DNA of 64,000 nt from Rhodococcus oryzae (lineage in GTDB: Bacteria > Actinomycetota > Actinomycetes > Mycobacteriales > Mycobacteriaceae): contig NZ_SUMD01000003.1 in the NCBI RefSeq assembly GCF_005049235.1, positions 372,001 to 436,000 on the forward strand. The letters are read 5' to 3'. Shown here piece after piece: positions 1 to 64,000 of the stretch. Numbering within the stretch: the stretch's first letter is position 1; each line of letters starts with the position of its first letter. Both the position numbers and the translations under genes were made by a program. The notes under the pieces were generated by a model. It made no database searches and was not told the origin of the DNA. It saw nothing but the letters and a program-made list of their open reading frames with translations.

Positions 1-1034
1 TCGTGGTGATCGCCGACGGCGGTCCCGGCTTCTGCACCACCTCGCCGGCGGTGTTCGACTCGTTCCGGGCCGGCAACACCCAGGACGGCACCGGCATGAC
101 GCCGCTGTGCGTGAAGGTCAAGGACTTCAAGGCCGACTACCTGGACAACGGCCAGGCCGAGATGTTCACCTCCAACATCGAGTACCAGGCGGGCGATGAC
201 CTGGCGAACAACACCTGGCGCGAGGATCGGCTGCAGGTGAACCATCCCCTGCGGGTCGCGGGCGACCGGGTGTACCTGCAGGGCCACGGCTACGCGCCGA
301 CCTTCACCGTGACCTTCCCGAACGGGGAGACCCGGACCGAGACGCTGCAGTGGCGCCCCGACGACGCGACGACCTTCCTCTCCAGCGGGGCGATGCGGTT
401 CGACCCGCCCGGCGGGATGTACCCCGACTCCACCGAGCGCCGGAAGAACCAGATCGGCATCGAGGGCCTGTTCGCGCCGACCGCGCTGTTCCACGGCAAC
501 CTGCTGGCGTCGAGCTACCCGGCGATGACCGACCCGGCCGTCGCGATCGACATCTACAAGGGCGACACCGGGCTCGACACCGGCAACCCCCAGTCGCTGT
601 TCTCGCTCAGCAAGGAACTCGTCAACCAGGGCCGGATGGCCAAGCAGGACCGGGTCAACCTGCGGCCGGGCGAGAGCGCGACCCTGCCGGACGGCACCAA
701 GGTGCAGTTCGACGGGGCCAAGGAATTCGTCAACCTCCAGGTCTCGCACGACCCCGCGCAGCAGTGGGTGCTGGTGTTCGCGATCTCGATGATGGCGGGC
801 CTGCTGGTGTCGTTGCTGATCAAGCGGCGCCGGATCTGGGTGCGCGTGTACCCCGCCGATCCGGATGCCGACACGATGTCGGATACATTGGATCCGCATC
901 GACGACGTACCGTAGTAGAGCTGGGCGGGCTCGCCCGTACCGACCAGGCCGGTTGGGGCGACGAGTTCGACCGGCTGAGCAGCCGTCTGCTCGCGGATCT
1001 GAACACGAAGACCACCTCGGAGAACCGCGCCTGA
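1..1034 (+). CDS. resB: Cytochrome c biogenesis protein ResB, C-terminal part (5' end outside window)
   Basis: C-terminal 340-odd residues of a ResB/Ccs1-type protein; the reading frame is already open at base 1, so the true start lies upstream. ResB works with CcsB/CcsA in system II cytochrome c maturation, holding reduced apocytochrome and haem at the outer face of the membrane. The visible part is mostly the extracytoplasmic domain, followed by one membrane segment (around WVLVFAISMMAGLLVSLLIK, encoded near 767-825) and a basic cytoplasmic tail beginning RRRIWVRV. It is followed after 16 bases by ccsB on the same strand, the usual gene order. Identification is by order and family features; the N-terminal membrane segments cannot be checked here. 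Confidence 0.93.
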   Translation, partial: VVIADGGPGFCTTSPAVFDSFRAGNTQDGTGMTPLCVKVKDFKADYLDNGQAEMFTSNIEYQAGDDLANNTWREDRLQVNHPLRVAGDRVYLQGHGYAPTFTVTFPNGETRTETLQWRPDDATTFLSSGAMRFDPPGGMYPDSTERRKNQIGIEGLFAPTALFHGNLLASSYPAMTDPAVAIDIYKGDTGLDTGNPQSLFSLSKELVNQGRMAKQDRVNLRPGESATLPDGTKVQFDGAKEFVNLQVSHDPAQQWVLVFAISMMAGLLVSLLIKRRRIWVRVYPADPDADTMSDTLDPHRRRTVVELGGLARTDQAGWGDEFDRLSSRLLADLNTKTTSENRA

Positions 1035-1050
1035 GGCGCAGGAGAAAACC

Positions 1051-2034
1051 ATGCCGATCAACGAGACCATTGCCCAGTACAGCGACTGGGCGTTCGAGTC
1101 TGCGTTCGCGATCTACGTCCTGGCCTTCGTGCTGCTGATCGCGCAGTACGCGACAGCCCGGGCGAACGAGGTGCAGGCCCGCGAGGCGCGCGAGCTGGTG
1201 GCCGCGGGTGGCGTCACCGCGCCCGCGGCGCCGTCCGTGCCGGGCAAGGTGGTCGAGGCGCCGCGTAAGCCGTGGTCCGAGCGGCTCGGCAACATGGCAC
1301 TGTCGCTGCTGGTGGTGGGCGTCGCGCTGCACATCGGGTCGATCGTGCTCCGCGGCTTCGCGACCGACCGGTTCCCGCTCGGCAACATGTACGAGTTCGT
1401 CACGATGGCGACCGCGGCCGCGATGCTGATCGGGTTGGTGCTGCTGCGCAAGCAGACCTACCGCTCGCTCTGGGTGTTCGTGCTCGTCGTGGTGGTCCCG
1501 CTGATGTTCATGGCCGCGACCGTGCTCTACGCGGACGCTGCCCCGGTCGTGCCTGCGCTGCGGTCGTTCTGGCTGCCCATCCACGTCACCATCGTCGCCA
1601 CCGGCAGCGGCATCTTCCTGGTCTCCGGCGTCGCGAGCCTGATGTTCCTGCTCCGGATGCGGCAGCCGAAGGGCGAGGAGGGCGACGGCTTCTGGGGCAA
1701 GGTCGCCGAGCGACTGCCCGACGCGCAGACCCTCGACCGGCTGGCCTACAAGACCACGATCATCGCCTTCCCGCTGTTCGGTGCGGGCGTGATCCTCGGC
1801 GCCATCTGGGCGGAGGCGGCCTGGGGCAGGTTCTGGGGCTGGGATCCCAAGGAGACGGTGTCCTTCATCGCCTGGGTGATCTACGCCGCCTACCTGCACG
1901 CGCGGGCGACCTCCGGCTGGCGCGACACCAGGGCCGCGTGGATCAACATCGCCGGGTTCGTCGCGATGCTGTTCAACCTGTTCATCATCAACATGGTGGT
2001 CTCCGGCCTGCACTCCTACGCCGGTCTGAACTGA
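1051..2034 (+). CDS. ccsB: c-type cytochrome biogenesis protein CcsB (CcsA/ResC family)
   Basis: 327-residue polytopic membrane protein of the system II haem-handling family. It carries the tryptophan-rich signature WGWDPKETVSFIAWVIYAAY near its C-terminal third and conserved histidines such as the one in YLHAR, which in this family expose haem to the periplasmic side for ligation to apocytochrome CXXCH motifs. It forms the functional complex with the preceding resB product. The start ATG has a good ribosome site (AGGAG about 7 bases upstream), and the gene follows resB by 16 bases, so the two are probably one operon. Confidence 0.96.
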   Translation: MPINETIAQYSDWAFESAFAIYVLAFVLLIAQYATARANEVQAREARELVAAGGVTAPAAPSVPGKVVEAPRKPWSERLGNMALSLLVVGVALHIGSIVLRGFATDRFPLGNMYEFVTMATAAAMLIGLVLLRKQTYRSLWVFVLVVVVPLMFMAATVLYADAAPVVPALRSFWLPIHVTIVATGSGIFLVSGVASLMFLLRMRQPKGEEGDGFWGKVAERLPDAQTLDRLAYKTTIIAFPLFGAGVILGAIWAEAAWGRFWGWDPKETVSFIAWVIYAAYLHARATSGWRDTRAAWINIAGFVAMLFNLFIINMVVSGLHSYAGLN

Positions 2035-2136
2035 TTCTCCGATAGGAACCAGACCGCGCGGCCTGCTATTGTCCAGCGCGGACTCGGCGCTGGGGCGAGT
2101 TCTGGGGGAAGTGTCAGCAACAGGGGGAGTGCCGCC

Positions 2137-3246
2137 GTGGCGCAGAACAACGTCGGTTCGTGGGAGTCCGTGAGTCCGGAGGCGGCAGAGCCGTCTGGCC
2201 CGTCCGCGCCATCCGCGCCTGCCCGTCCCGTCCAGGTGCCGGATCCGTTCGCGCAGGCCGGGCACGCGGCCGCGCAGCAGGCACCCGAGAGACACCACGT
2301 CGTCTCGGCCCGTGACCTGTCGACGTCGCTGCTGCTCAAGCAGGTCAAGCCGGCCCCGACCGGGGGGTGGCGCAGGGCGCTCTACCAGCTGTCGGGCCGG
2401 TACATCAACGTCGGCAACAGCGCCAAGGAGCAGCGCCGCCTGGAGCTGACCAAGCAGGTCAACCAGCCGCTGCAGGGCTGCTACAAAATCGCGCTGCTCA
2501 GCCTCAAGGGCGGCGTCGGCAAGACCACGACGACCGCGACGCTCGGTTCCACCTTCTCCTCGCTGCGCGGCGACCGGGTCATCGCGGTCGACGCGAACCC
2601 GGACCGCGGCACCCTGAGCCAGAAGATCCCGCTCGAGACGCCCGCGACCGTGCGCAACCTGCTGCGCGACGCCGACAGCATCGAGAAGTACAGCGACGTC
2701 CGCGGGTACACCTCGCAGAGCGGGCATCGCCTCGAGGTGCTCGCCTCGGACAGTGACCCGGCCGTCTCCGAGGCATTCAGCGCCGAGGACTACTCGACGA
2801 CCATCGACATGCTCGAGAAGTTCTACTCGATCGTGCTGACCGATTGCGGCACCGGACTCATGCACTCGGCGATGCAGACCATCCTCCAGGAGGCCGACTC
2901 ACTGGTCGTGGTGAGCTCGGGTTCCGTCGACGGTGCCCGCAGCGCGTCGGCGACGCTGGACTGGCTCGACGCGCACGGCTACGCGGATCTGGTGAGCAAG
3001 TCGGTGGCGGTGGTCAACGCCGTTCGCCCGCGGTCGGGCAAGGTGGACCTCGCGAAGGTCGTCGAGCACTTCGAGCAGCGCTGCCGGGCGGTTCGCCTGA
3101 TCCCGTTCGACCCGCACCTGGAGGAGGGGGCCGAGATCGACCTCGACCGGCTCCGCCCGCAGACCAGGAACGCCCTGCTCGAGCTGGCCGCAGCGGTTGC
3201 CGCGGACTTCCCGATGTCGAGTTTCGCGATGCAAGATCGGCTCTGA
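2137..3246 (+). CDS. MinD/ParA-like P-loop ATPase, EspI/Rv0530-like
   Basis: 369-residue protein with a proline/alanine-rich, low-complexity N-terminal 60 residues and a ParA/MinD ATPase domain: deviant Walker A LKGGVGKTTTTATL near residue 125, then VIAVDANPDRGTLSQ as the switch I region. The GTG start is supported by GGGGGAG 7 bases upstream. Related actinobacterial proteins with a Pro-rich leader and a MinD-like domain occur next to the ccs genes (Rv0530 in M. tuberculosis, from memory) and in type VII secretion loci (EspI-like). No ESX genes are nearby, so a secretion role is not supported here. Specific function unknown; probably a membrane- or DNA-associated positioning ATPase. Confidence 0.85.
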   Translation: MAQNNVGSWESVSPEAAEPSGPSAPSAPARPVQVPDPFAQAGHAAAQQAPERHHVVSARDLSTSLLLKQVKPAPTGGWRRALYQLSGRYINVGNSAKEQRRLELTKQVNQPLQGCYKIALLSLKGGVGKTTTTATLGSTFSSLRGDRVIAVDANPDRGTLSQKIPLETPATVRNLLRDADSIEKYSDVRGYTSQSGHRLEVLASDSDPAVSEAFSAEDYSTTIDMLEKFYSIVLTDCGTGLMHSAMQTILQEADSLVVVSSGSVDGARSASATLDWLDAHGYADLVSKSVAVVNAVRPRSGKVDLAKVVEHFEQRCRAVRLIPFDPHLEEGAEIDLDRLRPQTRNALLELAAAVAADFPMSSFAMQDRL

Positions 3247-3284
3247 CGCAAGCGATTTGCTCGTGATCGGACCGTGAGCATCGC

Positions 3285-3306
3285 GTGACCTGACCCTGAA
3301 GGTCAC
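3285..3306 (+). terminator. Weak inverted repeat after the ParA-like gene
   Basis: GTGACCT and AGGTCAC form a 7-bp perfect stem around an 8-base loop, 38 bases after the stop codon of the ATPase gene and about 90 bases before the next gene on the same strand. No T-run follows. It could be a weak terminator or an operator for the downstream gene. Confidence 0.4.
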
Positions 3307-3395
3307 CCTCAGCGTTCGCGCAACGTCACCCAACTGTGGCGGACTTGTGACCCCGTGTTCGCTGCGATAACGGGCTTCGGGCGGATGATCGGAAC

Positions 3396-5045
3396 ATGCG
3401 CGCGGTCCGGCACAAGCTTCGGATGTGGAACGGCATTGCCTTGGCCACGGCACTCTCCCTTGCGGTCGGGGTGGTCAGCGGGTTCTTCGATGAGCCCAAG
3501 ACCGACCCCGAATCCGTGGTCGAGCGCTTCGCCGCGGCCCTCACCGAGGGTGACATCGGCGAGGCCGCCGAGCTGACCTCGTACCCGGCGGCGGCCGAGG
3601 CGGCCATCACCCAAGCCTTCGACGGTCTGCACGCCGAGAAGGCCACGTTCGACGTCAACCAGTACATCCCGCTCGGCGACGACGCAGGGATCTTCAACGC
3701 GACCGCGGACTGGAGCTTCGGCGACGGAAAGAACTGGCAGTACAACATCGATGGCCGCGTCAGGAAGCTCAGCATCGGCTGGCGGGTCTCGTGGCAACCG
3801 CAGACCCTCGCGCCGGGTCTGGGCCAGGGCCGGACCCTGCGCTACGACCGCACGGACGCCGCGCCCCCGCGGGTGTTCGACATCGCGGGGAATCTGATGA
3901 TGACCGAGCAGCGCATCAACACGGTCACCCTCGACCCCGGTGCCATGCCGGACCCTGTGCTCAGCACGAACAGGCTGGCCAAGGTCATCGAGCCGGTCGC
4001 GCCGCTCATCACCGGGCCCACGTTGATGCAGGAACTGGCCGCGACGCCGGGCCAGCGGATCACCGCGGTGAGCCTGCGCGACGACGACTTCGCGGTGCTC
4101 GAGGACGACCTGCGGGCCGTCCCCGGCGTCGTTATCGATCAGCGACTCAAGCTGATCAGCAACGACCGCCGGGTCTCGGGGCCGATGGTCGACGCCATGC
4201 GCAACGTCTGGCAGCTCAACCGAGATGCGACGGCGGGCTGGGCGGTGCACGCGGTCGACCCCGACGGCACGCTGATCCGGCAGACCGGATTCCAGGGGCC
4301 GCCCGGGCCCGACATCCGGTCCACCCTCGACCCGCGGGTGCAGCTGGCCGCGGAAGAGGCGGTGGTCAGCGTCGGCACGCCCGCCGTCATCGTGATGATG
4401 CAGCCCTCCACCGGCGCGGTGCTGGCGGTCACCCAGAACAACCAGGCCGCGGAGATGGGGCCGGTGGCGTTCACCGGGCAGTTCCCGGCCGGATCGACCC
4501 TCGACCTGGTCGGCGCCGCGGCCACCGCGCAGAACACCGACATCCAGCAGGCCGCCCGCCAGCTCGGCCTCGGCATGGACTACGAGATGCCCGGCCTCGA
4601 ACAGCGGACCGACGACCTCGACGGGAAGGGCGCCAACCTCATGCGGACGGCGTCGGGACCCGACACGGACAAGCAGGTGAAGGTCAGCCCCCTCGGGATG
4701 ACCCTCGTCGCGGCCTCGGTCGCCCGCGGATCGACCGCGGTGCCGGTGATCGCCGCAGGTCAGCCGGCCACCACCGACGAGTCGCCCGCACCGATGCCAC
4801 GGGAGGTGAACGACCGGCTGCGCACGATGATGTGGGAGAACGTGCACCGCGGGCCCGCCTCGATGCTGGCTGATCAAGGCGACCTCATCGGGATGACCGG
4901 CTCGTTCGAGGACGACCGGTGGTTCTACGGGTCGAAGGGCGATCTGGCGTTCGCGGTCTTCGTCAAGGACGCGGACGGCTCGGACCAGGCCGTGAAGATG
5001 ACAAGCAAGCTGTTCAAGGAGATGGCGAAGCCGCCGACTCCCTGA
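3396..5045 (+). CDS. Penicillin-binding-protein homologue with NTF2-like domain and degenerate transpeptidase motifs
   Basis: 549 residues laid out like a class B PBP of the PBP2a/Rv2864c type: one N-terminal membrane anchor (about residues 11-31), MecA_N/NTF2-like domain (about 33-140), PBP dimerisation region (about 150-280) and transpeptidase domain (about 300-545, recognisable from RSTLDPRVQLAAEEAV and MMQPSTGAVLAVTQNN). The active-site motifs have changed: SxxK reads S367-T-L-D370, the SxN position reads A-Q-N (378-380), and KTG reads M500-T-G. The nucleophile serine is kept but both catalytic lysines are gone, so it should not acylate beta-lactams or cross-link peptides. No lipobox cysteine is seen. 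Likely a structural or regulatory pseudo-transpeptidase in the cell envelope. Confidence 0.85.
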   Translation: MRAVRHKLRMWNGIALATALSLAVGVVSGFFDEPKTDPESVVERFAAALTEGDIGEAAELTSYPAAAEAAITQAFDGLHAEKATFDVNQYIPLGDDAGIFNATADWSFGDGKNWQYNIDGRVRKLSIGWRVSWQPQTLAPGLGQGRTLRYDRTDAAPPRVFDIAGNLMMTEQRINTVTLDPGAMPDPVLSTNRLAKVIEPVAPLITGPTLMQELAATPGQRITAVSLRDDDFAVLEDDLRAVPGVVIDQRLKLISNDRRVSGPMVDAMRNVWQLNRDATAGWAVHAVDPDGTLIRQTGFQGPPGPDIRSTLDPRVQLAAEEAVVSVGTPAVIVMMQPSTGAVLAVTQNNQAAEMGPVAFTGQFPAGSTLDLVGAAATAQNTDIQQAARQLGLGMDYEMPGLEQRTDDLDGKGANLMRTASGPDTDKQVKVSPLGMTLVAASVARGSTAVPVIAAGQPATTDESPAPMPREVNDRLRTMMWENVHRGPASMLADQGDLIGMTGSFEDDRWFYGSKGDLAFAVFVKDADGSDQAVKMTSKLFKEMAKPPTP

Positions 5046-5060
5046 TCACTGGCGTCCCGT

Positions 5061-5264
5061 TCACTCCTTGGGGTCGACCGGGCCGCTCTCGGGGTTCTCG
5101 CCCGTGGTGGGGTGGGCCCGACGGTTCATCCGCCACAAGAATTCCGGGTCGTCGTCCGGACCGAGAACACGTCCCGCGGGCGGCGCGGAGGTGTCGGGGC
5201 CGAAGGCCTTCCACAACAGCACCGCCAGTATCACCAGCGCTATCAGCGTCACCAGATAGATCAC
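5061..5264 (-). CDS. Small single-pass membrane protein
   Basis: 67-residue protein starting at GTG (VIYLVTLIAL...), chosen because AAGGAGG stands 6 bases upstream; the longer reading frame has no such site. One N-terminal membrane helix (residues 2-20) is followed by a short hydrophilic, proline- and acid-rich tail ending VDPKE. The gene converges on the PBP-like gene, with stop codons 15 bases apart. Function unknown. Confidence 0.75.
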   Translation of the reverse strand: MIYLVTLIALVILAVLLWKAFGPDTSAPPAGRVLGPDDDPEFLWRMNRRAHPTTGENPESGPVDPKE

Positions 5265-5325
5265 GACGCACCTCCTTGATTCGAGCGTAGCCGCGTCACG
5301 GCGCGGCGGCACCATTGTCGGAACA

Positions 5326-5386
5326 CACGAACGGGCGGTCTTCGGGCAGGTCTGTCGACCGATGCTCCGATGACCGCCCGTTCGTG
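5326..5386 (-). terminator. Hairpin downstream of the thiolase gene
   Basis: Perfect 15-bp inverted repeat (arms 5326-5340 and 5372-5386) with a 31-base loop, 15 bases after the thiolase stop codon on the minus strand and before the small membrane protein gene. GC-rich stem without a clear T-run, as is usual for terminators in this group. Confidence 0.6.
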
Positions 5387-5400
5387 ACAGGCGTGTGATG

Positions 5401-6606
5401 TCAGGCCGAGACGATCACCGAGGAGCCGTGGCCGAACAGGCCCTGGTTCGCAGTGATGCCGATGCGGGCGCCCTCGACCTGACGGCCCTCCGCCTGTCCG
5501 CGCAGCTGCCAGGTGAGCTCGCAGACCTGCGCCAGCGCCTGGGCGGGCACGGCCTCGCCGAAGCATGCCAGGCCGCCAGACGGGTTGACCGGGATCCGGC
5601 CGCCGATGGTGGTCTCGCCCGCGCGCAGCAGGTGCTCGGCCTCGCCGCGCTTGCACAGCGCGAGGTCCTCGATCCAGTCCAGCTCGACCGAGGTGGCCAG
5701 GTCGTAGACCTCGGCGACGTCGACGTCCTCCGGCGAGATGCCGGCCTCCTCGTACGCCGCGTAGCCGATCGACTCCTTGAAGGTCCGCTCCGGGGCGGGC
5801 ACCGCGGAGGCCGAGTCGGTGGAGAAGTTCGGCATGTCCATGATGGTCTGCGGGAACGTCGGCGTGACGGTCGAGATCGCCTTGATCCGAACCGGTTCCG
5901 CGATGCCCATCTTGCGGGCGTACTCCATCGAGGTGAGAATGATCGCCGCGCCGCCGTCGGAGGTCGCGCAGATGTCCAGCAGGTGCAGGGGGTTGGACAC
6001 CACGGGGGAGGCCAGCACGTCGGCCGCCGTGACCTCCTTGCGGTACCGGGCGTTCGGGTTGTTCAGGCCGTGCTTGGCGTTCTTGACCTTGACCGCGGCG
6101 AAGTCCTCCGCAGTCGCACCGTAGAGGTCGATGCGGCGGCGCGCGTTGAGCGCGAAGTACGCCGGGTTGGTCATGCCCATCAGGCGGAACCGCAGCCAGT
6201 CCGGGTCGTCCCAGCGCTCGCCTGCGACCGGGGCCAGGAAGCCCTTCGGGGTGGTGTCGGCCCCGACGACGAGGGCGACCTCGCTCAGGCCGGCGAGGAT
6301 CCGCGCGCGGGCGGTGTCCAGGGCCTGGGCGCCGGTGGCGCACGCCGCGTACGAGGTGGCGACGCGGGCGCCGTTCCAGCCAAGGGCCTGGGCGAAGGTG
6401 GCGCCCGCGACGTATCCGCCATAGCCATTGCGGACAGTCTCGCCGCCGACGATGAAGTCGACGTCCTTCCAGTTCACGCCGGAGTCGGCGAGGGCGGCAC
6501 GGGCCGCAGCGACGCCATACTTGACGAACGACTGGCCCCACTTGCCCCAGGGGTGCATCCCCACGCCGAGGATCGCGACGTCGTTGTTGGATCCTGCGCC
6601 GCTCAT
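5401..6606 (-). CDS. Thiolase-fold lipid-transfer protein (Ltp/SCP2-thiolase type)
   Basis: 401-residue thiolase superfamily protein of the actinobacterial lipid-transfer (Ltp) branch. The nucleophile cysteine lies in SYAACATGAQAL (Cys89). The usual GHP near the C terminus is replaced by GEA (GLACFGEAVPAQ), and the end reads NQGLFGHGSSVIV, so the general base differs from biosynthetic thiolases; Ltp proteins often catalyse retro-aldol or thiolytic steps in steroid side-chain breakdown with a DUF35 partner. Its start overlaps the DUF35 stop by 4 bases (ATGA), strongly suggesting a two-protein complex. The upstream KstR box points to cholesterol catabolism. Resembles the Rv3521-Rv3523 group (from memory); exact substrate unknown. 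Confidence 0.88.
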   Translation of the reverse strand: MSGAGSNNDVAILGVGMHPWGKWGQSFVKYGVAAARAALADSGVNWKDVDFIVGGETVRNGYGGYVAGATFAQALGWNGARVATSYAACATGAQALDTARARILAGLSEVALVVGADTTPKGFLAPVAGERWDDPDWLRFRLMGMTNPAYFALNARRRIDLYGATAEDFAAVKVKNAKHGLNNPNARYRKEVTAADVLASPVVSNPLHLLDICATSDGGAAIILTSMEYARKMGIAEPVRIKAISTVTPTFPQTIMDMPNFSTDSASAVPAPERTFKESIGYAAYEEAGISPEDVDVAEVYDLATSVELDWIEDLALCKRGEAEHLLRAGETTIGGRIPVNPSGGLACFGEAVPAQALAQVCELTWQLRGQAEGRQVEGARIGITANQGLFGHGSSVIVSA

Positions 6607-7085
6607 GCCTGTGCTCCGTTCGGGTTCGTGTCGGTGGTGGTCGGCTTCCAGCGCCAGATGGTGCGCACGCCGGTCTCGTCCGTGTAGAGCGGCTCGACGA
6701 CCAACTCGACGTCGTCGCCGACCTTCAGGTCGTCGACGCCGAACCCGTCGGCCACCTGTCCGAGCACGACGAGGCCCTCCGGCAGCTCGACCGCGGCTAG
6801 TGCGAACGGCACGTACGGGTCGGTGGCCGGGATGTACGGGGCGGGCGGCTGGTACTGGGCGTCGGTGTACGACCACACCTTGCCGTGGCGGGAGAGCTCG
6901 ACGTCCTCGAACTCCTCGCCCGAGCAGGCCGGGTTCTTGCAGAAGGTGGTCTCCCGCGGGAACGAGATCGTGCCGCACGACTGGCACGAGGTGCCGATCA
7001 GGGCCGGTGCCGGGCCGGTGGTGAACCAGCCCGCTACTGCTGGTGTGACGCTGTCGCCGGCGGCCTGTGTGGCGGTGTCGCTCAT
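6603..7085 (-). CDS. DUF35 Zn-ribbon/OB-fold protein, partner of the thiolase
   Basis: 160 residues: a rubredoxin-like zinc ribbon with paired cysteines (SCQSC...FCKNPAC) near residues 38-58, then an OB-fold (from about VWSYTDAQY to VEPLYTDETG). DUF35 proteins bind and activate thiolase-fold enzymes such as Ltp2 or act as the hydratase partner's C-terminal domain in steroid catabolism. It is translationally coupled to the thiolase gene (4-base overlap). The ATG at 7085 has GAGG 7 bases upstream. A KstR-type operator lies 56 bases before the start. Confidence 0.88.
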   Translation of the reverse strand: MSDTATQAAGDSVTPAVAGWFTTGPAPALIGTSCQSCGTISFPRETTFCKNPACSGEEFEDVELSRHGKVWSYTDAQYQPPAPYIPATDPYVPFALAAVELPEGLVVLGQVADGFGVDDLKVGDDVELVVEPLYTDETGVRTIWRWKPTTTDTNPNGAQA

Positions 7086-7140
7086 GCAAACCTCATCTGC
7101 TGTCGAGCCTGATCGGACGGTCGGGGCCGGTGCCCCGAAG

Positions 7141-7154
7141 TAGAACGTGTTGCA
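7141..7154. promoter_or_regulatory. KstR-type operator
   Basis: TAGAACGTGTTGCA fits the KstR consensus TnnAACnnGTTnnA at all fixed positions. KstR is the TetR-family repressor of cholesterol catabolism in mycobacteria and rhodococci. The site sits between the divergent DUF35-thiolase operon (56 bases away) and the LigD-type polymerase gene (75 bases away); by content, the thiolase operon is the likely target. Confidence 0.7.
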
Positions 7155-7228
7155 GTATCGCACGGGATCGGCGATGTCGAGGGCGAGATCCCGCCCAGCG
7201 GGCGTCCGATCCGGATACGTTGTGAACC

Positions 7229-8194
7229 ATGGCTGCCGGCAAGGGCGGGAGTCCGGCCGTCGAGATCGAGGTCGACGGCCGGTTGGTGCGTGTCTCGAAC
7301 CCGGATCGCGTCTATTTTCCCGCAACCGGAGCGACAAAGCTCGACCTCGTCGAGTACTACCTGTCCGTCGGCGACGGCATCGTGCGCGCGCTCTACGAGC
7401 GGCCGTGCATGCTGCACCGGTTCCCCGAGGGACTGGCGGGGGAGAAGGTGCACCAGAAGCGGATCCCCCGCGGCGCGCCGCCCTGGCTGGAGACGGTCCG
7501 CCTGCATTTCCCGCGCTACGACAGGTACGCCGACGAGCTGTGCGTCACCGAACTGGCAGCCGTTGCCTGGGCGGTGCAGATGAGCACGGTCGAGTTCCAT
7601 CCCTGGAACAGCCGTCGCGCTGACACCGAGAAGCCCGACGAATGGCGGATCGACCTGGATCCTATGCCGGAGTGCGACTTCGGCAGGGTGCGTCGGGTCG
7701 CGGCCGTCGTCCATGAGGTGCTCGACGAGATCGGCGCGACCGGATGGCCGAAGACGTCCGGCGGGCGCGGCCTGCACGTCTACGTCCGGATCACGCCGGA
7801 GCACGATTTCGGCGACGTCCGGCTGGCGGCGCTGGCGTTCGCGCGGGAGGTCGAGCGGCGCGCGCCGGAGGAGGTGACCACCACCTGGTGGCGCAAGGAT
7901 CGGGACCCGGCAGCGCTGTTCGTCGACTACAACCAGAACGCCCGCGACCACACGATGGCCGCGGCCTACTCGGTGCGCGGTGTCCCGGACGCGCGGGTGT
8001 CGGCGCCGCTGCGCTGGGACGAGGTCGACGATGCGCGGCCCGAGGACTTCACGATCGGCACGATGCCCGCTCGATTCGCCGAGCTCGGCGACCTGCACAA
8101 GGGGATCGACGACGCGACGTTCGACATCGCGCCGCTGCTCGAGTGGGCCGAGCGCGATGCGCGCGAGGGCGCGGCCGTGCCGCCGGAACCCTAG
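7229..8194 (+). CDS. Stand-alone LigD-type polymerase/primase (archaeo-eukaryotic primase fold)
   Basis: 321-residue protein matching the polymerase domain of LigD without ligase or nuclease domains. Landmarks: DRVYFP near the N terminus, IDLDPMPECDF with the metal-binding aspartates, KTSGGRGLHVYVRI, and VDYNQNARDHT, where the aspartate completes the metal site. These enzymes add ribo- or deoxyribonucleotides at broken ends or gaps; mycobacteria carry several such free-standing PolD proteins (Rv3730c, Rv0269c types, from memory) that may act in base-excision or end-joining repair. No ku or ligase gene is adjacent. It is divergent from the DUF35-thiolase operon. Confidence 0.9.
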   Translation: MAAGKGGSPAVEIEVDGRLVRVSNPDRVYFPATGATKLDLVEYYLSVGDGIVRALYERPCMLHRFPEGLAGEKVHQKRIPRGAPPWLETVRLHFPRYDRYADELCVTELAAVAWAVQMSTVEFHPWNSRRADTEKPDEWRIDLDPMPECDFGRVRRVAAVVHEVLDEIGATGWPKTSGGRGLHVYVRITPEHDFGDVRLAALAFAREVERRAPEEVTTTWWRKDRDPAALFVDYNQNARDHTMAAAYSVRGVPDARVSAPLRWDEVDDARPEDFTIGTMPARFAELGDLHKGIDDATFDIAPLLEWAERDAREGAAVPPEP

Positions 8195-8222
8195 CGGACG
8201 TGAGGCGGCGGGCCGGGCTCGG

Positions 8223-8435
8223 TCAGCGGATGGTGGCCTCGGTGGTCAGCGACTGCAGCAGCTCCATCACCTCGGACTCGCGGAATCGGCGGTGACCGCC
8301 GGGGGTGCGCAGGGAGCCGAGGCGTCCGGCGTGAGCCCATCGGGTGACCGTCTTCGGGTCGACGTGGAACAGGGCGGCAACCTGACCTGGGGTCAGCAGC
8401 GATTCCTGGGCGGCGCGGAACGACGGGGCGCTCAT
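8223..8435 (-). CDS. bldC: BldC-like MerR-type HTH regulator
   Basis: 70-residue protein consisting of a single MerR/excisionase-like winged HTH: LTPGQVAALFHVDPKTVTRW followed by the wing LGSLRTPGGHRRF. This is the BldC pattern, a short DNA-binding protein that coats direct repeats and controls developmental or growth-phase genes in actinobacteria. The ATG at 8435 is supported by GGAGG 7 bases upstream; a longer in-frame extension exists but lacks that site. It stands alone between oppositely oriented genes. Confidence 0.87.
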   Translation of the reverse strand: MSAPSFRAAQESLLTPGQVAALFHVDPKTVTRWAHAGRLGSLRTPGGHRRFRESEVMELLQSLTTEATIR

Positions 8436-8597
8436 CGAGAATCCTCCATGCGCTTGTGCGGTACGAACGTGCGGACATCCTGGCACCCGGTGCCCCGGGT
8501 ACTCGAACAATCCCGATTTGGTAAAGCGGAGGTAATTCGCAAATCGGATAAGTCCGGCACCCGGGGTCGGTGATCGGCGGGTCGGTAACCTGGGAGG

Positions 8598-8936
8598 GTG
8601 ACTGATTCCTCGCAGAACCCCGCCCCGTCGAACGCCAAACGCTCGCTGGCGCGGGACCTCGGTCTGTACACCGTGGCCCGGCTGGGTCTCGTCGTCCTGA
8701 TCGCGGCGATCATCCTCGGGGTCAGTGCGCTGCTGAACGTGGACGTGCCGCTGCTGGTGGCGCTGATCTTCGCGGTGATCATCGCGCTGCCGCTCTCGCT
8801 CGTGCTGTTCGGCAAGCTGCGTACCCGGGTCAACGAGGAGATCTCCGCGGTGGACGCCAAGCGCCGAGCGGACCGCGACGATCTGCGGGCCAAGCTGCGC
8901 GGCGACGGATCCGGTGACGCAGACGGCCGCAAGTGA
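8598..8936 (+). CDS. DUF4229 membrane protein
   Basis: 112 residues with a GTG start, two adjacent membrane helices (about residues 28-48 and 52-72) and a charged C-terminal tail rich in Arg, Lys and Asp ([20 protein letters not shown]). The pattern fits the actinobacterial family DUF4229. Its stop overlaps the next start by 4 bases (GTGA), so it is co-translated with the Cds1-like enzyme. Function unknown. Confidence 0.8.
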
Positions 8937-10030
8937 CCGCCGCGATGGGGGTCGTCGACCACAGCGCGCCCAGGGACTGGGTGGACAACGCGGTTCGGCT
9001 GATCGACGCCGATTCGCAGCGGAGTGCGGACACCCACCTGCTGCGCTATCCGCTGCCGGTCGAGTGGAACATCCAGCTCTATCTCAAGGATGAGTCCACC
9101 CACATCACCGGCAGCCTCAAGCACCGGCTTGCGCGGTCGCTGTTCCTGTACGCCATCTGCAACGGCTGGGTGACCGAGGGCACCACGGTGATCGAGGCGT
9201 CATCGGGGTCGACCGCGGTCAGCGAGGCCTACTTCGCGAAGCTGCTGGGCCTGGACTTCGTCGCCGTGATGCCGCGGAGCACCAGCCCAGCGAAGATCGC
9301 GCTCATCGAGGCGCAGGGCGGCAGCTGCCACTTCATCGATCGCCCTTCGGAGATCTACGCCGAGGCGAGCAGGCTCGCGTCCCAGTGCAACGGCCACTAC
9401 ATGGACCAGTTCACCCACGCGGAGCGGGCCACCGACTGGCGCGGGAACAACAACATCGCCGAGTCGATTTTCCAGCAGATGACGCTCGAGCAGCATCCGA
9501 TCCCGGACTGGGTCGTGGTCGGTGCGGGCACCGGCGGCACCAGCGCCACCATCGGGCGATACATCCGCTACCGCAGGCACGCCACCCGGCTGCTGGTGGT
9601 CGATCCCGAGAACTCCGCGTTCATCGGTGGTTACGAGACCGCGTCCGCCGCCTACGAGACCGGAATGCCATCGCGGATCGAGGGCATCGGCAGGCCGCGG
9701 GTAGAGCCCTCGTTCGTCGGGCAGGTCGTGGACCGGATGGTGCCGGTTCCGGACGCGGGGTCGATCGCGGCCGCCCGGCACGTCAGCGAGGTCCTCGGCC
9801 GACGGGTCGGCGGGTCCACCGGGACCAACGTGTGGGGCGCCTTCGGCGTGATCGCGGAGATGCTGGCCGCCGGCCGCACGGGCAGCGTGGTGACCCTGCT
9901 CTGCGACGGCGGGGAACGGTACGCCGGAACGTACTTCAACGACGAGTGGGTGCGCGGCGAGGGCATGGACCTGACCGAGCCGACCGCGGTGCTGGAGGCC
10001 TTCGCGGCCACCGGGCGCTGGTCCGCCTGA
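8933..10030 (+). CDS. cds1: PLP-dependent cysteine synthase-like enzyme, Cds1-like L-cysteine desulfhydrase
   Basis: 365-residue fold-type II PLP enzyme. The PLP lysine is in [14 protein letters not shown], the substrate-binding loop is [13 protein letters not shown], and the phosphate-binding glycine-rich loop is [13 protein letters not shown]. This matches the mycobacterial Cds1 (Rv3684 type, from memory), which degrades cysteine to pyruvate, ammonia and H2S rather than making it; the SLKHR context differs from classic CysK (SVKDR). The GTG at 8933 overlaps the DUF4229 stop; an ATG 12 bases further in is an alternative start. Ordinary cysteine synthase activity cannot be excluded. Confidence 0.8.
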
Positions 10031-10063
10031 CGTCGCCTCGCCGGGTGGTGCCGATCGCCGCCG

Positions 10064-10759
10064 TCAGCCGGGCGTGCGGACCGCCGCGAGCATTCCGCCG
10101 AGGTGTGCGCGGCTGACCCGGACCGCGACCTCCTCGTCGCCCGCCGCGATCGCCTCCACCAGGGCGACGTGCTCGTCCGAGTTCGGTTCCGGATCCGCCT
10201 TGCGCAGGTCGAGCAGCTCGATCATCTCGACCAGCGCCTCGGTCAGCCGTGGCACGAAGGTCTCGAACAGTTCGCTGAGAACCCGGTTGTGCGCGGCCGC
10301 GACCACCGCGCGGTGAACCGCGATGTCGGCCTCGACGAAGGCGTGATGGTCCGCCGTGACGGCGGCCGCACGCAGCTCGAGTGCGCGCCGCATCGCCGTC
10401 ACGTCCCGCGTGGTGGCGCGCTGCGCAGCCAACCGGGCGGCCTCCACCTCGATCGCGTTGCGCACCTCGACGACCGCGGCGATGGCCTCGGCGCGGAGCA
10501 CGCCGTCCCAGCCGTCGGCTGGCAGCGGTTCGGTGCGCTCGACGAACACGCCCGCGCCCTGCCGCGACCGCAGCAGTCCCTGCCCGGAGAGCATCCGGAG
10601 CGCCTCGCGGACGGTGGATCGACCGACGCCGAGTTCGGCGGCGAGGGTGGTCTCGCCCGGCAGTTTCGCGCCGACCGCCCATTCGCCCGTGCTCAGTCGC
10701 GCCAGCAGCAGCTCGGCGGTCTGGTCGGCGAGCAGGTTTCGACGGGGCGCCGCGACCAC
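10064..10759 (-). CDS. FadR-subfamily GntR regulator (FCD domain)
   Basis: 231 residues. The N-terminal winged HTH reads LPGETTLAAELGVGRSTVREALRMLSGQG (about residues 34-62), typical of GntR; the rest is an all-helical FCD ligand domain with metal-site-like residues (VEADIAVHRAVVAAAHN and SDEHVALVEAI). The GTG start has AGGAG 5 bases upstream. It is divergent from leuA, and a perfect FadR-subfamily half-site pair lies between them on the leuA promoter, so leuA control and autoregulation are likely. Ligand unknown. Confidence 0.88.
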   Translation of the reverse strand: MVAAPRRNLLADQTAELLLARLSTGEWAVGAKLPGETTLAAELGVGRSTVREALRMLSGQGLLRSRQGAGVFVERTEPLPADGWDGVLRAEAIAAVVEVRNAIEVEAARLAAQRATTRDVTAMRRALELRAAAVTADHHAFVEADIAVHRAVVAAAHNRVLSELFETFVPRLTEALVEMIELLDLRKADPEPNSDEHVALVEAIAAGDEEVAVRVSRAHLGGMLAAVRTPG

Positions 10760-10773
10760 ACAAACTCCTCAGG

Positions 10774-10784
10774 TTGTCAGACAA
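10774..10784. promoter_or_regulatory. GntR/FadR-type operator
   Basis: TTGTCAGACAA is a perfect palindrome around a central base and matches the FadR-subfamily consensus TnGTnnnACnA. It lies 15 bases upstream of the GntR-family start codon and its first six bases are the -35 element of the divergent leuA promoter, so a bound repressor would block leuA transcription. Confidence 0.7.
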
Positions 10785-10802
10785 GTTGTTTTCGTCTAGC
10801 TT
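10774..10802 (+). promoter_or_regulatory. leuA promoter
   Basis: TTGTCA, 17 bases, TAGCTT: a good -35 and a TAnnnT-type -10 at ideal spacing. Transcription would begin around 10808-10810, exactly at the GTG of the leader peptide, so the leader would be translated as a leaderless mRNA. Inferred from sequence only. Confidence 0.6.
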
Positions 10803-10809
10803 AGCCGAC

Positions 10810-10854
10810 GTGGCCATTCGCGGACTGCTCCTCGGACGCCGCGGCGGGGTCTGA
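10810..10854 (+). CDS. leuA leader peptide (attenuation)
   Basis: Fourteen-residue open frame, [14 protein letters not shown], starting at GTG, with three consecutive leucine codons (CTG CTC CTC) in the middle. Its stop codon lies in the loop of the hairpin at 10839-10876. Leu-rich leader peptides before leuA with ribosome-mediated attenuation are described in actinobacteria. Low charged tRNA-Leu would stall the ribosome before the left hairpin arm and change the folding choice. The start coincides with the predicted transcription start. Confidence 0.65.
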
Positions 10855-10876
10855 CCGGACCGGCTCCCCGCCGCGG
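10839..10876 (+). promoter_or_regulatory. leuA attenuator hairpin
   Basis: Perfect 11-bp stem CCGCGGCGGGG / CCCCGCCGCGG (10839-10849 and 10866-10876), 16-base loop containing the leader stop codon. The left arm is inside the leader coding sequence, directly after the Leu codons, so a ribosome reading through would cover it. Further GC-rich pairing is possible downstream up to the leuA ribosome site. Exact terminator and antiterminator pairing was not computed. Confidence 0.55.
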
Positions 10877-10925
10877 GGTTCGGCCGTGCCGGTCGATCGA
10901 TCGCGATCCGCACAGGAGCCCCACC

Positions 10926-12617
10926 GTGAACTGGAATCCCCAAGCCCCGTCCCCGATGCCCTCGCACCGCTACCGGCCGTACCCCGACCGGGTGCCCGTG
11001 CCGCTGACCGAGCGCACCTGGCCCTCGAACCGGACCACCGTCGCGCCGCTCTGGGTGCCCGTCGATCTGCGCGACGGCAACCAGGCGCTCGCCGAGCCGA
11101 TGGATCCGGCCCGCAAGCGTCGCTTCTTCGAGCAACTGATCGCCATGGGATACAAGGAGATCGAGGTCGGCTACCCGTCCGCCAGCCAGACCGATTTCGA
11201 TTTCGTCCGCGACCTCGTGACGCTCGGGCTGGTACCCGACGACGTCACCATTGTGGTCTTCACCGCCGCCCGCACCGACCTGATCGAGCGAACCTTCGAA
11301 TCGGTGCGCGGGTTGCCGAACGTGGTGCTGCACATGTACACCGCGACCGCACCGACCTGGCGGTCGGTCGTGCTCGGACGCGATCGAGATGAGCTGCACC
11401 GCTTGATCTTCGATGCGGCGCAGGACGTGGCCCGGTGCGGCGACACCGCGACGGGCACGCGCTTCGAGTTCTCGCCCGAGGTGTTCAACCTGACCGAGCC
11501 GGACTTCGTCCTCGAGGTGTGCAACAGCCTCACCGAACTGTGGGACGCCGACCCGGACCGGCCGGTGATCCACAACCTGCCCGCGACGGTGGAGATCGCC
11601 ACCCCGAACGTCTACGCCGATCAGATCGAGTACATGCACCGACACCTGGCCAGGCGGGACTCGGTGATCCTCTCGGTGCACCCGCACAACGATCGCGGCA
11701 CCGGCGTCGCGGCCGCGGAACTGGCGGTGCTGGCGGGCGCGCAGCGGGTGGAGGGCTGCCTGTTCGGCAACGGCGAGCGGACCGGCAACGTGGACCTGGT
11801 GACGCTGGGGCTGAACCTGCACGCCCAGGGCGTCGACCCGATGATCGACTTCTCCGACCTCGACGCGGTGCGCCGAACGGTGGAGCACTGCAACAGGATC
11901 GACGTGCACGAGCGCCATCCCTACGGCGGCGACCTTGTGTACACCGCGTTCTCGGGCACTCATCAGGACGCGATCAAGAAGGGCTTCGCCCACCACCACG
12001 CCGCGGCGCGGGCTGCGGGGACGGATCCGGACCGGGCGTCATGGGACGTGCCCTATCTGCCGATCGACCCCCGTGACATCGGCCGCGACTATGAGGCCGT
12101 GATCCGGGTGAACAGCCAGTCCGGCAAGGGTGGCATCGCGTACCTGCTGCAGAGCGGCTACGACATCGACCTGCCCAGGGGCCTGCAAATCGACTTCGCG
12201 CGGCGGGTGCAGCGCACCGCCGACCACAGCGGGGCCGAGGTGACCGCGCGGCAGCTGTGGGACCTGCTGCTGGCCGAGTACGGGAACCACGGTGGGCTCG
12301 CGCGGTGGACGGTCGAGCACCGGGAGGACGGTGACGAGCTGCGGATCCAGGCCACGGTGGGCGGCGCACCCGTCGTGGGGGCCGCGACGGCGAGCGGACC
12401 CGTCGAGGCGCTGACCAGGATCCTGTCCGGGTACGGGTGGGAACTGGAGGTGCTGAGCCTGGCGGCGCAGTCGGTGGGCGAGGGCAGCGACGGCCGGGCG
12501 ATCACGTTCGCGCAGTGCCGAATCGACGGGACCACACGGTGGGGCGTCGGGCTGGACTCCTCGGTCACCGCGTCGGCGCTCGAGTCGGTGCTGGCCGTGG
12601 TCACCGCGACCGGATAA
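10926..12617 (+). CDS. leuA: 2-isopropylmalate synthase
   Basis: 563-residue enzyme for the first committed step of leucine synthesis: condensation of acetyl-CoA with 2-oxoisovalerate (EC 2.3.3.13). The HMGL-type TIM barrel shows [14 protein letters not shown] with the catalytic/metal residues, the metal histidines in [18 protein letters not shown], and [18 protein letters not shown]. The last 130 residues (from about [14 protein letters not shown]) form the LeuA dimer domain that binds leucine for feedback inhibition. GTG start with AGGAG 7 bases upstream. It is regulated by the promoter/operator and leader described upstream and converges on an ABC exporter gene. Confidence 0.96.
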
Positions 12618-12641
12618 TTCCGGCCCGATCGGACGCCGGGA

Positions 12642-12678
12642 CCGGGCAGGCCGCGATCGTCGACCGCGGCCTGCCCGG
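12642..12678. terminator. Bidirectional terminator between leuA and the ABC exporter
   Basis: Perfect 14-bp stem (12642-12655 and 12665-12678) with a 9-base loop, between the converging stop codons of leuA and the ABC transporter gene. No T-run on either side. Confidence 0.75.
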
Positions 12679-12682
12679 ACTC

Positions 12683-14572
12683 TCAGCTCGCGGTGACCTT
12701 CGCGTCGGCGTCGGTGTCCGCGAACTGGGTGCGGTACAGCTCCTCGTACCGTCCGCCTGCGGCGAGCAGCTCGTTGTGGGTGCCGCGCTCGAGGACCCGG
12801 CCTTCCTCGATGACCAGGATCTGGTCCGCGGCCCGGATCGTGGACAGTCGGTGCGCGATCACCACCGAGGTCCGGCCGGCCAGGGCCTCGCCGAGTGCAG
12901 CCTGCACAGCGGCCTCCGAGGTGGAGTCCAGGTGCGCGGTGGCCTCGTCGAGGATCACCACCCGCGGATGCGCGAGCAGCAGGCGGGCGATCGTCAGTCG
13001 CTGACGCTCGCCGCCGGAGAGGCGGTATCCCCGCTCGCCGACGACGGTGTCGAGTCCGTCGGGCAGCGCCGCGATCAGTTCGGTCAGGCGGGCCCGGCCG
13101 AGCACCTCCCACAGCTCCTCCTCGGTCGCCCCCGGCCGGGCCAGGAGCAGATTCGCCCGGATCGACTCGTGGAACAGGTGCCCGTCCTGGGTGACCATCC
13201 CGACCGCGCCGCGGATCGACGCCGCGGACAGCTCCCGCACGTCCACCCCCGACAGCCGGACGGCGCCGGAGTCGGCGTCGTAGAGCCGGGGCACGAGTTG
13301 CGCGATGGTCGACTTGCCCGCGCCGGAGGAGCCGACCAGCGCGACCATCTGGCCGGGCTCCACACGGAACGACAGCTCGTGCAGGACCTCGACACCGCCG
13401 CGGTTGTCGAGCTGCGCGACCTCCTCGAGCGAGGCAAGCGACACCTTGTCCGCGGACGGGTAGGCGAAGCGGACCTTGTCGAACTCCACCGACACCGGCC
13501 CGTCCGGCACCGGAAGCGGGTTCGGCTTCTCGGCGATCAGCGGCTCGAGGTCGAGCACCTCGAAGACCCGCTCGAAGCTGACCAGCGCGCTCATCACCTC
13601 GACCCGTGCGCTCGCGAGGGCGGTCAGCGGGGCGTACAGCCTGGTCAGCAGCAACGCCAGGGCCACAACAGAACCCGCGTCGAGCTGACCCTTGAGCGCG
13701 TAGAAGCCGCCGAGTCCGTAGACCAGCGCGAGGGCAAGGGCGGAGACGAGGGTCAGCGCGGTGACGAAGGCGGACTGCACCATCGCGGTGCGCACCCCGA
13801 TGTCGCGCACCCGGCCTGCTCGGGTGGCGAACTCGGCGGACTCCTCTGCGGGGCGGCCGAACAGCTTGACCAGCGTCGCGCCGGGAGCGGAGAACCGCTC
13901 CGTCATCTGCGTGCTCATGGTCGCGTTGTGGTTCGCGGCCTCGCGCTGCAGGTGCGCCATCCGGGATCCGATCCGGCGGGCAGGCAACACGAAGACCGGC
14001 AGCAGCAGCAGCGAGAGCACGGTGATCTGCCAGGAGATGCTGAGCATCACGACGAGGGTCAGGGTGAGGGTGACCAGGTTCGCGACGACGCCGGAGAGGG
14101 TGTCGCTGAACGCCCGCTGGGCGCCGATGACGTCGTTGTTGAGGCGGCTGACCAGCGCCCCGGTCCTGGTGCGGGTGAAGAACGCGATCGGCATCTTCTG
14201 CACGTGGTCGAAGACGGCGGTGCGCAGGTCGAGGATCAGGCCCTCGCCGATGCTCGCGGACAGGAAGCGGTTGTACAGCGCGAGGCCCGCCTCGACGATC
14301 GCGATCAGCGCGATCAACACCGCGAGTTTGATCACGACGCTGGTGTCGGAGCCGTTGACGATGCCGTCGACCACGCGTCCCGCCAGCACGGGGGTGGCGA
14401 CGGCGAGGGCGGCCGTGACGACGCTGATCAGCAGGAACTTTGCGAGCTTGCGGTGGTGCGGGGTGGCGAAGCCGAGGATTCGACGGACCGTCGCCATCGA
14501 GAAGGGTCGCTTCTCGTCGTGGGAGTTCATCATGCGGTACATCGAGCTCCACGCGACGGATTCCATGCTCAT
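12683..14572 (-). CDS. ABC exporter, fused membrane and ATPase domains
   Basis: 629-residue half-transporter. The N-terminal domain has six membrane helices (about residues 40-310, ABC type I exporter fold). The ATPase domain contains Walker A VGSSGAGKST, signature LSGGERQRLTIARLLL and Walker B VVILDEATAHLDS. Such homodimers export lipids, peptides or drugs. The ATG at 14572 was chosen because GAGAGG lies 6 bases upstream; a longer frame starting 57 bases earlier has no support. It is monocistronic and converges on leuA. Substrate unknown. Confidence 0.9.
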   Translation of the reverse strand: MSMESVAWSSMYRMMNSHDEKRPFSMATVRRILGFATPHHRKLAKFLLISVVTAALAVATPVLAGRVVDGIVNGSDTSVVIKLAVLIALIAIVEAGLALYNRFLSASIGEGLILDLRTAVFDHVQKMPIAFFTRTRTGALVSRLNNDVIGAQRAFSDTLSGVVANLVTLTLTLVVMLSISWQITVLSLLLLPVFVLPARRIGSRMAHLQREAANHNATMSTQMTERFSAPGATLVKLFGRPAEESAEFATRAGRVRDIGVRTAMVQSAFVTALTLVSALALALVYGLGGFYALKGQLDAGSVVALALLLTRLYAPLTALASARVEVMSALVSFERVFEVLDLEPLIAEKPNPLPVPDGPVSVEFDKVRFAYPSADKVSLASLEEVAQLDNRGGVEVLHELSFRVEPGQMVALVGSSGAGKSTIAQLVPRLYDADSGAVRLSGVDVRELSAASIRGAVGMVTQDGHLFHESIRANLLLARPGATEEELWEVLGRARLTELIAALPDGLDTVVGERGYRLSGGERQRLTIARLLLAHPRVVILDEATAHLDSTSEAAVQAALGEALAGRTSVVIAHRLSTIRAADQILVIEEGRVLERGTHNELLAAGGRYEELYRTQFADTDADAKVTAS

Positions 14573-14716
14573 GGTGGACCTCTCGGGTTTGGTTGTGACC
14601 GGTGCAACGCTACGGCGGGGGTCCGACATACCCGGATTTCCCGTCCGTCTGCACCGACCGTAAGACCTCGAGTGAACTTGAGGTCAAGCCGGTGTTCCGG
14701 TCATCGCCGAGGGTCC

Positions 14717-15190
14717 TCAGGGGCAGTGCGCGGGCGCGTCCTGGGCGAAGGGTTCGTCGTCGGGGAGCAGATACGTCACGAGCAGGACCACCGGCTCGGT
14801 TCCCAGGTTCAGTCCGACGTGGTCCCCGCCTGGGTCCTCGGTGACCCACGAGCCGGCGGGGGAGGACTGGCGGGAACAGTCGGCGAACACGCGGGTCAGC
14901 GTGCCTGCGGCGACGATCCCCTGGACGTGGCCGTTGTGGTGGTGCCATCCCGTACTGCCGCCGGGGGCGATCACGATCCGGCGCAGGGTGCCCTCCACCT
15001 CGCCGGGGACCGGCGGGTGCCCGGGCGGCGGCGGGGGGAGCAGCGACGGGTTGAGTTCGAGCTCGGCGAGGTCCTCCGCGGTCACGCCCGACGGCGGCGT
15101 GGCCAGTGCGGGAGCGCCGACACTCACCGCGCACAGTGTGGCGAGGGCGGCGGGTACGGCCAGTCGGGCGAACTTGGTCACGGCGGTCAT
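14717..15190 (-). CDS. Secreted cupin-domain protein
   Basis: 157 residues with a signal peptide (basic start MTAVTKFARLAVPAALATLC, cleavage near ALA-TPP), a proline-rich linker (LPPPPPGHPP) and a small cupin barrel with the metal-binding pattern GWHHHNGHVQGIV and later DHVGLNLG. The HHH-x-GH motif suggests a bound divalent metal. Enzymatic role unknown; single cupins of this type are often uncharacterised. The longer open frame upstream lacks signal-peptide logic. Confidence 0.75.
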   Translation of the reverse strand: MTAVTKFARLAVPAALATLCAVSVGAPALATPPSGVTAEDLAELELNPSLLPPPPPGHPPVPGEVEGTLRRIVIAPGGSTGWHHHNGHVQGIVAAGTLTRVFADCSRQSSPAGSWVTEDPGGDHVGLNLGTEPVVLLVTYLLPDDEPFAQDAPAHCP

Positions 15191-15371
15191 TCCGGATCCG
15201 TTCGTTCGGAGAACCGAGGCGGCGGCGGGGCGGGATTGCCCGCAGCACGGCTCTCGCCTGTATCGATGGTCCCGCAGTCCGAGCGATTCCGCGACGGAAC
15301 GGTCGGGTCGATCGACTCGCACGCTGCCGGAACTCGTCGCATCTGGAACAGGTTCTAGCTAGGATTCGCCC

Positions 15372-15848
15372 ATGCGCACTCGTCGAATCCTTGCCCTGTC
15401 AGCCGCCGGAATCGCCACTGCGGTGGCCGTCGCGGTGGTCGCGGCCGGACCCGCGACCGCCGGTCCGGCCGTGTCGGCCGACCCGGCACGGGTCGACACC
15501 GAGCGCGAGGCGGTGGCCAGGGCCTATATCGACGCGCTGATCTCGCACGATGCGTCCGCCGTGAAGTTCGCCCCCGACGCGACCCGGGTCGAGGCCGGGC
15601 TCAAGACCGGCTTCAACGGCCCGCAGATGACCAGGGACCTCGAGCACGGCCCGCAGTATCGGGTGATCCGGGGCATCAGGGACCTGCGGATGTCCGAGTC
15701 CGGCGACGTCGTCACCACCACGTACCTGCTGGACGCGGGCGTCGGCGATGTGCGCCTGATGACCGTCGAGATCACCGAGACCTTCGAGGTCCCGGACGGA
15801 ACCATCCACGCCATTGTCGCGCACATCAAGCCGAAGTCACTCTTCTGA
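15372..15848 (+). CDS. Secreted SnoaL/NTF2-like protein (DUF8021-like)
   Basis: 158 residues: signal peptide (MRTRRILALSAAGIATAVAV..., cleavage near TAG-PAV) followed by an NTF2/SnoaL-like cone with the opening helix TEREAVARAYIDALISHDASAVKFAPDA and beta strands VTTTYLLDAGVGDVRLMTVEITETFEV. The fold assignment is by pattern. The function is unknown. Divergent from the cupin gene and convergent with the next one. Confidence 0.7.
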   Translation: MRTRRILALSAAGIATAVAVAVVAAGPATAGPAVSADPARVDTEREAVARAYIDALISHDASAVKFAPDATRVEAGLKTGFNGPQMTRDLEHGPQYRVIRGIRDLRMSESGDVVTTTYLLDAGVGDVRLMTVEITETFEVPDGTIHAIVAHIKPKSLF

Positions 15849-15875
15849 GCGGGCGACAGGCGGGCTGAGCCCGAC

Positions 15876-16178
15876 CTAGCTCTTGCTGATCAGCTGCGAG
15901 GCGAGGGCGGTGCCCGCCGCCACCGCTCCCACCGACGGCCACGCGCCGATCTTCTTCGCCAGCGGATGCGAGGCGCCGAACGCGCCGAGGTAGGTGGCGA
16001 GCAACGCGACACCCCGCGCGGGTCCCGATCCCTGCACCCAGCTGGTGGTGCACACGGCGCCGACCGCGGCCAGCACGGCGCCGCCGAGCGGGCGGTTGCC
16101 GGTCTGCTGGGCGACGGCGAAACCGCCGACGAGTCCTCCTGCGGCGAGCGCGGATACGGCGGTCTTGGGCAATGCCAT
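15876..16178 (-). CDS. Small hydrophobic membrane protein
   Basis: 100 residues, with about three hydrophobic helices rich in Ala and Gly (VSALAAGGLVGGFAV; GGAVLAAVGAVCTTSWV; VGAVAAGTALASQLI). The ATG at 16178 has GAGGAG 8 bases upstream. Divergent from the HTH/Clp-N pair. No known function. Confidence 0.65.
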   Translation of the reverse strand: MALPKTAVSALAAGGLVGGFAVAQQTGNRPLGGAVLAAVGAVCTTSWVQGSGPARGVALLATYLGAFGASHPLAKKIGAWPSVGAVAAGTALASQLISKS

Positions 16179-16245
16179 CGGTGATGCTCCTCGGATCGAC
16201 GTCAACTCGTCACCACGGTAGCCGTTGTTCTGTCGCGACCCCTCG

Positions 16246-16263
16246 TGTCAACCCTGCTTGACA
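16246..16263. promoter_or_regulatory. Operator copy 1, TGTCAA-N6-TTGACA
   Basis: Inverted repeat TGTCAA-CCCTGC-TTGACA (arms extend by one pair to GTGTCAA/TTGACAC). The right half-site is the -35 hexamer of the downstream promoter. It has the same half-sites and spacing as the second copy 27 bases further on. Confidence 0.7.
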
Positions 16264-16286
16264 CCTTCGGGTTGTCAATTTAAATT
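16258..16286 (+). promoter_or_regulatory. Promoter of the HTH/Clp-N operon
   Basis: TTGACA, 17 bases, TAAATT. The predicted start of transcription is at about 16292-16294, on the ATG itself, which explains why no ribosome site precedes the gene. Both promoter hexamers are covered by the two operator copies. Confidence 0.65.
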
Positions 16287-16290
16287 GACA
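16273..16290. promoter_or_regulatory. Operator copy 2, perfect 18-bp palindrome
   Basis: TGTCAATTTAAATTGACA is self-complementary over 18 bases and fits TGTCAA-N6-TTGACA. It covers the -10 element and ends 3 bases before the start codon of the HTH gene. Confidence 0.75.
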
Positions 16291-16293
16291 GAC

Positions 16294-16509
16294 ATGACCG
16301 AAGCAACGGATCTGGCAGCCGCGGCGGGCAGCCCCGACCCCAAGGTGGGCCTGCGGGCGGTGCTCGCGCTGCGCAGGCTGCTCGAGCGACTGGAGACGAT
16401 CCAGGTCCAGAACGCCCGTAGGCAGGGCTGGTCCTGGCAGGCCATCGCCGACTCGCTCGAGGTCAGCAGGCAGGCAGTTCACCAGAAGCACAACAGGAAG
16501 GGCAGGTAG
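16294..16509 (+). CDS. Small HTH protein, probable autorepressor
   Basis: 71-residue protein with a helical N-terminal half (GLRAVLALRRLLERLETIQVQ, likely dimerisation) and a C-terminal helix-turn-helix GWSWQAIADSLEVSRQAVHQKH. The ATG at 16294 has no Shine-Dalgarno sequence, but the promoter geometry predicts a leaderless transcript. Two identical operator types sit on its promoter. The next gene, a Clp-N protein, starts 4 bases after the stop, so the two form an operon. Pairs of this kind occur in other actinobacteria; the signal sensed is unknown. Confidence 0.82.
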   Translation: MTEATDLAAAAGSPDPKVGLRAVLALRRLLERLETIQVQNARRQGWSWQAIADSLEVSRQAVHQKHNRKGR

Positions 16510-16513
16510 CGGG

Positions 16514-17089
16514 ATGTTCGAACGGTTCACGACCGAGGCGCGCACCGCGGTGATCGGGGCGCAGGCGGAGGCCAAGGCGCTCAAGGCCCCGCAGATCGGC
16601 ACCGAGCACCTGCTGCTCGGCGTGGTCGCGGCAGCGGCAGATACACCGCTGGGGCGCACGCTCGACGATGCCGGACTCACGCTCGAGGCGACGCGTGCCG
16701 CGGCCGCCGAGGCGAGGGGCGGCCGGGCGCTCGGCGCGGAGGACGCCGAGGCACTCAGGTCGATCGGCATCGATCTCGATGCGGTGCGGGAGAGCCTCGA
16801 CGCGGGCTTCGGTGAGAACGCCCTCGATCGCGCGGAACCGGGCGAGCGGCGCGGCTGGTTCGGCCGGCTGGTCGGCGGGCACATCCCATTCACGGCGGCG
16901 TCGAAGAAGGCCATCGAGCTCTCGCTCCGGGAGGCCCTGGCGCGCAAGGACGACCACATCGGTGCCGAACACATCCTGCTCGGCATTCTCCGTACGGACG
17001 ACGCGGGTGCCCGCGACGTGATGGCGGCGCAGGTCGACCCGGACGAACTGCGTGGCAAGATTCTCGAACTGCTCGACCGCGCGGCCTAG
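16514..17089 (+). CDS. Stand-alone Clp N-domain protein (two Clp-N repeats)
   Basis: 191 residues containing two Clp repeat (R) domains and no ATPase: the first at about residues 1-75 (MFERFTTEARTAVIGAQAEA, GTEHLLLGVV), the second at about 118-190 (IPFTAASKKAIELSLREALA, GAEHILLGILR). Clp-N domains bind adaptors and substrates of ClpC/ClpB unfoldases. A free-standing version may act as adaptor, decoy or inhibitor of the Clp machinery. It directly follows the HTH gene (4-base gap) and is presumably controlled by it. Confidence 0.85.
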   Translation: MFERFTTEARTAVIGAQAEAKALKAPQIGTEHLLLGVVAAAADTPLGRTLDDAGLTLEATRAAAAEARGGRALGAEDAEALRSIGIDLDAVRESLDAGFGENALDRAEPGERRGWFGRLVGGHIPFTAASKKAIELSLREALARKDDHIGAEHILLGILRTDDAGARDVMAAQVDPDELRGKILELLDRAA

Positions 17090-17114
17090 GGCCTTGAGGG
17101 GGCGTCCCGCTCGG

Positions 17115-17420
17115 TCAGAAGCTGCCTGCCGCCTCGACCGGTTCCAGGACCTCGATCGTCGGCGGGCCCTGGACGCCCGCCGCCGCCGTGACCCGTGCGA
17201 CCTTGTCGTTGCCGTCGAAGAATCGCTGGAAGGCATCCGCGCTGTCCCACTCGTCGACCACGACCAGTCCGCCCGAGTTCGCCGCAAACCGGTGATGTCG
17301 GGCACCGAGAGCTTTCGCGTCGCCGCTGATCTCGTCGAGCATGGCGGCGTTGTCGGCGAGTGACTGCTTGGCCGCGGACACATCCGCGACGTCGAAGTGC
17401 AGGATGACGACCACGCTCAT
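17115..17420 (-). CDS. Dimeric alpha-beta barrel protein (ABM/EthD-like)
   Basis: 101 residues with the alternating pattern of the ferredoxin-like dimeric alpha-beta barrel: MSVVVILHFDV, a helix, HHRFAANSGGLVVVDEWDSADAFQRFF, helix, and TIEVLEPVEA. Similar proteins are antibiotic-biosynthesis-monooxygenase-like or small quinone/haem enzymes. GAGGAG 6 bases upstream supports the ATG. Catalytic role not assignable. Confidence 0.65.
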   Translation of the reverse strand: MSVVVILHFDVADVSAAKQSLADNAAMLDEISGDAKALGARHHRFAANSGGLVVVDEWDSADAFQRFFDGNDKVARVTAAAGVQGPPTIEVLEPVEAAGSF

Positions 17421-17492
17421 GATGGCTCCTCGTGCCCCCGGCGTTGCGCCGCCCGGGTCGTCCGCGTGCTCGAACCCGGCCGGGGCCCTCCC

Positions 17493-18038
17493 TCAGTCAG
17501 TATCGCGCCGGTTCGGCCGCTGCGGAAGTGTCGATCCCACGATGCGCCGCATGGTCACCCGGGGCCAGGCGTCGAGGCCGTGTTCCGCCTCGTGCTCGCG
17601 GATGGACCTCAGCCCGGGCGTCACCTCGTCGGCGGGCACCACCCGGAACCCCAGCCGCTCGTAGTACGGGGCATTCCAGGGCACCTCGGTGAATGTGGTG
17701 AGGGTCAGCCAGGGGAGGTGTCTCTCGGCGGCCCAGCGCTCGACCTCGTCGATCAGCGCCGCACCCAGTCGACGCCCGGCGTGGGCGGGGTCGACGGACA
17801 CCTGCTCGACGTGGGCGGAGTCGTCGACCACCAGGGCGAGCGCGTAACCGATCGCGGTGTCGTCGTCCGTGGTCGCGACCCAGGCGCGGCCAGCGCGCTG
17901 ATACTCGGCCAGCTCGCTCACCGTGGGCGGGGCGTCGTCGGCCACCGCGTCCATCCCGACCGAGCGGAACGGCACGCCCGCGGCGATCTCGATGGCGGGC
18001 AGGTGGACGAGGTCTGTGGCGGTGGCCGAACGGATCAC
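17493..18038 (-). CDS. GNAT-family N-acetyltransferase
   Basis: 181 residues with the GNAT layout: MIRSATATDLVHLPAIE at the start, central strand VEQVSVDPAHAGRRLGAALIDEVERWA giving the acetyl-CoA pyrophosphate loop (R-x-x-G-x-A type), and NAPYYERLGFRVVP near the end. GTG start with AAAGGA just upstream. Substrate not predictable. Divergent from the 4-TM protein gene. Confidence 0.85.
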   Translation of the reverse strand: MIRSATATDLVHLPAIEIAAGVPFRSVGMDAVADDAPPTVSELAEYQRAGRAWVATTDDDTAIGYALALVVDDSAHVEQVSVDPAHAGRRLGAALIDEVERWAAERHLPWLTLTTFTEVPWNAPYYERLGFRVVPADEVTPGLRSIREHEAEHGLDAWPRVTMRRIVGSTLPQRPNRRDTD

Positions 18039-18104
18039 CCGTCCTTTCTAGCCGCTGGGCCGCCGCCGCGCCGCCCGCTTTCTCCGGTGTGCCAGCATGC
18101 ACGC

Positions 18105-18488
18105 ATGACTTTGCTGATTCGTCTGGCGATCAACGCGATCGCGATCTGGCTGGCCTCCTCCTGGGTGACCGGCATCGACATCGCCACCTCCGACGGGGGA
18201 ACGGGCAACGACATTTTGGTGATCCTGTTCATCGCGTTCGTGTTCACCGTCATCAATGCCTTCATCAAGCCGCTGGTGCAGCTGCTGTCGCTGCCCCTGT
18301 TGATCCTCACCCTCGGCCTGTTCACCCTCGTGATCAACGCGCTGATGCTCATGCTCACCTCGTGGATCACCGAGACGACCGAGTTCGGTATCTCCGTGGA
18401 CGGGTTCTGGACGGCGGTCTGGGGCGCGCTGATCATCTCGATCGTGAATTTCGTGCTCACCGCGGTGGTGCCCTCGGCGAAACGCTGA
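18105..18488 (+). CDS. Four-helix membrane protein, phage-holin-4/PF04020 type
   Basis: 127 residues with four hydrophobic segments (IRLAINAIAIWLASSWV; ILVILFIAFVFTVINAFIK; LPLLILTLGLFTLVINALML; VWGALIISIVNFVLTAVV). The motif NAFIKPLVQLLSLPL is typical of the chromosomal 'phage holin family 4' proteins, which are common housekeeping membrane proteins rather than phage remnants. ATG at 18105. Function unknown. Confidence 0.8.
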   Translation: MTLLIRLAINAIAIWLASSWVTGIDIATSDGGTGNDILVILFIAFVFTVINAFIKPLVQLLSLPLLILTLGLFTLVINALMLMLTSWITETTEFGISVDGFWTAVWGALIISIVNFVLTAVVPSAKR

Positions 18489-18555
18489 GGCAGCCGACGT
18501 CGATACGAACAGGACAGGCGTCAGGCGACGGTCGTGCGTCAACCCGGGAGGCTCC

Positions 18556-19014
18556 GTGAACTTTCGACGGTTAGCAGTGTCGGCCGCAGTGGGGGTGACG
18601 GCGCTCTCACTGGGCGCGGGCCCCGCGGCGGCGGCGGATTCAGGCAGCGCGGGTAGCGCCGGCAGCGCGGGGATCGGGGACCTGCGGGTCAGCGTCGGCT
18701 ACGGCTGCCGCACGACGGGCACCGGCCCCGCGGACTGGCGCACCTCCGCGCACGTCTTCACGACGGTCACCAATGTCGGGTCGGCGCCGGTGCGCGGGGT
18801 CGGGACCTCGGTGTGGATTCCGTTGACATATTCGGTGACGAACCACGCCGCCGAGATCGCGCCGGGCCAGACGGTGGTCTACGACAACGACACGTTCTCC
18901 ACCGCGCTCATCCTCAACCCCGTCGTCGCGTCCGCCTTCGGGGTCGGGCTCGACGCGAACCCCTTCGACAACCTGTACGCCGGTGCCGCGCCGTTCGTCT
19001 GTTCGGCGCTCTAG
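18556..19014 (+). CDS. Secreted protein of unknown function
   Basis: 152 residues: signal peptide (MNFRRLAVSAAVGVTALSLG, cleavage near AAA-DSG), a short Ser/Gly/Ala repeat (SGSAGSAGSAG), then a beta-rich domain with two cysteines (YGCRTTG and FVCSAL at the C terminus) that could pair. GTG start with GGGAGG just upstream. The stop is 6 bases from the convergent menA stop. No known family recognised. Confidence 0.7.
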   Translation: MNFRRLAVSAAVGVTALSLGAGPAAAADSGSAGSAGSAGIGDLRVSVGYGCRTTGTGPADWRTSAHVFTTVTNVGSAPVRGVGTSVWIPLTYSVTNHAAEIAPGQTVVYDNDTFSTALILNPVVASAFGVGLDANPFDNLYAGAAPFVCSAL

Positions 19015-19020
19015 CTCAGC

Positions 19021-19890
19021 TCAGCCCAGGCCGAGCGCCAGCGCGGTCGTTGCGCCCCACACCAGCATCGCCAGCCCGGTCCCGGCCAGCGCCGGGATCA
19101 GGGCCAGGCCCTGCCCGCCGGAGCGCACGGGGGCATTGGCCTTGACCGCCAACGGAAGTGCGAGCAGTCCCACCAGCGCCCACGGGGTGCGGGCAATCAG
19201 GACCAGGGTCACCACGAACGGCACCACCAGCAGCGCCAGGTGCAGGGTGCGGGTGCCCCGGTCGCCGAGCCGCACCGCGAGGGTGCGCTTGCCGGACTCG
19301 GTGTCGGTCGGGATGTCGCGCAGGTTGTTCGCCACCAGGACCGCGCTCGAGAACGACCCGACCGCGACGGCCGAGACCGCGCCCGCCCAGTCGATTCGCT
19401 CCGCCTGGACGAACTGGGTGCCCAGCACGGCGATCAGTCCGAAGAAGACGAACACCGCGACCTCGCCGAACCCGCTGTACCCGTACGGATTCCTGCCGCC
19501 GGTGTAGAACCAGGCGCCGGCAATACACAGCGCGCCGACCAGGATCAACCACCAGGCCGAGGACAGTGCGAGCACCACCCCGACCACCCCGGCGAGCCCG
19601 AAACAGGCGAAGGCCACACGCTTCACGGCGGCGGGTGAAGCCAGCTTCGAGCCGACCAGTCGCAGCGGCCCGACCCGGACGTCATCGGTGCCGCGGATTC
19701 CGTCGGAGTAGTCATTGGCGTAGTTCACCCCGACGATGAGCGCCACCGAGACCACCAATGCCAGCACGGCCTTCCACCACACCGCGCCGCTCAGGGAGGC
19801 CGCGGCGCCCGTGCCGACCAGCACCGGGGCGATCGCGTTCGGCAGGGTGCGCGGTCGGGCACCCTCGATCCACTGCGAGACAGAAGCCAT
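19021..19890 (-). CDS. menA: 1,4-dihydroxy-2-naphthoate polyprenyltransferase
   Basis: 289-residue UbiA-superfamily membrane enzyme that attaches the prenyl chain to dihydroxynaphthoate (EC 2.5.1.74), giving demethylmenaquinol. The first aspartate-rich motif is [15 protein letters not shown]; the second region is [20 protein letters not shown]. Eight or nine hydrophobic segments. The ATG ([22 protein letters not shown]) matches the usual MenA N terminus, so the upstream extension is not used. Divergent from the large AfsR-like regulator gene (56 bases). Inhibition of MenA blocks menaquinone supply in this bacterial group. Confidence 0.95.
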
Positions 19891-19946
19891 GAGGCGATCC
19901 TTGCACCTACCCACATTCCGCACGCGGACCGCCGCTCCGATTAGCA

Positions 19947-22900
19947 TTGTCGCCGGTGCAACCCGATACGAGCGACTCCGCAGTGACCGCTGATCCCCGG
20001 CCACTGATTGTCGTGTCCCTTTTGGGTGATATCTCGACGCGCCGGGGCGGTGAGCTGGTGCCGTTGCCGGGGGCACGGGCGCGCAGCCTGCTGGTGGCGT
20101 TGGCCTGCAGGCCCGGCCGCAGCCGCAGCGCCCAGGCCCTGATCGAGGACGTGTGGGGAGACACTCCGCCGCGTTCGCCGATCAATGCGCTGCACACCCA
20201 GATCTCGCGGTTGCGCGGTGCACTGCCCGAGGGCGCGATCGAGATGGGGCCCGCGGGATACCGGCTCGACCTCACCCGGGCGCAGGTCGACCTCACGCTC
20301 GCCCGGATGTGGGAGCAACAGGCGCAGCAGCTGATCTCCGAGGGCGATCCGCGTGGGGCCATCGATACGATCCGCCGGGCCAAGTCGTTGTGGCGCGGCG
20401 AACCGGGCGCGGACCTGCCGGCAGGCGAGCTGGCGCGGGAACTCGTCGACGAAGGGCAGGCGCGACTGGCTGCGCTCGCCACGGTCGAGGTCGTCGCCCT
20501 CATCGAGGCGGGTGAACTGGGTGAGGCGCTGCCGCTGGCCGAGAACAGGGCCGCGCGCGCCCCGCTCGACGAGCGCGCGCACGAACAGCTGATGGTGGTG
20601 CTGAACGGACTCGGTCGCGCGAACGACGCGCTGGAGGTGTTCGCCGGACTCCGCGGCAGGTTCGCGGACCGACTCGGGACAGACCCCTCACCGCGGCTGG
20701 TTCGGCTCAATGCCGCTGTGCTGAACGGAGAACTGCCGGTGCGTGCGGTCCAGGCGGACGCGGCGCCGGAGCCCGCTCATGCTGCGCCCCGGCCTGCCCT
20801 GATGGCGGTCGGCCTGCGCGCAGCGCCGAACGCGCTGCTGGGACGCGAGGGGGATCTGGACGCGATCGAGGACCTGCTGGCGACCTCCAGGGTGGTGACG
20901 GTGCTCGGTCCCGGTGGAACCGGAAAGACCCGAGTCGCGCACGCGCTCGGTTCGCGGGCCGCGGAGCGGGTTCCGGTCGCCCTTGTCGAGCTCGCATCGT
21001 TGCGCAGCGGCGAGGATGTGGTCACGGCCATCAGCGGCACGCTCGGGCTCAGCGAGGCCGAACTCACCCCCGGCACCGCATTGAACAGGGCCCGTATCTA
21101 CGACGCTCGCGATCGGCTCCGGGAGGCGTTGTCTGCCCGGCCGACGCTGTTGATCCTGGACAACTGCGAGCACCTGATCGACGATGTCGCGGAGGTGGTG
21201 GCCGACCTGGTGGCGGCCAGCGTGAACCTGACCGTGCTGGCCACCAGCCGGGCCCCGATGGCGATCACCGCCGAGGCCGTGTACCCGTTGCCGCCCCTGG
21301 TGATCGACGAGTCCGGTTCGCCCGCAACGGATCTTTTCCGGGCTCGCGCGCTGGCCGTGCGTCCGGCGGCTCGGCTCGATCCGGTGGAGGTCGCGCGGCT
21401 GTGCCGGACGCTCGACGGCCTACCGCTCGCCATCGAGTTGGCGGCCGCCCGGGTCCGCACGATGAGCGTCGCGGAGATCAACGCCAGGCTCGACGACAGG
21501 TTCGCGCTGCTGCGCTCCGGTGACCGGACCTCGCCGGAGCGGCACCGGACCTTGCGGGCGGTGATCGAGTGGAGTTGGAATCTGCTCGAACCGGACCAGC
21601 AGGCCGCGCTGCGTCGATTGTGCCGGTTCCCTGCGGGTTTCACCCTCGCCGCGGCCGTCGAGGTGGCGCAGTGGGGTGAGGTGTCCGATATCGCCGATGC
21701 CCTCGACGGATTGGTGAACCAGTCGATGCTCTCGGTTGTCGAGGGGGCGGACTCGTCGGGCCTGCGCTATCACATGCTCGAGACAGTGCGGGAATTCGGC
21801 GACGGGCAGTTGGCGCGCGCGGACGAATCGGACGAGGTCACTGCCAGGACGGTCGCCTGGGCACAGTCGTTCTGCCTGGCTGCGGTGCGGGACTTCCTCG
21901 ATGGCGATCAGGTCGCCACCGCCCTCCGGATCGAGGCCGAGCACGACAACCTGCTCGCCGTGCTGCGCCACACGCTGTCCGTCGGTGACGGGGTCGGCGC
22001 ATTGACGGTGTTCCCGGTGCTGGGTGTCACGTGGTCCTTCCGCGGGGCCCATTCCGAGGTGATCGCACTCGCGCCGAGGGTCCTCGAGATCGACCCGAGG
22101 AGGTACAGCCCTGAGTCGCTGTCGGGGAACTGCCTGGCGCTGACCTACCTGGTCATCGTCGGCCACACCGCGTTCGTCGGCGTCAGCAGGGCACTGGCCG
22201 TGACCCGGCTCAGGCTCCGGGCGATCCTGGCGTCTCGGACGGACATCGACGAGGCGGTGCGGATGAACGCCTCGCTGGTGATCATGCCCGTATCGGGAAA
22301 GGGTCTGGCCCGCAAGCTCGCTCGCGCAATCCGGTCCGAGAACCCGTCGGCGCGGTCGTCGGCGTACATGGCGCGGGCCAACCTGCGGGAGAACAGCGGC
22401 GACCTGTACGGCTCCTGGTCCGACGCCATGGCAGCCAGGGACATCGCGGAGGCGGGCGGAGACGTCTGGGGCCTGGCGATGGTGCTGCAGCACCTCGGCA
22501 GCCTGGCCGGGCAGTCCGCGCGGTACGGAGAGGCGGTCGGGTACTACCGGCGGGCCGCCGAACTGCTCTGGGACCTGCACGCGTACGAGGAGAGCACCAC
22601 GCTGCGCAGCTATATCGGGGCCGCGCTCGTCGGTGCCGGCCGTGTCGAGGAGGCTCGACGGGAACTGGTGGCGGGCGGCTCGGCTGTCGAGGCGGTGGAA
22701 CTGTCCATCGCGGGGGATCGGTCGACGTTCGGCATTGGCGATGCCAGGCAGAGCGCGGGCGCGATCGCGGCGGCAATGGCCGAGGTGGACCTGGCCGAGG
22801 GCTCGGTGGATGCGGGGCTGCGCGGGTACCGGCACGCGCTGGAGTTGGTCGGCTGGGAGAACACGGGAGTGACCCCCGATCCGTTCGGATTCATGCTGCT

Positions 22901-23306
22901 GGCGGCGACGGTGGCCGCGCACGCGCTGGCGGGTCGCGGCGACGAGATCGCGGATCTGGTCGACACCTACGCTGGGATGGTCATGACACATCTCGGTCCG
23001 GACGGCTACCCGGATCTTCCGCAGACCGGCGGGGTGGCGTGCGCGGTGGGCAGCTTCGACATCGCGACAGGGAGGAACCCCGAGGGCGGGTTGCGGATGA
23101 TCGCCCTGTCGACCAGGGTCGCCGCCCGACAGGACTTTCCGTCGATGCAGTCGTCGCGACACCTGGGCGTGGCGCGCGAGGCGCTCGGCGTGGAACGGGT
23201 GGACGCGGAACTGGCACGGGTCGAGCGGATGCCGCGGCGGGTCGCGCGTGACGAGATCCTGGTGGCCCTGCGTGACCGTACGGACGGGGAGAAAACGCCA
23301 CTGTGA
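19947..23306 (+). CDS. AfsR/SARP-type regulator: winged HTH, BTAD, NB-ARC-like ATPase, TPR
   Basis: About 1119 residues. Residues 20-105: OmpR-type winged HTH typical of SARP proteins ([27 protein letters not shown]). Residues 110-255: bacterial transcription activation domain (BTAD). Residues 295-600: STAND/NB-ARC-like NTPase with P-loop GPGGTGKT (321-328), Walker [14 protein letters not shown] near 393 and the [14 protein letters not shown] motif. The remaining 500 residues are TPR-like helical repeats. This is the AfsR layout, activators of secondary metabolism or stress genes. TTG at 19947 or GTG at 19956 may be the start; no strong ribosome site. No biosynthetic cluster is adjacent. Confidence 0.88.
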
Positions 23307-23308
23307 AC

Positions 23309-23338
23309 CGGCTGCCCGCGCCGGGGCGCGGGCAGCCG
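23309..23338. terminator. Bidirectional terminator
   Basis: Perfect 13-bp stem (23309-23321 and 23326-23338) with a 4-base loop, starting 2 bases after the AfsR-like stop and ending 7 bases before the convergent MFS stop. Confidence 0.85.
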
Positions 23339-23345
23339 ATGACGG

Positions 23346-24794
23346 TCAGGCCTTCGACAGCTCGTGTGGTTCGGTGGCGAAGGGGCTCGGCGCCGGGGTG
23401 CTCGCGCGGCGTGCGGGGATGGCCGCGGTGACAGCGGCGGCGACGAGCGCGACCCCGCAGCCGATCAGCAGTCCGGTCCGGAACCCGTTCTCGGTGGGCA
23501 GGGTGTAATCCCCGACCTGGACGCTCATCTGGGCGAGCACCACGCCGACGACGGCCGCGGCCATCGAGGTGCCGAGGGAGCGCATCAGGGTGTTGAAGCT
23601 GTTGGCGGACGCGGTCTCGGACAGCGGTACCGCACCCATGATCAGCGCGGGCATCGCCCCGTAGGCGAGGCCGATGCCTGCGCTGCAGATGCAGACCACA
23701 ATCAGTAGGCCCCAGGTCGAGCCCATCAGCAGCATCGAGGACCCGTAGCCCGTGGCGATGACCAGGCTGCCCGCCAGCAGGGTGATCTTCGGTCCGCGCG
23801 CAGTGGAGAGCCGGGCACCGAGGGCGGCGACCAGCATCATCACCAGGCCGCCGGGCGCCATCCACAGGCCCATCGCCAGCATCGACTGACCCAGGCCGAA
23901 CCCGGTGGACTCGGGCATCTGCAGCAACTGCGGGATGATCAGCGACTGCGCGTACATCGCGAAGCCGATCACCACGCCGACGATATTGGTCAGCAGCACC
24001 TGCCGTCGCGCGGTCACCCGCAGGTCGACCAGCGGGTCGACGGTGCGCAGCTCCCACCAGCCCCAGGCGAGAAGCACCAGGACGGCGCCGACGAACAGGG
24101 CGACGGTGGTGCCGCTGGTCCAGCCCCAGGTGGCGCCCTTGGAGACGGCGGTGAGCAGGCACACCAGGCCGACGCCGAGCCCGAGCGCGCCGAGCAGGTC
24201 GAACCGGCCGCCCGCGCCCAGCACGGGGGTACCCGGCACGAACCGCCAGATCGCCACTGCGACCAGGACACTCAGGGCGGTGGCGCCCCAGAACAGCGCA
24301 CGCCAACTGGTGCCCTCGGCCACTGCCGCGGCGAGCGGCAGGCCCACCGCGCCGCCGATACCCATGGATGCGCTCATCAGGGCGATCGAGGAGTTCAGGC
24401 GCGCGGGCGGCACCAGGTCCCGCAGGGCGCTGATGCCCAGCGGGATCATGCCCATCCCGATGCCCTGCAGGGCCCGTCCGGCGATCATCGGTAGCACGGA
24501 CGACGCCACCGCGCAGAGCATCGAGCCGGCGATCAGCGGTACCGAGCAGACCAGCAGCATGCGGCGCTTGCCGTACAGGTCCCCGAGTCGTCCGGTGACG
24601 GGGGTCGCGACCGCTCCGGCCAGCAGCGTCGCGGTGATCACCCAGGAGGCGTTGGACGCGGTCGTGTCGAGCAGGCGCGGCAGGTCCCCGATCAGGGGGA
24701 CGACCAGTGTCTGCATGAGCGCGGCGACGATGCCGGTGAAGGCAAGCACCCCGACCAGGCCATTCGGGTTGACGGTGGGGCTCGGACCTGACAC
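23346..24794 (-). CDS. MFS drug-efflux transporter, DHA2 (14-TM) family
   Basis: 482 residues, about 14 membrane helices. The loop 2-3 motif GRLGDLYGKRRMLLVC and the motif around ALQGIGMGMIPLGI are typical of drug:H+ antiporters. The GTG at 24794 has GAGGAG 7 bases upstream; the longer frame has no ribosome site. It is divergently paired with a MarR-type gene and has MarR-like palindromes in between, so it is probably induced by the pump's substrate through that regulator. Confidence 0.87.
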   Translation of the reverse strand: MSGPSPTVNPNGLVGVLAFTGIVAALMQTLVVPLIGDLPRLLDTTASNASWVITATLLAGAVATPVTGRLGDLYGKRRMLLVCSVPLIAGSMLCAVASSVLPMIAGRALQGIGMGMIPLGISALRDLVPPARLNSSIALMSASMGIGGAVGLPLAAAVAEGTSWRALFWGATALSVLVAVAIWRFVPGTPVLGAGGRFDLLGALGLGVGLVCLLTAVSKGATWGWTSGTTVALFVGAVLVLLAWGWWELRTVDPLVDLRVTARRQVLLTNIVGVVIGFAMYAQSLIIPQLLQMPESTGFGLGQSMLAMGLWMAPGGLVMMLVAALGARLSTARGPKITLLAGSLVIATGYGSSMLLMGSTWGLLIVVCICSAGIGLAYGAMPALIMGAVPLSETASANSFNTLMRSLGTSMAAAVVGVVLAQMSVQVGDYTLPTENGFRTGLLIGCGVALVAAAVTAAIPARRASTPAPSPFATEPHELSKA

Positions 24795-24845
24795 GGACCA
24801 TCTCCTCGATTTCACTGAAGCACTGGATGTGCTAGATACACAGAG

Positions 24846-24877
24846 ATTGCACAATACACATCAATTGCATAATGCAA
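24846..24877. promoter_or_regulatory. MarR-type operator region
   Basis: Two neighbouring inverted repeats between the divergent MFS and MarR genes: ATTGCACAAT (24846-24855) and TTGCATAATGCAA (24865-24877, perfect around one central base). Both contain TTGC/GCAA-like half-sites typical of MarR proteins. The stretch is AT-rich compared with its surroundings. Confidence 0.6.
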
Positions 24878-24977
24878 ATCGCCTGCACCGTGCGTGCGAT
24901 GGGTATCGTGCAACCGAGGCGACACCCGCTCTGGAAGCCCGGACCGGCGGGCGCCACGGGGATCGACGGAAGGCCGC

Positions 24978-25469
24978 ATGGACAAGCCCACGCACTTGAT
25001 CGAGTTCGAGACGATGCTGCTCGGGCGGCATCTCAACCTGCACAATCCCCGCCCGCGGCGCGACGAGTATCAGCTCGATCGCAGTGCCTACACCCTGCTC
25101 AGCCGGATCAGCATGGGCGGCCCGATGTCCATCGGGGAGCTCAGCGATGCCTTCGGGCTCAATGTCTCGACCCTGCACCGCCAGACCTCGGCCATGCTGA
25201 ATTCCGGACTCGTCGAACGCATCCCGGACCCCGACGGCGGCATGGCCCGCAAATTCGCCATCACCGCCGAGGGGGACCGCCGCCTCGAGGCGGAACGGTC
25301 CTACAACGTCCGCGCGCTGGGGAGCGTGATGGCCGACTGGGCACCGGAGGACGTCGAGGCGTTCGCCGGGTGGCTCAAGCGGTTCAACACCGACATCGAA
25401 CGACTCGCCGGGCGGCCCTGGCCGCGCCCGGGGAACTCGGGAACCGCCGAGGCGAACGATTCGGAGTAG
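24978..25469 (+). CDS. MarR-family transcriptional regulator
   Basis: 163 residues with a MarR winged HTH: MSIGELSDAFGLNVSTLHRQTSAMLNSGLVERIPDPDGGMARKFAITAEGDRRL, where the wing carries the usual DPDGG. The ATG at 24978 has GGAAGG upstream; an in-frame GTG/ATG further upstream would overlap the operator and is less likely. Divergent from the MFS pump it probably represses. Confidence 0.87.
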   Translation: MDKPTHLIEFETMLLGRHLNLHNPRPRRDEYQLDRSAYTLLSRISMGGPMSIGELSDAFGLNVSTLHRQTSAMLNSGLVERIPDPDGGMARKFAITAEGDRRLEAERSYNVRALGSVMADWAPEDVEAFAGWLKRFNTDIERLAGRPWPRPGNSGTAEANDSE

Positions 25470-25481
25470 CCGCGACACGAA

Positions 25482-25511
25482 AGATCCGTACCCCGAACGG
25501 GATACGGATCT
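25482..25511. terminator. Bidirectional terminator
   Basis: Stem of 13 pairs with one mismatch (25482-25494 and 25499-25511) and a GAAC loop, between the convergent MarR and ABC-2 permease genes. Confidence 0.75.
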
Positions 25512-25532
25512 CTCGGGTGGAAAACGCCGCGG

Positions 25533-26366
25533 CTAGGTCTTGCGCATGTAGGTCCGGACGGTCAGCGGGGCCATCACCGCGACGATGATCGCGGCACCGA
25601 GCAGGGCCCATACGACCTGGATGCCAAAGTGGCCGTCGTTGGCCAGATCGCGCACCGCGGTCACCAGGTGCGAGACCGGGTTCACGTTCACGAAGGCCTG
25701 CATCCAGCCGGGCATGGTGTGAGAGGGCACGAACGCGTTGGACATGAAGGTCAGCGGGAACAGGATGAGCATCGAGATGCCCTGCACCGACGAGGCCTTG
25801 TTCATCAGCACGCCCATCAGCGCGAAGATCCAGCTGATGGCGAAGGCGCACACCATCACCAGCAGTCCCGCCGAGACGACGCCGATCACGCCGCCGCCCG
25901 GTCGGTAGCCCATCGCCAGGCCCATGGCGAAGGTGATGGTGGTGGCGATGAAGTAGCGGACCATGTCTGAGAGCAGCGCGCCCGCGAGCGGCGAGATGCG
26001 GGCGATGGGAAGGGATTTGAATCTGTCGAACACGCCCTTGTCCATGTCTTCGCGCAGCTGGGTGCCGGTCACGATCGAGGCCGTGATGACGGTCTGCACG
26101 AGGATGCCGGGAATGATGATCGGCAGGTAGGACTTGACGTCGCCGGAGATGGCGCCGCCGAAGATATAGGTGAACATCACCGTGAAGATCAGCGGCTGGA
26201 TTACCACGTCGAACAGCTGCTCGGGATTGTGCTTGAGCTTGATCAGGCCACGGTGGGCCATGGTGATCGACTGTGTGACGGTCTCGCTCAGGCTGATCGA
26301 CCGAGCCGCGGGCGGCGGTCCGGGATGGGTGCTCCTGGTGTCGGGCGCGAGGGTGGCGGTAGTCAT
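25533..26366 (-). CDS. ABC-2 type permease, DrrB-like
   Basis: 277 residues, six membrane helices, with the ABC-2 pattern around IIPGILVQTVITASIVTGTQLREDMDKGVFDRFKSLPIARISPLAGALLSD and the NPVSHLV motif near residue 230. DrrB-like permeases export anthracycline-type drugs or lipids with a DrrA ATPase. Its ATG overlaps the ATPase stop by 4 bases (ATGA), so the two are translationally coupled. Substrate unknown. Confidence 0.88.
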   Translation of the reverse strand: MTTATLAPDTRSTHPGPPPAARSISLSETVTQSITMAHRGLIKLKHNPEQLFDVVIQPLIFTVMFTYIFGGAISGDVKSYLPIIIPGILVQTVITASIVTGTQLREDMDKGVFDRFKSLPIARISPLAGALLSDMVRYFIATTITFAMGLAMGYRPGGGVIGVVSAGLLVMVCAFAISWIFALMGVLMNKASSVQGISMLILFPLTFMSNAFVPSHTMPGWMQAFVNVNPVSHLVTAVRDLANDGHFGIQVVWALLGAAIIVAVMAPLTVRTYMRKT

Positions 26367-27361
26367 GCGACGCTCCGTTCGGTATCGGACTCGGCTGCGG
26401 CGGAATCGGATTCGTCGGTTCCGTGGCCGGTGATGGTGAGGAAGACCTCGTCGAGGCTGGGCTTGCTGACCGTGATCTCGTCGACCGCGATCCCGTGCTC
26501 TCGGAGCCGGATCAGCAGTTCGGGGGTGACCGACGGATCGGTCAGCGGGGCGGTGAGCCTGCCCGCCTCCGGGGTGATCGCGACCTCGACGCCGAGAGAC
26601 TCGGCGAGCAGCGATCGGGTCTGCTCGACGCGCGTCTTGTCGACGAGCTTGAGCTGCAGCGCGGACATCCCGACCGAGGCCTTGAGTTCGTCGGCGGTGC
26701 CGTCTGCGATGACCTTGCCTCGGTCGATGACCGCGATCCGGTCGGCCAGTTGGTCGGCCTCGTCGAGGTACTGGGTGGTGAGCAGGACGGTGGATCCCTC
26801 CGCGACGAGTCGGCGGATGGTCTCCCACATCTGGGCGCGGGTGCGCGGGTCGAGGCCGGTGGTGGGCTCGTCGAGGAACAGCAGCGGCGGGTGCGCGATC
26901 AGGCTGGCGGCCAGGTCGAGGCGCCTACGCATGCCGCCGGAGAAGTTCTTCAGTGGCTTGGTCGCGGCCTCGACGAGGTCGAACTCCTCCAGCAGTTCGG
27001 CGGACTTGCGGCGGGCGTCCGATCGGGACAGGCCGAGCAGCCTGGAGAAGATCATCAGGTTCTCGGTGGCGGTGAGGTCCTCGTCGACGGACGCGTACTG
27101 GCCGGTGACCCCGACCAGGGAGCGGACGGCGGTGGGTTCGCGCACCACGTCGTGGCCGAAGATCCGGGCCTGCCCGCCGTCGGGTCGGAGCAGGGTGGCG
27201 AGCATCCGGACGGTGGTGGTCTTGCCCGCACCGTTGGGGCCGAGCACGCCGTAGACGGAACCGGTCGGGACGGTGAGGCTGACGCCGTCGACGGCCGTGG
27301 CGTCTCCGAATCGCTTGACCAACCCAACCGCTTCGATGGCGGGGGGAACCGAGAGGTTCAT
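26363..27361 (-). CDS. ABC transporter ATPase, DrrA-like
   Basis: 332 residues. Walker A GPNGAGKTTTVRML, Q-loop GVTGQYASVDEDLTATENL, signature NFSGGMRRRLDLAASL, Walker B LLFLDEPTTGLDPRTR, and a C-terminal DrrA-type extension (from about GMSALQLKLVDKTRVEQ) ending with a Ser/Asp-rich tail. The VDEDLTATEN sequence is characteristic of the daunorubicin-resistance subfamily. ATG at 27361 with AAAGGAC upstream. First gene of a two-gene exporter operon with the ABC-2 permease. About 190 bases upstream, up to menE, hold only an imperfect direct repeat. Confidence 0.9.
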   Translation of the reverse strand: MNLSVPPAIEAVGLVKRFGDATAVDGVSLTVPTGSVYGVLGPNGAGKTTTVRMLATLLRPDGGQARIFGHDVVREPTAVRSLVGVTGQYASVDEDLTATENLMIFSRLLGLSRSDARRKSAELLEEFDLVEAATKPLKNFSGGMRRRLDLAASLIAHPPLLFLDEPTTGLDPRTRAQMWETIRRLVAEGSTVLLTTQYLDEADQLADRIAVIDRGKVIADGTADELKASVGMSALQLKLVDKTRVEQTRSLLAESLGVEVAITPEAGRLTAPLTDPSVTPELLIRLREHGIAVDEITVSKPSLDEVFLTITGHGTDESDSAAAESDTERSVA

Positions 27362-27553
27362 GCGGTGTCCTTTCGTGGAATTCGAATGACACAACAGTGC
27401 GGGGCCGCCCTTGCACGGGCCTTGCGTCGCGCATGCGGGCGCTGTCGCGGCGCGAAGTCGTTGCTGTCGCGGTGCAAGCCCGGTGAGTCAACCCTGGTCG
27501 ACGGCTTGGTGCGAGCGGTCCTCGACGGGATCGCATCGCGCTGAGTGAGAGCG

Positions 27554-28714
27554 CTATCCCGTCGCGGGGCCGGTGAACTGCTCGGCCAGTGCCCGGCGGT
27601 CCACCTTGCCGGGTCCGCGTAGCGGCAGCGCAGGCATCAGGTGCAGTTCGCGGGGCGCCGCGGTCGAGTCCACGGTCCGCTCCACGTGGGCGCGCAGATC
27701 CTCGAGGGTGGGCGCGGTGCCCGCGGCAGGCACGACCGCCGCCACCACGCGCTGGCCGAGCCGCGCGTCGGGAACCCCGAACACCGCGCATTCGGCCACC
27801 GCGGGATGGGCGGACAGGGCCGCCTCCACCACCTGCGGGACGACCGTCAGCCCGCCCGTCGAGATCGCCTCGTCCAGCCGGCCCGTGATCGACAGCACGC
27901 CGTCCGACAGCAGGCCCGCGTCGTCGGTACGGAACCAGCCCGGTTCCGCGAACGCCGGATGGTCGGGCAGCCCGCGATACCCCGAGGCCAACACCGGTCC
28001 GCCCAACAGCACGCGGGAGTCCTCGATCCGCACCCGTACCCCGTCGAGCGGTACCCCGTCATAGACGCAGCCGCCGCAGGTCTCGCTCATCCCGTAGGTA
28101 CGGACGACCGTGATGCCCGCGGTGCGCGCCCGTTCGAGTACCGGCGCCGGGGTGGCGGCGCCGCCGAGCAGCACCGCGTCGAGTTCGGCCAGCGCGGCAG
28201 TGGCCGCCGGGTGATCGAGCGCCTTGATCAACTGGGTCGGCACCAGCGAGGTGTAGCGGCGCGGCCCGGTCATCGCAGCGATCGCGCCCGGCAGGACAGT
28301 GGGGTCGAAACCCGTTGCGACGTCGACTATCACGGGCTCGGTGCCGGCGAGCAGGCCGCGCAACAGCACCTGGATCCCCGCGATGTGGTGTGCGGGGAGC
28401 GCCAGCAGCCACGACCCCGGCCCGCCGAGGCGGGAGTGGGTGGCCTCGCCGCTGGCGCGTAGCGCGGCGGCGGTGAGCAGGGCCCCCTTGGGGGTCCCGG
28501 TGGTCCCCGAAGTCGCGACGACCAGAGCGGTTGATCCGTCGATCGGCTCACCCGGGTGCAGGGCATCGGTCAGGCGCCGGATCTCACGGTCGTCGTCGGC
28601 GGGCACGGGGAGCAGCGCCGGTCCGTCGCCCGCGAGCGCGCGTTCGAGCTGGGGGAGTGCTTCTCGGGTGGCCGGGCCGGATCGGACGGGTAGGACCTCG
28701 AGCGTGCCGGTCAC
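27554..28714 (-). CDS. menE: o-Succinylbenzoate-CoA ligase
   Basis: 386-residue acyl-adenylate-forming enzyme (EC 6.2.1.26). The AMP-binding P-loop is VVATSGTTGTPKGALL, followed by RTYGMSETCGGCVYDG, WFRTDDAGLLSDG, GRLDEAISTGG and the catalytic lysine in LPLRGPGKVDRRAL. It is short compared with general acyl-CoA ligases, as expected for actinobacterial MenE. GTG start, with GGAAG 8 bases upstream inside the end of the MarR gene. The gap to the MarR stop is 4 bases, so the two genes are probably co-transcribed. Confidence 0.94.
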   Translation of the reverse strand: MTGTLEVLPVRSGPATREALPQLERALAGDGPALLPVPADDDREIRRLTDALHPGEPIDGSTALVVATSGTTGTPKGALLTAAALRASGEATHSRLGGPGSWLLALPAHHIAGIQVLLRGLLAGTEPVIVDVATGFDPTVLPGAIAAMTGPRRYTSLVPTQLIKALDHPAATAALAELDAVLLGGAATPAPVLERARTAGITVVRTYGMSETCGGCVYDGVPLDGVRVRIEDSRVLLGGPVLASGYRGLPDHPAFAEPGWFRTDDAGLLSDGVLSITGRLDEAISTGGLTVVPQVVEAALSAHPAVAECAVFGVPDARLGQRVVAAVVPAAGTAPTLEDLRAHVERTVDSTAAPRELHLMPALPLRGPGKVDRRALAEQFTGPATG

Positions 28715-28718
28715 CGAC

Positions 28719-29177
28719 TCAGTCTTCCGAGCACTCGTGCTGCACGGACGCCACGTCGACCCAGTCGAGCATGGTCCTCAGCGACGCGAGGTCGCGCTCG
28801 GAGAAGGCGGCAAACAGTTCGCGTTCGGCCTCGTTCAGCGCGGAGTCGACCTTCCGGAGTGCCGCCGTCCCCGCCTCGGTGATCTCCACGATGTGTCGCC
28901 GCCGGTCGGCGGGATCGCGGCGGCGCTCGGCCAGGCCATCGCTCTCCAGTTCGTTGAGGATCGCGACGAGTTGGCTGGGGTCGACCTCGAGCATGTCGGA
29001 AAGCGCTCGCTGGCTCACCGGGCCGGTGCCGAGGTGCATCAGAGTCATCGCGTGGCGCGGGTGCAGTCCGGTTACCCCGAGGGCGCCGCGAATCCGGGCG
29101 CTGGTGGCCTCGCCGCGCCAGGCGAGGAGGAATCCGAGGCGGTCGGTGGGGGCGCCGTCGACCCGTTCTGCAGCCAT
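28719..29177 (-). CDS. MarR-family regulator upstream of menE
   Basis: 152 residues with winged HTH VSQRALSDMLEVDPSQLVAILNELESDGLAERRRDPADRRRHIVEIT, the RRDPADRRRH wing being typical of MarR. It sits 4 bases before menE in the same direction and is divergent from a DoxX-like gene, with a palindrome in between. It may control both the DoxX-like gene and, by co-transcription, menE. Ligand unknown. Confidence 0.87.
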   Translation of the reverse strand: MAAERVDGAPTDRLGFLLAWRGEATSARIRGALGVTGLHPRHAMTLMHLGTGPVSQRALSDMLEVDPSQLVAILNELESDGLAERRRDPADRRRHIVEITEAGTAALRKVDSALNEAERELFAAFSERDLASLRTMLDWVDVASVQHECSED

Positions 29178-29196
29178 TCAGCCACCGTATCAGCAC

Positions 29197-29209
29197 CTCC
29201 ATTTTGGAG
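29197..29209. promoter_or_regulatory. Candidate MarR operator
   Basis: CTCCATTTTGGAG has 5-bp arms around three bases, 20 bases before the MarR start codon and 60 bases before the divergent DoxX-like gene. A further CTCC follows directly, giving overlapping GGAG/CTCC repeats. Confidence 0.45.
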
Positions 29210-29268
29210 ACTCCTCAATCATTGTTACGCTTCAACGATCTTTGCCTGTTAACCATTGGAGGTCGCTC

Positions 29269-29616
29269 ATGTTCATCGCCTATGCCGTCATCGCTGTGGT
29301 CCTCGCCCTAGCTCTCAGTACCTCGGCATTTCTCACCTTCACCCGCAACGAGAAGTTGGTCGGGGGCTTCGCGGAACTCGGTGTTCCCGATGCGTTGCTG
29401 CCGCGTCTCGCCCTCGCCAAGGCGGCGGGCGCCGCCGGGTTGCTGATCGGCCTCGTGGTGCCGGTGATCGGTGTGGCGGCGGCGGTCGGTGTCGCGCTGT
29501 ACTTCCTCGGCGCCGTCGTCGCGCACGTGCGTGCCCACGACTATGCGATCGCGCCCGCGGTCGTGCTCGGGCTGGCGGCAGTCGCCGCGGTGGTGCTCAG
29601 GATCGCGACTGCATGA
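29269..29616 (+). CDS. DoxX-like membrane protein
   Basis: 115 residues with four hydrophobic segments (FIAYAVIAVVLALALSTSA; a helix around LALAKAAGAAGLLIGLVVPVIG; VAAAVGVALYFLGAVVAHVRAHDY; VVLGLAAVAAVVLRI), the DoxX-like pattern. The ATG has GGAGG 6 bases upstream. DoxX-like proteins next to MarR regulators are frequent and are linked to redox or thiol stress in mycobacteria, but the activity of this one is unknown. Confidence 0.8.
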   Translation: MFIAYAVIAVVLALALSTSAFLTFTRNEKLVGGFAELGVPDALLPRLALAKAAGAAGLLIGLVVPVIGVAAAVGVALYFLGAVVAHVRAHDYAIAPAVVLGLAAVAAVVLRIATA

Positions 29617-29742
29617 CCTGCGTTGCGGTTGAAGATCCTGTGCGCGCCCACCAGGTCTCGGGAATCGACGGCCCGTCTCTCGGCCGACATTGTCCCCTCG
29701 TGTGCGTGACGCGGTCGGAACAGAACGAGGAGTAACCGCACG

Positions 29743-29949
29743 ATGAAGTTCGCCGTTTCGGGCTCGACTGGACCTTCGTCCGTTTCATCGCCCCGAAGGA
29801 CCGGCACCGCACAGGGCGTCGCGCATGAGGGGTTCTTCGGCACCGACAAGATCGGGTGGTCGATCACCCGTGCGGACATCGCCGCGTTCACGGCCGCGCA
29901 GGTCGGCAGTGTCACCTACATCGGAGCGGCACCGGCAATCAGTAACTGA
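29743..29949 (+). pseudogene. Remnant of an NAD(P)-binding (NmrA/SDR-like) protein gene
   Basis: An ATG with GAGGAG upstream opens MKFAVSGSTG, the typical start of an NAD(P)-binding reductase (GxTG loop). The sequence then jumps to a late part of the same family: in the next frame 29763 onward reads LDWTFVRFIAPKD, and the first frame resumes GFFGTDKIGWSITRADIAAF and ends VTYIGAAPAISN. A normal member has about 200 residues; here about 130 middle residues are missing and two frames are needed, so it is an internal deletion with frameshift. The 418 bases between the DoxX-like and DUF222 genes hold nothing else recognisable. Confidence 0.6.
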
Positions 29950-30022
29950 ACCGACTCTCATCGCCGCTTGACGGATCCGGTAGCTCGGAGTGTGTCGCCG
30001 GATGGATGTCGGACCCTGGCAG

Positions 30023-30028
30023 TAGAAT
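30023..30028 (+). promoter_or_regulatory. -10 element of the DUF222/HNH gene (leaderless)
   Basis: TAGAAT ends 6 bases before the ATG at 30035, so transcription should start at or next to the start codon; there is no ribosome site. No clear -35. Confidence 0.5.
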
Positions 30029-30034
30029 TAGAAC

Positions 30035-31558
30035 ATGAGTTCGATCGATGGGGTCGGGGCCGGGGAGCAGGTGCAGGAACACCTGTCTGCGTTGGCCGCC
30101 GCTATCGATGGGCTCACTGCGTGCGATCTGACCGGGTTGTCTGACGGCGAGCTGACGTCGGTCATGCAGCAGGTCGAAAAGTCGCTTCGTCGGGCCGGGG
30201 CGGTGGGGCACCGGCTGATCGTGGAGACGGCAGAACGATCCCTACCCGGCAAGCTGGGCCACAAGTCCGTCAACAAACTGCTCATCGCCGTGCTGCGGAT
30301 CTCCGCGGCCGATGCCTCCGCTCGGGTCACCGCGGCGAAATCGCTGGGCACCTGGCATGCGCTGTCCGGCCAGCCGCTACCCGCGGACCTGCCCGAAACC
30401 GCTGCCGCGCAACGCGACGGCAACATCGGACCGGACCACGCCCGCGCGATACGCGAGACCATCCGCAAGATCCCCCACGCAGTCAGCAGTACCGACGTCA
30501 CCGCCGCGGAGCAGGTCCTCGCCGAGCTGGCGCGCTCGGCAACACCGGAGGACGTCGAGAAGGCCGGGCACGAGCTGCTCGCGCACCTGAATCCGGACGG
30601 CAACCTCACCGACGAGAGAGACCGCAAGCGTCTGCGCGGGATCCGCCTCGGCCGCCAGGACAAAAACCTCATGACCCCGATCTCCGGTCACCTCGACCCC
30701 GAAGCCAGAGCATTGCTCGACCCGATCTTGGCGAAGTGGGCGCGGCCCGGGATGAACAATCCCTACGACCCCGAATCACCCACCGGCGCCGCCGAACACC
30801 CTGGTGTCGACCGCGACCAGCTTGCCGCCGCCGCCGGACGCGACACCCGCACCACCGCACAACGCAACCACGACGCCTTCAAAGAAGCGCTGCGCGCCCT
30901 TCTGGGTTCCGGCGTCCTCGGCTCCCATCGCGGGCTGCCGGTGACGACGATCCTGACGATGACCGTCGATCAACTCGAACAACAAACAGGTGTGGTCACC
31001 ACCGCATCCGGGGGAATCGTCCCCATCAAGGACGCCCTCAAGCTCGCCGAACGGTCACATCCCGTGCTGGTGCTCTTCGACCACAACGGCAGACCACTAC
31101 ACCTCGGACGGAGCAAACGCCTCGCCACCGCCGACCAACGGCTCGCATTGATCGCGGCCGAAGGTGGTTGCACCCGGCCCGGCTGCGACGCCCCGGCCAC
31201 GATGACCGCCGTCCACCACGTCCACGACTGGTCCAGGGGCGGCGTCACCGACATCGGCGCGCTGACCCTCGGGTGCGACGGCTGCCACGCCCTCATCCAC
31301 GACGGGCCCGGCGGCTGGAAGACCGTCACTGCCCCCGAGGGCACCGAATATGCGGGCCGCACCGAGTGGATCGCACCGCCGCACATCGACCCTGAGCAGA
31401 AACCCCGCGTCAACCACCGCCATCACCCGCGACAGCTTCTCGAGCGCGCCCGGCGAAAGGCCAACGCCCGCAGGGAGGCCGGCATACGCGAGCGGGGTGG
31501 GTCATGGCCGCGGCGAGATGCGCGGGGCGAAGGGCCGGCCGCAGACGGTCTCCCGTAG
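30035..31558 (+). CDS. DUF222/13E12-family HNH endonuclease-like protein
   Basis: 507 residues of the actinobacterial 13E12 repeat family: N-terminal helical DUF222 region (about 20-330) and a C-terminal HNH domain with CTRPGCDAPATMTAVHHVHDWSRGGVTDIGALTLGCDGCHALIHDG, which keeps the two CxxC-like zinc pairs and the HH of the nuclease. The C terminus is basic. Such genes occur in many near-identical copies in rhodococci and nocardiae and are thought to be self-propagating or host-tamed nucleases; biochemical role unproven. No transposase or long terminal repeats flank it. Confidence 0.9.
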   Translation: MSSIDGVGAGEQVQEHLSALAAAIDGLTACDLTGLSDGELTSVMQQVEKSLRRAGAVGHRLIVETAERSLPGKLGHKSVNKLLIAVLRISAADASARVTAAKSLGTWHALSGQPLPADLPETAAAQRDGNIGPDHARAIRETIRKIPHAVSSTDVTAAEQVLAELARSATPEDVEKAGHELLAHLNPDGNLTDERDRKRLRGIRLGRQDKNLMTPISGHLDPEARALLDPILAKWARPGMNNPYDPESPTGAAEHPGVDRDQLAAAAGRDTRTTAQRNHDAFKEALRALLGSGVLGSHRGLPVTTILTMTVDQLEQQTGVVTTASGGIVPIKDALKLAERSHPVLVLFDHNGRPLHLGRSKRLATADQRLALIAAEGGCTRPGCDAPATMTAVHHVHDWSRGGVTDIGALTLGCDGCHALIHDGPGGWKTVTAPEGTEYAGRTEWIAPPHIDPEQKPRVNHRHHPRQLLERARRKANARREAGIRERGGSWPRRDARGEGPAADGLP

Positions 31559-31598
31559 CGGCCGGCCGCGGCCAATCCCCAGCGGGCGTCTCAGGCCC

Positions 31599-32282
31599 TC
31601 ACGCCGAGAGCGTCGCTCGTGCGAGGCGATCGTGCAGCGCCCGCACCATCTCCGACGCCACCACGGCGTACCCACTCATCGTGAAATGGATCTGGTCCGC
31701 GCTCATCAGATCCGGCCGCAGCCGAAGCGGGTGCTCCCACAGGTCGATCAGGACCGCGTCATAGCGAGCGGCCAGGGCGCGGGTGACGTCGTTGAGATGG
31801 GCGATGCGATCGCGCATGGTCCGAAGTTGCTTGTCGACGAAGACGTCGGCCAGCGCGAGCGTGGAAATCTGTGCGCCGGACCGGTGTATCGCCGCGAATG
31901 CGGTCTCGAGATTACGGGCCATCGCGTCGAGGTCGGCATCCGGAAGCCACAGGTCGTTGCCGCCGAAGGTGATGTGCACCAGGTCGGCGTCGAAGTCGAG
32001 CACGGTCTGCAGTTGCTCGTCGAGGACCTGCGCGCTGGTCGCGCCCATCCGCCCGGTGTTCAGGTAGGACACGTCCGGACGCGCCGACCGCAGTCCCGTC
32101 GTGACCCGGTCCGCCCAGGTGGCGGTCTCGTAGCCGGGGCTGGGATCACCGATGCCCTTCGCTATCGAGTCGCCCATGACCGCGAACCGCGACCAGGGCG
32201 CGTCGGTCAGCAGGGCGCGGATCTCGTCGGCGTCGAGGCACATCGGATCGGTCGCCTCGGTTCGGATCATGTTGTGGCTCAT
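31599..32282 (-). CDS. SGNH/GDSL-type esterase
   Basis: 227 residues with all SGNH blocks: Ser in AVMGDSIAKG, Gly in NTGRMGATS, Asn in ITFGGNDLWLP, and Asp/His in SADQIHFTMSGY. No signal peptide is visible, so it is probably cytoplasmic, acting on small esters or acyl thioesters. Its start is 11 bases from the stop of the upstream MFS gene, so both may be one transcript under TetR control. Confidence 0.87.
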   Translation of the reverse strand: MSHNMIRTEATDPMCLDADEIRALLTDAPWSRFAVMGDSIAKGIGDPSPGYETATWADRVTTGLRSARPDVSYLNTGRMGATSAQVLDEQLQTVLDFDADLVHITFGGNDLWLPDADLDAMARNLETAFAAIHRSGAQISTLALADVFVDKQLRTMRDRIAHLNDVTRALAARYDAVLIDLWEHPLRLRPDLMSADQIHFTMSGYAVVASEMVRALHDRLARATLSA

Positions 32283-32293
32283 CGCTGTTACCC

Positions 32294-33742
32294 CTAGCTC
32301 TCGGCGAGAATCGTGGTGTCGGTGTCGGTGTCGGAATGGGTCGCCTGCTTCTCGGTCAGGGCGGCGACGAGGATTCCGGCGGCCACCGCGGTGACCGCGC
32401 AGGTGAGAAAGAGGAGGTGGAAACCGGCCAGCGCGTCGCCCGGATGGGCGGCGAGGATCGAGGCGAGCACGCCAACGCCGAGCGCACCGCCGACCTGGCG
32501 GGACATCAGGTTCATCCCGACCCCCGACGCGAACTGCTGAGGCGGAAGGGAACTCGCCGCGGCGGTGCCGAGGACCGTGACGAGTAAGCCGATACCGCCG
32601 CCGCCCAGGAGGGAGGCGGGAGCCCAGACGGACCACAGGTGCGGCGTTGCGCCGAACGCATCGGTGCTCGCCCAGAACGCCGAGCCCGCGAACATCAGTG
32701 CGCCCAGCACCCCCAGTAGGCGTAGTGCGTTGGCGGAGCCCGCGCGGCCGGCTACCGTCGCCGTCACCATGGCGGCCACCGCTCCGACGCTGAGCGCCGC
32801 GGCGGACTGCAGGACTGTGTAACCCCAGATCGCGTCGAGGAACAGGGGGCCGGCCAGCAGCCAGGCGAACATCGCCGCACCGAACACGAACGAGGTGGCG
32901 TTGGTGAGGGCGTATCGCCGATTGCGCCACAGGTCGACCGCGATCGCCGGACTCGGATGCCGCCTGGACCGGACGAGGGCGACCGCCACGAGGATCAGTC
33001 CGGCGCCGACGGTGAGGAGCGTCGCAGGCGACGTCGTGCCCCAGCTCTGCCCCTCGGTCACGCCCGCCACCACCGCGCCGATGCCGAGCGCCGCGGCCAG
33101 GGTGCCCACGATGTCGGGGACGGCCGGTGCGCCGACTTCCCGGTGCGCGGGCTCGCCGGTTCGGAGGCCCGCGGCGAGCGCCACCAGGGCCGCCGCGATC
33201 GGAATGTTGATGACGAACACGGCGCGCCAGCCGAACGACTCGACGAGAGCGCCGCCGATCGCGGGGCCGACCACCGCCGCCAATCCACCCGCGGCGGACC
33301 ATGCGCCGATCGCGGCGGTGATCCGGTCGGGGGCGGTGGTGGCCAACACCAGTGCGAGTGCCGCCGGGATCATCAGCGCGGCGGTCGCGCCCTGCAGGAC
33401 GCGGCTGCCGATCAGCCACGGCGCACTCGGTGCGACCGCGCACAGCAGCGAGGTGACGGCGAACCCGACCAGGGCGACGAGGAAGATCCGCCGTCGGCCC
33501 AGACTGTCGGCGAGTCGGCCTCCCGGCGTCAGGAGTGCCGCGAATGCCACCGCGTAGCCGCTCACCACCCAGGTGAGGGTGGTAGGTGCGGCAGTGGTGA
33601 AGTCCCGGGCGATCGCCGGGAACGCGATGTTGACGACGGAGAGGTCGAGGAAGGCGACAAAGGTTGCGCTGCAGGCGATCAGGAGAGCGATGCGGGAGGA
33701 CGCCCGCGCCGGAGAGGGTGCCTGCTCGGACACTTCGGTCAT
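32294..33742 (-). CDS. MFS transporter, DHA2 family
   Basis: 482 residues, about 14 membrane helices, motif A GRLADSLGRRRIFLVALVG and motif around VLQGATAALMIPAALALV, with DLSVVNIAFPAI in helix 1 typical of EmrB/QacA drug pumps. The ATG at 33742 has GAAAGGA upstream. Divergent from a TetR-type gene with two identical operators between, so it is likely a drug-inducible pump. Confidence 0.88.
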   Translation of the reverse strand: MTEVSEQAPSPARASSRIALLIACSATFVAFLDLSVVNIAFPAIARDFTTAAPTTLTWVVSGYAVAFAALLTPGGRLADSLGRRRIFLVALVGFAVTSLLCAVAPSAPWLIGSRVLQGATAALMIPAALALVLATTAPDRITAAIGAWSAAGGLAAVVGPAIGGALVESFGWRAVFVINIPIAAALVALAAGLRTGEPAHREVGAPAVPDIVGTLAAALGIGAVVAGVTEGQSWGTTSPATLLTVGAGLILVAVALVRSRRHPSPAIAVDLWRNRRYALTNATSFVFGAAMFAWLLAGPLFLDAIWGYTVLQSAAALSVGAVAAMVTATVAGRAGSANALRLLGVLGALMFAGSAFWASTDAFGATPHLWSVWAPASLLGGGGIGLLVTVLGTAAASSLPPQQFASGVGMNLMSRQVGGALGVGVLASILAAHPGDALAGFHLLFLTCAVTAVAAGILVAALTEKQATHSDTDTDTTILAES

Positions 33743-33791
33743 GGTGGGTTCCTTTCGGAGGGGGTCCGACGAGGGTGGCCGGGGCGAAGAA

Positions 33792-33809
33792 AACGTACGA
33801 TCGTTCGTG
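33792..33809. promoter_or_regulatory. TetR-type operator, copy 1
   Basis: AACGTACGATCGTTCGTG, dyad-symmetric (AACG-N6-CGTT core). It lies 50 bases upstream of the MFS start codon and matches copy 2 in 17 of 18 positions. Confidence 0.65.
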
Positions 33810-33818
33810 TAGATACTG

Positions 33819-33836
33819 AACGTACGACCGTTCGTG
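33819..33836. promoter_or_regulatory. TetR-type operator, copy 2
   Basis: AACGTACGACCGTTCGTG, 27 bases downstream of copy 1 in the same orientation, and 33 bases before the TetR-type start codon. The spacing of 27 bases places the two on about the same face of the helix. Confidence 0.65.
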
Positions 33837-33868
33837 CAATTTGGCAAGAACTCGTGGAGAATGGAGCG

Positions 33869-34474
33869 ATGGTGGATACGGCTCAGACTTCCGACCAGCG
33901 GCTGATCAAGGGGGCGCTGGCTCGCGCCTCGATCGCCCGGCACGCGGCGGACGTCGCCTCGGTCGAGGGATTGACCGGTCTGAGCATCGGCAGGCTCGCC
34001 ACCGACCTCGGGCTGAGCAAGAGCGGCGTCGCGACACTGTTCGGCAGCAAGGAGAACCTTCAGGTCGCCGCGGTGCAGTCGGCCAGGGAGGTGTTCATCG
34101 AGCACGTCGTCCGGCCGAGCCTGAAGGAGCCCGGCGGGATGCCTCGGCTACGGGCGCTGATCGACCGTTGGTTCGACTTCGTGTCGGCGCCGGTGTTCCC
34201 CGGCGGTTGCTTCCGGGTCGCGACCGTCTCCGAGTTCGACAGCAGGCCCGGGCCGGTGCGTGACGCGATCGCGGCCGATCAGCGGGACTGGCGCGAGCTG
34301 CTCACGCGCGAGATCCGGCGGGCCCAGGATCAGGGCGCGGCGCAGGGGAAGGATGCCGCGGCGCTGGCGTTCGAGATCGAAGCGCTGCTCGGTGCGGTCA
34401 ACACCGCGCTGCGGATGGGGGAGTCGGAGGCGGCGCCGGTTGCCCGCGGGATCATCGACGGGCTGATCGCTTAG
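33869..34474 (+). CDS. TetR-family regulator
   Basis: 201 residues. N-terminal HTH: LTGLSIGRLATDLGLSKSGVATLFGSKENLQVAAVQSA, typical of TetR. The ligand domain contains PGGCFRVATVSEFDSRPGPVRDAI, seen in the TetR_C_6-like group. ATG at 33869 with GGAGA 8 bases upstream. Divergent from the MFS pump; two 18-bp operators lie between. Its stop overlaps the convergent DUF3349 gene by 4 bases. Confidence 0.9.
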   Translation: MVDTAQTSDQRLIKGALARASIARHAADVASVEGLTGLSIGRLATDLGLSKSGVATLFGSKENLQVAAVQSAREVFIEHVVRPSLKEPGGMPRLRALIDRWFDFVSAPVFPGGCFRVATVSEFDSRPGPVRDAIAADQRDWRELLTREIRRAQDQGAAQGKDAAALAFEIEALLGAVNTALRMGESEAAPVARGIIDGLIA

Positions 34475-34875
34475 CCGGTCTCCGGGGGAGTGTCCCCGTC
34501 CGCCGATGCCCCGTCGTCGGCGGCCGACTCGGCGTCACGGTCGAGCGCGCGCAGGGTCGTCGCCCCGTTCGGCCCGTCACCGGGTTCGTCGGCGAGCGGC
34601 CAGCCCCCGGCCGCGAGGTGTGCGCGCACCCGCTCGACATCGGACTCGACGGGCATCTCGTCCGTGACCTTGGTGATGAGCACCTGGATGTCGATCTTGT
34701 CGATCGGCGGCGGGAATTGCTCGACCAGTGCGTCGGTGACCGCGTGGACCTCTTCGTCGGAAAGGCGCCTGCGGAGCAGGGCGATCAACGGGATGTAGTC
34801 CTGTTCGGGCACACCGTTGGGATACCCGGCACGCAGCCACCCGAGTATCGAGGTGAGGAACGGTGGAAGGGCCAC
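34471..34875 (-). CDS. DUF3349 protein, copy B
   Basis: 134 residues from GTG (VALPPFLTSILGWLRAGYPNGVPEQDYIPLIALLRRRLS...), chosen over a longer frame because it leaves an 11-base gap to the upstream copy and keeps the family N terminus. The core (residues 1-95) aligns with the neighbouring copy; the C-terminal 35 residues are an acidic, low-complexity tail. DUF3349 proteins are small, helical and restricted to actinobacteria (Rv0543c type, from memory). Function unknown. Confidence 0.78.
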   Translation of the reverse strand: MALPPFLTSILGWLRAGYPNGVPEQDYIPLIALLRRRLSDEEVHAVTDALVEQFPPPIDKIDIQVLITKVTDEMPVESDVERVRAHLAAGGWPLADEPGDGPNGATTLRALDRDAESAADDGASADGDTPPETG

Positions 34876-34886
34876 GGCGGTGCGTC

Positions 34887-35201
34887 CTACGGCTCGTCGC
34901 CGAGCGGCCACCCGGCCGCGGCGAGCACGGACCGGACCCGGGCGATGTCGTGATCCGACGGGGCCTCGTGGGTGATCTGTTCGATCAGGTCGCCGATCTC
35001 GGCGCGGGTGACGGTCGGGTCCTCGCCCTCGCCCCGCGATTCGGCGAGCGCGACGGCCACGTCCTTGATCTGCTCGGCGGTCAGCTCGTGGTGGAGCAGG
35101 GCCACCAAGGGGATGCGGTCCTTCGGCGGGATGCCCTGCGGGTACCCGTCCTGCAGCCAGGTCAGTACGGACAGTGGGAACGCTTGTTTTGCTGAGGTCA
35201 C
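34887..35201 (-). CDS. DUF3349 protein, copy A
   Basis: 104 residues, GTG start, with the family pattern FPLSVLTWLQDGYPQGIPPKDRIPLVALLHHELTAEQIKDVA and VRSVLAAAGWPLGDEP. It is a tandem paralogue of the following gene, sharing GYP-x-G-x-P, IPL-x-ALL and the ending AGWPL. Both lie downstream of pitA on the same strand and may belong to one transcript. Confidence 0.82.
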   Translation of the reverse strand: MTSAKQAFPLSVLTWLQDGYPQGIPPKDRIPLVALLHHELTAEQIKDVAVALAESRGEGEDPTVTRAEIGDLIEQITHEAPSDHDIARVRSVLAAAGWPLGDEP

Positions 35202-35232
35202 GAATTGTTGCCTCTCGACTCGTGGGCCGACG

Positions 35233-35508
35233 CTAGAAGATCTCGATGCCGAACGTGTGGCTGAGGAAGCCCTGCATGACGAACAGGATGCCGGTGATGA
35301 TCGCCACGATCACCACGGCGAAGCATGCGCCTGCTGCGATGACGGCGACTGGCTTGCGGGTGGTCGTCGCCGTGGCGGGATCGGTGGTGGAACCGGAGTC
35401 CAGTGCCCGCAGGCCGAGCGCGAAGATCGCGGGCAGGCCGGCCCCGAGCAGCAGCCCCACCGCGATGACCTGCCACAGCGAATCGACGGTTTTCGAGAGA
35501 AGATCCAT
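35233..35508 (-). CDS. Small membrane protein next to PitA
   Basis: 91 residues, two membrane helices (WQVIAVGLLLGAGLPAIFALGL and VAVIAAGACFAVVIVAIITGILFV) joined by a Thr-rich hydrophilic stretch. It follows pitA by 13 bases on the same strand. A similar small membrane protein sits beside pitA in mycobacteria (Rv0544c type, from memory), so it may be an accessory subunit of phosphate uptake. Confidence 0.75.
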   Translation of the reverse strand: MDLLSKTVDSLWQVIAVGLLLGAGLPAIFALGLRALDSGSTTDPATATTTRKPVAVIAAGACFAVVIVAIITGILFVMQGFLSHTFGIEIF

Positions 35509-35521
35509 GGTGCTGTATTCC

Positions 35522-36751
35522 TCAGGCTGTCACGTTGTCGCGCGGGGCAGGCTCCGCGGCCGGTGCGGGCGCGGGGGTCGGGTTCGCCGCCGGCGGCCCG
35601 GGGATGTCCTCGGCGGGGATCAGGCCGCCGTCCCATTCCGCGTTGACGTTGCTCGAATCGATCGGCTGCCTGCGTGAACGCGCATACATCCAGCCCGCCA
35701 GCAGCAGCAGGATCGCGAACACCGCCAGCACGCCCGGCAGGCCGCCGATGAGCTGCGCGATGCCCCAGCACACGGCGCCGACAAGCGCGGCCGACGGCAG
35801 GGTGATCAGCCAGGCGACCGCCATCCGGCCCGCGACGCCCCAGCGCACCTCGGCGCCGCGGCGGCCGACGCCGGTACCCATGATCGAGCCGGTGGCGACG
35901 TGCGTCGTGGACAGCGGCAGCCCCAGGTGGCTGGAGGTCAGGATGATGGCGGCCGAGGACGCCTCCGCGGCCATGCCCTGCGGCGCCGCGATCTCCACCA
36001 GGCCCTTGCCGAGGGTGCGGATCACGCGCCAGCCGCCGAGGTAGGTGCCGAGGGCGATCGCGACCGCGCAGCTCAGCTTCACCCAGAACGGCATGTCGGA
36101 GTCGGCGTTGAGGGTGCCGTGCGCGACCAGGGCCAGGAAGATCACGCCCATCGTCTTCTGCGCGTCGTTGGTGCCGTGCGCGAGGGACACCAGCGACGCG
36201 GAGCCGACCTGGCCGAGCCGGAATCCGGAATCCTTGGTCTCGTCGCTGACGCCGCGGGTGATCCGGTAGATCAGCCAGGTTCCCGCCGTGGCGACGAGGC
36301 CGGCGACGACCGGTGCCAGCAGTGCCGGGATGACCACCTTGCTCAGCACGCCGCCCCACTCCACGCCGTTCATCCCGAGGGAGGCGAGGGCCGCGCCGAT
36401 CAGGCCGCCGAACAGTGCGTGCGAGGAACTCGAGGGGATGCCGAACAGCCAGGTGGCCAGGTTCCAGATGATTCCGCCGACAAGTCCGGCGAAGACGATG
36501 AACAGCAGATCCTCGCCTCCGACGGAGTTGAGGTTGACCACGCCCTTCGCGACGGTGGCCGCGACCTCCACCGAGAGGAACGCGCCCACCAGATTGAGGA
36601 TTGCGGAAAGCGCAACCGCGACTTTGGGTTTGAGTGCCCCGGTCGCAATCGACGTCGCCATCGCGTTGCCGGTGTCATGGAAGCCGTTGGTGAAGTCGAA
36701 CCCGAGGGCTGTGACAACTACGACAAGAAGAACGATGAGTTCCGCGTTCAC
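35522..36751 (-). CDS. pitA: Low-affinity inorganic phosphate transporter
   Basis: 409 residues of the PiT family, about 10 membrane helices in two homologous halves. The duplicated signature is GFDFTNGFHDTGNAMATSIATGAL near the N terminus and SLAHGTNDAQKTMGVI near residue 200. Imports phosphate as a metal-phosphate complex with protons. GTG start with GGAGG 9 bases upstream. A small membrane protein and two DUF3349 genes follow. The 239 bases upstream contain no recognisable gene or clear PhoP box. Confidence 0.93.
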   Translation of the reverse strand: MNAELIVLLVVVVTALGFDFTNGFHDTGNAMATSIATGALKPKVAVALSAILNLVGAFLSVEVAATVAKGVVNLNSVGGEDLLFIVFAGLVGGIIWNLATWLFGIPSSSSHALFGGLIGAALASLGMNGVEWGGVLSKVVIPALLAPVVAGLVATAGTWLIYRITRGVSDETKDSGFRLGQVGSASLVSLAHGTNDAQKTMGVIFLALVAHGTLNADSDMPFWVKLSCAVAIALGTYLGGWRVIRTLGKGLVEIAAPQGMAAEASSAAIILTSSHLGLPLSTTHVATGSIMGTGVGRRGAEVRWGVAGRMAVAWLITLPSAALVGAVCWGIAQLIGGLPGVLAVFAILLLLAGWMYARSRRQPIDSSNVNAEWDGGLIPAEDIPGPPAANPTPAPAPAAEPAPRDNVTA

Positions 36752-36990
36752 GGCCTCGATCCTCCGTTACGAACGCGTAAAAGTCGAGTCTGTACCCGCT
36801 GTTCGCGCGTGCTTTCGAGCGCGCCGCGCCGCCGACCGTCGGGCCAGGTCCGGGCGGTTCGGGCGGGCCCCGAACGGCGCGCGCACCGCTCCGTCGGCAT
36901 GCGAATCGTCAGAGTCCGGAACGAAATGTGTCGAAGCTCACCGGGGCGGACCGATCGGATCGCCGAGCCGCATGCAGGGGCCAGGACCCG

Positions 36991-38634
36991 TCACTCTTCA
37001 CGCCGCGGTTGGCCGCCCGACCCGACCGGTTCGCGGGGGATGTTCGCGGTGAAGAACAGCGCGAGGACGGCGAGGAGCGCGGCGAGGCCGCACGCCACTC
37101 GCAGCGCCTCCAGCCGGGCGTCCGCGTTGACCGCGAGGACGGCGTCGGCGGTCGGGCCGCTCACCCCGGCCTCGTCCATCGCCGCGGTCAGCTGGGTGTC
37201 GGACAGGAACGGGACCCCGGCGGCCAGCTCGGTGGTGGCCTGCTGCTGCACGGCGACGGGCACGTCGGGGTTGTCCTGGATTCCGTCGACGGTCGCGGCA
37301 CTCAACGTCGTGATGAGCACCGCACCGATCAGTGCGGTCCCCAGCGACGCGCCGAGGTTGGTCGCCGTGTTCTGCAGCCCGCCGACCTCGGCGCTCTGCG
37401 AGTCCGGCACCGCGGACACGGTGACCGCGCCGAGCTGGGACGCCAGCGCGCCCAGCCCGAGCCCCATCAGGAGCATCGGGACGGCGACGATCGCGGCGTT
37501 GGCGCCGGGGTCCAACCCGGCGACGAGGACCAGGATCCCGACGATCATCGAACCGAGACCGCACCGCACCACCCGGCGGGGAGCCGCACGAGGCCAGAGT
37601 TTGGGAATGCCCGCGGCGGCGAGCAGGAGAGCCACCGACAGCGGGAGCAGACGCAGGCCGGTCTGCAGCGAGTCGAGTTCGAGAACCACCGAGAGGAACA
37701 GCGGGACCGCGAAGAAGATCCCGGCCTGCACCATGAACTGCGCGAAGAACATCGTCAGGCCGCCGCTGAGCTGGCGGTTCTGCAGGAGTCGGGGATCGAG
37801 GAGCGGTTCGGCGCCGGCCTTGGACAGGCGGGTCTCCCAGAGCAGGAACACATAGACGACCAGCAACCCGGCGAGGATCAACCACAGGGTCGCCGATACC
37901 CCCATCAACTGGACGCCGTCGGGCGTTGGCCGGATCCAGCCCCATTCGCTCGAGCGGAGCACACCGAACACGAGCATGCCCAACCCCAGCACCGACAGGG
38001 CCGATCCCACCAGGTCGAGGTGCACCTTCGCAGGAGGGGTGTCCTCGATTCTCCTGAGCACCAACAGGATCAACACGACGATGACGACCTCGCCGAGGAA
38101 GACGTAGCGCCAGGACGCGTACGTGGTGACCGCGCCGCCGATGAGGGGGCCCGCGGCGACGGCCATCGCCCCGGCCGCGGCGACCAGGCCGTAGGCCGCG
38201 GGGCGACGTTCCGGCGCGAAGTTGCTCGCCACCAGGGCGACGATCGCGGGCATGATCAGCGCGGCGCCGATGCCCTCCAGGAGTGACCAGCCGATCAGCA
38301 GCACGCCCAGGTTCGGTGCCAGGGCCGTGGTGAAGGACCCCGCGGCGTAGATGACCAGTCCGATGCCGAAGGCACGGCGACGGCCGAGGATGCTGCCCAC
38401 CTTGCCGCCCGTGATCATCAGCGTGGCCATGACGAGGGTGTACAGGGTGATGGCCGTCTGGATCCCGGTGATCGTGGTGTTCAGGTCCGCGGCCACGGTG
38501 GCCATCGAGACGTTCATGACGGAGCTGTCCAGCGTCATCAGGAACTGGCCGGAGGCCAGCACCGCGAGCACCAGGCCGCTGCCTGTACCGCTGCCAGTTC
38601 GGGTGGAGGATGTGCGCCGAGCAGCTGTGCTCAT
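36991..38634 (-). CDS. MFS transporter, DHA2/EmrB-QacA family
   Basis: 547 residues, about 14 membrane helices. Helix 1 contains MTLDSSVMNVSMATVAADL; motif A is GGKVGSILGRRRAFGIGLVI. A long extracytoplasmic loop before the last helix (GIQDNPDVPVAVQQQATTELAAGVPFL) is usual in this group. Probable multidrug or lipid exporter; no regulator is adjacent. Confidence 0.87.
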   Translation of the reverse strand: MSTAARRTSSTRTGSGTGSGLVLAVLASGQFLMTLDSSVMNVSMATVAADLNTTITGIQTAITLYTLVMATLMITGGKVGSILGRRRAFGIGLVIYAAGSFTTALAPNLGVLLIGWSLLEGIGAALIMPAIVALVASNFAPERRPAAYGLVAAAGAMAVAAGPLIGGAVTTYASWRYVFLGEVVIVVLILLVLRRIEDTPPAKVHLDLVGSALSVLGLGMLVFGVLRSSEWGWIRPTPDGVQLMGVSATLWLILAGLLVVYVFLLWETRLSKAGAEPLLDPRLLQNRQLSGGLTMFFAQFMVQAGIFFAVPLFLSVVLELDSLQTGLRLLPLSVALLLAAAGIPKLWPRAAPRRVVRCGLGSMIVGILVLVAGLDPGANAAIVAVPMLLMGLGLGALASQLGAVTVSAVPDSQSAEVGGLQNTATNLGASLGTALIGAVLITTLSAATVDGIQDNPDVPVAVQQQATTELAAGVPFLSDTQLTAAMDEAGVSGPTADAVLAVNADARLEALRVACGLAALLAVLALFFTANIPREPVGSGGQPRREE

Positions 38635-38736
38635 CGGTGACCTCGGGGTCGATGGGTTCCGCAGTGCACGAATCGTCCGCTGCCAGGGCCCCGGTCGTCA
38701 ACGGCGCCGCGCCGAGAGAACCGGTCCCGCAACCGC

Positions 38737-39126
38737 CTAGGGGGCCGGGCGGCCGTCCCTCCGGATCGGGTGGTCCGCCGGGATCTGCACCAACACGATC
38801 GGGACGCCGTCGGGGTCGGCGATCCACAACTCGTGCAGGCCCCATGGTTCCTGCCGCGCCTCCCTGATGATCTGCACGCCCTTGAGCACCAGTTCCGTCT
38901 GCGTGGCCGTGAGATCGCGAACCTGAAACCAGAGGGCGCCGTCGAAGCGGGTGCTCACCCCGGATGCGCCGTGCGCGGCGACCTCGATCAATCCCTGCCC
39001 GGCGAAGAACACGGTGCCGCCCGGATACTCGCGCGCGACCGCGAGCTCCAGGGTCTGCGCGTAGAACGCCAGGGTGGTCGGATAGTCGGCCGGCCGCAGG
39101 ATCGTCCGGCTGCTCAGAATCTCCAT
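38737..39126 (-). CDS. VOC (glyoxalase/bleomycin-resistance) superfamily protein
   Basis: 129 residues with the paired beta-alpha-beta-beta-beta VOC layout: LSSRTILRPADYPTTLAFYAQTLEL ... GTVFFAGQGLIEVAAHG and ALWFQVRDLTATQTEL ... GLHELWIADPDGVPIVLVQIP. ATG at 39126 with AGGAG 5 bases upstream. It starts 2 bases after the stop of the upstream gene. A VOC gene lies at the same place in mycobacteria (Rv0546c type, from memory). Substrate unknown. Confidence 0.82.
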   Translation of the reverse strand: MEILSSRTILRPADYPTTLAFYAQTLELAVAREYPGGTVFFAGQGLIEVAAHGASGVSTRFDGALWFQVRDLTATQTELVLKGVQIIREARQEPWGLHELWIADPDGVPIVLVQIPADHPIRRDGRPAP

Positions 39127-39128
39127 GC

Positions 39129-39578
39129 TCACTCCTGCTCCGCGGGTCGGGCCTCGTGCCCGGGCCTGCCCGGTGTCCGTCTGCGCTGCTTCATCTCCGC
39201 CTCGTACAGGTGCCTGCGCCCGCCGAGCAGTTCCTCGCGCACCGCCTGCTCGTGTTCGCGGAATTCCGACCAGTACCCGTCGTCGAACTCCTCCACCACC
39301 TGAAAGGTCCAGCGGCCCGCCAGCACATTGCGGCCGACCAGCTCCTCCAGGATCTTGTCGGCCCGCTCGCTGTGGCCGGCCGCGCGCAGCATATCGGCCG
39401 CCTCGGCGAGCTGCAGGTGTGCGTGCCCGATGAGTTGGTGGAACCCGTATAGGTGCCCGCGGGCCCGCTCCACAGTCTCGAGGGCCTCGGAGACCCGTCC
39501 GGCGGCGGCGATCTCGGCGTCGGTGACACCGTCGGGCCGACGGTGTTCGGGTGCAGGCTCTTCGCGGTCGACGCCCAT
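39129..39578 (-). CDS. Conserved helical protein of unknown function
   Basis: 149 residues, hydrophilic and largely helical: VSEALETVERARGHLYGFHQLIGHAHLQLAEAADMLRAAG, then WTFQVVEEFDDGYWSEFREHEQAVREELLGGRRHLYEAEMKQR. The pattern suggests a coiled-coil or four-helix bundle. No catalytic motif. It immediately precedes the VOC gene (2-base gap), so they form an operon. The upstream part of the long open frame is a shadow of the esterase gene. Confidence 0.7.
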   Translation of the reverse strand: MGVDREEPAPEHRRPDGVTDAEIAAAGRVSEALETVERARGHLYGFHQLIGHAHLQLAEAADMLRAAGHSERADKILEELVGRNVLAGRWTFQVVEEFDDGYWSEFREHEQAVREELLGGRRHLYEAEMKQRRRTPGRPGHEARPAEQE

Positions 39579-39765
39579 GCGTTCAGTGTGCCCGATCCGG
39601 TGTCGGTCGCGGGCGCGAGATTCGTGACAGTGGCAAACGAATTCCCCTGCGCGGCCAACCCGAACGCGGTACCGTCTCGGCGATCGGTGCCGTCGCCCAG
39701 GAGGCCGGCGGTCCGGGCCGTCTGGTGCCCGTATCCGATCGACACCATCGAGGCTGGGGGAGTCC

Positions 39766-40905
39766 ATGAATTTCGCGTGTCGTCGTCCTGTGTGGGGCCG
39801 GGCAATGGGTGTGGCCCTGGTCGCGATCGCGGTGTTGGCAGGGTCCGGCGAGGCCGTCGCGGCACCGGGCACGGGCAGCGACTCGGGTAGCGCGGGCAGT
39901 TCGGGTAGCTCGGATTCGGGCAGCGCGGGCGGCAGCTCGGACTCGGGCAGCGTCACCTCCGGATCGACGATGCCCGAGTCGTGGCAGGACGACCCGGGCC
40001 CGATACCCCCACTGCGCGACGACATCGTCACCCCGGCGATCGTCTCGGAGAAGTTCACCTCGGAACGGGTCGCGCGGTTCCTCATCGCCTCGCCCGCGCT
40101 GCACCGTGAGGTCGGCGTGGACGTGCTCCTGCCCGCGGACGGCAGCGTCCCGCGGCCCACCCTGTACATGCTCGAGGGCGTCGGCGCGGGCGAGGACCAG
40201 AGCGGGTGGATGTACATGGGCGGGGCCCCGGAGTTCTTCGCCGACAAGAACGCCAACGTGGTCATGACCAACGGCGGGGTGGCCAGCCTCTACACCGACT
40301 GGGACAAGCGCGATCCGAAGATCGGGCTGCACAAGTGGGAGACCTTCATCACCAAGGAGCTGCCGCCACTGATCAACGCGCGGCTGAAGACCAACGGCGT
40401 CAACGCGATCGCGGGCACCTCGATGGGCGCGCAGGGCGCGATGATGCTCGCGCACCGGCGTCCCGACCTCTACCGCGGCGTCGCGGTCTTCAGTGGGTGC
40501 TACTCGACCACCGACGACGTCGGGCGGCTGAGCACGCAGGTCACGGTTTCCTCCCGCGGCGGGGATCCGGCCAACATGTGGGGTGTGCCTGGTGGTCCCG
40601 AGTGGGAAGCGCAGGACACGGTGCGTCACGCGGAGGCGTTGCGCGGCAAGCCCATCTACCTGTCGGTCGGCACCGGAATTCCCGGGAAGCACGAGGGCCC
40701 CGGCACCGACGCCGAGCGGTTCGTGGTCGGCGGGGCCATCGAGGCCGCGGCAAACCAGTGCACGAAGCGGCTCGACCGAAAGCTGCAGGAGCTGGGCATC
40801 CCGGCCACCGTCGACTACGAGCCCACCGGTGTTCACGCCTGGGCCTACTGGGAGGACCGGCTGCCCAAGGCGTGGCCCACGTTGCGGCAGGCGCTCGGGC
40901 TGTAG
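39766..40905 (+). CDS. Secreted esterase, antigen 85/mycolyltransferase-like
   Basis: 379 residues: signal peptide (to about residue 33), a Ser/Gly-repeat linker (GTGSDSGSAGSSGSSDSGSAGG, about 36-66), and an alpha/beta hydrolase domain of the esterase D/antigen 85 family. Nucleophile Ser219 in AIAGTSMGAQGAMMLAH, oxyanion region near GVGAGEDQSGWMYMG, catalytic His in PTGVHAWAYWEDRLP. Such proteins transfer mycolic acids to trehalose or arabinogalactan in the envelope. It lacks the fibronectin-binding features of true antigen 85. Stops 2 bases before the convergent menB stop. Confidence 0.87.
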   Translation: MNFACRRPVWGRAMGVALVAIAVLAGSGEAVAAPGTGSDSGSAGSSGSSDSGSAGGSSDSGSVTSGSTMPESWQDDPGPIPPLRDDIVTPAIVSEKFTSERVARFLIASPALHREVGVDVLLPADGSVPRPTLYMLEGVGAGEDQSGWMYMGGAPEFFADKNANVVMTNGGVASLYTDWDKRDPKIGLHKWETFITKELPPLINARLKTNGVNAIAGTSMGAQGAMMLAHRRPDLYRGVAVFSGCYSTTDDVGRLSTQVTVSSRGGDPANMWGVPGGPEWEAQDTVRHAEALRGKPIYLSVGTGIPGKHEGPGTDAERFVVGGAIEAAANQCTKRLDRKLQELGIPATVDYEPTGVHAWAYWEDRLPKAWPTLRQALGL

Positions 40906-40907
40906 GC

Positions 40908-41801
40908 CTAGAAGTACCAGGGGTACGGCGACCAGTCGGGATCGCGCTTCTCCAGGAACGCATCTCGGCCCTCGACGGCCTCGTCGGTCATGTAGGCCAT
41001 CCGGGTGGCCTCACCGGCGAACAGCTGCTGGCCGACCAGGCCGTCGTCGGCCAGGTTGAACGCGTACTTGAGCATCCGCTGCGCCTGCGGGGACTTGCCG
41101 TTGATCTTCTCGGCCCACTCCAGCGCGACGTCCTCGAGCTCGGCGTGGTCGACGACCTTGTTGACCGCGCCCATCTGATGCATCTGCTCGGCGGTGTACG
41201 CATCGCCGAGGAAGAAGATCTCGCGGGCGAACTTCTGCCCCACCATCTTCGCGAGATAGGCGCTGCCGTATCCGCCGTCGAAGCTGCCGACATCTGCATC
41301 GGTCTGCTTGAACCGGGCGTGTTCGCGGCTGGCCAGTGTCAGGTCACAGACCACGTGCAGCGAGTGCCCGCCGCCCGCGGCCCAGCCGTTGACGAGGCAG
41401 ATCACCACCTTCGGCATGAAACGGATCAGGCGCTGCACCTCCAGGATGTGCAGCCGGCCCGCGCGCGCCTTGTCCACGGTGTCGGCGGTCTCGCCCGCGG
41501 CGTACTGGTAGCCGCTGCGTCCGCGGATGCGCTGGTCGCCTCCCGAGCAGAACGCCCAGCCGCCGTCCTTGGGGCTGGGACCGTTGCCGGTCAGCAGCAC
41601 CGCGCCCACATCGGAGGTCATCCGGGCATGGTCGAGGGCGGCGTACAGCTCGTCGACCGTGTGCGGCCGGAACGCATTGCGCACCTCCGGACGGTTGAAG
41701 GCGACGCGGACGGTGCCCTGCGTGATGTGCCGGTGATAGGTGATATCGGTGAGGTTCTCGAACCCGGGAACCGGACGCCACAGCTGCGCATTGAAGGTCA
41801 C
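40908..41801 (-). CDS. menB: 1,4-dihydroxy-2-naphthoyl-CoA synthase
   Basis: 297 residues of the crotonase fold (EC 4.1.3.36), closing the naphthoate ring from o-succinylbenzoyl-CoA. Signature FNRPEVRNAFRPHTVDEL, oxyanion and active-site strand WAFCSGGDQRIRGRSGYQY, and GWAAGGGHSLHVVCDLTLAS with the catalytic glycine; the end DWSPYPWYF is the usual MenB C terminus. The GTG at 41801 (VTFNAQLWRPVPGF) was chosen by comparison with family length. Divergent from comB-menC, with which it shares a 91-base promoter region. Confidence 0.96.
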   Translation of the reverse strand: MTFNAQLWRPVPGFENLTDITYHRHITQGTVRVAFNRPEVRNAFRPHTVDELYAALDHARMTSDVGAVLLTGNGPSPKDGGWAFCSGGDQRIRGRSGYQYAAGETADTVDKARAGRLHILEVQRLIRFMPKVVICLVNGWAAGGGHSLHVVCDLTLASREHARFKQTDADVGSFDGGYGSAYLAKMVGQKFAREIFFLGDAYTAEQMHQMGAVNKVVDHAELEDVALEWAEKINGKSPQAQRMLKYAFNLADDGLVGQQLFAGEATRMAYMTDEAVEGRDAFLEKRDPDWSPYPWYF

Positions 41802-41892
41802 GATCGCCAAGGATAGGCCCCGCCCGACCGCGGGGCGCTGATGGTGGTGTTGCTGCCGGGCCTGCCATGAGGTCAGGTGCGAGGATGACGGC

Positions 41893-42681
41893 ATGCTTCC
41901 CGCTCACCGTCAGGGTGCGTACCGACTCCGCTTCGACTGGGGACCGGCGGGCGCCGCTGCCCTGATCGAGGACTGCGACGTCGCGGTCGTCGTCGACGTG
42001 CTGTCGTTCACCACCACACTGACCGTCGCGCTGGACGGCGGCGTGAGCGTCTACCCCTATCGATGGGACCCCGAGTCCGCCGCCGGCTACGCCGCCGAAC
42101 GCGGGGCGACCCTTGCGGTCGGCCGATCGCGCGCGGTGCCGGGAGAGGTTAGCCTCTCGCCCGGATCGGTCCGGGCCGCCTTCGGCCCGGCCCGGCCTCC
42201 TGACTCGCGCGGGCAGCGGCTGGTGCTGCCGTCCCCTAACGGATCTGCGCTGTCCTTCGGGCTGGCCGACGCCGGGGTCGAGGTGGTGGGGGCCTCGCTG
42301 CGCAACGCCACCGCGGTGGCGCGCTGGCTCTCGGCGCGGGGCGGTGCGGCGCGGCCGCCGCGGGTGGCGGTGATCGCGGCGGGGGAGCGCTGGCCGGATG
42401 GGACCATCCGCCCTGGCCTGGAGGATCTCTGGGGTGCGGGCGCGGTGCTCCGTGCGCTCGGGGCGCTGGGCGCGGAGGCGGTGTCTCCCGAGGCCCGCGC
42501 GGCTGCCGAGGCCTTCGCCGCGGCCGAGAGCGACCTGTGGGGCAGGCTGCATGACTGCGCGAGCGGCCGGGAGCTCGTCGACAAGGGATTCGGCGACGAT
42601 GTCGACATCGCCGCCGAACTCGACACCAGCGCCGTGGTCCCGCTGCTGCGGGGCGAGGCGTTCGTGGACGCCGCGTCATGA
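41893..42681 (+). CDS. 2-phosphosulfolactate phosphatase-like protein (ComB family)
   Basis: 262 residues matching the ComB fold: VVVDVLSFTTTLTVALDGGVSVYPY near the N terminus, LVLPSPNGSALSFGLADAG, VVGASLRNATAVARWLSARG and VAVIAAGERWPDGTIRPGLEDLWGAGAVL. ComB hydrolyses 2-phosphosulfolactate in coenzyme M synthesis, a pathway not expected here, so the substrate is probably another phosphate ester. It overlaps menC by 4 bases (ATGA) and is therefore co-translated with it, suggesting a link to quinone or related metabolism. Confidence 0.85.
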   Translation: MLPAHRQGAYRLRFDWGPAGAAALIEDCDVAVVVDVLSFTTTLTVALDGGVSVYPYRWDPESAAGYAAERGATLAVGRSRAVPGEVSLSPGSVRAAFGPARPPDSRGQRLVLPSPNGSALSFGLADAGVEVVGASLRNATAVARWLSARGGAARPPRVAVIAAGERWPDGTIRPGLEDLWGAGAVLRALGALGAEAVSPEARAAAEAFAAAESDLWGRLHDCASGRELVDKGFGDDVDIAAELDTSAVVPLLRGEAFVDAAS

Positions 42682-43706
42682 GCGGCGAACCGGTTCCGCT
42701 GCCGCCACTGTCCGAGCTTCGCGATGGCGCCGTCGTGGTGAGCCTTCCGATGCGAGTCCGCTTCCGCGGCATCACCGCTCGCGAGGTGATGCTGTTGCGC
42801 GGGCCCGCCGGTTTCGGCGAGTTCGCCCCATTCCCCGAATACGCCGACGCCGAGGCCGCGTCCTGGCTGCGCTCGGCGATCGAGGCGGCCTGGCTGGGCC
42901 CGCCCGCGCCGCTGCGTGCGCTGGTGCCCGTCAACGCGACCGTGCCCGCGGTCGAGGCGGCGCGGGTGCCCGAGATCCTGTCCAGGTTCCCCGGCGCGGA
43001 GACGGCGAAGGTGAAGGTCGCCGAGCGGGGGCAGTCGCTCGCCGAGGACCTGGCGCGGGTCGCGGCGGTCCGTGCGCAGATCGAGCATGTGCGGGTCGAC
43101 GCGAACGGCGGGTGGGGTCTCGGCGAGGCGGAGGAGGCGTTGCTGGCGCTGTCCTCGGATGGACCGCTCCAGTACGCGGAGCAGCCGTGCGCCTCCGTCC
43201 CCGAACTGGTCGAATTGCGTAGGCGCCTGGCCGATCACGCGGCGGCGTCCGGTCGCGCACGGGTGCGGATCGCCGCCGACGAGAGCATCCGCCGGGCCGA
43301 GGACCCGATGAGGGTCGTCCGCGCGGGCGGTGCGGATGTGGCGGTGGTCAAGGTCGCGCCCCTCGGCGGCATGCGGGCACTGCTGCGCCTCGCCGCTCAG
43401 TTGGCGGGTCACGGTGTGCCGGTGGTGGTCTCGAGCGCGCTCGACTCCGCGGTGGGGATGGGTGCGGGGCTGGCGGCGGCGGCCGCGCTGCCGCAGCTGG
43501 AGTACGCCTGCGGGCTCGGCACCGGCGGACTGTTCGAGGCCGATGTCGCGGCGCCACGCGCGATGGTGGACGGGGCGCTGCCGGCCTCGGCCGTCGTACC
43601 GGACCCGGAGCTGTTGGCCGGGCTGCTGGCCTCACCGGAGCGCACACGGTGGTGGGTCGCGAGGCTCGAGCGGTGTCACGGGCTGCTCTCGGCGGATGCT
43701 GAGTAA
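42678..43706 (+). CDS. menC: o-Succinylbenzoate synthase
   Basis: 342 residues of the enolase superfamily (EC 4.2.1.113). The catalytic lysine pair and metal ligands appear in AKVKVAERGQ (Lys), VRVDANGGWGL (Asp), YAEQPCASV (Glu), IAADESIRR (Asp) and VVKVAPLGGMRALL (Lys). It dehydrates SHCHC to o-succinylbenzoate. ATG overlaps the comB stop by 4 bases. Confidence 0.94.
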   Translation: MSGEPVPLPPLSELRDGAVVVSLPMRVRFRGITAREVMLLRGPAGFGEFAPFPEYADAEAASWLRSAIEAAWLGPPAPLRALVPVNATVPAVEAARVPEILSRFPGAETAKVKVAERGQSLAEDLARVAAVRAQIEHVRVDANGGWGLGEAEEALLALSSDGPLQYAEQPCASVPELVELRRRLADHAAASGRARVRIAADESIRRAEDPMRVVRAGGADVAVVKVAPLGGMRALLRLAAQLAGHGVPVVVSSALDSAVGMGAGLAAAAALPQLEYACGLGTGGLFEADVAAPRAMVDGALPASAVVPDPELLAGLLASPERTRWWVARLERCHGLLSADAE

Positions 43707-43772
43707 GCCGAGTTGGCTCCGCGTCGTATAAGGTCTGGCGCGACACCCAAGTCAACATCGGAGGCATTGAAA

Positions 43773-44219
43773 GTGGTTGCAGCACTGAATGACACCCTTC
43801 TCGACCCGTCCCGGCTGCCCGCCGTGGTCGCGGACGTGCAGGAGCTGATCGACGCCGAGGTTTCGGAGAAGACGGGCGCCTCGGGCCTCGCGGTCAAGGG
43901 CGGCTACGGAGCCGTGAAGAAGGTCGGACCGTCGATCGTGCCGGAGGCCGTCGAGGGACTGCTGCCCGGATTCATCTCCCGCCTCGAGCCGTTCTGGCAG
44001 GACTTCGGCGCGGCGGGTGGCGCCGGCTTCGGTGACTTCCTCAGCGCGCGAAGCGAGCAGGTCGCGGACGCGCTGCTCGGCGTGACCGACGAGAAGATCG
44101 AGGGCACCAGCAAGTCCGCCATCAAGAAGGTCTACTCGACCATGCGCCCGTCGGCGAAGAAGAACGTCATCGAGGCGCTGCCGCGACTCGGTGCGCTCGT
44201 CGAGAAGCACGCAAGCTAA
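43773..44219 (+). CDS. Conserved actinobacterial protein of unknown function
   Basis: 148 residues from GTG, with GGAGG 8 bases upstream. Sequence pattern: LNDTLLDPSRLPAVVADVQELIDAEVSEKTGASGLAVKGGYGAVKKV ... PEAVEGLLPGFISRLEPFWQDF ... SKSAIKKVYSTMRPSAKKNVIEALPRLGALVEKHAS. Helical, no membrane segment, lysine-rich C terminus. It resembles a conserved mycobacterial/corynebacterial family (possibly DUF6918, not certain). A strong terminator follows. Confidence 0.75.
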   Translation: MVAALNDTLLDPSRLPAVVADVQELIDAEVSEKTGASGLAVKGGYGAVKKVGPSIVPEAVEGLLPGFISRLEPFWQDFGAAGGAGFGDFLSARSEQVADALLGVTDEKIEGTSKSAIKKVYSTMRPSAKKNVIEALPRLGALVEKHAS

Positions 44220-44231
44220 GACGCTGGTAGT

Positions 44232-44266
44232 CGATGGGCCGGATCCCTGGGGGATCCGGCCCATCG
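44232..44266 (+). terminator. Strong terminator hairpin
   Basis: Perfect 16-bp stem (44232-44247 and 44251-44266) with a 3-base loop, 12 bases after the stop codon. No T-run. Confidence 0.85.
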
Positions 44267-44402
44267 TCGTATGTGGGGTCGGGCCGTCGGATCGCCGCCG
44301 AAGTGTTTAACGCAAAAACTGCGATTACCCGGCGGTAGCAAGTGGGCCCGTGCCAGACTCCCTGGCGTCACCGGCCGGCGACCTCCCCAGTACGAATGCG
44401 TG

Positions 44403-44421
44403 CCTGTCCTCGTAGGACAGG
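44403..44421 (+). promoter_or_regulatory. 5' hairpin or operator before the SGNH hydrolase gene
   Basis: CCTGTCCT-CGT-AGGACAGG, a perfect 8-bp inverted repeat, ends 24 bases before the TTG start and 14 bases before its ribosome site (AGGAG). Could be an mRNA stem affecting translation or a repressor site. Confidence 0.5.
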
Positions 44422-44445
44422 TGTGCCCATCCCCAGGAGCCCGCG

Positions 44446-45624
44446 TTGGTCGAAACCTGCCACAAATCTGCCGCCGGCCGCAGCGCCAGGAGTCTGCTCG
44501 CCGCCCTGCTGGCGGTACCCCTGGCCGCCGCCGGTCTGTCGGTGTTCGCCGCGCCCGCCGCGGCCGTTCCCGCCGGGCCGACGGCGAGCGTGTCGATGGG
44601 CGACAGCTACATGTCCGGCGAGGCGGGACGTTGGAAGGGCAACAGTCTCACCACCTCCGGCAGCCGCGACGGCACCGACCGGGCCTGGACGGGCAGCGGC
44701 TACGACCCCGCCCGCGTGTACGGCAACACCTTCGCCAACGGCTGCGACCGCTCCGATTCGGCCGAGGTGAACAGCGCCACGTCCGTAGCGCAGACCAGGA
44801 TCAACCTGGCCTGCTCCGGCGCCGTCACCGCCAACATCTTCCGCGCGGCCAACGGCGGCCAGGCCTTCAAGGGTGAGGCGCCGCAGGCCGATCAGCTGGC
44901 CGCGGTCGCCGCGGCCAACAAGGTCAAGCTGATCACCCTCTCGATCGGCGGGAACGACCTCGGATTCGCCGACGTCATCTCGACCTGCGTCCAGGACTAC
45001 CTGGTCTGGTACTCCTACTGCAACGACGACCAGCAGGCGGCGGTGGACGGCAAGATGAATGCCGCGATGGCCGGTGTCGCCAAGTCCATCGACGAGATCC
45101 GGGCCGTGATGTCCGGCGCCGGCTACGCGGCCGCCGACTATCGCGTGGTGCTGCAATCCGCACCCTCGCCGACCCCACGCGCGGCGGATAACCGGTACTC
45201 GGAAAGCGGCTGGGCGCGGGCGAACACCGGCGGCTGCCCGCTCTGGGACGGCGACGCCAACTGGGCCCGAGATTCGTTGGTGCCGCAGATTTCCAACCGC
45301 CTCGCCGGTGTCGCTGCCGCGAAGGGTGTGCAGTTCCTCGACCTCGGCGATGCCTTCGACGGGCACGAGGTCTGCGCCAAGGCGGCCAAGCAGGTGAGCG
45401 CCTCGTCGGCGCCGTCAGGGGCTACCAGCGAGTGGATGCGCTGGCTGGACATGGGGTGGACCACGCAGGGCACCCGGCAGGAGTCGATGCACCCGAACTA
45501 CTTCGGCCAGCTCGCGCTCGGCCGCTGCATCGACCTGCTGTACGCCAAGCCGAGCGGCAACTTCACCTGCCGCAACACGGCGGGGCAGGACCACAGCGGG
45601 ATGTACCTGACCGGGCGTCCGTAG
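44446..45624 (+). CDS. Secreted SGNH/GDSL hydrolase (lipase-like)
   Basis: 392 residues with a signal peptide (cleavage near AAA-VPA) and an extracellular SGNH domain: Ser in SVSMGDSYMSGEAGRW, Gly/Asn in LSIGGNDLGFADV, His in QESMHPNYFGQLALGRC. Eight cysteines suggest disulphides. The start is a TTG, supported by AGGAG 6 bases upstream and by the signal peptide. Similar to actinobacterial secreted lipases or phospholipases. A hairpin lies in its leader and a 20-bp terminator follows. Confidence 0.88.
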   Translation: MVETCHKSAAGRSARSLLAALLAVPLAAAGLSVFAAPAAAVPAGPTASVSMGDSYMSGEAGRWKGNSLTTSGSRDGTDRAWTGSGYDPARVYGNTFANGCDRSDSAEVNSATSVAQTRINLACSGAVTANIFRAANGGQAFKGEAPQADQLAAVAAANKVKLITLSIGGNDLGFADVISTCVQDYLVWYSYCNDDQQAAVDGKMNAAMAGVAKSIDEIRAVMSGAGYAAADYRVVLQSAPSPTPRAADNRYSESGWARANTGGCPLWDGDANWARDSLVPQISNRLAGVAAAKGVQFLDLGDAFDGHEVCAKAAKQVSASSAPSGATSEWMRWLDMGWTTQGTRQESMHPNYFGQLALGRCIDLLYAKPSGNFTCRNTAGQDHSGMYLTGRP

Positions 45625-45629
45625 TCACC

Positions 45630-45675
45630 CCTGTGAGTCTTTCTGGCCCTTCACGGGGCCAGAAAGACTCACAGG
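45630..45675. terminator. Bidirectional terminator with 20-bp stem
   Basis: Perfect 20-bp inverted repeat (45630-45649 and 45656-45675) with a 6-base loop, between the convergent SGNH hydrolase and siderophore-interacting protein genes. Both arms contain short runs of T or A (CTTTC / GAAAG). Confidence 0.85.
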
Positions 45676-45687
45676 CGGCGCAGCCGC

Positions 45688-46518
45688 CTAGGGTGCGGAC
45701 TTGCCGTGGCGCCAGTAGCCGGTGAAGGCGATGTCGGACTTGGGCACCTTGCGGTCGTTGACCAGATGCCGTCGTAGGCCCGTCGACAGATCGCTCTCGC
45801 CCGCGACGAACGTGTACGACGGCCCCGTCGGCAGCTCCGCCTGCCGCACCGTCTCCAGGGCGAGGACCCCGGGTCGATCGTGCGGGTCGGAGCGGACCAG
45901 CCAGTGCAGGTTCACGCCCTCGGGCGTCGTCACCTGCTGGGCGTCCTCGGCGTGCGGGATCTCCACGAAGACCTCGGCGCGTAGATCGGCAGGGGCCGAG
46001 CCCAGGATGCCCATGATGGCGGGCAGTGCGCTCTCGTCGCCGACCAGCAGCTGCCACTGCGCTTCGGGGGTCGGGTTGTAGATCAGGCCCTCGTCGAGCA
46101 GCGCGACCTCGTCCCCTGGGGTTGCCGACCCGGCCCACGCCGACGCCGGTCCGGTGTCGCCGTGCGAGACGAAATCGATGTCCAGCTCGGGGATGTTCTC
46201 ACCGAACACCGCCTCGTCCGCGCCGCGGAATCCGCGGACCGTGTAGTTCCGGACCACCGGCCGGGTGCTCTTGGACATCGCCAGGTACTGGGCGTACCAC
46301 AGGTTGCTGGTCGCGCTCGGTACCCGCAGCGTGGTCTGGCCCTGCTGCGGGATGAACATGCGGAACCACTGATCGAACCCCATGGGGGTGAAGCTGCGCA
46401 GCTCCTCGCCGCCGATGGTGACGCGGATGAAGTTGGGGCTCACCTGTTTGCTGCCGAGCACCCGGGCCCTGGTGATGTGCCGGTCCTCGGGTTTGACGAA
46501 CTTGCTGCGCTTGGCCAT
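45688..46518 (-). CDS. Siderophore-interacting protein (ViuB-type ferric reductase)
   Basis: 276 residues. The FAD-binding domain has the motif RNYTVRGFRG near residue 90 and the NAD(P)H side has WQLLVGDESALPAIMGIL; the C terminus reads DIAFTGYWRHGKSAP. The family reduces ferric siderophores in the cytoplasm to release iron. ATG at 46518 with GAACGAG upstream. An IdeR-type box 22 bases before the start indicates repression by iron. Confidence 0.9.
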   Translation of the reverse strand: MAKRSKFVKPEDRHITRARVLGSKQVSPNFIRVTIGGEELRSFTPMGFDQWFRMFIPQQGQTTLRVPSATSNLWYAQYLAMSKSTRPVVRNYTVRGFRGADEAVFGENIPELDIDFVSHGDTGPASAWAGSATPGDEVALLDEGLIYNPTPEAQWQLLVGDESALPAIMGILGSAPADLRAEVFVEIPHAEDAQQVTTPEGVNLHWLVRSDPHDRPGVLALETVRQAELPTGPSYTFVAGESDLSTGLRRHLVNDRKVPKSDIAFTGYWRHGKSAP

Positions 46519-46540
46519 GGTCTCGTTCCTCGCGGGGTGG

Positions 46541-46559
46541 TTAGCTCAGGCAATCCTAA
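46541..46559. promoter_or_regulatory. IdeR/DmdR iron box
   Basis: TTAGCTCAGGCAATCCTAA matches the 19-bp IdeR consensus TTAGGTTAGGCTAACCTAA in 15 positions, including both outer TTAG/CTAA ends. It lies 22 bases upstream of the siderophore-interacting protein and 58 bases upstream of divergent menD. Confidence 0.75.
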
Positions 46560-46617
46560 CTGACGGTGTGCCCGGACCGCCGCCCGTCGGTGGGTGGCCG
46601 TCTGACACCCTGGAACC

Positions 46618-48240
46618 GTGAATCCGTCCACAGCCCAGGCCACCGCCGTCGTCGACGAATTGATCCGCGGCGGGGTGCGCGACGTGGTGCTCTGCCCGGG
46701 TTCGCGCAACGCGCCGTTGGCCTTCGCACTGCAGGCCGCGGACACGGCCGGGCGACTGCGGCTGCACATGCGGATCGACGAGCGCACCGCCGGATTCCTC
46801 GCGGTCGGCCTGGCGATCGGCAGCGGGCACCCGGTGCCGATCGTGATGACCTCCGGCACCGCCGTGGCGAATCTCGGCCCCGCGGTGCTGGAGGCGAACT
46901 ACGCCCGGGTACCGCTCGTGGTGCTCAGCGCGAACCGCCCCTACGAACTCCTCGGGACGGGTGCCAACCAGACCATCGAGCAGCTGGGCCTGTTCGGCAG
47001 CCAGGTGCGGGCCACCATCAGCCTCGGCCTCGCCGAGGAGGGCGTCGACCAGAACAGTCAGTGGCGCTCGGCGGTCTGCCGGGTCCTGGCCGCGGCAAGG
47101 GGCGCACGGTCCGGCAACGCGGGACCGGTGCATTTCGACGTGCCGCTGCGGGAGCCGCTGGTGCCCGGCGCCCACGTCCAGGGCCCGGTGCCGGAGGGTA
47201 GGCCCGACGGCGCCCCGTGGACGACCACCACGCACGCGACCCTCGACGTGCCGCTCGAGCTGGACCTGACGCCGGACACCGTGGTGATCTCGGGCCACGG
47301 TTCGGGTCATCGGCCGGAGCTCGTCGGTCTGCCGACGGTCGCCGAGCCGACCGCGCCGATGCACGGCATCCCGCTGCATCCGCTGGCGCTGCCCCAGCTC
47401 AAGCCCCGGCAGGCGGTGATCACCGGCAGGCCGACGCTGCACCGCCCGGTGGCCAAGCTGCTCGCCGACCCCCGGGTGTCGGTGTTCGCGCTCACCACCG
47501 GCCCGCGCTGGCCCGACGTGTCCGGCAACGTGCTGGCCACCGGCACCCGCGCCGTCGTGTCCGGCGCCCCCGACGTGGCCTGGCTCGAGCGTTGCAGGCA
47601 CCTGACCGAGCATGCGGACAAGGCTGTGCGGCAACAGCTCTCGGCGCATCCGAAGCCGACCGGTCTGCACGTGGCCAAGGTGGTGATGGACTCGCTGTCC
47701 GAGGGCGACCAGCTGCTGCTCGGTGCGTCCAACCCGGTGCGGGACGCGGCCCTGGTCAGCTATCCACGGCCAGGCGTCCGGGTGTTGTCGAACCGTGGTG
47801 TCGCGGGTATCGACGGCACCGTGTCGACGGCGGTGGGCGCGGCGATGGCCGCGCAGGGGGAGAACACCCGCACCCTCGCGCTGATGGGCGATCTGACCTT
47901 CCTGCACGACGCCTCCGGCCTGCTCATCGGCACCGGGGAACCGCGGCCGCGCGACCTCACGATCGTCGTGGCCAACGACGACGGCGGCGGCATCTTCGAG
48001 CTCCTCGAGCAGGGCGACCCGCAGTACGCGGGTGTCTTCGAGCGGGTGTTCGGCACCCCGCACGGGATGGACCTGTCCGCGCTCTGCGCCGCCTACCGGG
48101 TCGAGCACCACGCGGTGAACCCCGAACAGTTGGCGGTGGCGCTGACCGAGCCGAACACCGCGGGTATCAGGGTCCTCGAGGTCGCGACCGAACGTTCCGG
48201 GCTGCGCGAACTGCACGCCGCGGTACGGGCGCAGCTGTGA
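46618..48240 (+). CDS. menD: 2-succinyl-5-enolpyruvyl-6-hydroxy-3-cyclohexene-1-carboxylate synthase
   Basis: 540-residue ThDP-dependent enzyme (EC 2.2.1.9) that condenses 2-oxoglutarate with isochorismate. N-terminal [49 protein letters not shown], and the ThDP-binding region [14 protein letters not shown] ... [20 protein letters not shown] start. Its stop overlaps the next start (GTGA), coupling it to the DUF3592 gene. Confidence 0.96.
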
Positions 48241-48779
48241 CGCCGACGGTGGCGGGCCGGGTCGGGAAGGGGATCCTGGTCGCGGCGATCGGGATCTCGG
48301 TGCTCGCGGTCCTGCTGGTGGTCGCGGCCTGGCGCAACGACCTCACGATCGAGTCCGACAAGGGCGTGGCCACCGCGGAGGTGCTCTCCGCAGGCCGGCT
48401 GCGCTCGGCCATCAGCTTCGTCACCCCCGACGGGGTCACCAAGAACCCGCGGCTCGGCGTGTTGTACCCGACCGAGCTGATCGTCGGCCAGCGGATCGAC
48501 GTCGAGTACGCGAGGTCCGATCCGGACCTGGTCCGGGTGTCCGGTCGCGATGTCCGGGTGGCCCTGGTCCCGGCCGGGTCGGTGATCGCGGTGACGTGGC
48601 TGATCGCCCTGCCGGCGCTGTGGCTGGTCCGGCGGCGCACGGCGGCCGAGCAGCCTGATGTCACGGCGGCCGAGCAGCCTGATGTCACGGCGGCCGAGCA
48701 GCCTGATGTCACGGCGGCCGAGCAGCCTGATGTCACGGCGGCCGAGCCGCCTCATGTCACGGCGGCCCCGCCCGACTGA
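48237..48779 (+). CDS. DUF3592-like membrane protein with C-terminal octapeptide repeats
   Basis: 180 residues: membrane helix near the N terminus ([20 protein letters not shown]), an extracytoplasmic beta domain (residues about 35-100, including [28 protein letters not shown]), a second helix ([16 protein letters not shown]) and a cytoplasmic tail made of five copies of TAAEQPDV-type repeats. A DUF3592 protein follows menD in mycobacteria too (Rv0556 type, from memory). Translationally coupled to menD (4-base overlap). Function unknown; the repeat tail is likely variable between strains. Confidence 0.82.
48639..48773 (+). repeat. 24-bp tandem repeat (VNTR) inside a coding region
   Basis: Four exact copies of a 24-base unit (48639-48734), a fifth with two substitutions (48735-48758) and a partial sixth, each encoding TAAEQPDV in frame. 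Unit length is a multiple of three, so copy-number change keeps the frame. Confidence 0.92.
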
Positions 48780-48866
48780 CCCCGGTAGCTCAGGTTTCGC
48801 CGGAACTTCGCCGCCCGGACACCTCGGCCTTCCCGTCCCGGCCCGCGCGGCGCGGACACTGGGCTG

Positions 48867-50009
48867 GTGCGAGTAGCCATCGTCGCGGAGTCGTTCCTGC
48901 CGAACATGAACGGGGTCACCCACTCGGTGATCCGGGTGCTCGAGCACCTCAAGCGCCACGGACACCAGGCGCTGCTCGTGGCCCCCGACAGTGTCGCCGG
49001 CCGGCCGGCCGCGCCCACCTCACATGACGGGTTCCCGGTGCACCGCGTGCCCGCCGTGATGATCCCGCGGGTCAGCTCCCTGCCCGTGGGCATCCCGCAG
49101 CCCGGGATCACCTCCGCGCTGCGGTCCTTCGACCCGGACGTGGTGCACCTGGCGTCGCCCTTTCTGCTCGGCGCCGGCGGGTTGGCGGCGGCCAACCGGC
49201 TCGACGTGCCCGCCGTCGCGGTCTATCAGACCGATGTGGCCGGCTTCGCGCAGAGTTACGGCCTCGGACTGACCAGCAGGGCGGCGTGGCGGTGGACCCG
49301 CCGCCTGCACCGCGGGGCCGCCCGCACCCTCGCCCCGTCCACGGCCGCCGTCGAGGCGCTCGAATCGCGAGGTGTGCCAAGGGTGTTCCGCTGGGGTCGC
49401 GGGGTGGACACCACGCGGTTCGCGCCCTCCCGGCGCAGCGCCGAGCTGCGGGAGAGCTGGTGTGACGCCGATCGGTTGGTGATCGGGTTCGTCGGCCGGC
49501 TGGCCCCGGAGAAGCACGTCGAGCGGCTGGCCGTGCTGGCCGCCGACCCCGGCCTGCAGCTGGTGATCGTCGGTGACGGCCCCGAACGGGCGCGGTTGCA
49601 GCGGCTGATGCCGTCCGCTGTGTTCACAGGGCAACTCGGGGGAGACGAGCTGGCCAACGCGTACGCGAGCCTCGATCTGTTCGTGCACCCGGGCGAGCAC
49701 GAGACCTTCTGCCAGGCGGTGCAGGAGGCCCTGGCCAGCGGTGTTCCGGTGATCGGTCCGGACGCAGGGGGACCACGTGATCTCGTCGCGCACTGCAGCA
49801 ACGGTTACCTGCTGCCGGTCGAGCGCTTCGAGGAGCTGCTGCCCAGTGCCGTGATCGCGCTGCGGGACCGGGCCACGCGCGCCCGGTTCGGAGCGTCCGC
49901 CCGGAGGTCGGTGCTGCACCGCACGTGGTCCTCGGTGTGCGGCGAACTGCTGGGCCACTACGAGGACGTGACGGGCTCGCGCGGTGTCCCGGCGCAGCGC
50001 TCGGCCTGA
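48867..50009 (+). CDS. mgtA: GDP-mannose-dependent alpha-mannosyltransferase (GT4)
   Basis: 380 residues of the GT-B fold. N-terminal [31 protein letters not shown], the [14 protein letters not shown] strand opening the donor domain, and the nucleotide-sugar motif [34 protein letters not shown] with the E-x7-E pair. It corresponds by position to Rv0557 (MgtA/PimB-type), making mannosylated glucuronic-acid diacylglycerol or related glycolipids. GTG start. Located between menD and menG as in mycobacteria. Confidence 0.9.
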
Positions 50010-50067
50010 GCCACCGCGCGCTCATCTGGGCGCGAGGCGCCCGGCGCGCGCCTGTAACGTCAACGAT

Positions 50068-50766
50068 GTGGCAACAACACACGGGTCTCGGGCCTCGCTG
50101 GAGAAGGATCCGCACGAGGTCGCGTCGATGTTCGACGGCGTCGCGAAGCGGTATGACCTCACCAACACTGTGCTCTCGTTCGGGCAGGACCGCAGTTGGC
50201 GCAGGGCGACGCGCGCGGCGCTCGACCTGAAGCCGGGGGAGCGGGTGCTCGACCTCGCGGCGGGCACCGGCGTGTCCACCGTGGAGCTCGGGCGTTCCGG
50301 CGCCTGGGTGGTGGCCGCAGACTTCTCCAAGGGCATGCTGAAGGCAGGCGCCGACCGTCGGGTGCCGATGGTGGCGGGCGACGCGATGGCACTGCCGTTC
50401 GCGGATGCGGTGTTCGACGCCGCGACCATCTCGTTCGGGCTGCGCAACGTCTCCGACTTCGAGGCGGGCCTGCGGGAGATCGCCCGGGTGACCAAGCCGG
50501 GCGGTCGCCTGGTGGTCAGCGAGTTCTCCACCCCGACCTTCGGCCCGTTCCGCACGGTCTACATGGAGTACCTGATGAAGACGCTGCCTGTGGTGGCGCG
50601 CACGGTGAGCAGCAACCCCGACGCCTACGTGTACCTCGCGGAGTCGATCCGGGCCTGGCCAACGCAGGAGGAGCTGGCGCTCAAGATCGAGGCGGCCGGT
50701 TGGAAGAACGTGCAGTGGCGCAACCTCACCGGCGGCGTCGTGGCGTTGCACCGCGCCGAACGGTAG
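50068..50766 (+). CDS. menG: Demethylmenaquinone methyltransferase
   Basis: 232-residue class I SAM methyltransferase of the UbiE/MenG family (EC 2.1.1.163), last step of menaquinone formation. Motifs: [48 protein letters not shown] (SAM site), [36 protein letters not shown]. The GTG at 50068 matches the usual MenG start; the longer upstream frame is a shadow. Confidence 0.95.
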
Positions 50767-50805
50767 TCCTGCCCACGGCAACCCGCCCGTAGGCACGATC
50801 GCGGC

Positions 50806-50853
50806 GGGTAACGTGGAAAACACAGGGGACCGTGTGATGAGAGTGACGCTTCG
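50806..50853 (+). promoter_or_regulatory. Promoter and conserved 5' leader, copy 1
   Basis: A TAnnnT-type -10 (TAACGT, 50809-50814) precedes a 31-base leader (50823-50853) that is 29/31 identical to the leader before the paralogous regulator at 54632-54662, with identical spacing to the ATG. The leader contains AGGGGA followed 7 bases later by ATG (50837), opening a 21-codon frame that overlaps the regulator start and ends at 50902. Such overlap between non-coding leaders is stronger than expected if only the protein were conserved. Confidence 0.55.
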
Positions 50854-53202
50854 ATGCCGCCCACCGTGCAAGGCAAGGTCGGGAACCTGCCCCTCGAGCT
50901 GACCAGTTTTGTCGGCCGTCGCCATGAGGTGACCGAGGCGCGACGGCTGTTGTCCGAGTCCCGTCTGGTGACGCTCACCGGGATCGGCGGGGTCGGCAAG
51001 ACCCGGCTGGCACTGCGAGTGGCCGAGGATTCCCGGCGTGCTTTCGACGACGGGGTATGGCTCGTCGAACTGGGTGAGGTGTACGACCCGACGTTGGTGC
51101 CTGCCACGGTGGCCGCCGCGCTCGGACTTCGGGACCAGCTCGCCCACCTTCCCGAGGAGGTGTTGGCGGACCACCTCGCCACCCGCCGCCTGCTGCTGGT
51201 GCTCGACAACTGTGAGCACCTCGTCGAGGCGGTCGCGGCCCTGGCGGAGTCGTTGCTGACGGCCTGCCCCGAGATGCGTATTCTCGCCGCGAGCCGAGAG
51301 GCCCTCGGCATCAGCGGCGAGGCGGTGTTGCGGGTGCCGCCGCTGACGGCCCCGAGCAGCGACGAGGCGTCCTCGTTGCAGGGCCTTCCCCGATACGACG
51401 CGGTGGCGCTGTTCACCGAGCGGGCCTCGGCCGCGGTACCCGAGTTCACCCTCACCGAGGACAACCGGCGGGCGGTCGCCGGGATCTGCCACCGGCTGGA
51501 CGGCCTGCCGCTGCCGATCGAGTTGGCGGCGGTGCGGCTGCGCGCGATGACGGCCGAGCAGGTCCTGCAGCGGTTGACCGATCGTTTCCGGTTGCTGACC
51601 CTTGGCAGCCGCGGCGCGCCGACCCGTCAGCAGACATTGTGGTCCAGCATCGAGTGGAGCCACGAGCTGTGCTCGGTCCGGGAACAGGAGCTGTGGGCCC
51701 GGCTGTCGGTATTCGCGGGCGGATTCGAGTTCGATGCCGCGGAGGGGATCTGTGCGGGTGAGCTGTCCTCGGCCGAACTGCGCGTCGTCCTGGCGTCGTT
51801 GGTCGACAAGTCGATCCTGATCCGCGAGGAGCAGGGTCCCGCGGCGCGGTACCGGCTGCTCGAGACCCTCCGCGCCTACGGGAACGAGAAACTGCGGGAA
51901 TCCGGTGATCGCGACGGGCTGCATCGCAGGCACCGGGACTGGTACGCGCGGTTGGCCCACACGGCCGAGGCCGAGTGGATCGGGCCGAACCAGGTGTCGT
52001 GGATCGCTCGTCTGGCGCGGGAGACGTCGAACCTGCGCGAGGCCCTGCAGTTCAGTCTGACCGCGCCCGGTGACGCCGAGGCCGACGTCTGCCTGCGGAT
52101 GGTCAATTCCCTGTACCTGTACTGGATCTGCCGCGGGCTGATCAGCGAGGGCAGGCGCTGGCTGGATCGCGCGCTGGCGCGGTCGGGCGATCGGCGCACG
52201 GCGGACCGGGTGCTCGCGCTGTTCGGGTGCAGCGTCATGACGGGCATGCAGCAGGAATTCGCCACCGCCGCCATCCTCGTGGAGGAGTGCGGCACGCTCG
52301 CCCAGGAGCTGGGCGATCCGATGCTGCGGGCCGCCGCCGGGTACGCGACCGGTTTCCAGTCGCTGTTCAGCGGCCATCTCACGGGCGCGCGGCGTTCGTT
52401 CGAAGACGCGCTGCAGACGAGTCGGCCGACCGGCGAACTCCACCGGGCGATCGGGTGCCTGCTCGGGTTGGCGGTCGCCAGCGGGCTGCTCGGCGACGAG
52501 GACCGGTCGGTCGGCTGCTACGAGCAGGTGTTTGCCATCACCGCATCGCGTGGCGAGTCCTACTATCGCGCGTACGCACTGTGGGGGCTCGGGCTCGCGA
52601 CCCTGCACAAGGGTGACGTGACGCGGGCGGCCGCACAGCTGGCGCAGGCCCTGCGCCTGGTGCGCCGGGTCAATGACCCGATCATCGCCACCTGGTGCCT
52701 CGAGACGATGGGGTGGATCGCGGCGATCGAGGATGCGCCGGACCGGGCCGCCGTGCTGTTGGGGGCCGCCAACGCGCTGGCGAAGGCGGAGGGGGGCATC
52801 ACCGTGACCCTGCCCAACCTGCTCAGCCACCACGCGGAGTGCAAGCAGCGGGCACGAGCGGCACTCGGCGATCGCGCCTTCGAGGATGCGCGGCGCCGCG
52901 GCAGGGGGATGGATTTCCGCGAGGCGATCGGCTACGCACTCGGTGAACGCCGCCCCGCCGGGCCGCGGGCGGTGGAGGAGGCAGTGAGCCTGACCCGGCG
53001 TGAGATGCAGGTCGCCGAGCTGGTCGCGCAGGGCCTCACCAACAGGGCGATCGCCGAGAAATTGGTCATCTCCCCGCGGACGGCCCAGGGGCATGTCGAG
53101 CGGGTGCTGGCCAAGCTCGCGTTCACTTCGCGCACCCAGATCGCCGCCTGGTATCTCGAGCGGACGCGGGAGCAGGAGTCGGACGCGCAACGGGGGGCTT
53201 GA
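50854..53202 (+). CDS. STAND/NB-ARC ATPase with C-terminal LuxR HTH, paralogue 1
   Basis: 782 residues. N-terminal lead GNLPLELTSFVGRRHEV, P-loop GIGGVGKT (43-50), Walker B RLLLVLDNCEHLVEA, GLPLPIELAAVRLRAM, then TPR-like helical repeats, and a LuxR/GerE HTH at about 711-766: LTRREMQVAELVAQGLTNRAIAEKL and SPRTAQGHVERVLAKLAF. These LAL/MalT-like regulators need ATP and an inducer to activate transcription. The DNA-recognition helix reads TAQGHVE, unlike TVEGHVE in the neighbour. It is the first gene of a duplicated module; upstream leader is conserved in both. Confidence 0.9.
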   Translation: MPPTVQGKVGNLPLELTSFVGRRHEVTEARRLLSESRLVTLTGIGGVGKTRLALRVAEDSRRAFDDGVWLVELGEVYDPTLVPATVAAALGLRDQLAHLPEEVLADHLATRRLLLVLDNCEHLVEAVAALAESLLTACPEMRILAASREALGISGEAVLRVPPLTAPSSDEASSLQGLPRYDAVALFTERASAAVPEFTLTEDNRRAVAGICHRLDGLPLPIELAAVRLRAMTAEQVLQRLTDRFRLLTLGSRGAPTRQQTLWSSIEWSHELCSVREQELWARLSVFAGGFEFDAAEGICAGELSSAELRVVLASLVDKSILIREEQGPAARYRLLETLRAYGNEKLRESGDRDGLHRRHRDWYARLAHTAEAEWIGPNQVSWIARLARETSNLREALQFSLTAPGDAEADVCLRMVNSLYLYWICRGLISEGRRWLDRALARSGDRRTADRVLALFGCSVMTGMQQEFATAAILVEECGTLAQELGDPMLRAAAGYATGFQSLFSGHLTGARRSFEDALQTSRPTGELHRAIGCLLGLAVASGLLGDEDRSVGCYEQVFAITASRGESYYRAYALWGLGLATLHKGDVTRAAAQLAQALRLVRRVNDPIIATWCLETMGWIAAIEDAPDRAAVLLGAANALAKAEGGITVTLPNLLSHHAECKQRARAALGDRAFEDARRRGRGMDFREAIGYALGERRPAGPRAVEEAVSLTRREMQVAELVAQGLTNRAIAEKLVISPRTAQGHVERVLAKLAFTSRTQIAAWYLERTREQESDAQRGA

Positions 53203-53206
53203 TCAG

Positions 53207-53232
53207 AAACAGGTATGCATCCGGGTAGTTCC
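53207..53232 (+). promoter_or_regulatory. Conserved box, copy 1 (before the hydrolase gene)
   Basis: A 26-base element (AAACAGGTA-N5-CCGGGT-N-GTTCC) found 22/26 identical at 57016-57041, also just after the STAND/LuxR stop and ahead of the dependent gene. It lies 74 bases before the hydrolase ATG. Candidate binding site for the STAND/LuxR proteins or shared promoter. Confidence 0.5.
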
Positions 53233-53305
53233 GCCCTGACGGTCAACGGGCGCAAGCGGCAATGTGTGCTGGGTCATATCCGCGACCGCGAAGCCGAGGC
53301 CCTCG

Positions 53306-54190
53306 ATGTTGCAGCACCCGACAAGCCACCCCTACGTCGTCAGCCAGGCGAGGAACACCAGCTGGAAGAACACCCTCGTCGAGGGTCGGGCGGCGTCCTA
53401 TGCGGTGGCGGGTGCGGGTGCTCCGGTCGTGTTCCTGCACGGGTACGCGCTGACCCCCCGCGCGTATGACCGCGCACTGCTGCGGATGGCGGCTCAGGGA
53501 GTTCGGGTGTTCGCGCCCTCACTTCCCGGATTCGGCGGCACCGCGGAGCTTCCCCCGCAGGAGCGGAACCTGGCCGGGTACGCGCGCTGGCTCGACGGGT
53601 TCCTCGATTCGATCGGTATCGCGGGACCGGTGACGCTCGTGGGCCACTCGTTCGGAGGTGGGGTCGCGATCCAGTCCGCACACGACCTCGGACCAAGGGT
53701 GGCGCGGCTGGTGCTGGTCAACTCCGTTGGCGGCGCGGCATGGTCCCCTGGGGACGGCGACGTGCGCCCGATCGGCGAGCGGCCCCTGTGGGCCTGGGGC
53801 GCGGCGGCCACCGGCGACGCCCTCGCCATTCGGCCGTCCGTCGCGGGCCTGCTGGCGATCACGGCGGACGCGGTGGGCAACGTGCTGCGCAATCCGCTCG
53901 GGATGTGGCGCCTCTCGCACCTGGCCCGAACCGCGGACCTGCTCGGCGAACTCGACGAGTTGGCGGAGCGCGGCCTTCCGGTGACGCTGCTCTGGGGCGG
54001 TGACGACACGTTCATCCCGCGCGCCAGCTTCGAATCCCTTCGCATCGCGCTCCGCAATCCCACGGTTGTCACCGTCGCGGGCAACCACGGCTGGCTGATC
54101 GACAACCCGCACGGATTCGGCACCGCGATGGCGACCGTGTTCGGTGCGGAGCAGCCGCAGCCGCACACACCCGCGGCGGTGACGTTGTGA
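53306..54190 (+). CDS. Alpha/beta hydrolase
   Basis: 294 residues with the full hydrolase pattern: oxyanion HGYALTPRAY, nucleophile elbow LVGHSFGGGVAIQSAH, acid in LLWGGDDTFIPR and catalytic His in VAGNHGWLID. No signal peptide; cytoplasmic. ATG at 53306 with GAGG 6 bases upstream; this start region resembles that of the Zn-ribbon gene at 57112, which suggests a shared ancestor for the leader. The stop overlaps the next start by 4 bases (GTGA), so it is coupled to a Zn-ribbon/OB-fold protein. Confidence 0.87.
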   Translation: MLQHPTSHPYVVSQARNTSWKNTLVEGRAASYAVAGAGAPVVFLHGYALTPRAYDRALLRMAAQGVRVFAPSLPGFGGTAELPPQERNLAGYARWLDGFLDSIGIAGPVTLVGHSFGGGVAIQSAHDLGPRVARLVLVNSVGGAAWSPGDGDVRPIGERPLWAWGAAATGDALAIRPSVAGLLAITADAVGNVLRNPLGMWRLSHLARTADLLGELDELAERGLPVTLLWGGDDTFIPRASFESLRIALRNPTVVTVAGNHGWLIDNPHGFGTAMATVFGAEQPQPHTPAAVTL

Positions 54191-54588
54191 CGGCCGCGGG
54201 CGGGACCCACCTGTGGGCCGGCCTGTCCGCGCGCACGCTGATGATCCGGCGCTGCGAATGCTGTGAGCTGCTGCTCGCGCCGGTCGCGGTGACCTGCTCT
54301 TCGTGCGGGAGCGACCACCTGTCGCGGGTACCGTCGACCGGGCTCGGGTCGATGGTGACCTGGAAGCTGGCCGACCGCGCGCGGGCCGGCGCGGACGACG
54401 ACGCCCTGCCGTGCATGCTGGCCGTCGTCGCGCTCGACGACGGGCCCTGGATCTGCAGTTGGATCGAGGGGGAGATCGCGGTGCGCCCCGGCCGCCCGGT
54501 CCGGGTGGAGTTCGACCATCTGGAGCCCGACGAGCGGTACCCGGTGTTCCACGGCTGCCAACACGCGCCTGCCGTGCGAGTCGCCTGA
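54187..54588 (+). CDS. Zn-ribbon/OB-fold (DUF35-like) protein, paralogue 1
   Basis: 133 residues. Zinc ribbon RRCECCELLLAPVAVTCSSCG (two CxxC pairs) then an OB-fold with PCMLAVVALDDGPWICSWIEGEI and RYPVFHGCQ. Related to DUF35 but shorter, and no thiolase gene is near. Coupled to the hydrolase gene by a 4-base overlap. Its closest relative in the window is the gene at 57112. Possible role: acyl-CoA or acyl-carrier recognition for a partner encoded elsewhere. Confidence 0.8.
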   Translation: MTAAGGTHLWAGLSARTLMIRRCECCELLLAPVAVTCSSCGSDHLSRVPSTGLGSMVTWKLADRARAGADDDALPCMLAVVALDDGPWICSWIEGEIAVRPGRPVRVEFDHLEPDERYPVFHGCQHAPAVRVA

Positions 54589-54614
54589 CACGGCCCCCTT
54601 CGACCCCGCTCCGG

Positions 54615-54662
54615 GGGTAGCGTCGATTGGGCAGGGGACCGTGTGTTGAGAGTGACGGTTCG
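54615..54662 (+). promoter_or_regulatory. Promoter and conserved 5' leader, copy 2
   Basis: TAGCGT (54618-54623) as -10, then the 31-base leader at 54632-54662, near-identical to copy 1. Here the AGGGGA is followed by TTG (54646) opening a 21-codon frame that ends at 54711, the same layout and length as in copy 1. Confidence 0.55.
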
Positions 54663-56987
54663 ATGGCTACAGCTGTCCGGGGCAAGGTCGGGAACTTACC
54701 GCTCGAGCTGACCAGTTTCGTCGGCCGTCGCCGCGAGGTGACCGAGACGAGGCGGCTGCTGTCTGTCTCGCGCCTGGTGACGTTGACCGGGATCGGCGGG
54801 GTCGGCAAGACCAGGCTCGCGCTCCGGGTGGCCGAGGACTCCCGGCGGTCGTTCGAGGACGGGGTGTGGCTGGTCGAGCTGGGCGAGCTGCAGGAGGAGG
54901 CCCTGCTGCCCGACCTGGTGGCCGCGACGCTGGGACTGCGGGAACAGTCGACGTCTCGCACGCAGGACTCGCTGGCGGAGTACCTCGCGGATCGACGACT
55001 GCTGCTGGTGCTGGACAACTGTGAACACGTACTCGATGCGGCCGCGGCGCTCGCCGAGTCGTTACTGCGGCGCTGCCAGGACCTCCGGATCCTGGCGACC
55101 AGCCGCGAGCCGTTCGGCATCGGAGCGGAGGCCTTTCTGCGGGTGCCGCCGCTGTCGGTCCCGGATCCGGATCGGCGCCCGTCCGGGCGCGGGTTCGCTG
55201 GGGGCGACGCCGTGGCGCTCTTCGCCGAACGGGCGTCCGCCGCCGTCCCGGAGTTCGGGCTCACCGAGGACAACCAGGTCGCGGTGGCCCGGATCTGTCA
55301 GCGATTGGACGGGCTGCCGCTGCCCATCGAGTTGGCCGCGGGGCGCCTGCGGGCGATGTCCGCGGAACAGATCCTGGACCGGTTGAACGATCGCTACAGC
55401 CTGCTGACCGGGGGTAGTCGCGGCGCGCCGACGCGGCAACAGACGCTTCGCCTGTGCATCGACTGGAGCCATGAGCTGTGCACCGAGCGGGAGCGGATGC
55501 TGTGGCGGCGGATATCGGTGTTCACCGGTGGTTTCGAGCTCGATGCGGCGGAGGGCATCTGTGCCGGGGACCTGAGCCCTGACGACCTGCTGGACGTGGT
55601 GGCGGCGCTCGTCGACAGGTCGATCCTGATCCGGGAGGAAGCGGGTGCCGTGGTGCGCTACCGGCTCCTCGAGACCCTCCGCGAGTACGGCCGTGAGAAG
55701 TTGGCGGAATCCGGTGAACACGCCTCGATGCGGCGACGGCACAGGGACTGGTACCAGCAGCTCGTGATCTGCGTGGAGGCCGAGTGGATCGGTCCGCGGC
55801 AGGTGGAGTGGATGGCACGGCTGGGGCGGGAGCAGCCGAACCTGCGTGAGGCGATGGAATTCTGCCTGACCGAGCCGGGAGAGGAGGAGGCCGGCCTGCG
55901 CACCGCCGATGCCCTCGCCCCGTTCTGGTTGTCCCGGGGCCTGCTCGGCGAGGGTAGGCATTGGCTCGATCAGTTTCTCGACCGCCAGGACGGGCAGCCG
56001 ACCGTGGAGTTGCTATGGGGGCTGTACGCGAACAGCGTGCTGGCCGGCAACCAGGGCGACATCGAGGCGGGGGCGGCGCTGGTCGAGCGGGCGCGTGAGG
56101 CCGCCGAGGTCCTCGGCGACGCCCAGGCTCGCGCGCTCGCGACCCTCGCCGTCGGGCAGCTCGCGGTGTGCAGCGGCGACATGCAGCTGGCCGCCTCCTC
56201 CCTCGAGGAGATCGCCGACGCGTTCCACACGGGACGGGAGCTGGTGCTACGGCTCGCGACGCTGCTCGGCCTCGCGCTGGCCTGCGGGCTGCTCGGGGAC
56301 ACGACGCGCTCGATCGCCTGCCAGGAGGAGGCTCTCGAGATCACCCAATCCCGCGGCGAGTCCGTGTACCGGGCCTACTCGCTGTCGACCCTCGGTCTCG
56401 CGTTGTGGCAGAGCGATCCCCGGCGGGCGGCCGGGCTGCTCGAGCAGGGTCTTCGGCTCAGCCGCGTCGTGGACGATCCGCTCGGATCCGCGATCTGTGT
56501 CGAGGCGCTGGCCTGGGTCGCCGCGGGCGATCGGCTCGCCCGGCGGGCGGCCGTGCTGTTCGGCATCGCCAACTCGCTGTGGCGGGTCGTGGGCAGCGCG
56601 GGGATCGTCATACCGCCCCTGCTCGCGTATCGCGAGGAGTCGGAGCTGCAGGTCCGCAGCGCGCTCGCCAAGCGCGCCTACGAGTCGGCCTTCGAGCAGG
56701 GCGCCAACCTGAGCTTCGATGACGGCATCGCGTACGCGCTGGACGAGCAACTCCAGGGGTCGCCGACCGAAGGCGCCGCCTCGGCACTGACCCGACGTGA
56801 GCGGCAGGTCGCCGACCTGGTCGCGCAGGGCCTGACGAACAGGGCGATCGCCGAGCAACTGGTGATCGCCCCGCGCACCGTCGAGGGCCACGTCGAGCAC
56901 GTTCTCGCCAAGATGGGCTTCACCTCCCGCGCGCAGATCGCCGCGTGGGTCGTCGAGCAGGCGCAGGTCGAAACCCGAACGCTCTGA
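54663..56987 (+). CDS. STAND/NB-ARC ATPase with C-terminal LuxR HTH, paralogue 2
   Basis: 774 residues, collinear with paralogue 1 over its whole length: GNLPLELTSFVGRRREV, P-loop GIGGVGKT (43-50), LLLVLDNCEHVLDA, GLPLPIELAAGRLRAM, WIGPRQVEWMARLGREQPNLREAM, TPR-like repeats, and LuxR HTH (about 707-762) LTRRERQVADLVAQGLTNRAIAEQL / APRTVEGHVEHVLAKMGF. It is clearly a tandem duplicate that has diverged in the HTH recognition helix, so the two may bind different sites or heterodimerise. Followed by a Zn-ribbon gene but no hydrolase. Confidence 0.9.
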   Translation: MATAVRGKVGNLPLELTSFVGRRREVTETRRLLSVSRLVTLTGIGGVGKTRLALRVAEDSRRSFEDGVWLVELGELQEEALLPDLVAATLGLREQSTSRTQDSLAEYLADRRLLLVLDNCEHVLDAAAALAESLLRRCQDLRILATSREPFGIGAEAFLRVPPLSVPDPDRRPSGRGFAGGDAVALFAERASAAVPEFGLTEDNQVAVARICQRLDGLPLPIELAAGRLRAMSAEQILDRLNDRYSLLTGGSRGAPTRQQTLRLCIDWSHELCTERERMLWRRISVFTGGFELDAAEGICAGDLSPDDLLDVVAALVDRSILIREEAGAVVRYRLLETLREYGREKLAESGEHASMRRRHRDWYQQLVICVEAEWIGPRQVEWMARLGREQPNLREAMEFCLTEPGEEEAGLRTADALAPFWLSRGLLGEGRHWLDQFLDRQDGQPTVELLWGLYANSVLAGNQGDIEAGAALVERAREAAEVLGDAQARALATLAVGQLAVCSGDMQLAASSLEEIADAFHTGRELVLRLATLLGLALACGLLGDTTRSIACQEEALEITQSRGESVYRAYSLSTLGLALWQSDPRRAAGLLEQGLRLSRVVDDPLGSAICVEALAWVAAGDRLARRAAVLFGIANSLWRVVGSAGIVIPPLLAYREESELQVRSALAKRAYESAFEQGANLSFDDGIAYALDEQLQGSPTEGAASALTRRERQVADLVAQGLTNRAIAEQLVIAPRTVEGHVEHVLAKMGFTSRAQIAAWVVEQAQVETRTL

Positions 56988-57015
56988 CGATCGCGTCGGG
57001 GTCGGTCAGCGGAGA

Positions 57016-57041
57016 AAACAGGTACCCACCCGGGTGGTTCC
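57016..57041 (+). promoter_or_regulatory. Conserved box, copy 2 (before the second Zn-ribbon gene)
   Basis: Same 26-base element as at 53207-53232 (22/26 identical), containing the perfect 12-bp palindrome CCACCCGGGTGG at 57026-57037. It stands 70 bases before the ATG of the Zn-ribbon gene. Confidence 0.5.
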
Positions 57042-57111
57042 ACCGTCGCCGGGGACCAGGGCAAAAGGGACACTTGAGTCGTCATCAGCTCCAGGAAGCC
57101 GAGGTCCCCCG

Positions 57112-57531
57112 ATGTTCGAGCAACAGGTGCAGTGCTCATCCACAGGTGCGAGAAGTGTCCGGACCCGGCGGCGGGCGCTGATGATCCTGCGCTGCGAGGA
57201 GTGCGCGACGCTGTTGGCCCCCGAGGAGACGGCGTGCACCTCCTGCGGCCGGGACGAACTCGAACGGGTGCGGGCCGCGGGCACGGGGACCGTGGTGTCG
57301 TGGACGGTGGTGGACTGTTCGTCCGTCGACCTCCCGCTGGCGCTGGTGCCGTGCACGCTCGCGATCGTCGAGCTCGACGAGGGTCCCTGGATCTACACCT
57401 GGATCGAGGGAGAGCTGCCGGTGCATCCGGAGCGGTCGGTGCGGGTGGAGTTCCGGCTGGCGGAATCGGGGGAGCGGTTCCCCGTGTTCGCCGTTCGGCG
57501 GACCGTCGCAGATCGGGCCGGGATCAGCTGA
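57112..57531 (+). CDS. Zn-ribbon/OB-fold (DUF35-like) protein, paralogue 2
   Basis: 139 residues; 24 residues of basic N-terminal leader, then zinc ribbon LRCEECATLLAPEETACTSCG and OB-fold with PCTLAIVELDEGPWIYTWIEGELPV and RFPVFAVRR. Clearly homologous to the gene at 54187 (same cysteine spacing, GPWI-x-x-WIEGE). The last 8 bases overlap the 3' end of the convergent menJ-like gene. ATG at 57112 with GAGG upstream. Confidence 0.8.
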   Translation: MFEQQVQCSSTGARSVRTRRRALMILRCEECATLLAPEETACTSCGRDELERVRAAGTGTVVSWTVVDCSSVDLPLALVPCTLAIVELDEGPWIYTWIEGELPVHPERSVRVEFRLAESGERFPVFAVRRTVADRAGIS

Positions 57532-58810
57532 ACGGCGGCCGCGAGTCGAGTCGCAGCGAGGACGACCCCGACGCCCGCCACGCCCGCGCGGTCAGGTCAC
57601 GATCCGCGTCGGTCACGAGGTTGCCCATCACCCGGACCGCGATCGTCATCAGCGCACGTGAACGCATCGCCAGCGGCCCGGAGGCAGGCAGCACCCGGGG
57701 GACGGTGAGCAGGCCGGCGAGCCGACGGGCGATGGAGAAGGCCTGCCCGTACCGCTCCCGCAGCAGGGTCGGCCACAGCTCGGTGAGGTCCGGGGCCCCG
57801 AGCACCTCGGCCACCATCGAGCCGGTCTCCAGGCCGTAGTCGATGCCCTCGCCGTTGAGCGGGTTCACACAGGCCGCGGCGTCGCCGATGATCGCCCAGT
57901 TGGTCCCCGCCACCCCGGACACCGCCCCGCCCATCGGGAGCAACGCCGATGCCACCGCGCGCACGGGGCCGTCGAGCCGCCACTCGTCGCGGCGCTGCTC
58001 CGCGTACAGCTCGATCAGCGGCCGCAGGGCGCCGGGCGCGGGCCGCTTCGCGGTGGCCAGGGTGCCGACGCCGAGGTTGACCTCGCCGGTGCCGAGCGGG
58101 AACACCCAGCCGTAGCCGGCCTGCAGGGTCCCCTCGCGGTCGCGCAGTTCGAGGTGCGAGGTGATCCACGGGTCGGCGCTGCGGGCCGAGCGGACATAGG
58201 CGCGGGCCGCAACCCCGTACGCGGTGTCGCGATGCCACTCGCGTCCGAGACGTTTGCCGAGGGTGGATCGCACGCCGTCGGCGACGATGAGGTGCTCGCA
58301 GCGGACCGTGCGTGGCCCCTCGGCCGTCTGGAGGGTCACCGACCGCACCCGGTTTCCGTCCCGGTCGGCGTCAACGGCCTTGGCGCCCTGGACCATCCGG
58401 GCACCGGCGTCGAGCGCGACCTGTCGGATCCGGTCGTCGAGTTCGGTCCTCGGGACCGCGCTGCCGGTACTCGGCAGCGAGCCGCCGGGCCACGGCAGCT
58501 CCAACTCCTGCCCGAACCCGTTCAGCCGCAGGCCTCGGTTGGTGGCGCGGGTGGCGAGCCAGTCGCCGAGGCCGAGATGGACGAGCTCCGCCACGGCGCG
58601 CGGGGTGAGTCCGTCGCCACACGTCTTGTCCCTCGGGAAGGTGGCGGAGTCGGCGAGCAGCACCTCGCGGCCCGCGCGCGCGGCCCATGCCGCCGCCGCG
58701 GAACCCGCGGGACCTGCGCCGATCACCACCACTTCGGCGTGCGAGGGGACGCCATCGGGCGCCTCGGAACGGGCGGCGGAGGGATCGGGGTCGACAGGCG
58801 AGGGCACCAC
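57524..58810 (-). CDS. menJ: Geranylgeranyl-reductase-family flavoprotein, probable menaquinone-tail reductase
   Basis: 428 residues. FAD-binding GAGPAGSAAAAWAARAGREVLLAD, the family motif TCGDGLTPRAVAEL, VRCEHLIVADGVRSTLGKRLG and IIGDAAACVNPLNGEGIDYGLETG. It corresponds by position to Rv0561c (MenJ), which saturates one isoprene unit of menaquinone-9 in mycobacteria. Two adjacent GTG codons are possible starts. Convergent and overlapping (8 bases) with the Zn-ribbon gene; divergent from grcC1. Whether the quinone here carries a saturated tail is inferred. Confidence 0.88.
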   Translation of the reverse strand: MVPSPVDPDPSAARSEAPDGVPSHAEVVVIGAGPAGSAAAAWAARAGREVLLADSATFPRDKTCGDGLTPRAVAELVHLGLGDWLATRATNRGLRLNGFGQELELPWPGGSLPSTGSAVPRTELDDRIRQVALDAGARMVQGAKAVDADRDGNRVRSVTLQTAEGPRTVRCEHLIVADGVRSTLGKRLGREWHRDTAYGVAARAYVRSARSADPWITSHLELRDREGTLQAGYGWVFPLGTGEVNLGVGTLATAKRPAPGALRPLIELYAEQRRDEWRLDGPVRAVASALLPMGGAVSGVAGTNWAIIGDAAACVNPLNGEGIDYGLETGSMVAEVLGAPDLTELWPTLLRERYGQAFSIARRLAGLLTVPRVLPASGPLAMRSRALMTIAVRVMGNLVTDADRDLTARAWRASGSSSLRLDSRPPFS

Positions 58811-58927
58811 CCCAGTATCTTCTCAGGCCGGGGTCGACCGCTGTGGTCAGCCCGACGGGCCGCGAACCCGATAGGTTCACTACCGTGACAGTTATGGCAT
58901 CGGTTGCTGGGCATCACGCGAGACGGG

Positions 58928-59959
58928 ATGGGTACTGAGATCGTGAGCACGAGCGAAGCGATGGGCACGGTCGTTGCCGGCGTGGATCTGGGGGATCCGG
59001 CGCTGGCCGAGGTGGTGCGTGGGGGTCTCGCCGAGGTCGAGAGCCTGCTGGTGAGTGAGCTCTCGGATGGCGAGGACTTCCTCACCGAGGCGGCGCTGCA
59101 CCTGGCGAAGGCGGGTGGCAAGCGGTTCCGGCCGCTGTTCACCCTGCTGACGGCGCAGCTGGGCCCCAATCCGACGGACCCGGCGACCATCACCGCGGCC
59201 ACCGTCGTCGAGCTGGTGCACCTGGCCACGCTCTACCACGACGACGTGATGGACGAGGCGACGATGCGCCGCGGCGCCCCGAGCGCGAACTCGCGCTGGG
59301 GCAACTCCATCGCCATCCTGGCGGGCGACTACCTGTTCGCACACGCCTCCCGGCTGGTGTCCACGCTCGGACCCGAGGCGGTTCGGATCATCGCCGAGAC
59401 CTTCGCCGAGCTCGTCACCGGGCAGATGCGGGAGACCATCGGCGTCAAGGAGCAGCAGGATCCCGTCGAGCACTACCTGAAGGTGGTGTGGGAGAAGACG
59501 GGATCGCTGATCGCGGCCTGCGGTCGGTTCGGTGGCACCTTCTCCGGCGCGAGCGCCGACGACGTCGTCCGCCTCGAGCGGCTCGGCGACGCGGTGGGCA
59601 CCGCCTTCCAGATCTCCGACGACATCATCGACATCTCCTCGGTCGCCGCGCAGTCCGGCAAGACCCCGGGCACCGACCTGCGCGAGGGGGTGCACACCCT
59701 GCCGGTGCTCTACGCGCTGCGCGAGGAGGGCCCCGACGCCGATCGACTGAGGGTGCTGCTCGACGGCCCGGTCACCGACGACGACGCCGTCGCGGAGGCG
59801 CTGGCGCTGCTGGAGCGTTCCCCCGGCATGGCGGCGGCCAAGGCCAAGCTGGCGGAGTACGCCGACTTGGCGCACGCGCAGCTCGCGGAGCTGCCGCAGG
59901 GGCCGGCGAACGACGCGCTCGGCAGGCTGGTGGATTACACGATCGCGCGGGTCGGCTGA
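58928..59959 (+). CDS. grcC1: Long-chain polyprenyl diphosphate synthase
   Basis: About 343 residues of the trans-prenyltransferase family. First aspartate-rich motif LYHDDVMDEATMRRG, second FQISDDIIDI, plus GGKRFRPLFTLLTAQLG. The two small residues before the first DDxxD fit a long-chain (C40-C50) product, which would supply the menaquinone tail to MenA. ATG at 58928 chosen; a TTG 24 bases upstream is possible. Next to the menJ-like gene, as in mycobacteria. Confidence 0.92.
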   Translation: MGTEIVSTSEAMGTVVAGVDLGDPALAEVVRGGLAEVESLLVSELSDGEDFLTEAALHLAKAGGKRFRPLFTLLTAQLGPNPTDPATITAATVVELVHLATLYHDDVMDEATMRRGAPSANSRWGNSIAILAGDYLFAHASRLVSTLGPEAVRIIAETFAELVTGQMRETIGVKEQQDPVEHYLKVVWEKTGSLIAACGRFGGTFSGASADDVVRLERLGDAVGTAFQISDDIIDISSVAAQSGKTPGTDLREGVHTLPVLYALREEGPDADRLRVLLDGPVTDDDAVAEALALLERSPGMAAAKAKLAEYADLAHAQLAELPQGPANDALGRLVDYTIARVG

Positions 59960-60073
59960 CGGTAACGTCTCGGCTCGGGTCCACGTGGCTCGCCGACACG
60001 CTGCGTGCGGGGGAACGTCCCACCGGGCTCTTTCGTTGATCAACTGAGTGTCCGGCGAGAAAAGGGGCCCAAC

Positions 60074-60946
60074 GTGCACCGGTATTCCAACGGGTTGAAG
60101 ACCTTTGCGTTGCTGGTGGGGATGTCCGCACTGATCGTGTTCATCGGGGCGCTGTTCAACAACAGGAGCATCCTCATCTTCTCGATCGTCCTCGCGGTCG
60201 GGATGAACGGCTACGCGTACTTCAACAGCGACAAGCTGGCGCTCAAGGCCATGCACGCGCAGCCGGTCACCGAGGTCGAGGCGCCGGTCATCTACAAGAT
60301 CGTGCGCGAGCTGGCGACCACGGCACACCAGCCGATGCCCCGGCTCTACATCAGCCCCACGGCGGCGCCGAACGCCTTCGCCACGGGTCGCAACCCACGC
60401 AACGCGGCGGTCTGCTGCACCAGCGGCATCCTGCAGATCCTCGACGAGCGGGAGCTGCGGGCCGTGCTCGGCCACGAGCTCTCGCACGTGTACAACCGCG
60501 ACATCCTGATCTCCTCGGTCGCGGGTGCGATGGCCGCGGTCATCTCGGGCCTTGCCAACATGGCGATGTTCGCCTCGATGTTCGGCGGCCGCGGCGAGGG
60601 CAGGCCGAACCCGCTGGCGCTGCTGCTCGTCTCGTTGCTCGGCCCGATCGCGGCCTCGGTTGTGAAGATGGCGGTCTCGCGCTCGAGGGAGTACCAGGCC
60701 GACCAGTCCGGGGCGGAACTCAGCGGTGATCCGCTCGCGCTCGCGTCGGCGCTGCGCAAGCTGGAGCGCGGCGTGGAGGCCGCCCCGCTGCCGCCGGAGC
60801 CGAAGATCGCCGCACAGTCGCACATGATGATCGCGAACCCGTTCCGGGCGGGCGACAAGATGAGCCGGCTGTTCTCCACCCACCCGCCCATGGCTGAGCG
60901 GATCGACCGCTTGGAGAAGATGGCAGGCCGACGACTGCCCGAGTGA
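60074..60946 (+). CDS. htpX: HtpX-type membrane zinc metalloprotease
   Basis: 290 residues. Two N-terminal membrane helices ([36 protein letters not shown]), zinc motif HELSH (134-138), a further hydrophobic pair, and the third ligand in [13 protein letters not shown]. It degrades misfolded membrane proteins together with FtsH in other bacteria. GTG start with AAAGGGG upstream; follows grcC1 on the same strand. Confidence 0.94.
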
Positions 60947-61032
60947 CGGATGCCACTGGGGGACAAGGTCGTTCGCCGGCTGCTCCGGGTGGATGCGGAT
61001 CGGCCCCGCCGAGCCGGGCCCCCGCCGACGCA

Positions 61033-61072
61033 GAGGGGACCGCGCGGCCGATGTGGCCGTCGCGGTCCCCTC
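61033..61072. terminator. Bidirectional terminator between htpX and yajQ
   Basis: 12-bp perfect stem (61033-61044 and 61061-61072), with a second inner stem CGGCC/GGCCG in the loop, between the convergent htpX and yajQ stops. Confidence 0.8.
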
Positions 61073-61089
61073 GATGCGTTATCGGGTGA

Positions 61090-61581
61090 TCAGCGGTAGT
61101 TCACGAACTGCAGGGCGATGCCGAAGTCCTCGCCCTTGAGCAGCGAGATGATGGCCTGCAGGTCGTCGCGCTTCTTGCTGCTGACGCGCAGCTCGTCGCC
61201 CTGGATCTGCGCCTTGACGCCCTTGGGCCCCTCGTCGCGGATCTTCTTCGAGATCTTCTTCGCGTTCTCGGTGGTGATGCCCTGGACCAGGGTCCCGGTC
61301 AGCTTGTAGATCTTGCCCGACTGCGCGGGCTCGCCTGCGTCGAACGCCTTGAGCGAGATGTCCCGGCGGATCAACTTCTCCTTGAACACCTCGAGTGCGG
61401 CCAGCAGCCGCTCCTCGGTGTCGGCGGTCAGGGTGATCGCCTCCTCGCCGGACCAGTCGATGCTCGCACCGGTGTTGCGGAAGTCGAAGCGCGTCGAGAG
61501 CTCCTTGGCTGCCTGGTGCAGCGCGTTGTCCACTTCCTGTCGGTCAACCTTGCTCACCACATCGAAGGACGAATCCGCCAC
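61090..61581 (-). CDS. YajQ-family nucleotide-binding protein
   Basis: 163 residues, the usual YajQ length, with [28 protein letters not shown] at the N terminus, the ferredoxin-like repeats [22 protein letters not shown] and [24 protein letters not shown] at the C terminus. Family members bind c-di-GMP or RNA in other bacteria. GTG start with AAGGGAG 5 bases upstream. Located as in mycobacteria (Rv0566c type, from memory). Confidence 0.93.
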
Positions 61582-61674
61582 GGCAACTCCCTTGTTCATC
61601 GTGCGCGGGCCTGCGCCAGCGCGTGAGAACCCCACGATAACCACACGGTTTGCGTTTACCCGCCCCGGTAGAGG

Positions 61675-61680
61675 TATTCT
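61675..61680 (+). promoter_or_regulatory. Putative -10 of the tRNA-Tyr promoter
   Basis: TATTCT, 55 bases before the mature tRNA-Tyr 5' end; no clear -35 at 17 bases. Confidence 0.35.
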
Positions 61681-61735
61681 CTTGTCCGCGCCAGAGATGG
61701 TCCGGAGTACTTCGGATCTGACCTGGATGTCACCC

Positions 61736-61818
61736 GGCAGATTGCCCGAGCGGCCAATGGGAGCGGACTGTAAATCCGTCGGCTTATGCCTACGTAGGTT
61801 CGAATCCTACATCTGCCA
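61736..61818 (+). tRNA. tRNA-Tyr (GTA)
   Basis: 83-base class II tRNA. Acceptor GGCAGAT pairs with ATCTGCC; anticodon GTA at 61770-61772 in a TGTAAA loop; long variable arm (CGGCTTATGCCTACG region) as expected for tRNA-Tyr; T-loop GGTTCGAATCC. CCA not encoded. Confidence 0.95.
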
Positions 61819-61894
61819 CAACCGGGTCCCGGTGAGCGTGAGCTCGCCGGGGCTCGTTGATTACACGGATGGAAAGAGCTCCTGACCTGCGGGT

Positions 61895-61924
61895 TTGGCA
61901 CTCGGACCCGCCGCTGTGTAATCT
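61895..61924 (+). promoter_or_regulatory. Promoter of tRNA-Thr
   Basis: TTGGCA, 18 bases, TAATCT, with the -10 ending 40 bases before the tRNA-Thr gene. Good spacing and matches for a stable-RNA promoter; may also drive tRNA-Met and rpmG. Confidence 0.6.
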
Positions 61925-61964
61925 CTTGGAGGCTTCAACGCATGAACGAAGTGCGCGGAAGCAT

Positions 61965-62037
61965 GCCCCCTTAGCTCAGTCGGCAGAGCGTTTCCATGGT
62001 AAGGAAAAGGTCAACGGTTCGATTCCGTTAGGGGGCT
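61965..62037 (+). tRNA. tRNA-Thr (GGT)
   Basis: 73 bases; acceptor GCCCCCT pairs with AGGGGGC, D-loop AGCTCAGTCGGCAGAGC, anticodon stem TTTCC/GGAAA with loop ATGGTAA giving anticodon GGT, T-loop GGTTCGATTCC. Confidence 0.95.
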
Positions 62038-62076
62038 CGCTGGATTGGGTGTCCAAGACTGGCACCGATGCACCGA

Positions 62077-62149
62077 GGCGGTGTAGCTCAGTTGGTAGAG
62101 CAAACGACTCATAATCGTTGTGTCGCCGGTTCAAGTCCGGCCATCGCTA
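62077..62149 (+). tRNA. tRNA-Met (CAT), elongator
   Basis: 73 bases; anticodon stem AACGA/TCGTT with loop CTCATAA, anticodon CAT (62110-62112); D-loop AGCTCAGTTGGTAGAGC; T-arm GCCGG/CCGGC. The acceptor stem GGCGGTG/CATCGCT has two G-U pairs, at the first and fifth positions. The starting pair and the lack of three G-C pairs in the anticodon stem mark it as elongator, not initiator. Confidence 0.93.
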
Positions 62150-62215
62150 CACAAGTGGACACATAGAACACTCCCTGATTGACCCCGATCAGATTTATCC
62201 GAAAGAAGGCATCCC

Positions 62216-62380
62216 GTGGCCTCGACTGACGTTCGGCCCAAGATCACCTTGGCCTGCGAGGTATGCAAGCACCGCAACTACATCACCAAGAAGAACCGTC
62301 GTAACGATCCCGATCGTCTCGAGATCAAGAAGTTCTGCCCGAACTGCGGAACGCATCAGGCGCACCGCGAGTCGCGCTAG
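62216..62380 (+). CDS. rpmG: 50S ribosomal protein L33, zinc-binding form
   Basis: 54 residues: [20 protein letters not shown], then [10 protein letters not shown] near the end. Four cysteines in CxxC pairs (C14, C17, C41, C44) mark the zinc-containing C+ form. GTG start with GAAAGAAGG upstream. It follows tRNA-Met by 66 bases and precedes hadA; the same arrangement occurs in mycobacteria. Too short for most automated gene length limits. Confidence 0.95.
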
Positions 62381-62466
62381 TACTCTTCGAGTCGACGCGG
62401 AGATCGTAGGGGTCGGTTCCCGGCTTCCTGGCCTAGCTGCGTCCCAAGCAGATAGGTTGCGTTCCG

Positions 62467-62922
62467 GTGAAGTTGAGTTCTGATCTCGTTGGCCTGCATC
62501 ACAGGTTCAGCGACTACTACGAGGTCGGTCGTGAGAAGGTGCGCGAGTATGCGCGCGCCGTCAAGAGCGACGACCCGGTCTACCGCGACGAAGCTGCCGC
62601 CAGGAAGATCGGCTACGACACGCTCGTAGCCCCGCTGACCTTCATTGCTGTCTTCGGCTTCCTCGCGCAGGAAGAGTTCTTCAAGGCCCTGGACGTCGAG
62701 CTGGATCTCAGCCGGGTTCTGCACACCGATCAGCGCATCGTCTACCACCGTCCGGTCAAGGTCGGCGACCGTCTGTACTGCGACGTGTACGTCGACTCGA
62801 TCCGAACGATGGGCGGTAGCGACATCATCGTGACCCGCAACGAGATCACCGATCAGGACGGCCAGGTCGTCCAGACCCTGTACACCACGCTGGTCGGTCG
62901 GCACGCCGAGGAGGTCGAGTGA
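62467..62922 (+). CDS. hadA: (3R)-hydroxyacyl-ACP dehydratase subunit HadA
   Basis: 151-residue MaoC-like hot-dog protein, the non-catalytic partner that shapes the acyl tunnel: SSDLVGLHHRFSDYYEVGREKVREYARAVKSDDPVYRDE, then PLTFIAVFGFLAQEEFF and RIVYHRPVKVGDRLYCDVYVDSIR. No hydratase Asp/His dyad, consistent with HadA. Heterodimer with HadB in FAS-II mycolic-acid chain elongation; target of thiacetazone-type drugs in mycobacteria. GTG start. Stop overlaps hadB by 1 base. Confidence 0.93.
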   Translation: MKLSSDLVGLHHRFSDYYEVGREKVREYARAVKSDDPVYRDEAAARKIGYDTLVAPLTFIAVFGFLAQEEFFKALDVELDLSRVLHTDQRIVYHRPVKVGDRLYCDVYVDSIRTMGGSDIIVTRNEITDQDGQVVQTLYTTLVGRHAEEVE

Positions 62923-63350
62923 TGTCCGTTCGCGATTTCGCGGAGATCTCCGTCGGACAGGAACTGCCCGAAGAGACCGTGCCCCTGACCAGGTCCGACC
63001 TGGTGCAGTACGCAGGCGTTTCCGGCGACCCGAACCCCATCCACTGGGATGACGCGACGGCCCAGAAGCTCGGCCTCCCCTGTGCGGTTGCGCACGGGAT
63101 GCTCACCATGGGCATCGGCGCCGGCTATGTGACCTCCTGGCTCGGCGATCCGGGCGCGGTCACCGAGTACAGCGTTCGTTTCACCAGTCCTGTCGTCGTG
63201 CCCAACGACGGCAAGGGTGCCGTGATCGTCCTCACCGGCAAGGTGAAGTCCATCGACGAGGAGACCCGCTCCGCCGTGGTCGCCATCGTCGCCAAAGTGG
63301 ACGACAAGAAGATCTTCGGTCGCGCTACCGCGACCGTGCGCTTCGGCTGA
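62922..63350 (+). CDS. hadB: (3R)-hydroxyacyl-ACP dehydratase catalytic subunit HadB
   Basis: 142 residues, hot-dog fold with the hydratase 2 motif YAGVSGDPNPIHWDD (catalytic Asp36 and His41) and AVAHGMLTMGIGAGYV. It dehydrates 3-hydroxyacyl-ACP in FAS-II. ATG at 62922 was chosen because GAGGAGG lies 7 bases upstream; a GTG 3 bases earlier is possible. Translation is coupled to hadA. The next gene on this strand is tRNA-Trp; no hadC is present. Confidence 0.95.
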   Translation: MSVRDFAEISVGQELPEETVPLTRSDLVQYAGVSGDPNPIHWDDATAQKLGLPCAVAHGMLTMGIGAGYVTSWLGDPGAVTEYSVRFTSPVVVPNDGKGAVIVLTGKVKSIDEETRSAVVAIVAKVDDKKIFGRATATVRFG

Positions 63351-63530
63351 GTAACCAGCCGATTCGGTTTGTTCGACTACCGTGCAGTACACTGAGATTT
63401 CTGGGATCAACCAGCGCTGCGCGCTGCCCTACGTGCCCATTCGGGCCGCTGAGGGTAGCGCGCGTGTTGTGTGGTCACGGAGAGGTTGATCGGTCCGGAT
63501 CATGATGATCGGGACGCGTCGGTCAACCAG

Positions 63531-63603
<73 letters not shown>

Positions 63604-63634
63604 CCCCGGATGTCAGCGACTGAGAGGAACGACG

Positions 63635-64000
63635 GTGAGCGAGGATCGCGGAAAGGCCGATAACGCGGCGGGGTCTCCGGACGCCGACGCCACCGCGGCC
63701 GGCACGAGTGATTCAGCTCCCGTCGCCTCTCGTCCGACTGGAAAGCGTCCGGGTCGTCGTACCCATGCCGCCGCGACCGAGTCGCAGGCCGCGAAGGTCG
63801 CAGGCACCCCCTTGGCCACGAAGGCCAAGCCGGAGAAGCCGCGCAAGGAGAATCTCTTCAAGCGCCTGAGGAAGTTCCTCCGTGAGGTGATCGCGGAACT
63901 CCGGAAGGTGATCTGGCCTAACCGCAAGCAGATGATCACCTACACCACCGTTGTACTGGCGTTCGTGGCCTTCATGGTCGCGTTCATCAGTGGATTGGAC
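63635..64000 (+). CDS. secE: Preprotein translocase subunit SecE (3' end outside window)
   Basis: First 122 codons, no stop before the window ends. A long hydrophilic N-terminal extension (about 70 residues rich in Ala, Lys, Thr) is typical of actinobacterial SecE; the conserved core then begins with FLREVIAELRKVIWPNRKQMITYTTVVLAFVAFMVAFISG, containing the amphipathic helix and membrane helix. GTG start with GAGAGG 7 bases upstream. nusG would be expected next. Confidence 0.95.
   Translation, partial: MSEDRGKADNAAGSPDADATAAGTSDSAPVASRPTGKRPGRRTHAAATESQAAKVAGTPLATKAKPEKPRKENLFKRLRKFLREVIAELRKVIWPNRKQMITYTTVVLAFVAFMVAFISGLD

Follow-up and report, generated by a model that had tools for sequence, protein, structure and literature searches.

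What are two large LuxR-type regulators, each followed by a gene for a DUF35-like Zn-ribbon/OB-fold protein, doing among the menaquinone genes of Rhodococcus oryzae? The window analyzed here, a 64,000-nt stretch of contig NZ_SUMD01000003.1, was originally predicted to carry a duplicated, regulator-controlled set of genes inserted between menG and a menJ-like gene. The gene set and its order (LuxR1, hydrolase, Zn-ribbon 1, LuxR2, Zn-ribbon 2, flanked by menG and menJ) are as predicted (Table 1). The described four-base overlap of the hydrolase and Zn-ribbon 1 genes is likewise real: it consists of an RTGA motif that combines the hydrolase stop with a possible Zn-ribbon start, and it is found in all eight hydrolase/Zn-ribbon pairs compared, two of which come from near-identical strains. 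The 3′ end of Zn-ribbon gene 2 overlaps the convergent menJ gene by 8 bp; the MenJ-type reductase scores 652 bits, with an NCBIfam cutoff of 700.

Table 1. Features of the block and its menaquinone flanks (positions in the window).
Feature	Position	Strand	Remarks
menG, left flank	50128..50766	+	
LuxR1	50854..53202	+	782 aa; LAL/STAND regulator: NB-ARC/AAA, TPR-like, C-terminal GerE HTH
Operator element 1 (AACAGGTAT...GGGTAGTTC)	53206..53242	+	putative, from sequence comparison
Putative −10 box, promoter 1: CAATGT	53260..53265	+	fixed offset from element; consensus
Alpha/beta hydrolase (Abhydrolase_6)	53306..54190	+	conserved Ser/Asp/His
Zn-ribbon/OB (DUF35-like) protein 1	54187..54588	+	GTG start; conserved core from 54241
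LuxR2	54663..56987	+	774 aa; LAL/STAND regulator
Operator element 2 (AACAGGTAC...GGGTGGTTC)	57015..57051	+	putative, from sequence comparison
Putative −10 box, promoter 2: GACACT	57069..57074	+	consensus
Zn-ribbon/OB (DUF35-like) protein 2	57112 or 57181..57531	+	core from 57181
menJ-type menaquinone reductase, right flank	57524..58732 (alternative start 58810)	−	

The block occupies the menG-menJ site in each of the six genus genomes compared, which rules out an insertion peculiar to the R. oryzae genome. For a wider comparison, 1.5-kb flanks were read at the best 30 menJ loci, 27 of them outside the genus. None of these 27 flanks contains the LuxR, hydrolase or Zn-ribbon genes, and the proposed insertion is borne out by the other genera, which read without the block between menG and menJ. 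That the two men genes are adjacent or nearly so in relatives holds for 17 of the 27 loci, with gaps of 13–190 bp in 15 and of ∼0.9 kb in two, but not for the other ten, where menG is absent from the 1.5-kb flank. Four relatives carry a single LuxR-hydrolase-Zn-ribbon unit at the same men site.

Judged by domain content and size, LuxR1 and LuxR2 are LAL-type (large ATP-binding LuxR) proteins. Both combine NB-ARC/AAA and GerE domains: the Walker A/B NTPase residues G43, G45–T50 and D118 are invariant across 13 relatives, the C-terminal LuxR/GerE helix-turn-helix is matched with E-values of 9e-16 and 1e-17, and the lengths of 782 and 774 aa lie within the ∼770–900 aa of the class. The NTPase-TPR-HTH layout is common to MalT-type LAL/STAND activators and AfsR, and the STAND part of AfsR (8k60) gave the longest match to a solved structure, across the NTPase/TPR part; the DNA-binding domain of AfsR is a SARP. 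The same STAND-LuxR part occurs in mycobacterial PknK, but neither LuxR1 nor LuxR2 gave a kinase match in the domain scan, which places both outside a PknK-like class. The Rhodococcus Pkc+LuxR subfamily (PMC3466318) also has this STAND-LuxR part, whereas LuxR1 and LuxR2 are without the kinase. The R. oryzae genome encodes 13 close members of the LAL family; two paralogues reach ∼1,070–1,090 aa, and the one scanned has an N-terminal kinase.

Overlooked in the original prediction was a conserved ∼37-bp element located 3′ of each regulator gene and upstream of the next gene, with the form RAAACAGGTAY-N5-CNSGTNNTTC-NN-CCGTSG. The 16 training sites score 41.6–52.6, and no site scoring ≥13 was found in 0.94 Mb of base-shuffled sequence, a control that preserves base content but not dinucleotides. 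The spacing between the element and the −10 box is fixed: among 54 non-redundant sites, 46 have an A at offset 55 and 43 a T at offset 59. Offsets 37–51 are little conserved, and there is no clear −35 box. Because of this fixed spacing, the element reads as a putative activator operator/promoter. An RNA element was considered and rejected, as Rfam gives no family at the sites; the same holds for the elements of seven further loci, and the sole Rfam match in the block is below cutoff and inside the hydrolase gene.

We think it probable that the block represents two tandem LAL activator-operator sets of different ancestry, each regulator activating its adjoining operon via the element. The regulator would respond to ATP plus a small inducer and, once switched, would bind the operator 3′ of its own gene. 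Counted from the presumed transcription start, this operator would span roughly −67 to −33. The promoter, which would depend on the activator, has a conserved −10 but lacks a clear −35. The bound regulator would then turn on the hydrolase and Zn-ribbon 1 genes in one set and Zn-ribbon 2 in the other. Since the element recurs before genes for a hydrolase, a zinc protein and a cell-wall enzyme in relatives, this looks like an undescribed, otherwise ordinary inducible circuit, and the predicted regulator-controlled set is retained as the best reading of the comparison.

Among characterized systems, TpdR of R. jostii TMP1, compared here by its published description (PMC6099782), is the closest analogue. 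According to this description, TpdR is a 788-aa LAL protein with a C-terminal LuxR HTH that activates P_TTMP of a catabolic operon via repeats at −79 to −37, immediately upstream of and overlapping the −35. Its Walker A motif lies at residues 43–50, the position it has in LuxR1, whereas its proposed operator TnnAAnnGCGGAnTC and the spacing differ from the element described here, and its target is a monooxygenase operon instead of hydrolase/Zn-ribbon genes. MalT is described in the same paper as binding direct decanucleotide repeats of its own. LAL regulators are numerous in rhodococci, and TpdR is the one characterized example found in the open-access literature searched. Within that literature, subscription papers being outside the scope of the search, we found no description of the element or the gene set; a phage-infection transcriptome paper was discarded as a DUF35 lead, the text match being only via DUF3542. 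An operator with defined promoter geometry makes targets assignable by sequence to orphan regulators, and offers a handle on the role of hydrolase-coupled DUF35 proteins.

How far does the element extend beyond the men locus? In the R. oryzae genome it is found upstream of all five Zn-ribbon homologues, the fifth of which is truncated and has a weaker site; at other loci the gene downstream encodes a secreted NlpC/P60 endopeptidase or a protein of 110 residues. When up to two mismatches were allowed, the pattern gave 38 matches in the six genomes of the genus vs 4 for the reversed control, and the 19 matches with at most one mismatch precede Zn-ribbon/hydrolase genes (15), NlpC/P60 genes (3) and the 110-aa gene (1). 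NlpC/P60 of this type was found at 10 of 133 loci scanned, each time with the element, a count that includes three loci fetched via the element and rests on a profile built from seven of the ten. From these matches, the predicted regulated set is wider than the hydrolase, Zn-ribbon and regulator genes. In R. erythropolis, a single locus (L192) combines two regulators with Zn-ribbon, NlpC/P60 and hydrolase genes.

Picking loci on the Zn-ribbon alone, we found the element by score at 23 of the best 30 (6 of the 30 are training sites; 17/24 among the others); in five more it can be read by eye, its halves standing one base closer together, and one has none (29 loci covered). A regulator lies within 1.5 kb in 20 of the 30. 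The element was also read in 19 of another set of 20 loci, a reading and not a test, these loci having been preselected for regulator and Zn-ribbon and mostly for the element, seen there beforehand. In line with the original prediction, the three gene families were seen together in several Nocardiaceae loci, and the element recurs beside close LuxR relatives in Prescottella and other Rhodococcus. Among 301 genomes, searched with stricter filters and scoring of the three best candidates per genome, a close regulator relative is present in 43 of the 44 family genomes with the element and in 51 of the 257 without it, figures that ignore shared descent.

Some operators have no regulator in reach, namely those at the pirin locus (G000/G001), at G003:C2 and G005:C22, and at the koreensis, opacus and jostii type loci, and trans action therefore has to be assumed for them. 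At R. erythropolis-type loci (L277, L279, L284, L285, L286), an orphan element has no called gene downstream; a weaker site was seen in L128. The element might instead belong to another, global regulator of cell-envelope genes, with the LAL genes as mere neighbours; operators before NlpC/P60 and 110-aa genes without a nearby regulator would fit this, as would the ten dispersed LAL paralogues of the R. oryzae genome, none of which has an adjoining site of E < 0.01. We nevertheless regard a global regulator as improbable, given the close LAL relatives in nearly all element genomes, the regulators near two thirds of the best Zn-ribbon loci, and a half-site that varies with the recognition helix of the neighbouring regulator, even inside one genome.

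This variation was seen in regulators with the helix TAEGHVER, which adjoin the half-site AACACGTA (three by score, and three read by eye, whose spacing is altered or shortened); all 32 other sites scoring >18 have the half-site A[CT]AGGTA. P. defluvii has one regulator/half-site pair of each kind, and both kinds of half-site are present at L170, with none in the cut-off copies L167 and L169. The change of recognition helix is accompanied by a change of half-site, as one event in one regulator clade. On a broader reading, to which we give slightly less than an even chance, the locus belongs to an undescribed, lineage-wide, envelope-linked regulon of Rhodococcus, Prescottella, related genera and probably Nocardia. 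Its STAND/LAL activators would follow an operator code, with helix variant matched to half-site variant, and its core would comprise the hydrolase, the DUF35-type protein and the secreted NlpC/P60 peptidoglycan endopeptidase, the regulators multiplying and reshuffling between loci while the operator is kept.

Zn-ribbon 2 passes the Pfam OB_ChsH2_C cutoff (42.5 vs 27.1 bits), Zn-ribbon 1 falls just under it (25.4 bits), and zf-ChsH2 matches the Zn-ribbon proteins only below cutoff. The four Cys of the rubredoxin-like CxxC...CxxC ribbon are invariant in 16 homologues, and the C-terminal OB fold matches that of ChsH2 (6ok1, E 4e-6). Four Zn ligands and an OB fold are likewise found in DUF35/ChsH2 proteins (6ok1, 6esq) and in the archaeal translation recovery factor Trf (6htj), which likewise has a DUF35 fold. 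In contrast to DUF35/ChsH2 systems, the coupled gene here encodes an alpha/beta hydrolase, and no thiolase or aldolase partner was detected among the eight locus proteins scanned, in agreement with the absence of a thiolase stated in the original prediction. The hydrolase, modelled with pLDDT 87, has a nucleophile elbow and catalytic Asp/His (S115, D234, H261, invariant in 8 and in 13 rows).

The lack of a thiolase among the eight proteins scanned, the cell-wall enzyme NlpC/P60 encoded downstream of the shared element, and matches to Trf in profile (E 2.5e-10) and fold (6htj, E 1.8e-4, one of 17 matches with E < 0.001) are compatible with a Zn-ribbon/OB protein that acts on nucleic acid and not on acyl-CoA, the set being a growth-resumption switch. 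ChsH2/DUF35 aldolase and thiolase partners, however, outscore Trf in both profile and fold matching, and the predicted Zn-ribbon/OB model is modest (pLDDT 71); we consider this nucleic-acid reading unlikely.

Finally, are the two sets copies of each other? The original prediction held them to be a duplicated module, an idea that was to stand or fall with the two pairs being each other's closest relatives. A sister relationship is rejected for LuxR1 and LuxR2 (p-AU 1.8e-8, in a 26-row tree leaving out several regulator rows) as well as for ZnR1 and ZnR2 (p-AU 4e-4, in a 25-row tree leaving out L192); the idea therefore fails on its own terms, and a simple tandem duplication is rejected. LuxR1 clusters with dispersed paralogues of the R. 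oryzae genome, and LuxR2 with regulators adjoining Zn-ribbon genes, including those of Prescottella (support of the wider group 97/98 in one tree, 88/92 in the other). Among the Zn-ribbons, the C27 protein falls with ZnR1, and the R. tukisamuensis men-locus protein with ZnR2.

If a single LuxR-hydrolase-Zn-ribbon unit had been duplicated and copy 2 had then lost its hydrolase, this would account for the matching gene order, for the resemblance between the leader/start regions of the hydrolase and Zn-ribbon 2 genes, and for the single units at this site in four relatives. With both sister placements rejected under the models used, such a duplication could be rescued only by strong gene conversion with other paralogues, and we consider it highly improbable. 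The best reading is that two sets were shuffled at one site. A clade of the men-locus regulators with LuxR1 is rejected (p 1e-4), as is one with LuxR2 (p 0.007); taken alone, the men-locus regulator of R. tukisamuensis fits with either LuxR1 (p 0.14) or LuxR2 (p 0.11). The Zn-ribbon tree of 49 rows places the long L192 row in the ZnR2 group.

Comparative evidence indicates that the block between menG and a menJ-type gene of R. oryzae (genome of 5.37 Mb, 31 contigs) is a real, conserved regulator-operator system. menG is followed by LuxR1, an alpha/beta hydrolase, ZnR1, LuxR2 and ZnR2, all five block genes on the plus strand, and then by the convergent menJ-type gene; LuxR1 and LuxR2 are LAL-type regulators, ZnR1 and ZnR2 Zn-ribbon/OB proteins. 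The 4-base overlap originally described between hydrolase and Zn-ribbon genes was seen in 8/8 pairs examined as RTGA, which holds the hydrolase stop and a possible Zn-ribbon start. By profile and by fold, the Zn-ribbon proteins match both DUF35/ChsH2 and Trf, an archaeal translation factor. The hydrolase is well modelled by structure prediction (pLDDT 87); its fold is similar to that of many esterases, dehalogenases and C-C hydrolases, none of them a clear favourite. Some relatives differ in the cap region, which runs from the nucleophile half to the catalytic Asp, and two are split over overlapping frames, which suggests a frameshift or sequence error.

Coordinates of the elements and of further features (L numbers, loci read)
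Locus	Position	Feature
Window	53206-53242	Element 3′ of LuxR1 gene
Window	57015-57051	Element 3′ of LuxR2 gene
Window	19893-23303 (+)	Long STAND-type open frame, about 35% identity to part of LuxR2
L046, same genome	5349-8561	Tandem protein, 1,070 aa
L046, same genome	8696-11962	Tandem protein, 1,088 aa; kinase-NB-ARC-TPR-LuxR by domain scan
L048	8001-8747	Pirin-cluster hydrolase, most of cap region missing vs men-locus copy
L117	6315-7070	As L048
L206, P. defluvii	6013-6851	Hydrolase in two overlapping frames
L227, R. opacus	5947-6802	As L206
L167, L169	1-5845	Three family regulators in tandem, first cut off; operator-like sites between later copies
L110	5181-5844	112-aa gene and operator, with a tRNA gene on either side; both tRNAs have the same Rfam score

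The same short element lies 3′ of both window regulator genes. A search of this genome with the shared form returned the two window sites (0 mismatches) and one further site with 3 mismatches, upstream of an NlpC/P60 gene. A looser comparison placed the element also ahead of the remaining Zn-ribbon homologues of the genome: the C12 copy, which has a hydrolase of its own and no nearby regulator, the C27 copy, divergent from a regulator, and a truncated fifth copy with a weaker element. A sequence model trained on 16 sites found 17 in the genus at E < 1e-6, the training sites plus one before an NlpC/P60 gene. In large-Rhodococcus genomes (g23), five loci (L277, L279, L284, L285 and L286) carry a strong element that is not followed by any called gene and may mark a small RNA, a peptide or a relic.

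Of 301 family genomes, 94 have close regulator relatives (E 1e-180 or better) and 44, from 5/31 genera, have the element (E 0.003 or better). A regulator relative is present in 43 of the 44 element genomes (Fisher p 1.5e-24, phylogeny ignored), the sole exception, G052, having a single weak site. At E 1e-12 or better the Zn-ribbon is found in 115 genomes, including 41/44 element genomes. Among the best 30 Zn-ribbon loci, selected without reference to the element, 23 contain a site that passes by score, and in 20 a regulator lies no more than 1.5 kb away. Of 20 loci read at length, preselected as already promising, the regulator-element-Zn-ribbon arrangement was present in 13/13 from the Prescottella genus and 6/7 from large-Rhodococcus. 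Zn-ribbon loci of g22, presumed Nocardia, also have the element, in some cases with its halves one base closer together.

Regulators with the recognition helix TAEGHVER neighbour a first half-site AACACGTA: scoring gave 3 sites, reading by eye added 3 whose spacing is altered or shortened, and 1 site is mixed; beside two cut-off TAEGHVER copies there was none. All 32 other regulator neighbours scored >18 have A[CT]AGGTA, and both helix/half-site combinations occur once in P. defluvii (L206, read by eye, and L270). The TAEGHVER clade is a single tree branch (100/100), and the helix/half-site change is therefore read as one event.

Across 54 non-redundant sites, the base 55 positions downstream of the element start is A in 46, and the base 59 positions downstream is T in 43, with low conservation at offsets 37-51. 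This spacing is the predicted layout of an activator-dependent promoter, in which the element spans roughly −67 to −33 and a −10 box is present with no clear −35, relative to a transcription start that we infer from sequence. The system would work like LAL activators such as TpdR of R. jostii TMP1 (PMC6099782); the predicted operator and target set appear new, the system ordinary in kind.

The original prediction of a duplicated module did not hold: LuxR1+LuxR2 and ZnR1+ZnR2, groups set beforehand, were both rejected when constrained together. LuxR1 groups with dispersed paralogues from its own genome (100/99, both regulator trees, 54 and 26 sequences). LuxR2 belongs to a group (88/92; 97/98) of Zn-ribbon-linked regulators including those of Prescottella, plus the C30 paralogue without a Zn-ribbon. 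In the Zn-ribbon trees (49 and 25 rows; deep branches weak in the 107-column tree), ZnR1 joins the C27 copy (100/93; 98/95), nearer to Prescottella (93/87; 85/86), and ZnR2 pairs with the men-locus copy of R. tukisamuensis (91/93; 93/92). ZnR1+tukisamuensis and ZnR2+C27, groupings chosen after the tree was seen, were likewise rejected. These placements and rejections therefore put LuxR2 and ZnR1 in one descent group and ZnR2 in another; the sets look shuffled, with no fresh duplicate.

As predicted, menG and menJ lie near each other in relatives, though in 15/27 of the menJ flanks from outside the genus. The regulator, hydrolase and Zn-ribbon families are found in 0/27 of these flanks and the block lies between the two genes in 6/6 genus genomes, so the simplest reading is that the men site became occupied in the genus ancestor. 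Around hydrolase relatives from Nocardia, Nocardioides, Actinomycetospora and Acidimicrobiaceae, flanks of up to 6 kb gave no regulator, element or Zn-ribbon match at the cutoffs applied.

A putative wider regulon shows in R. koreensis, R. jostii, Rhodococcus MAG PMG_259, R. opacus, R. wratislaviensis and R. tibetensis, where the genes for a secreted NlpC/P60 protein and the hydrolase point away from a back-to-back pair of elements; R. erythropolis has the same locus plus a Zn-ribbon gene and two regulators. In four genomes a 109-112-residue protein follows the element, without Pfam match in the one copy scanned; the L110 gene looks as if it had arrived through tRNA duplication. A small gene lies 3′ of the Zn-ribbon gene in R. 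tukisamuensis (L119) and large-Rhodococcus (L305, L306, L307), kinship being assessed by eye; a domain scan of the L307 gene gave no match, and the L119 gene matches DUF3263 just under cutoff.
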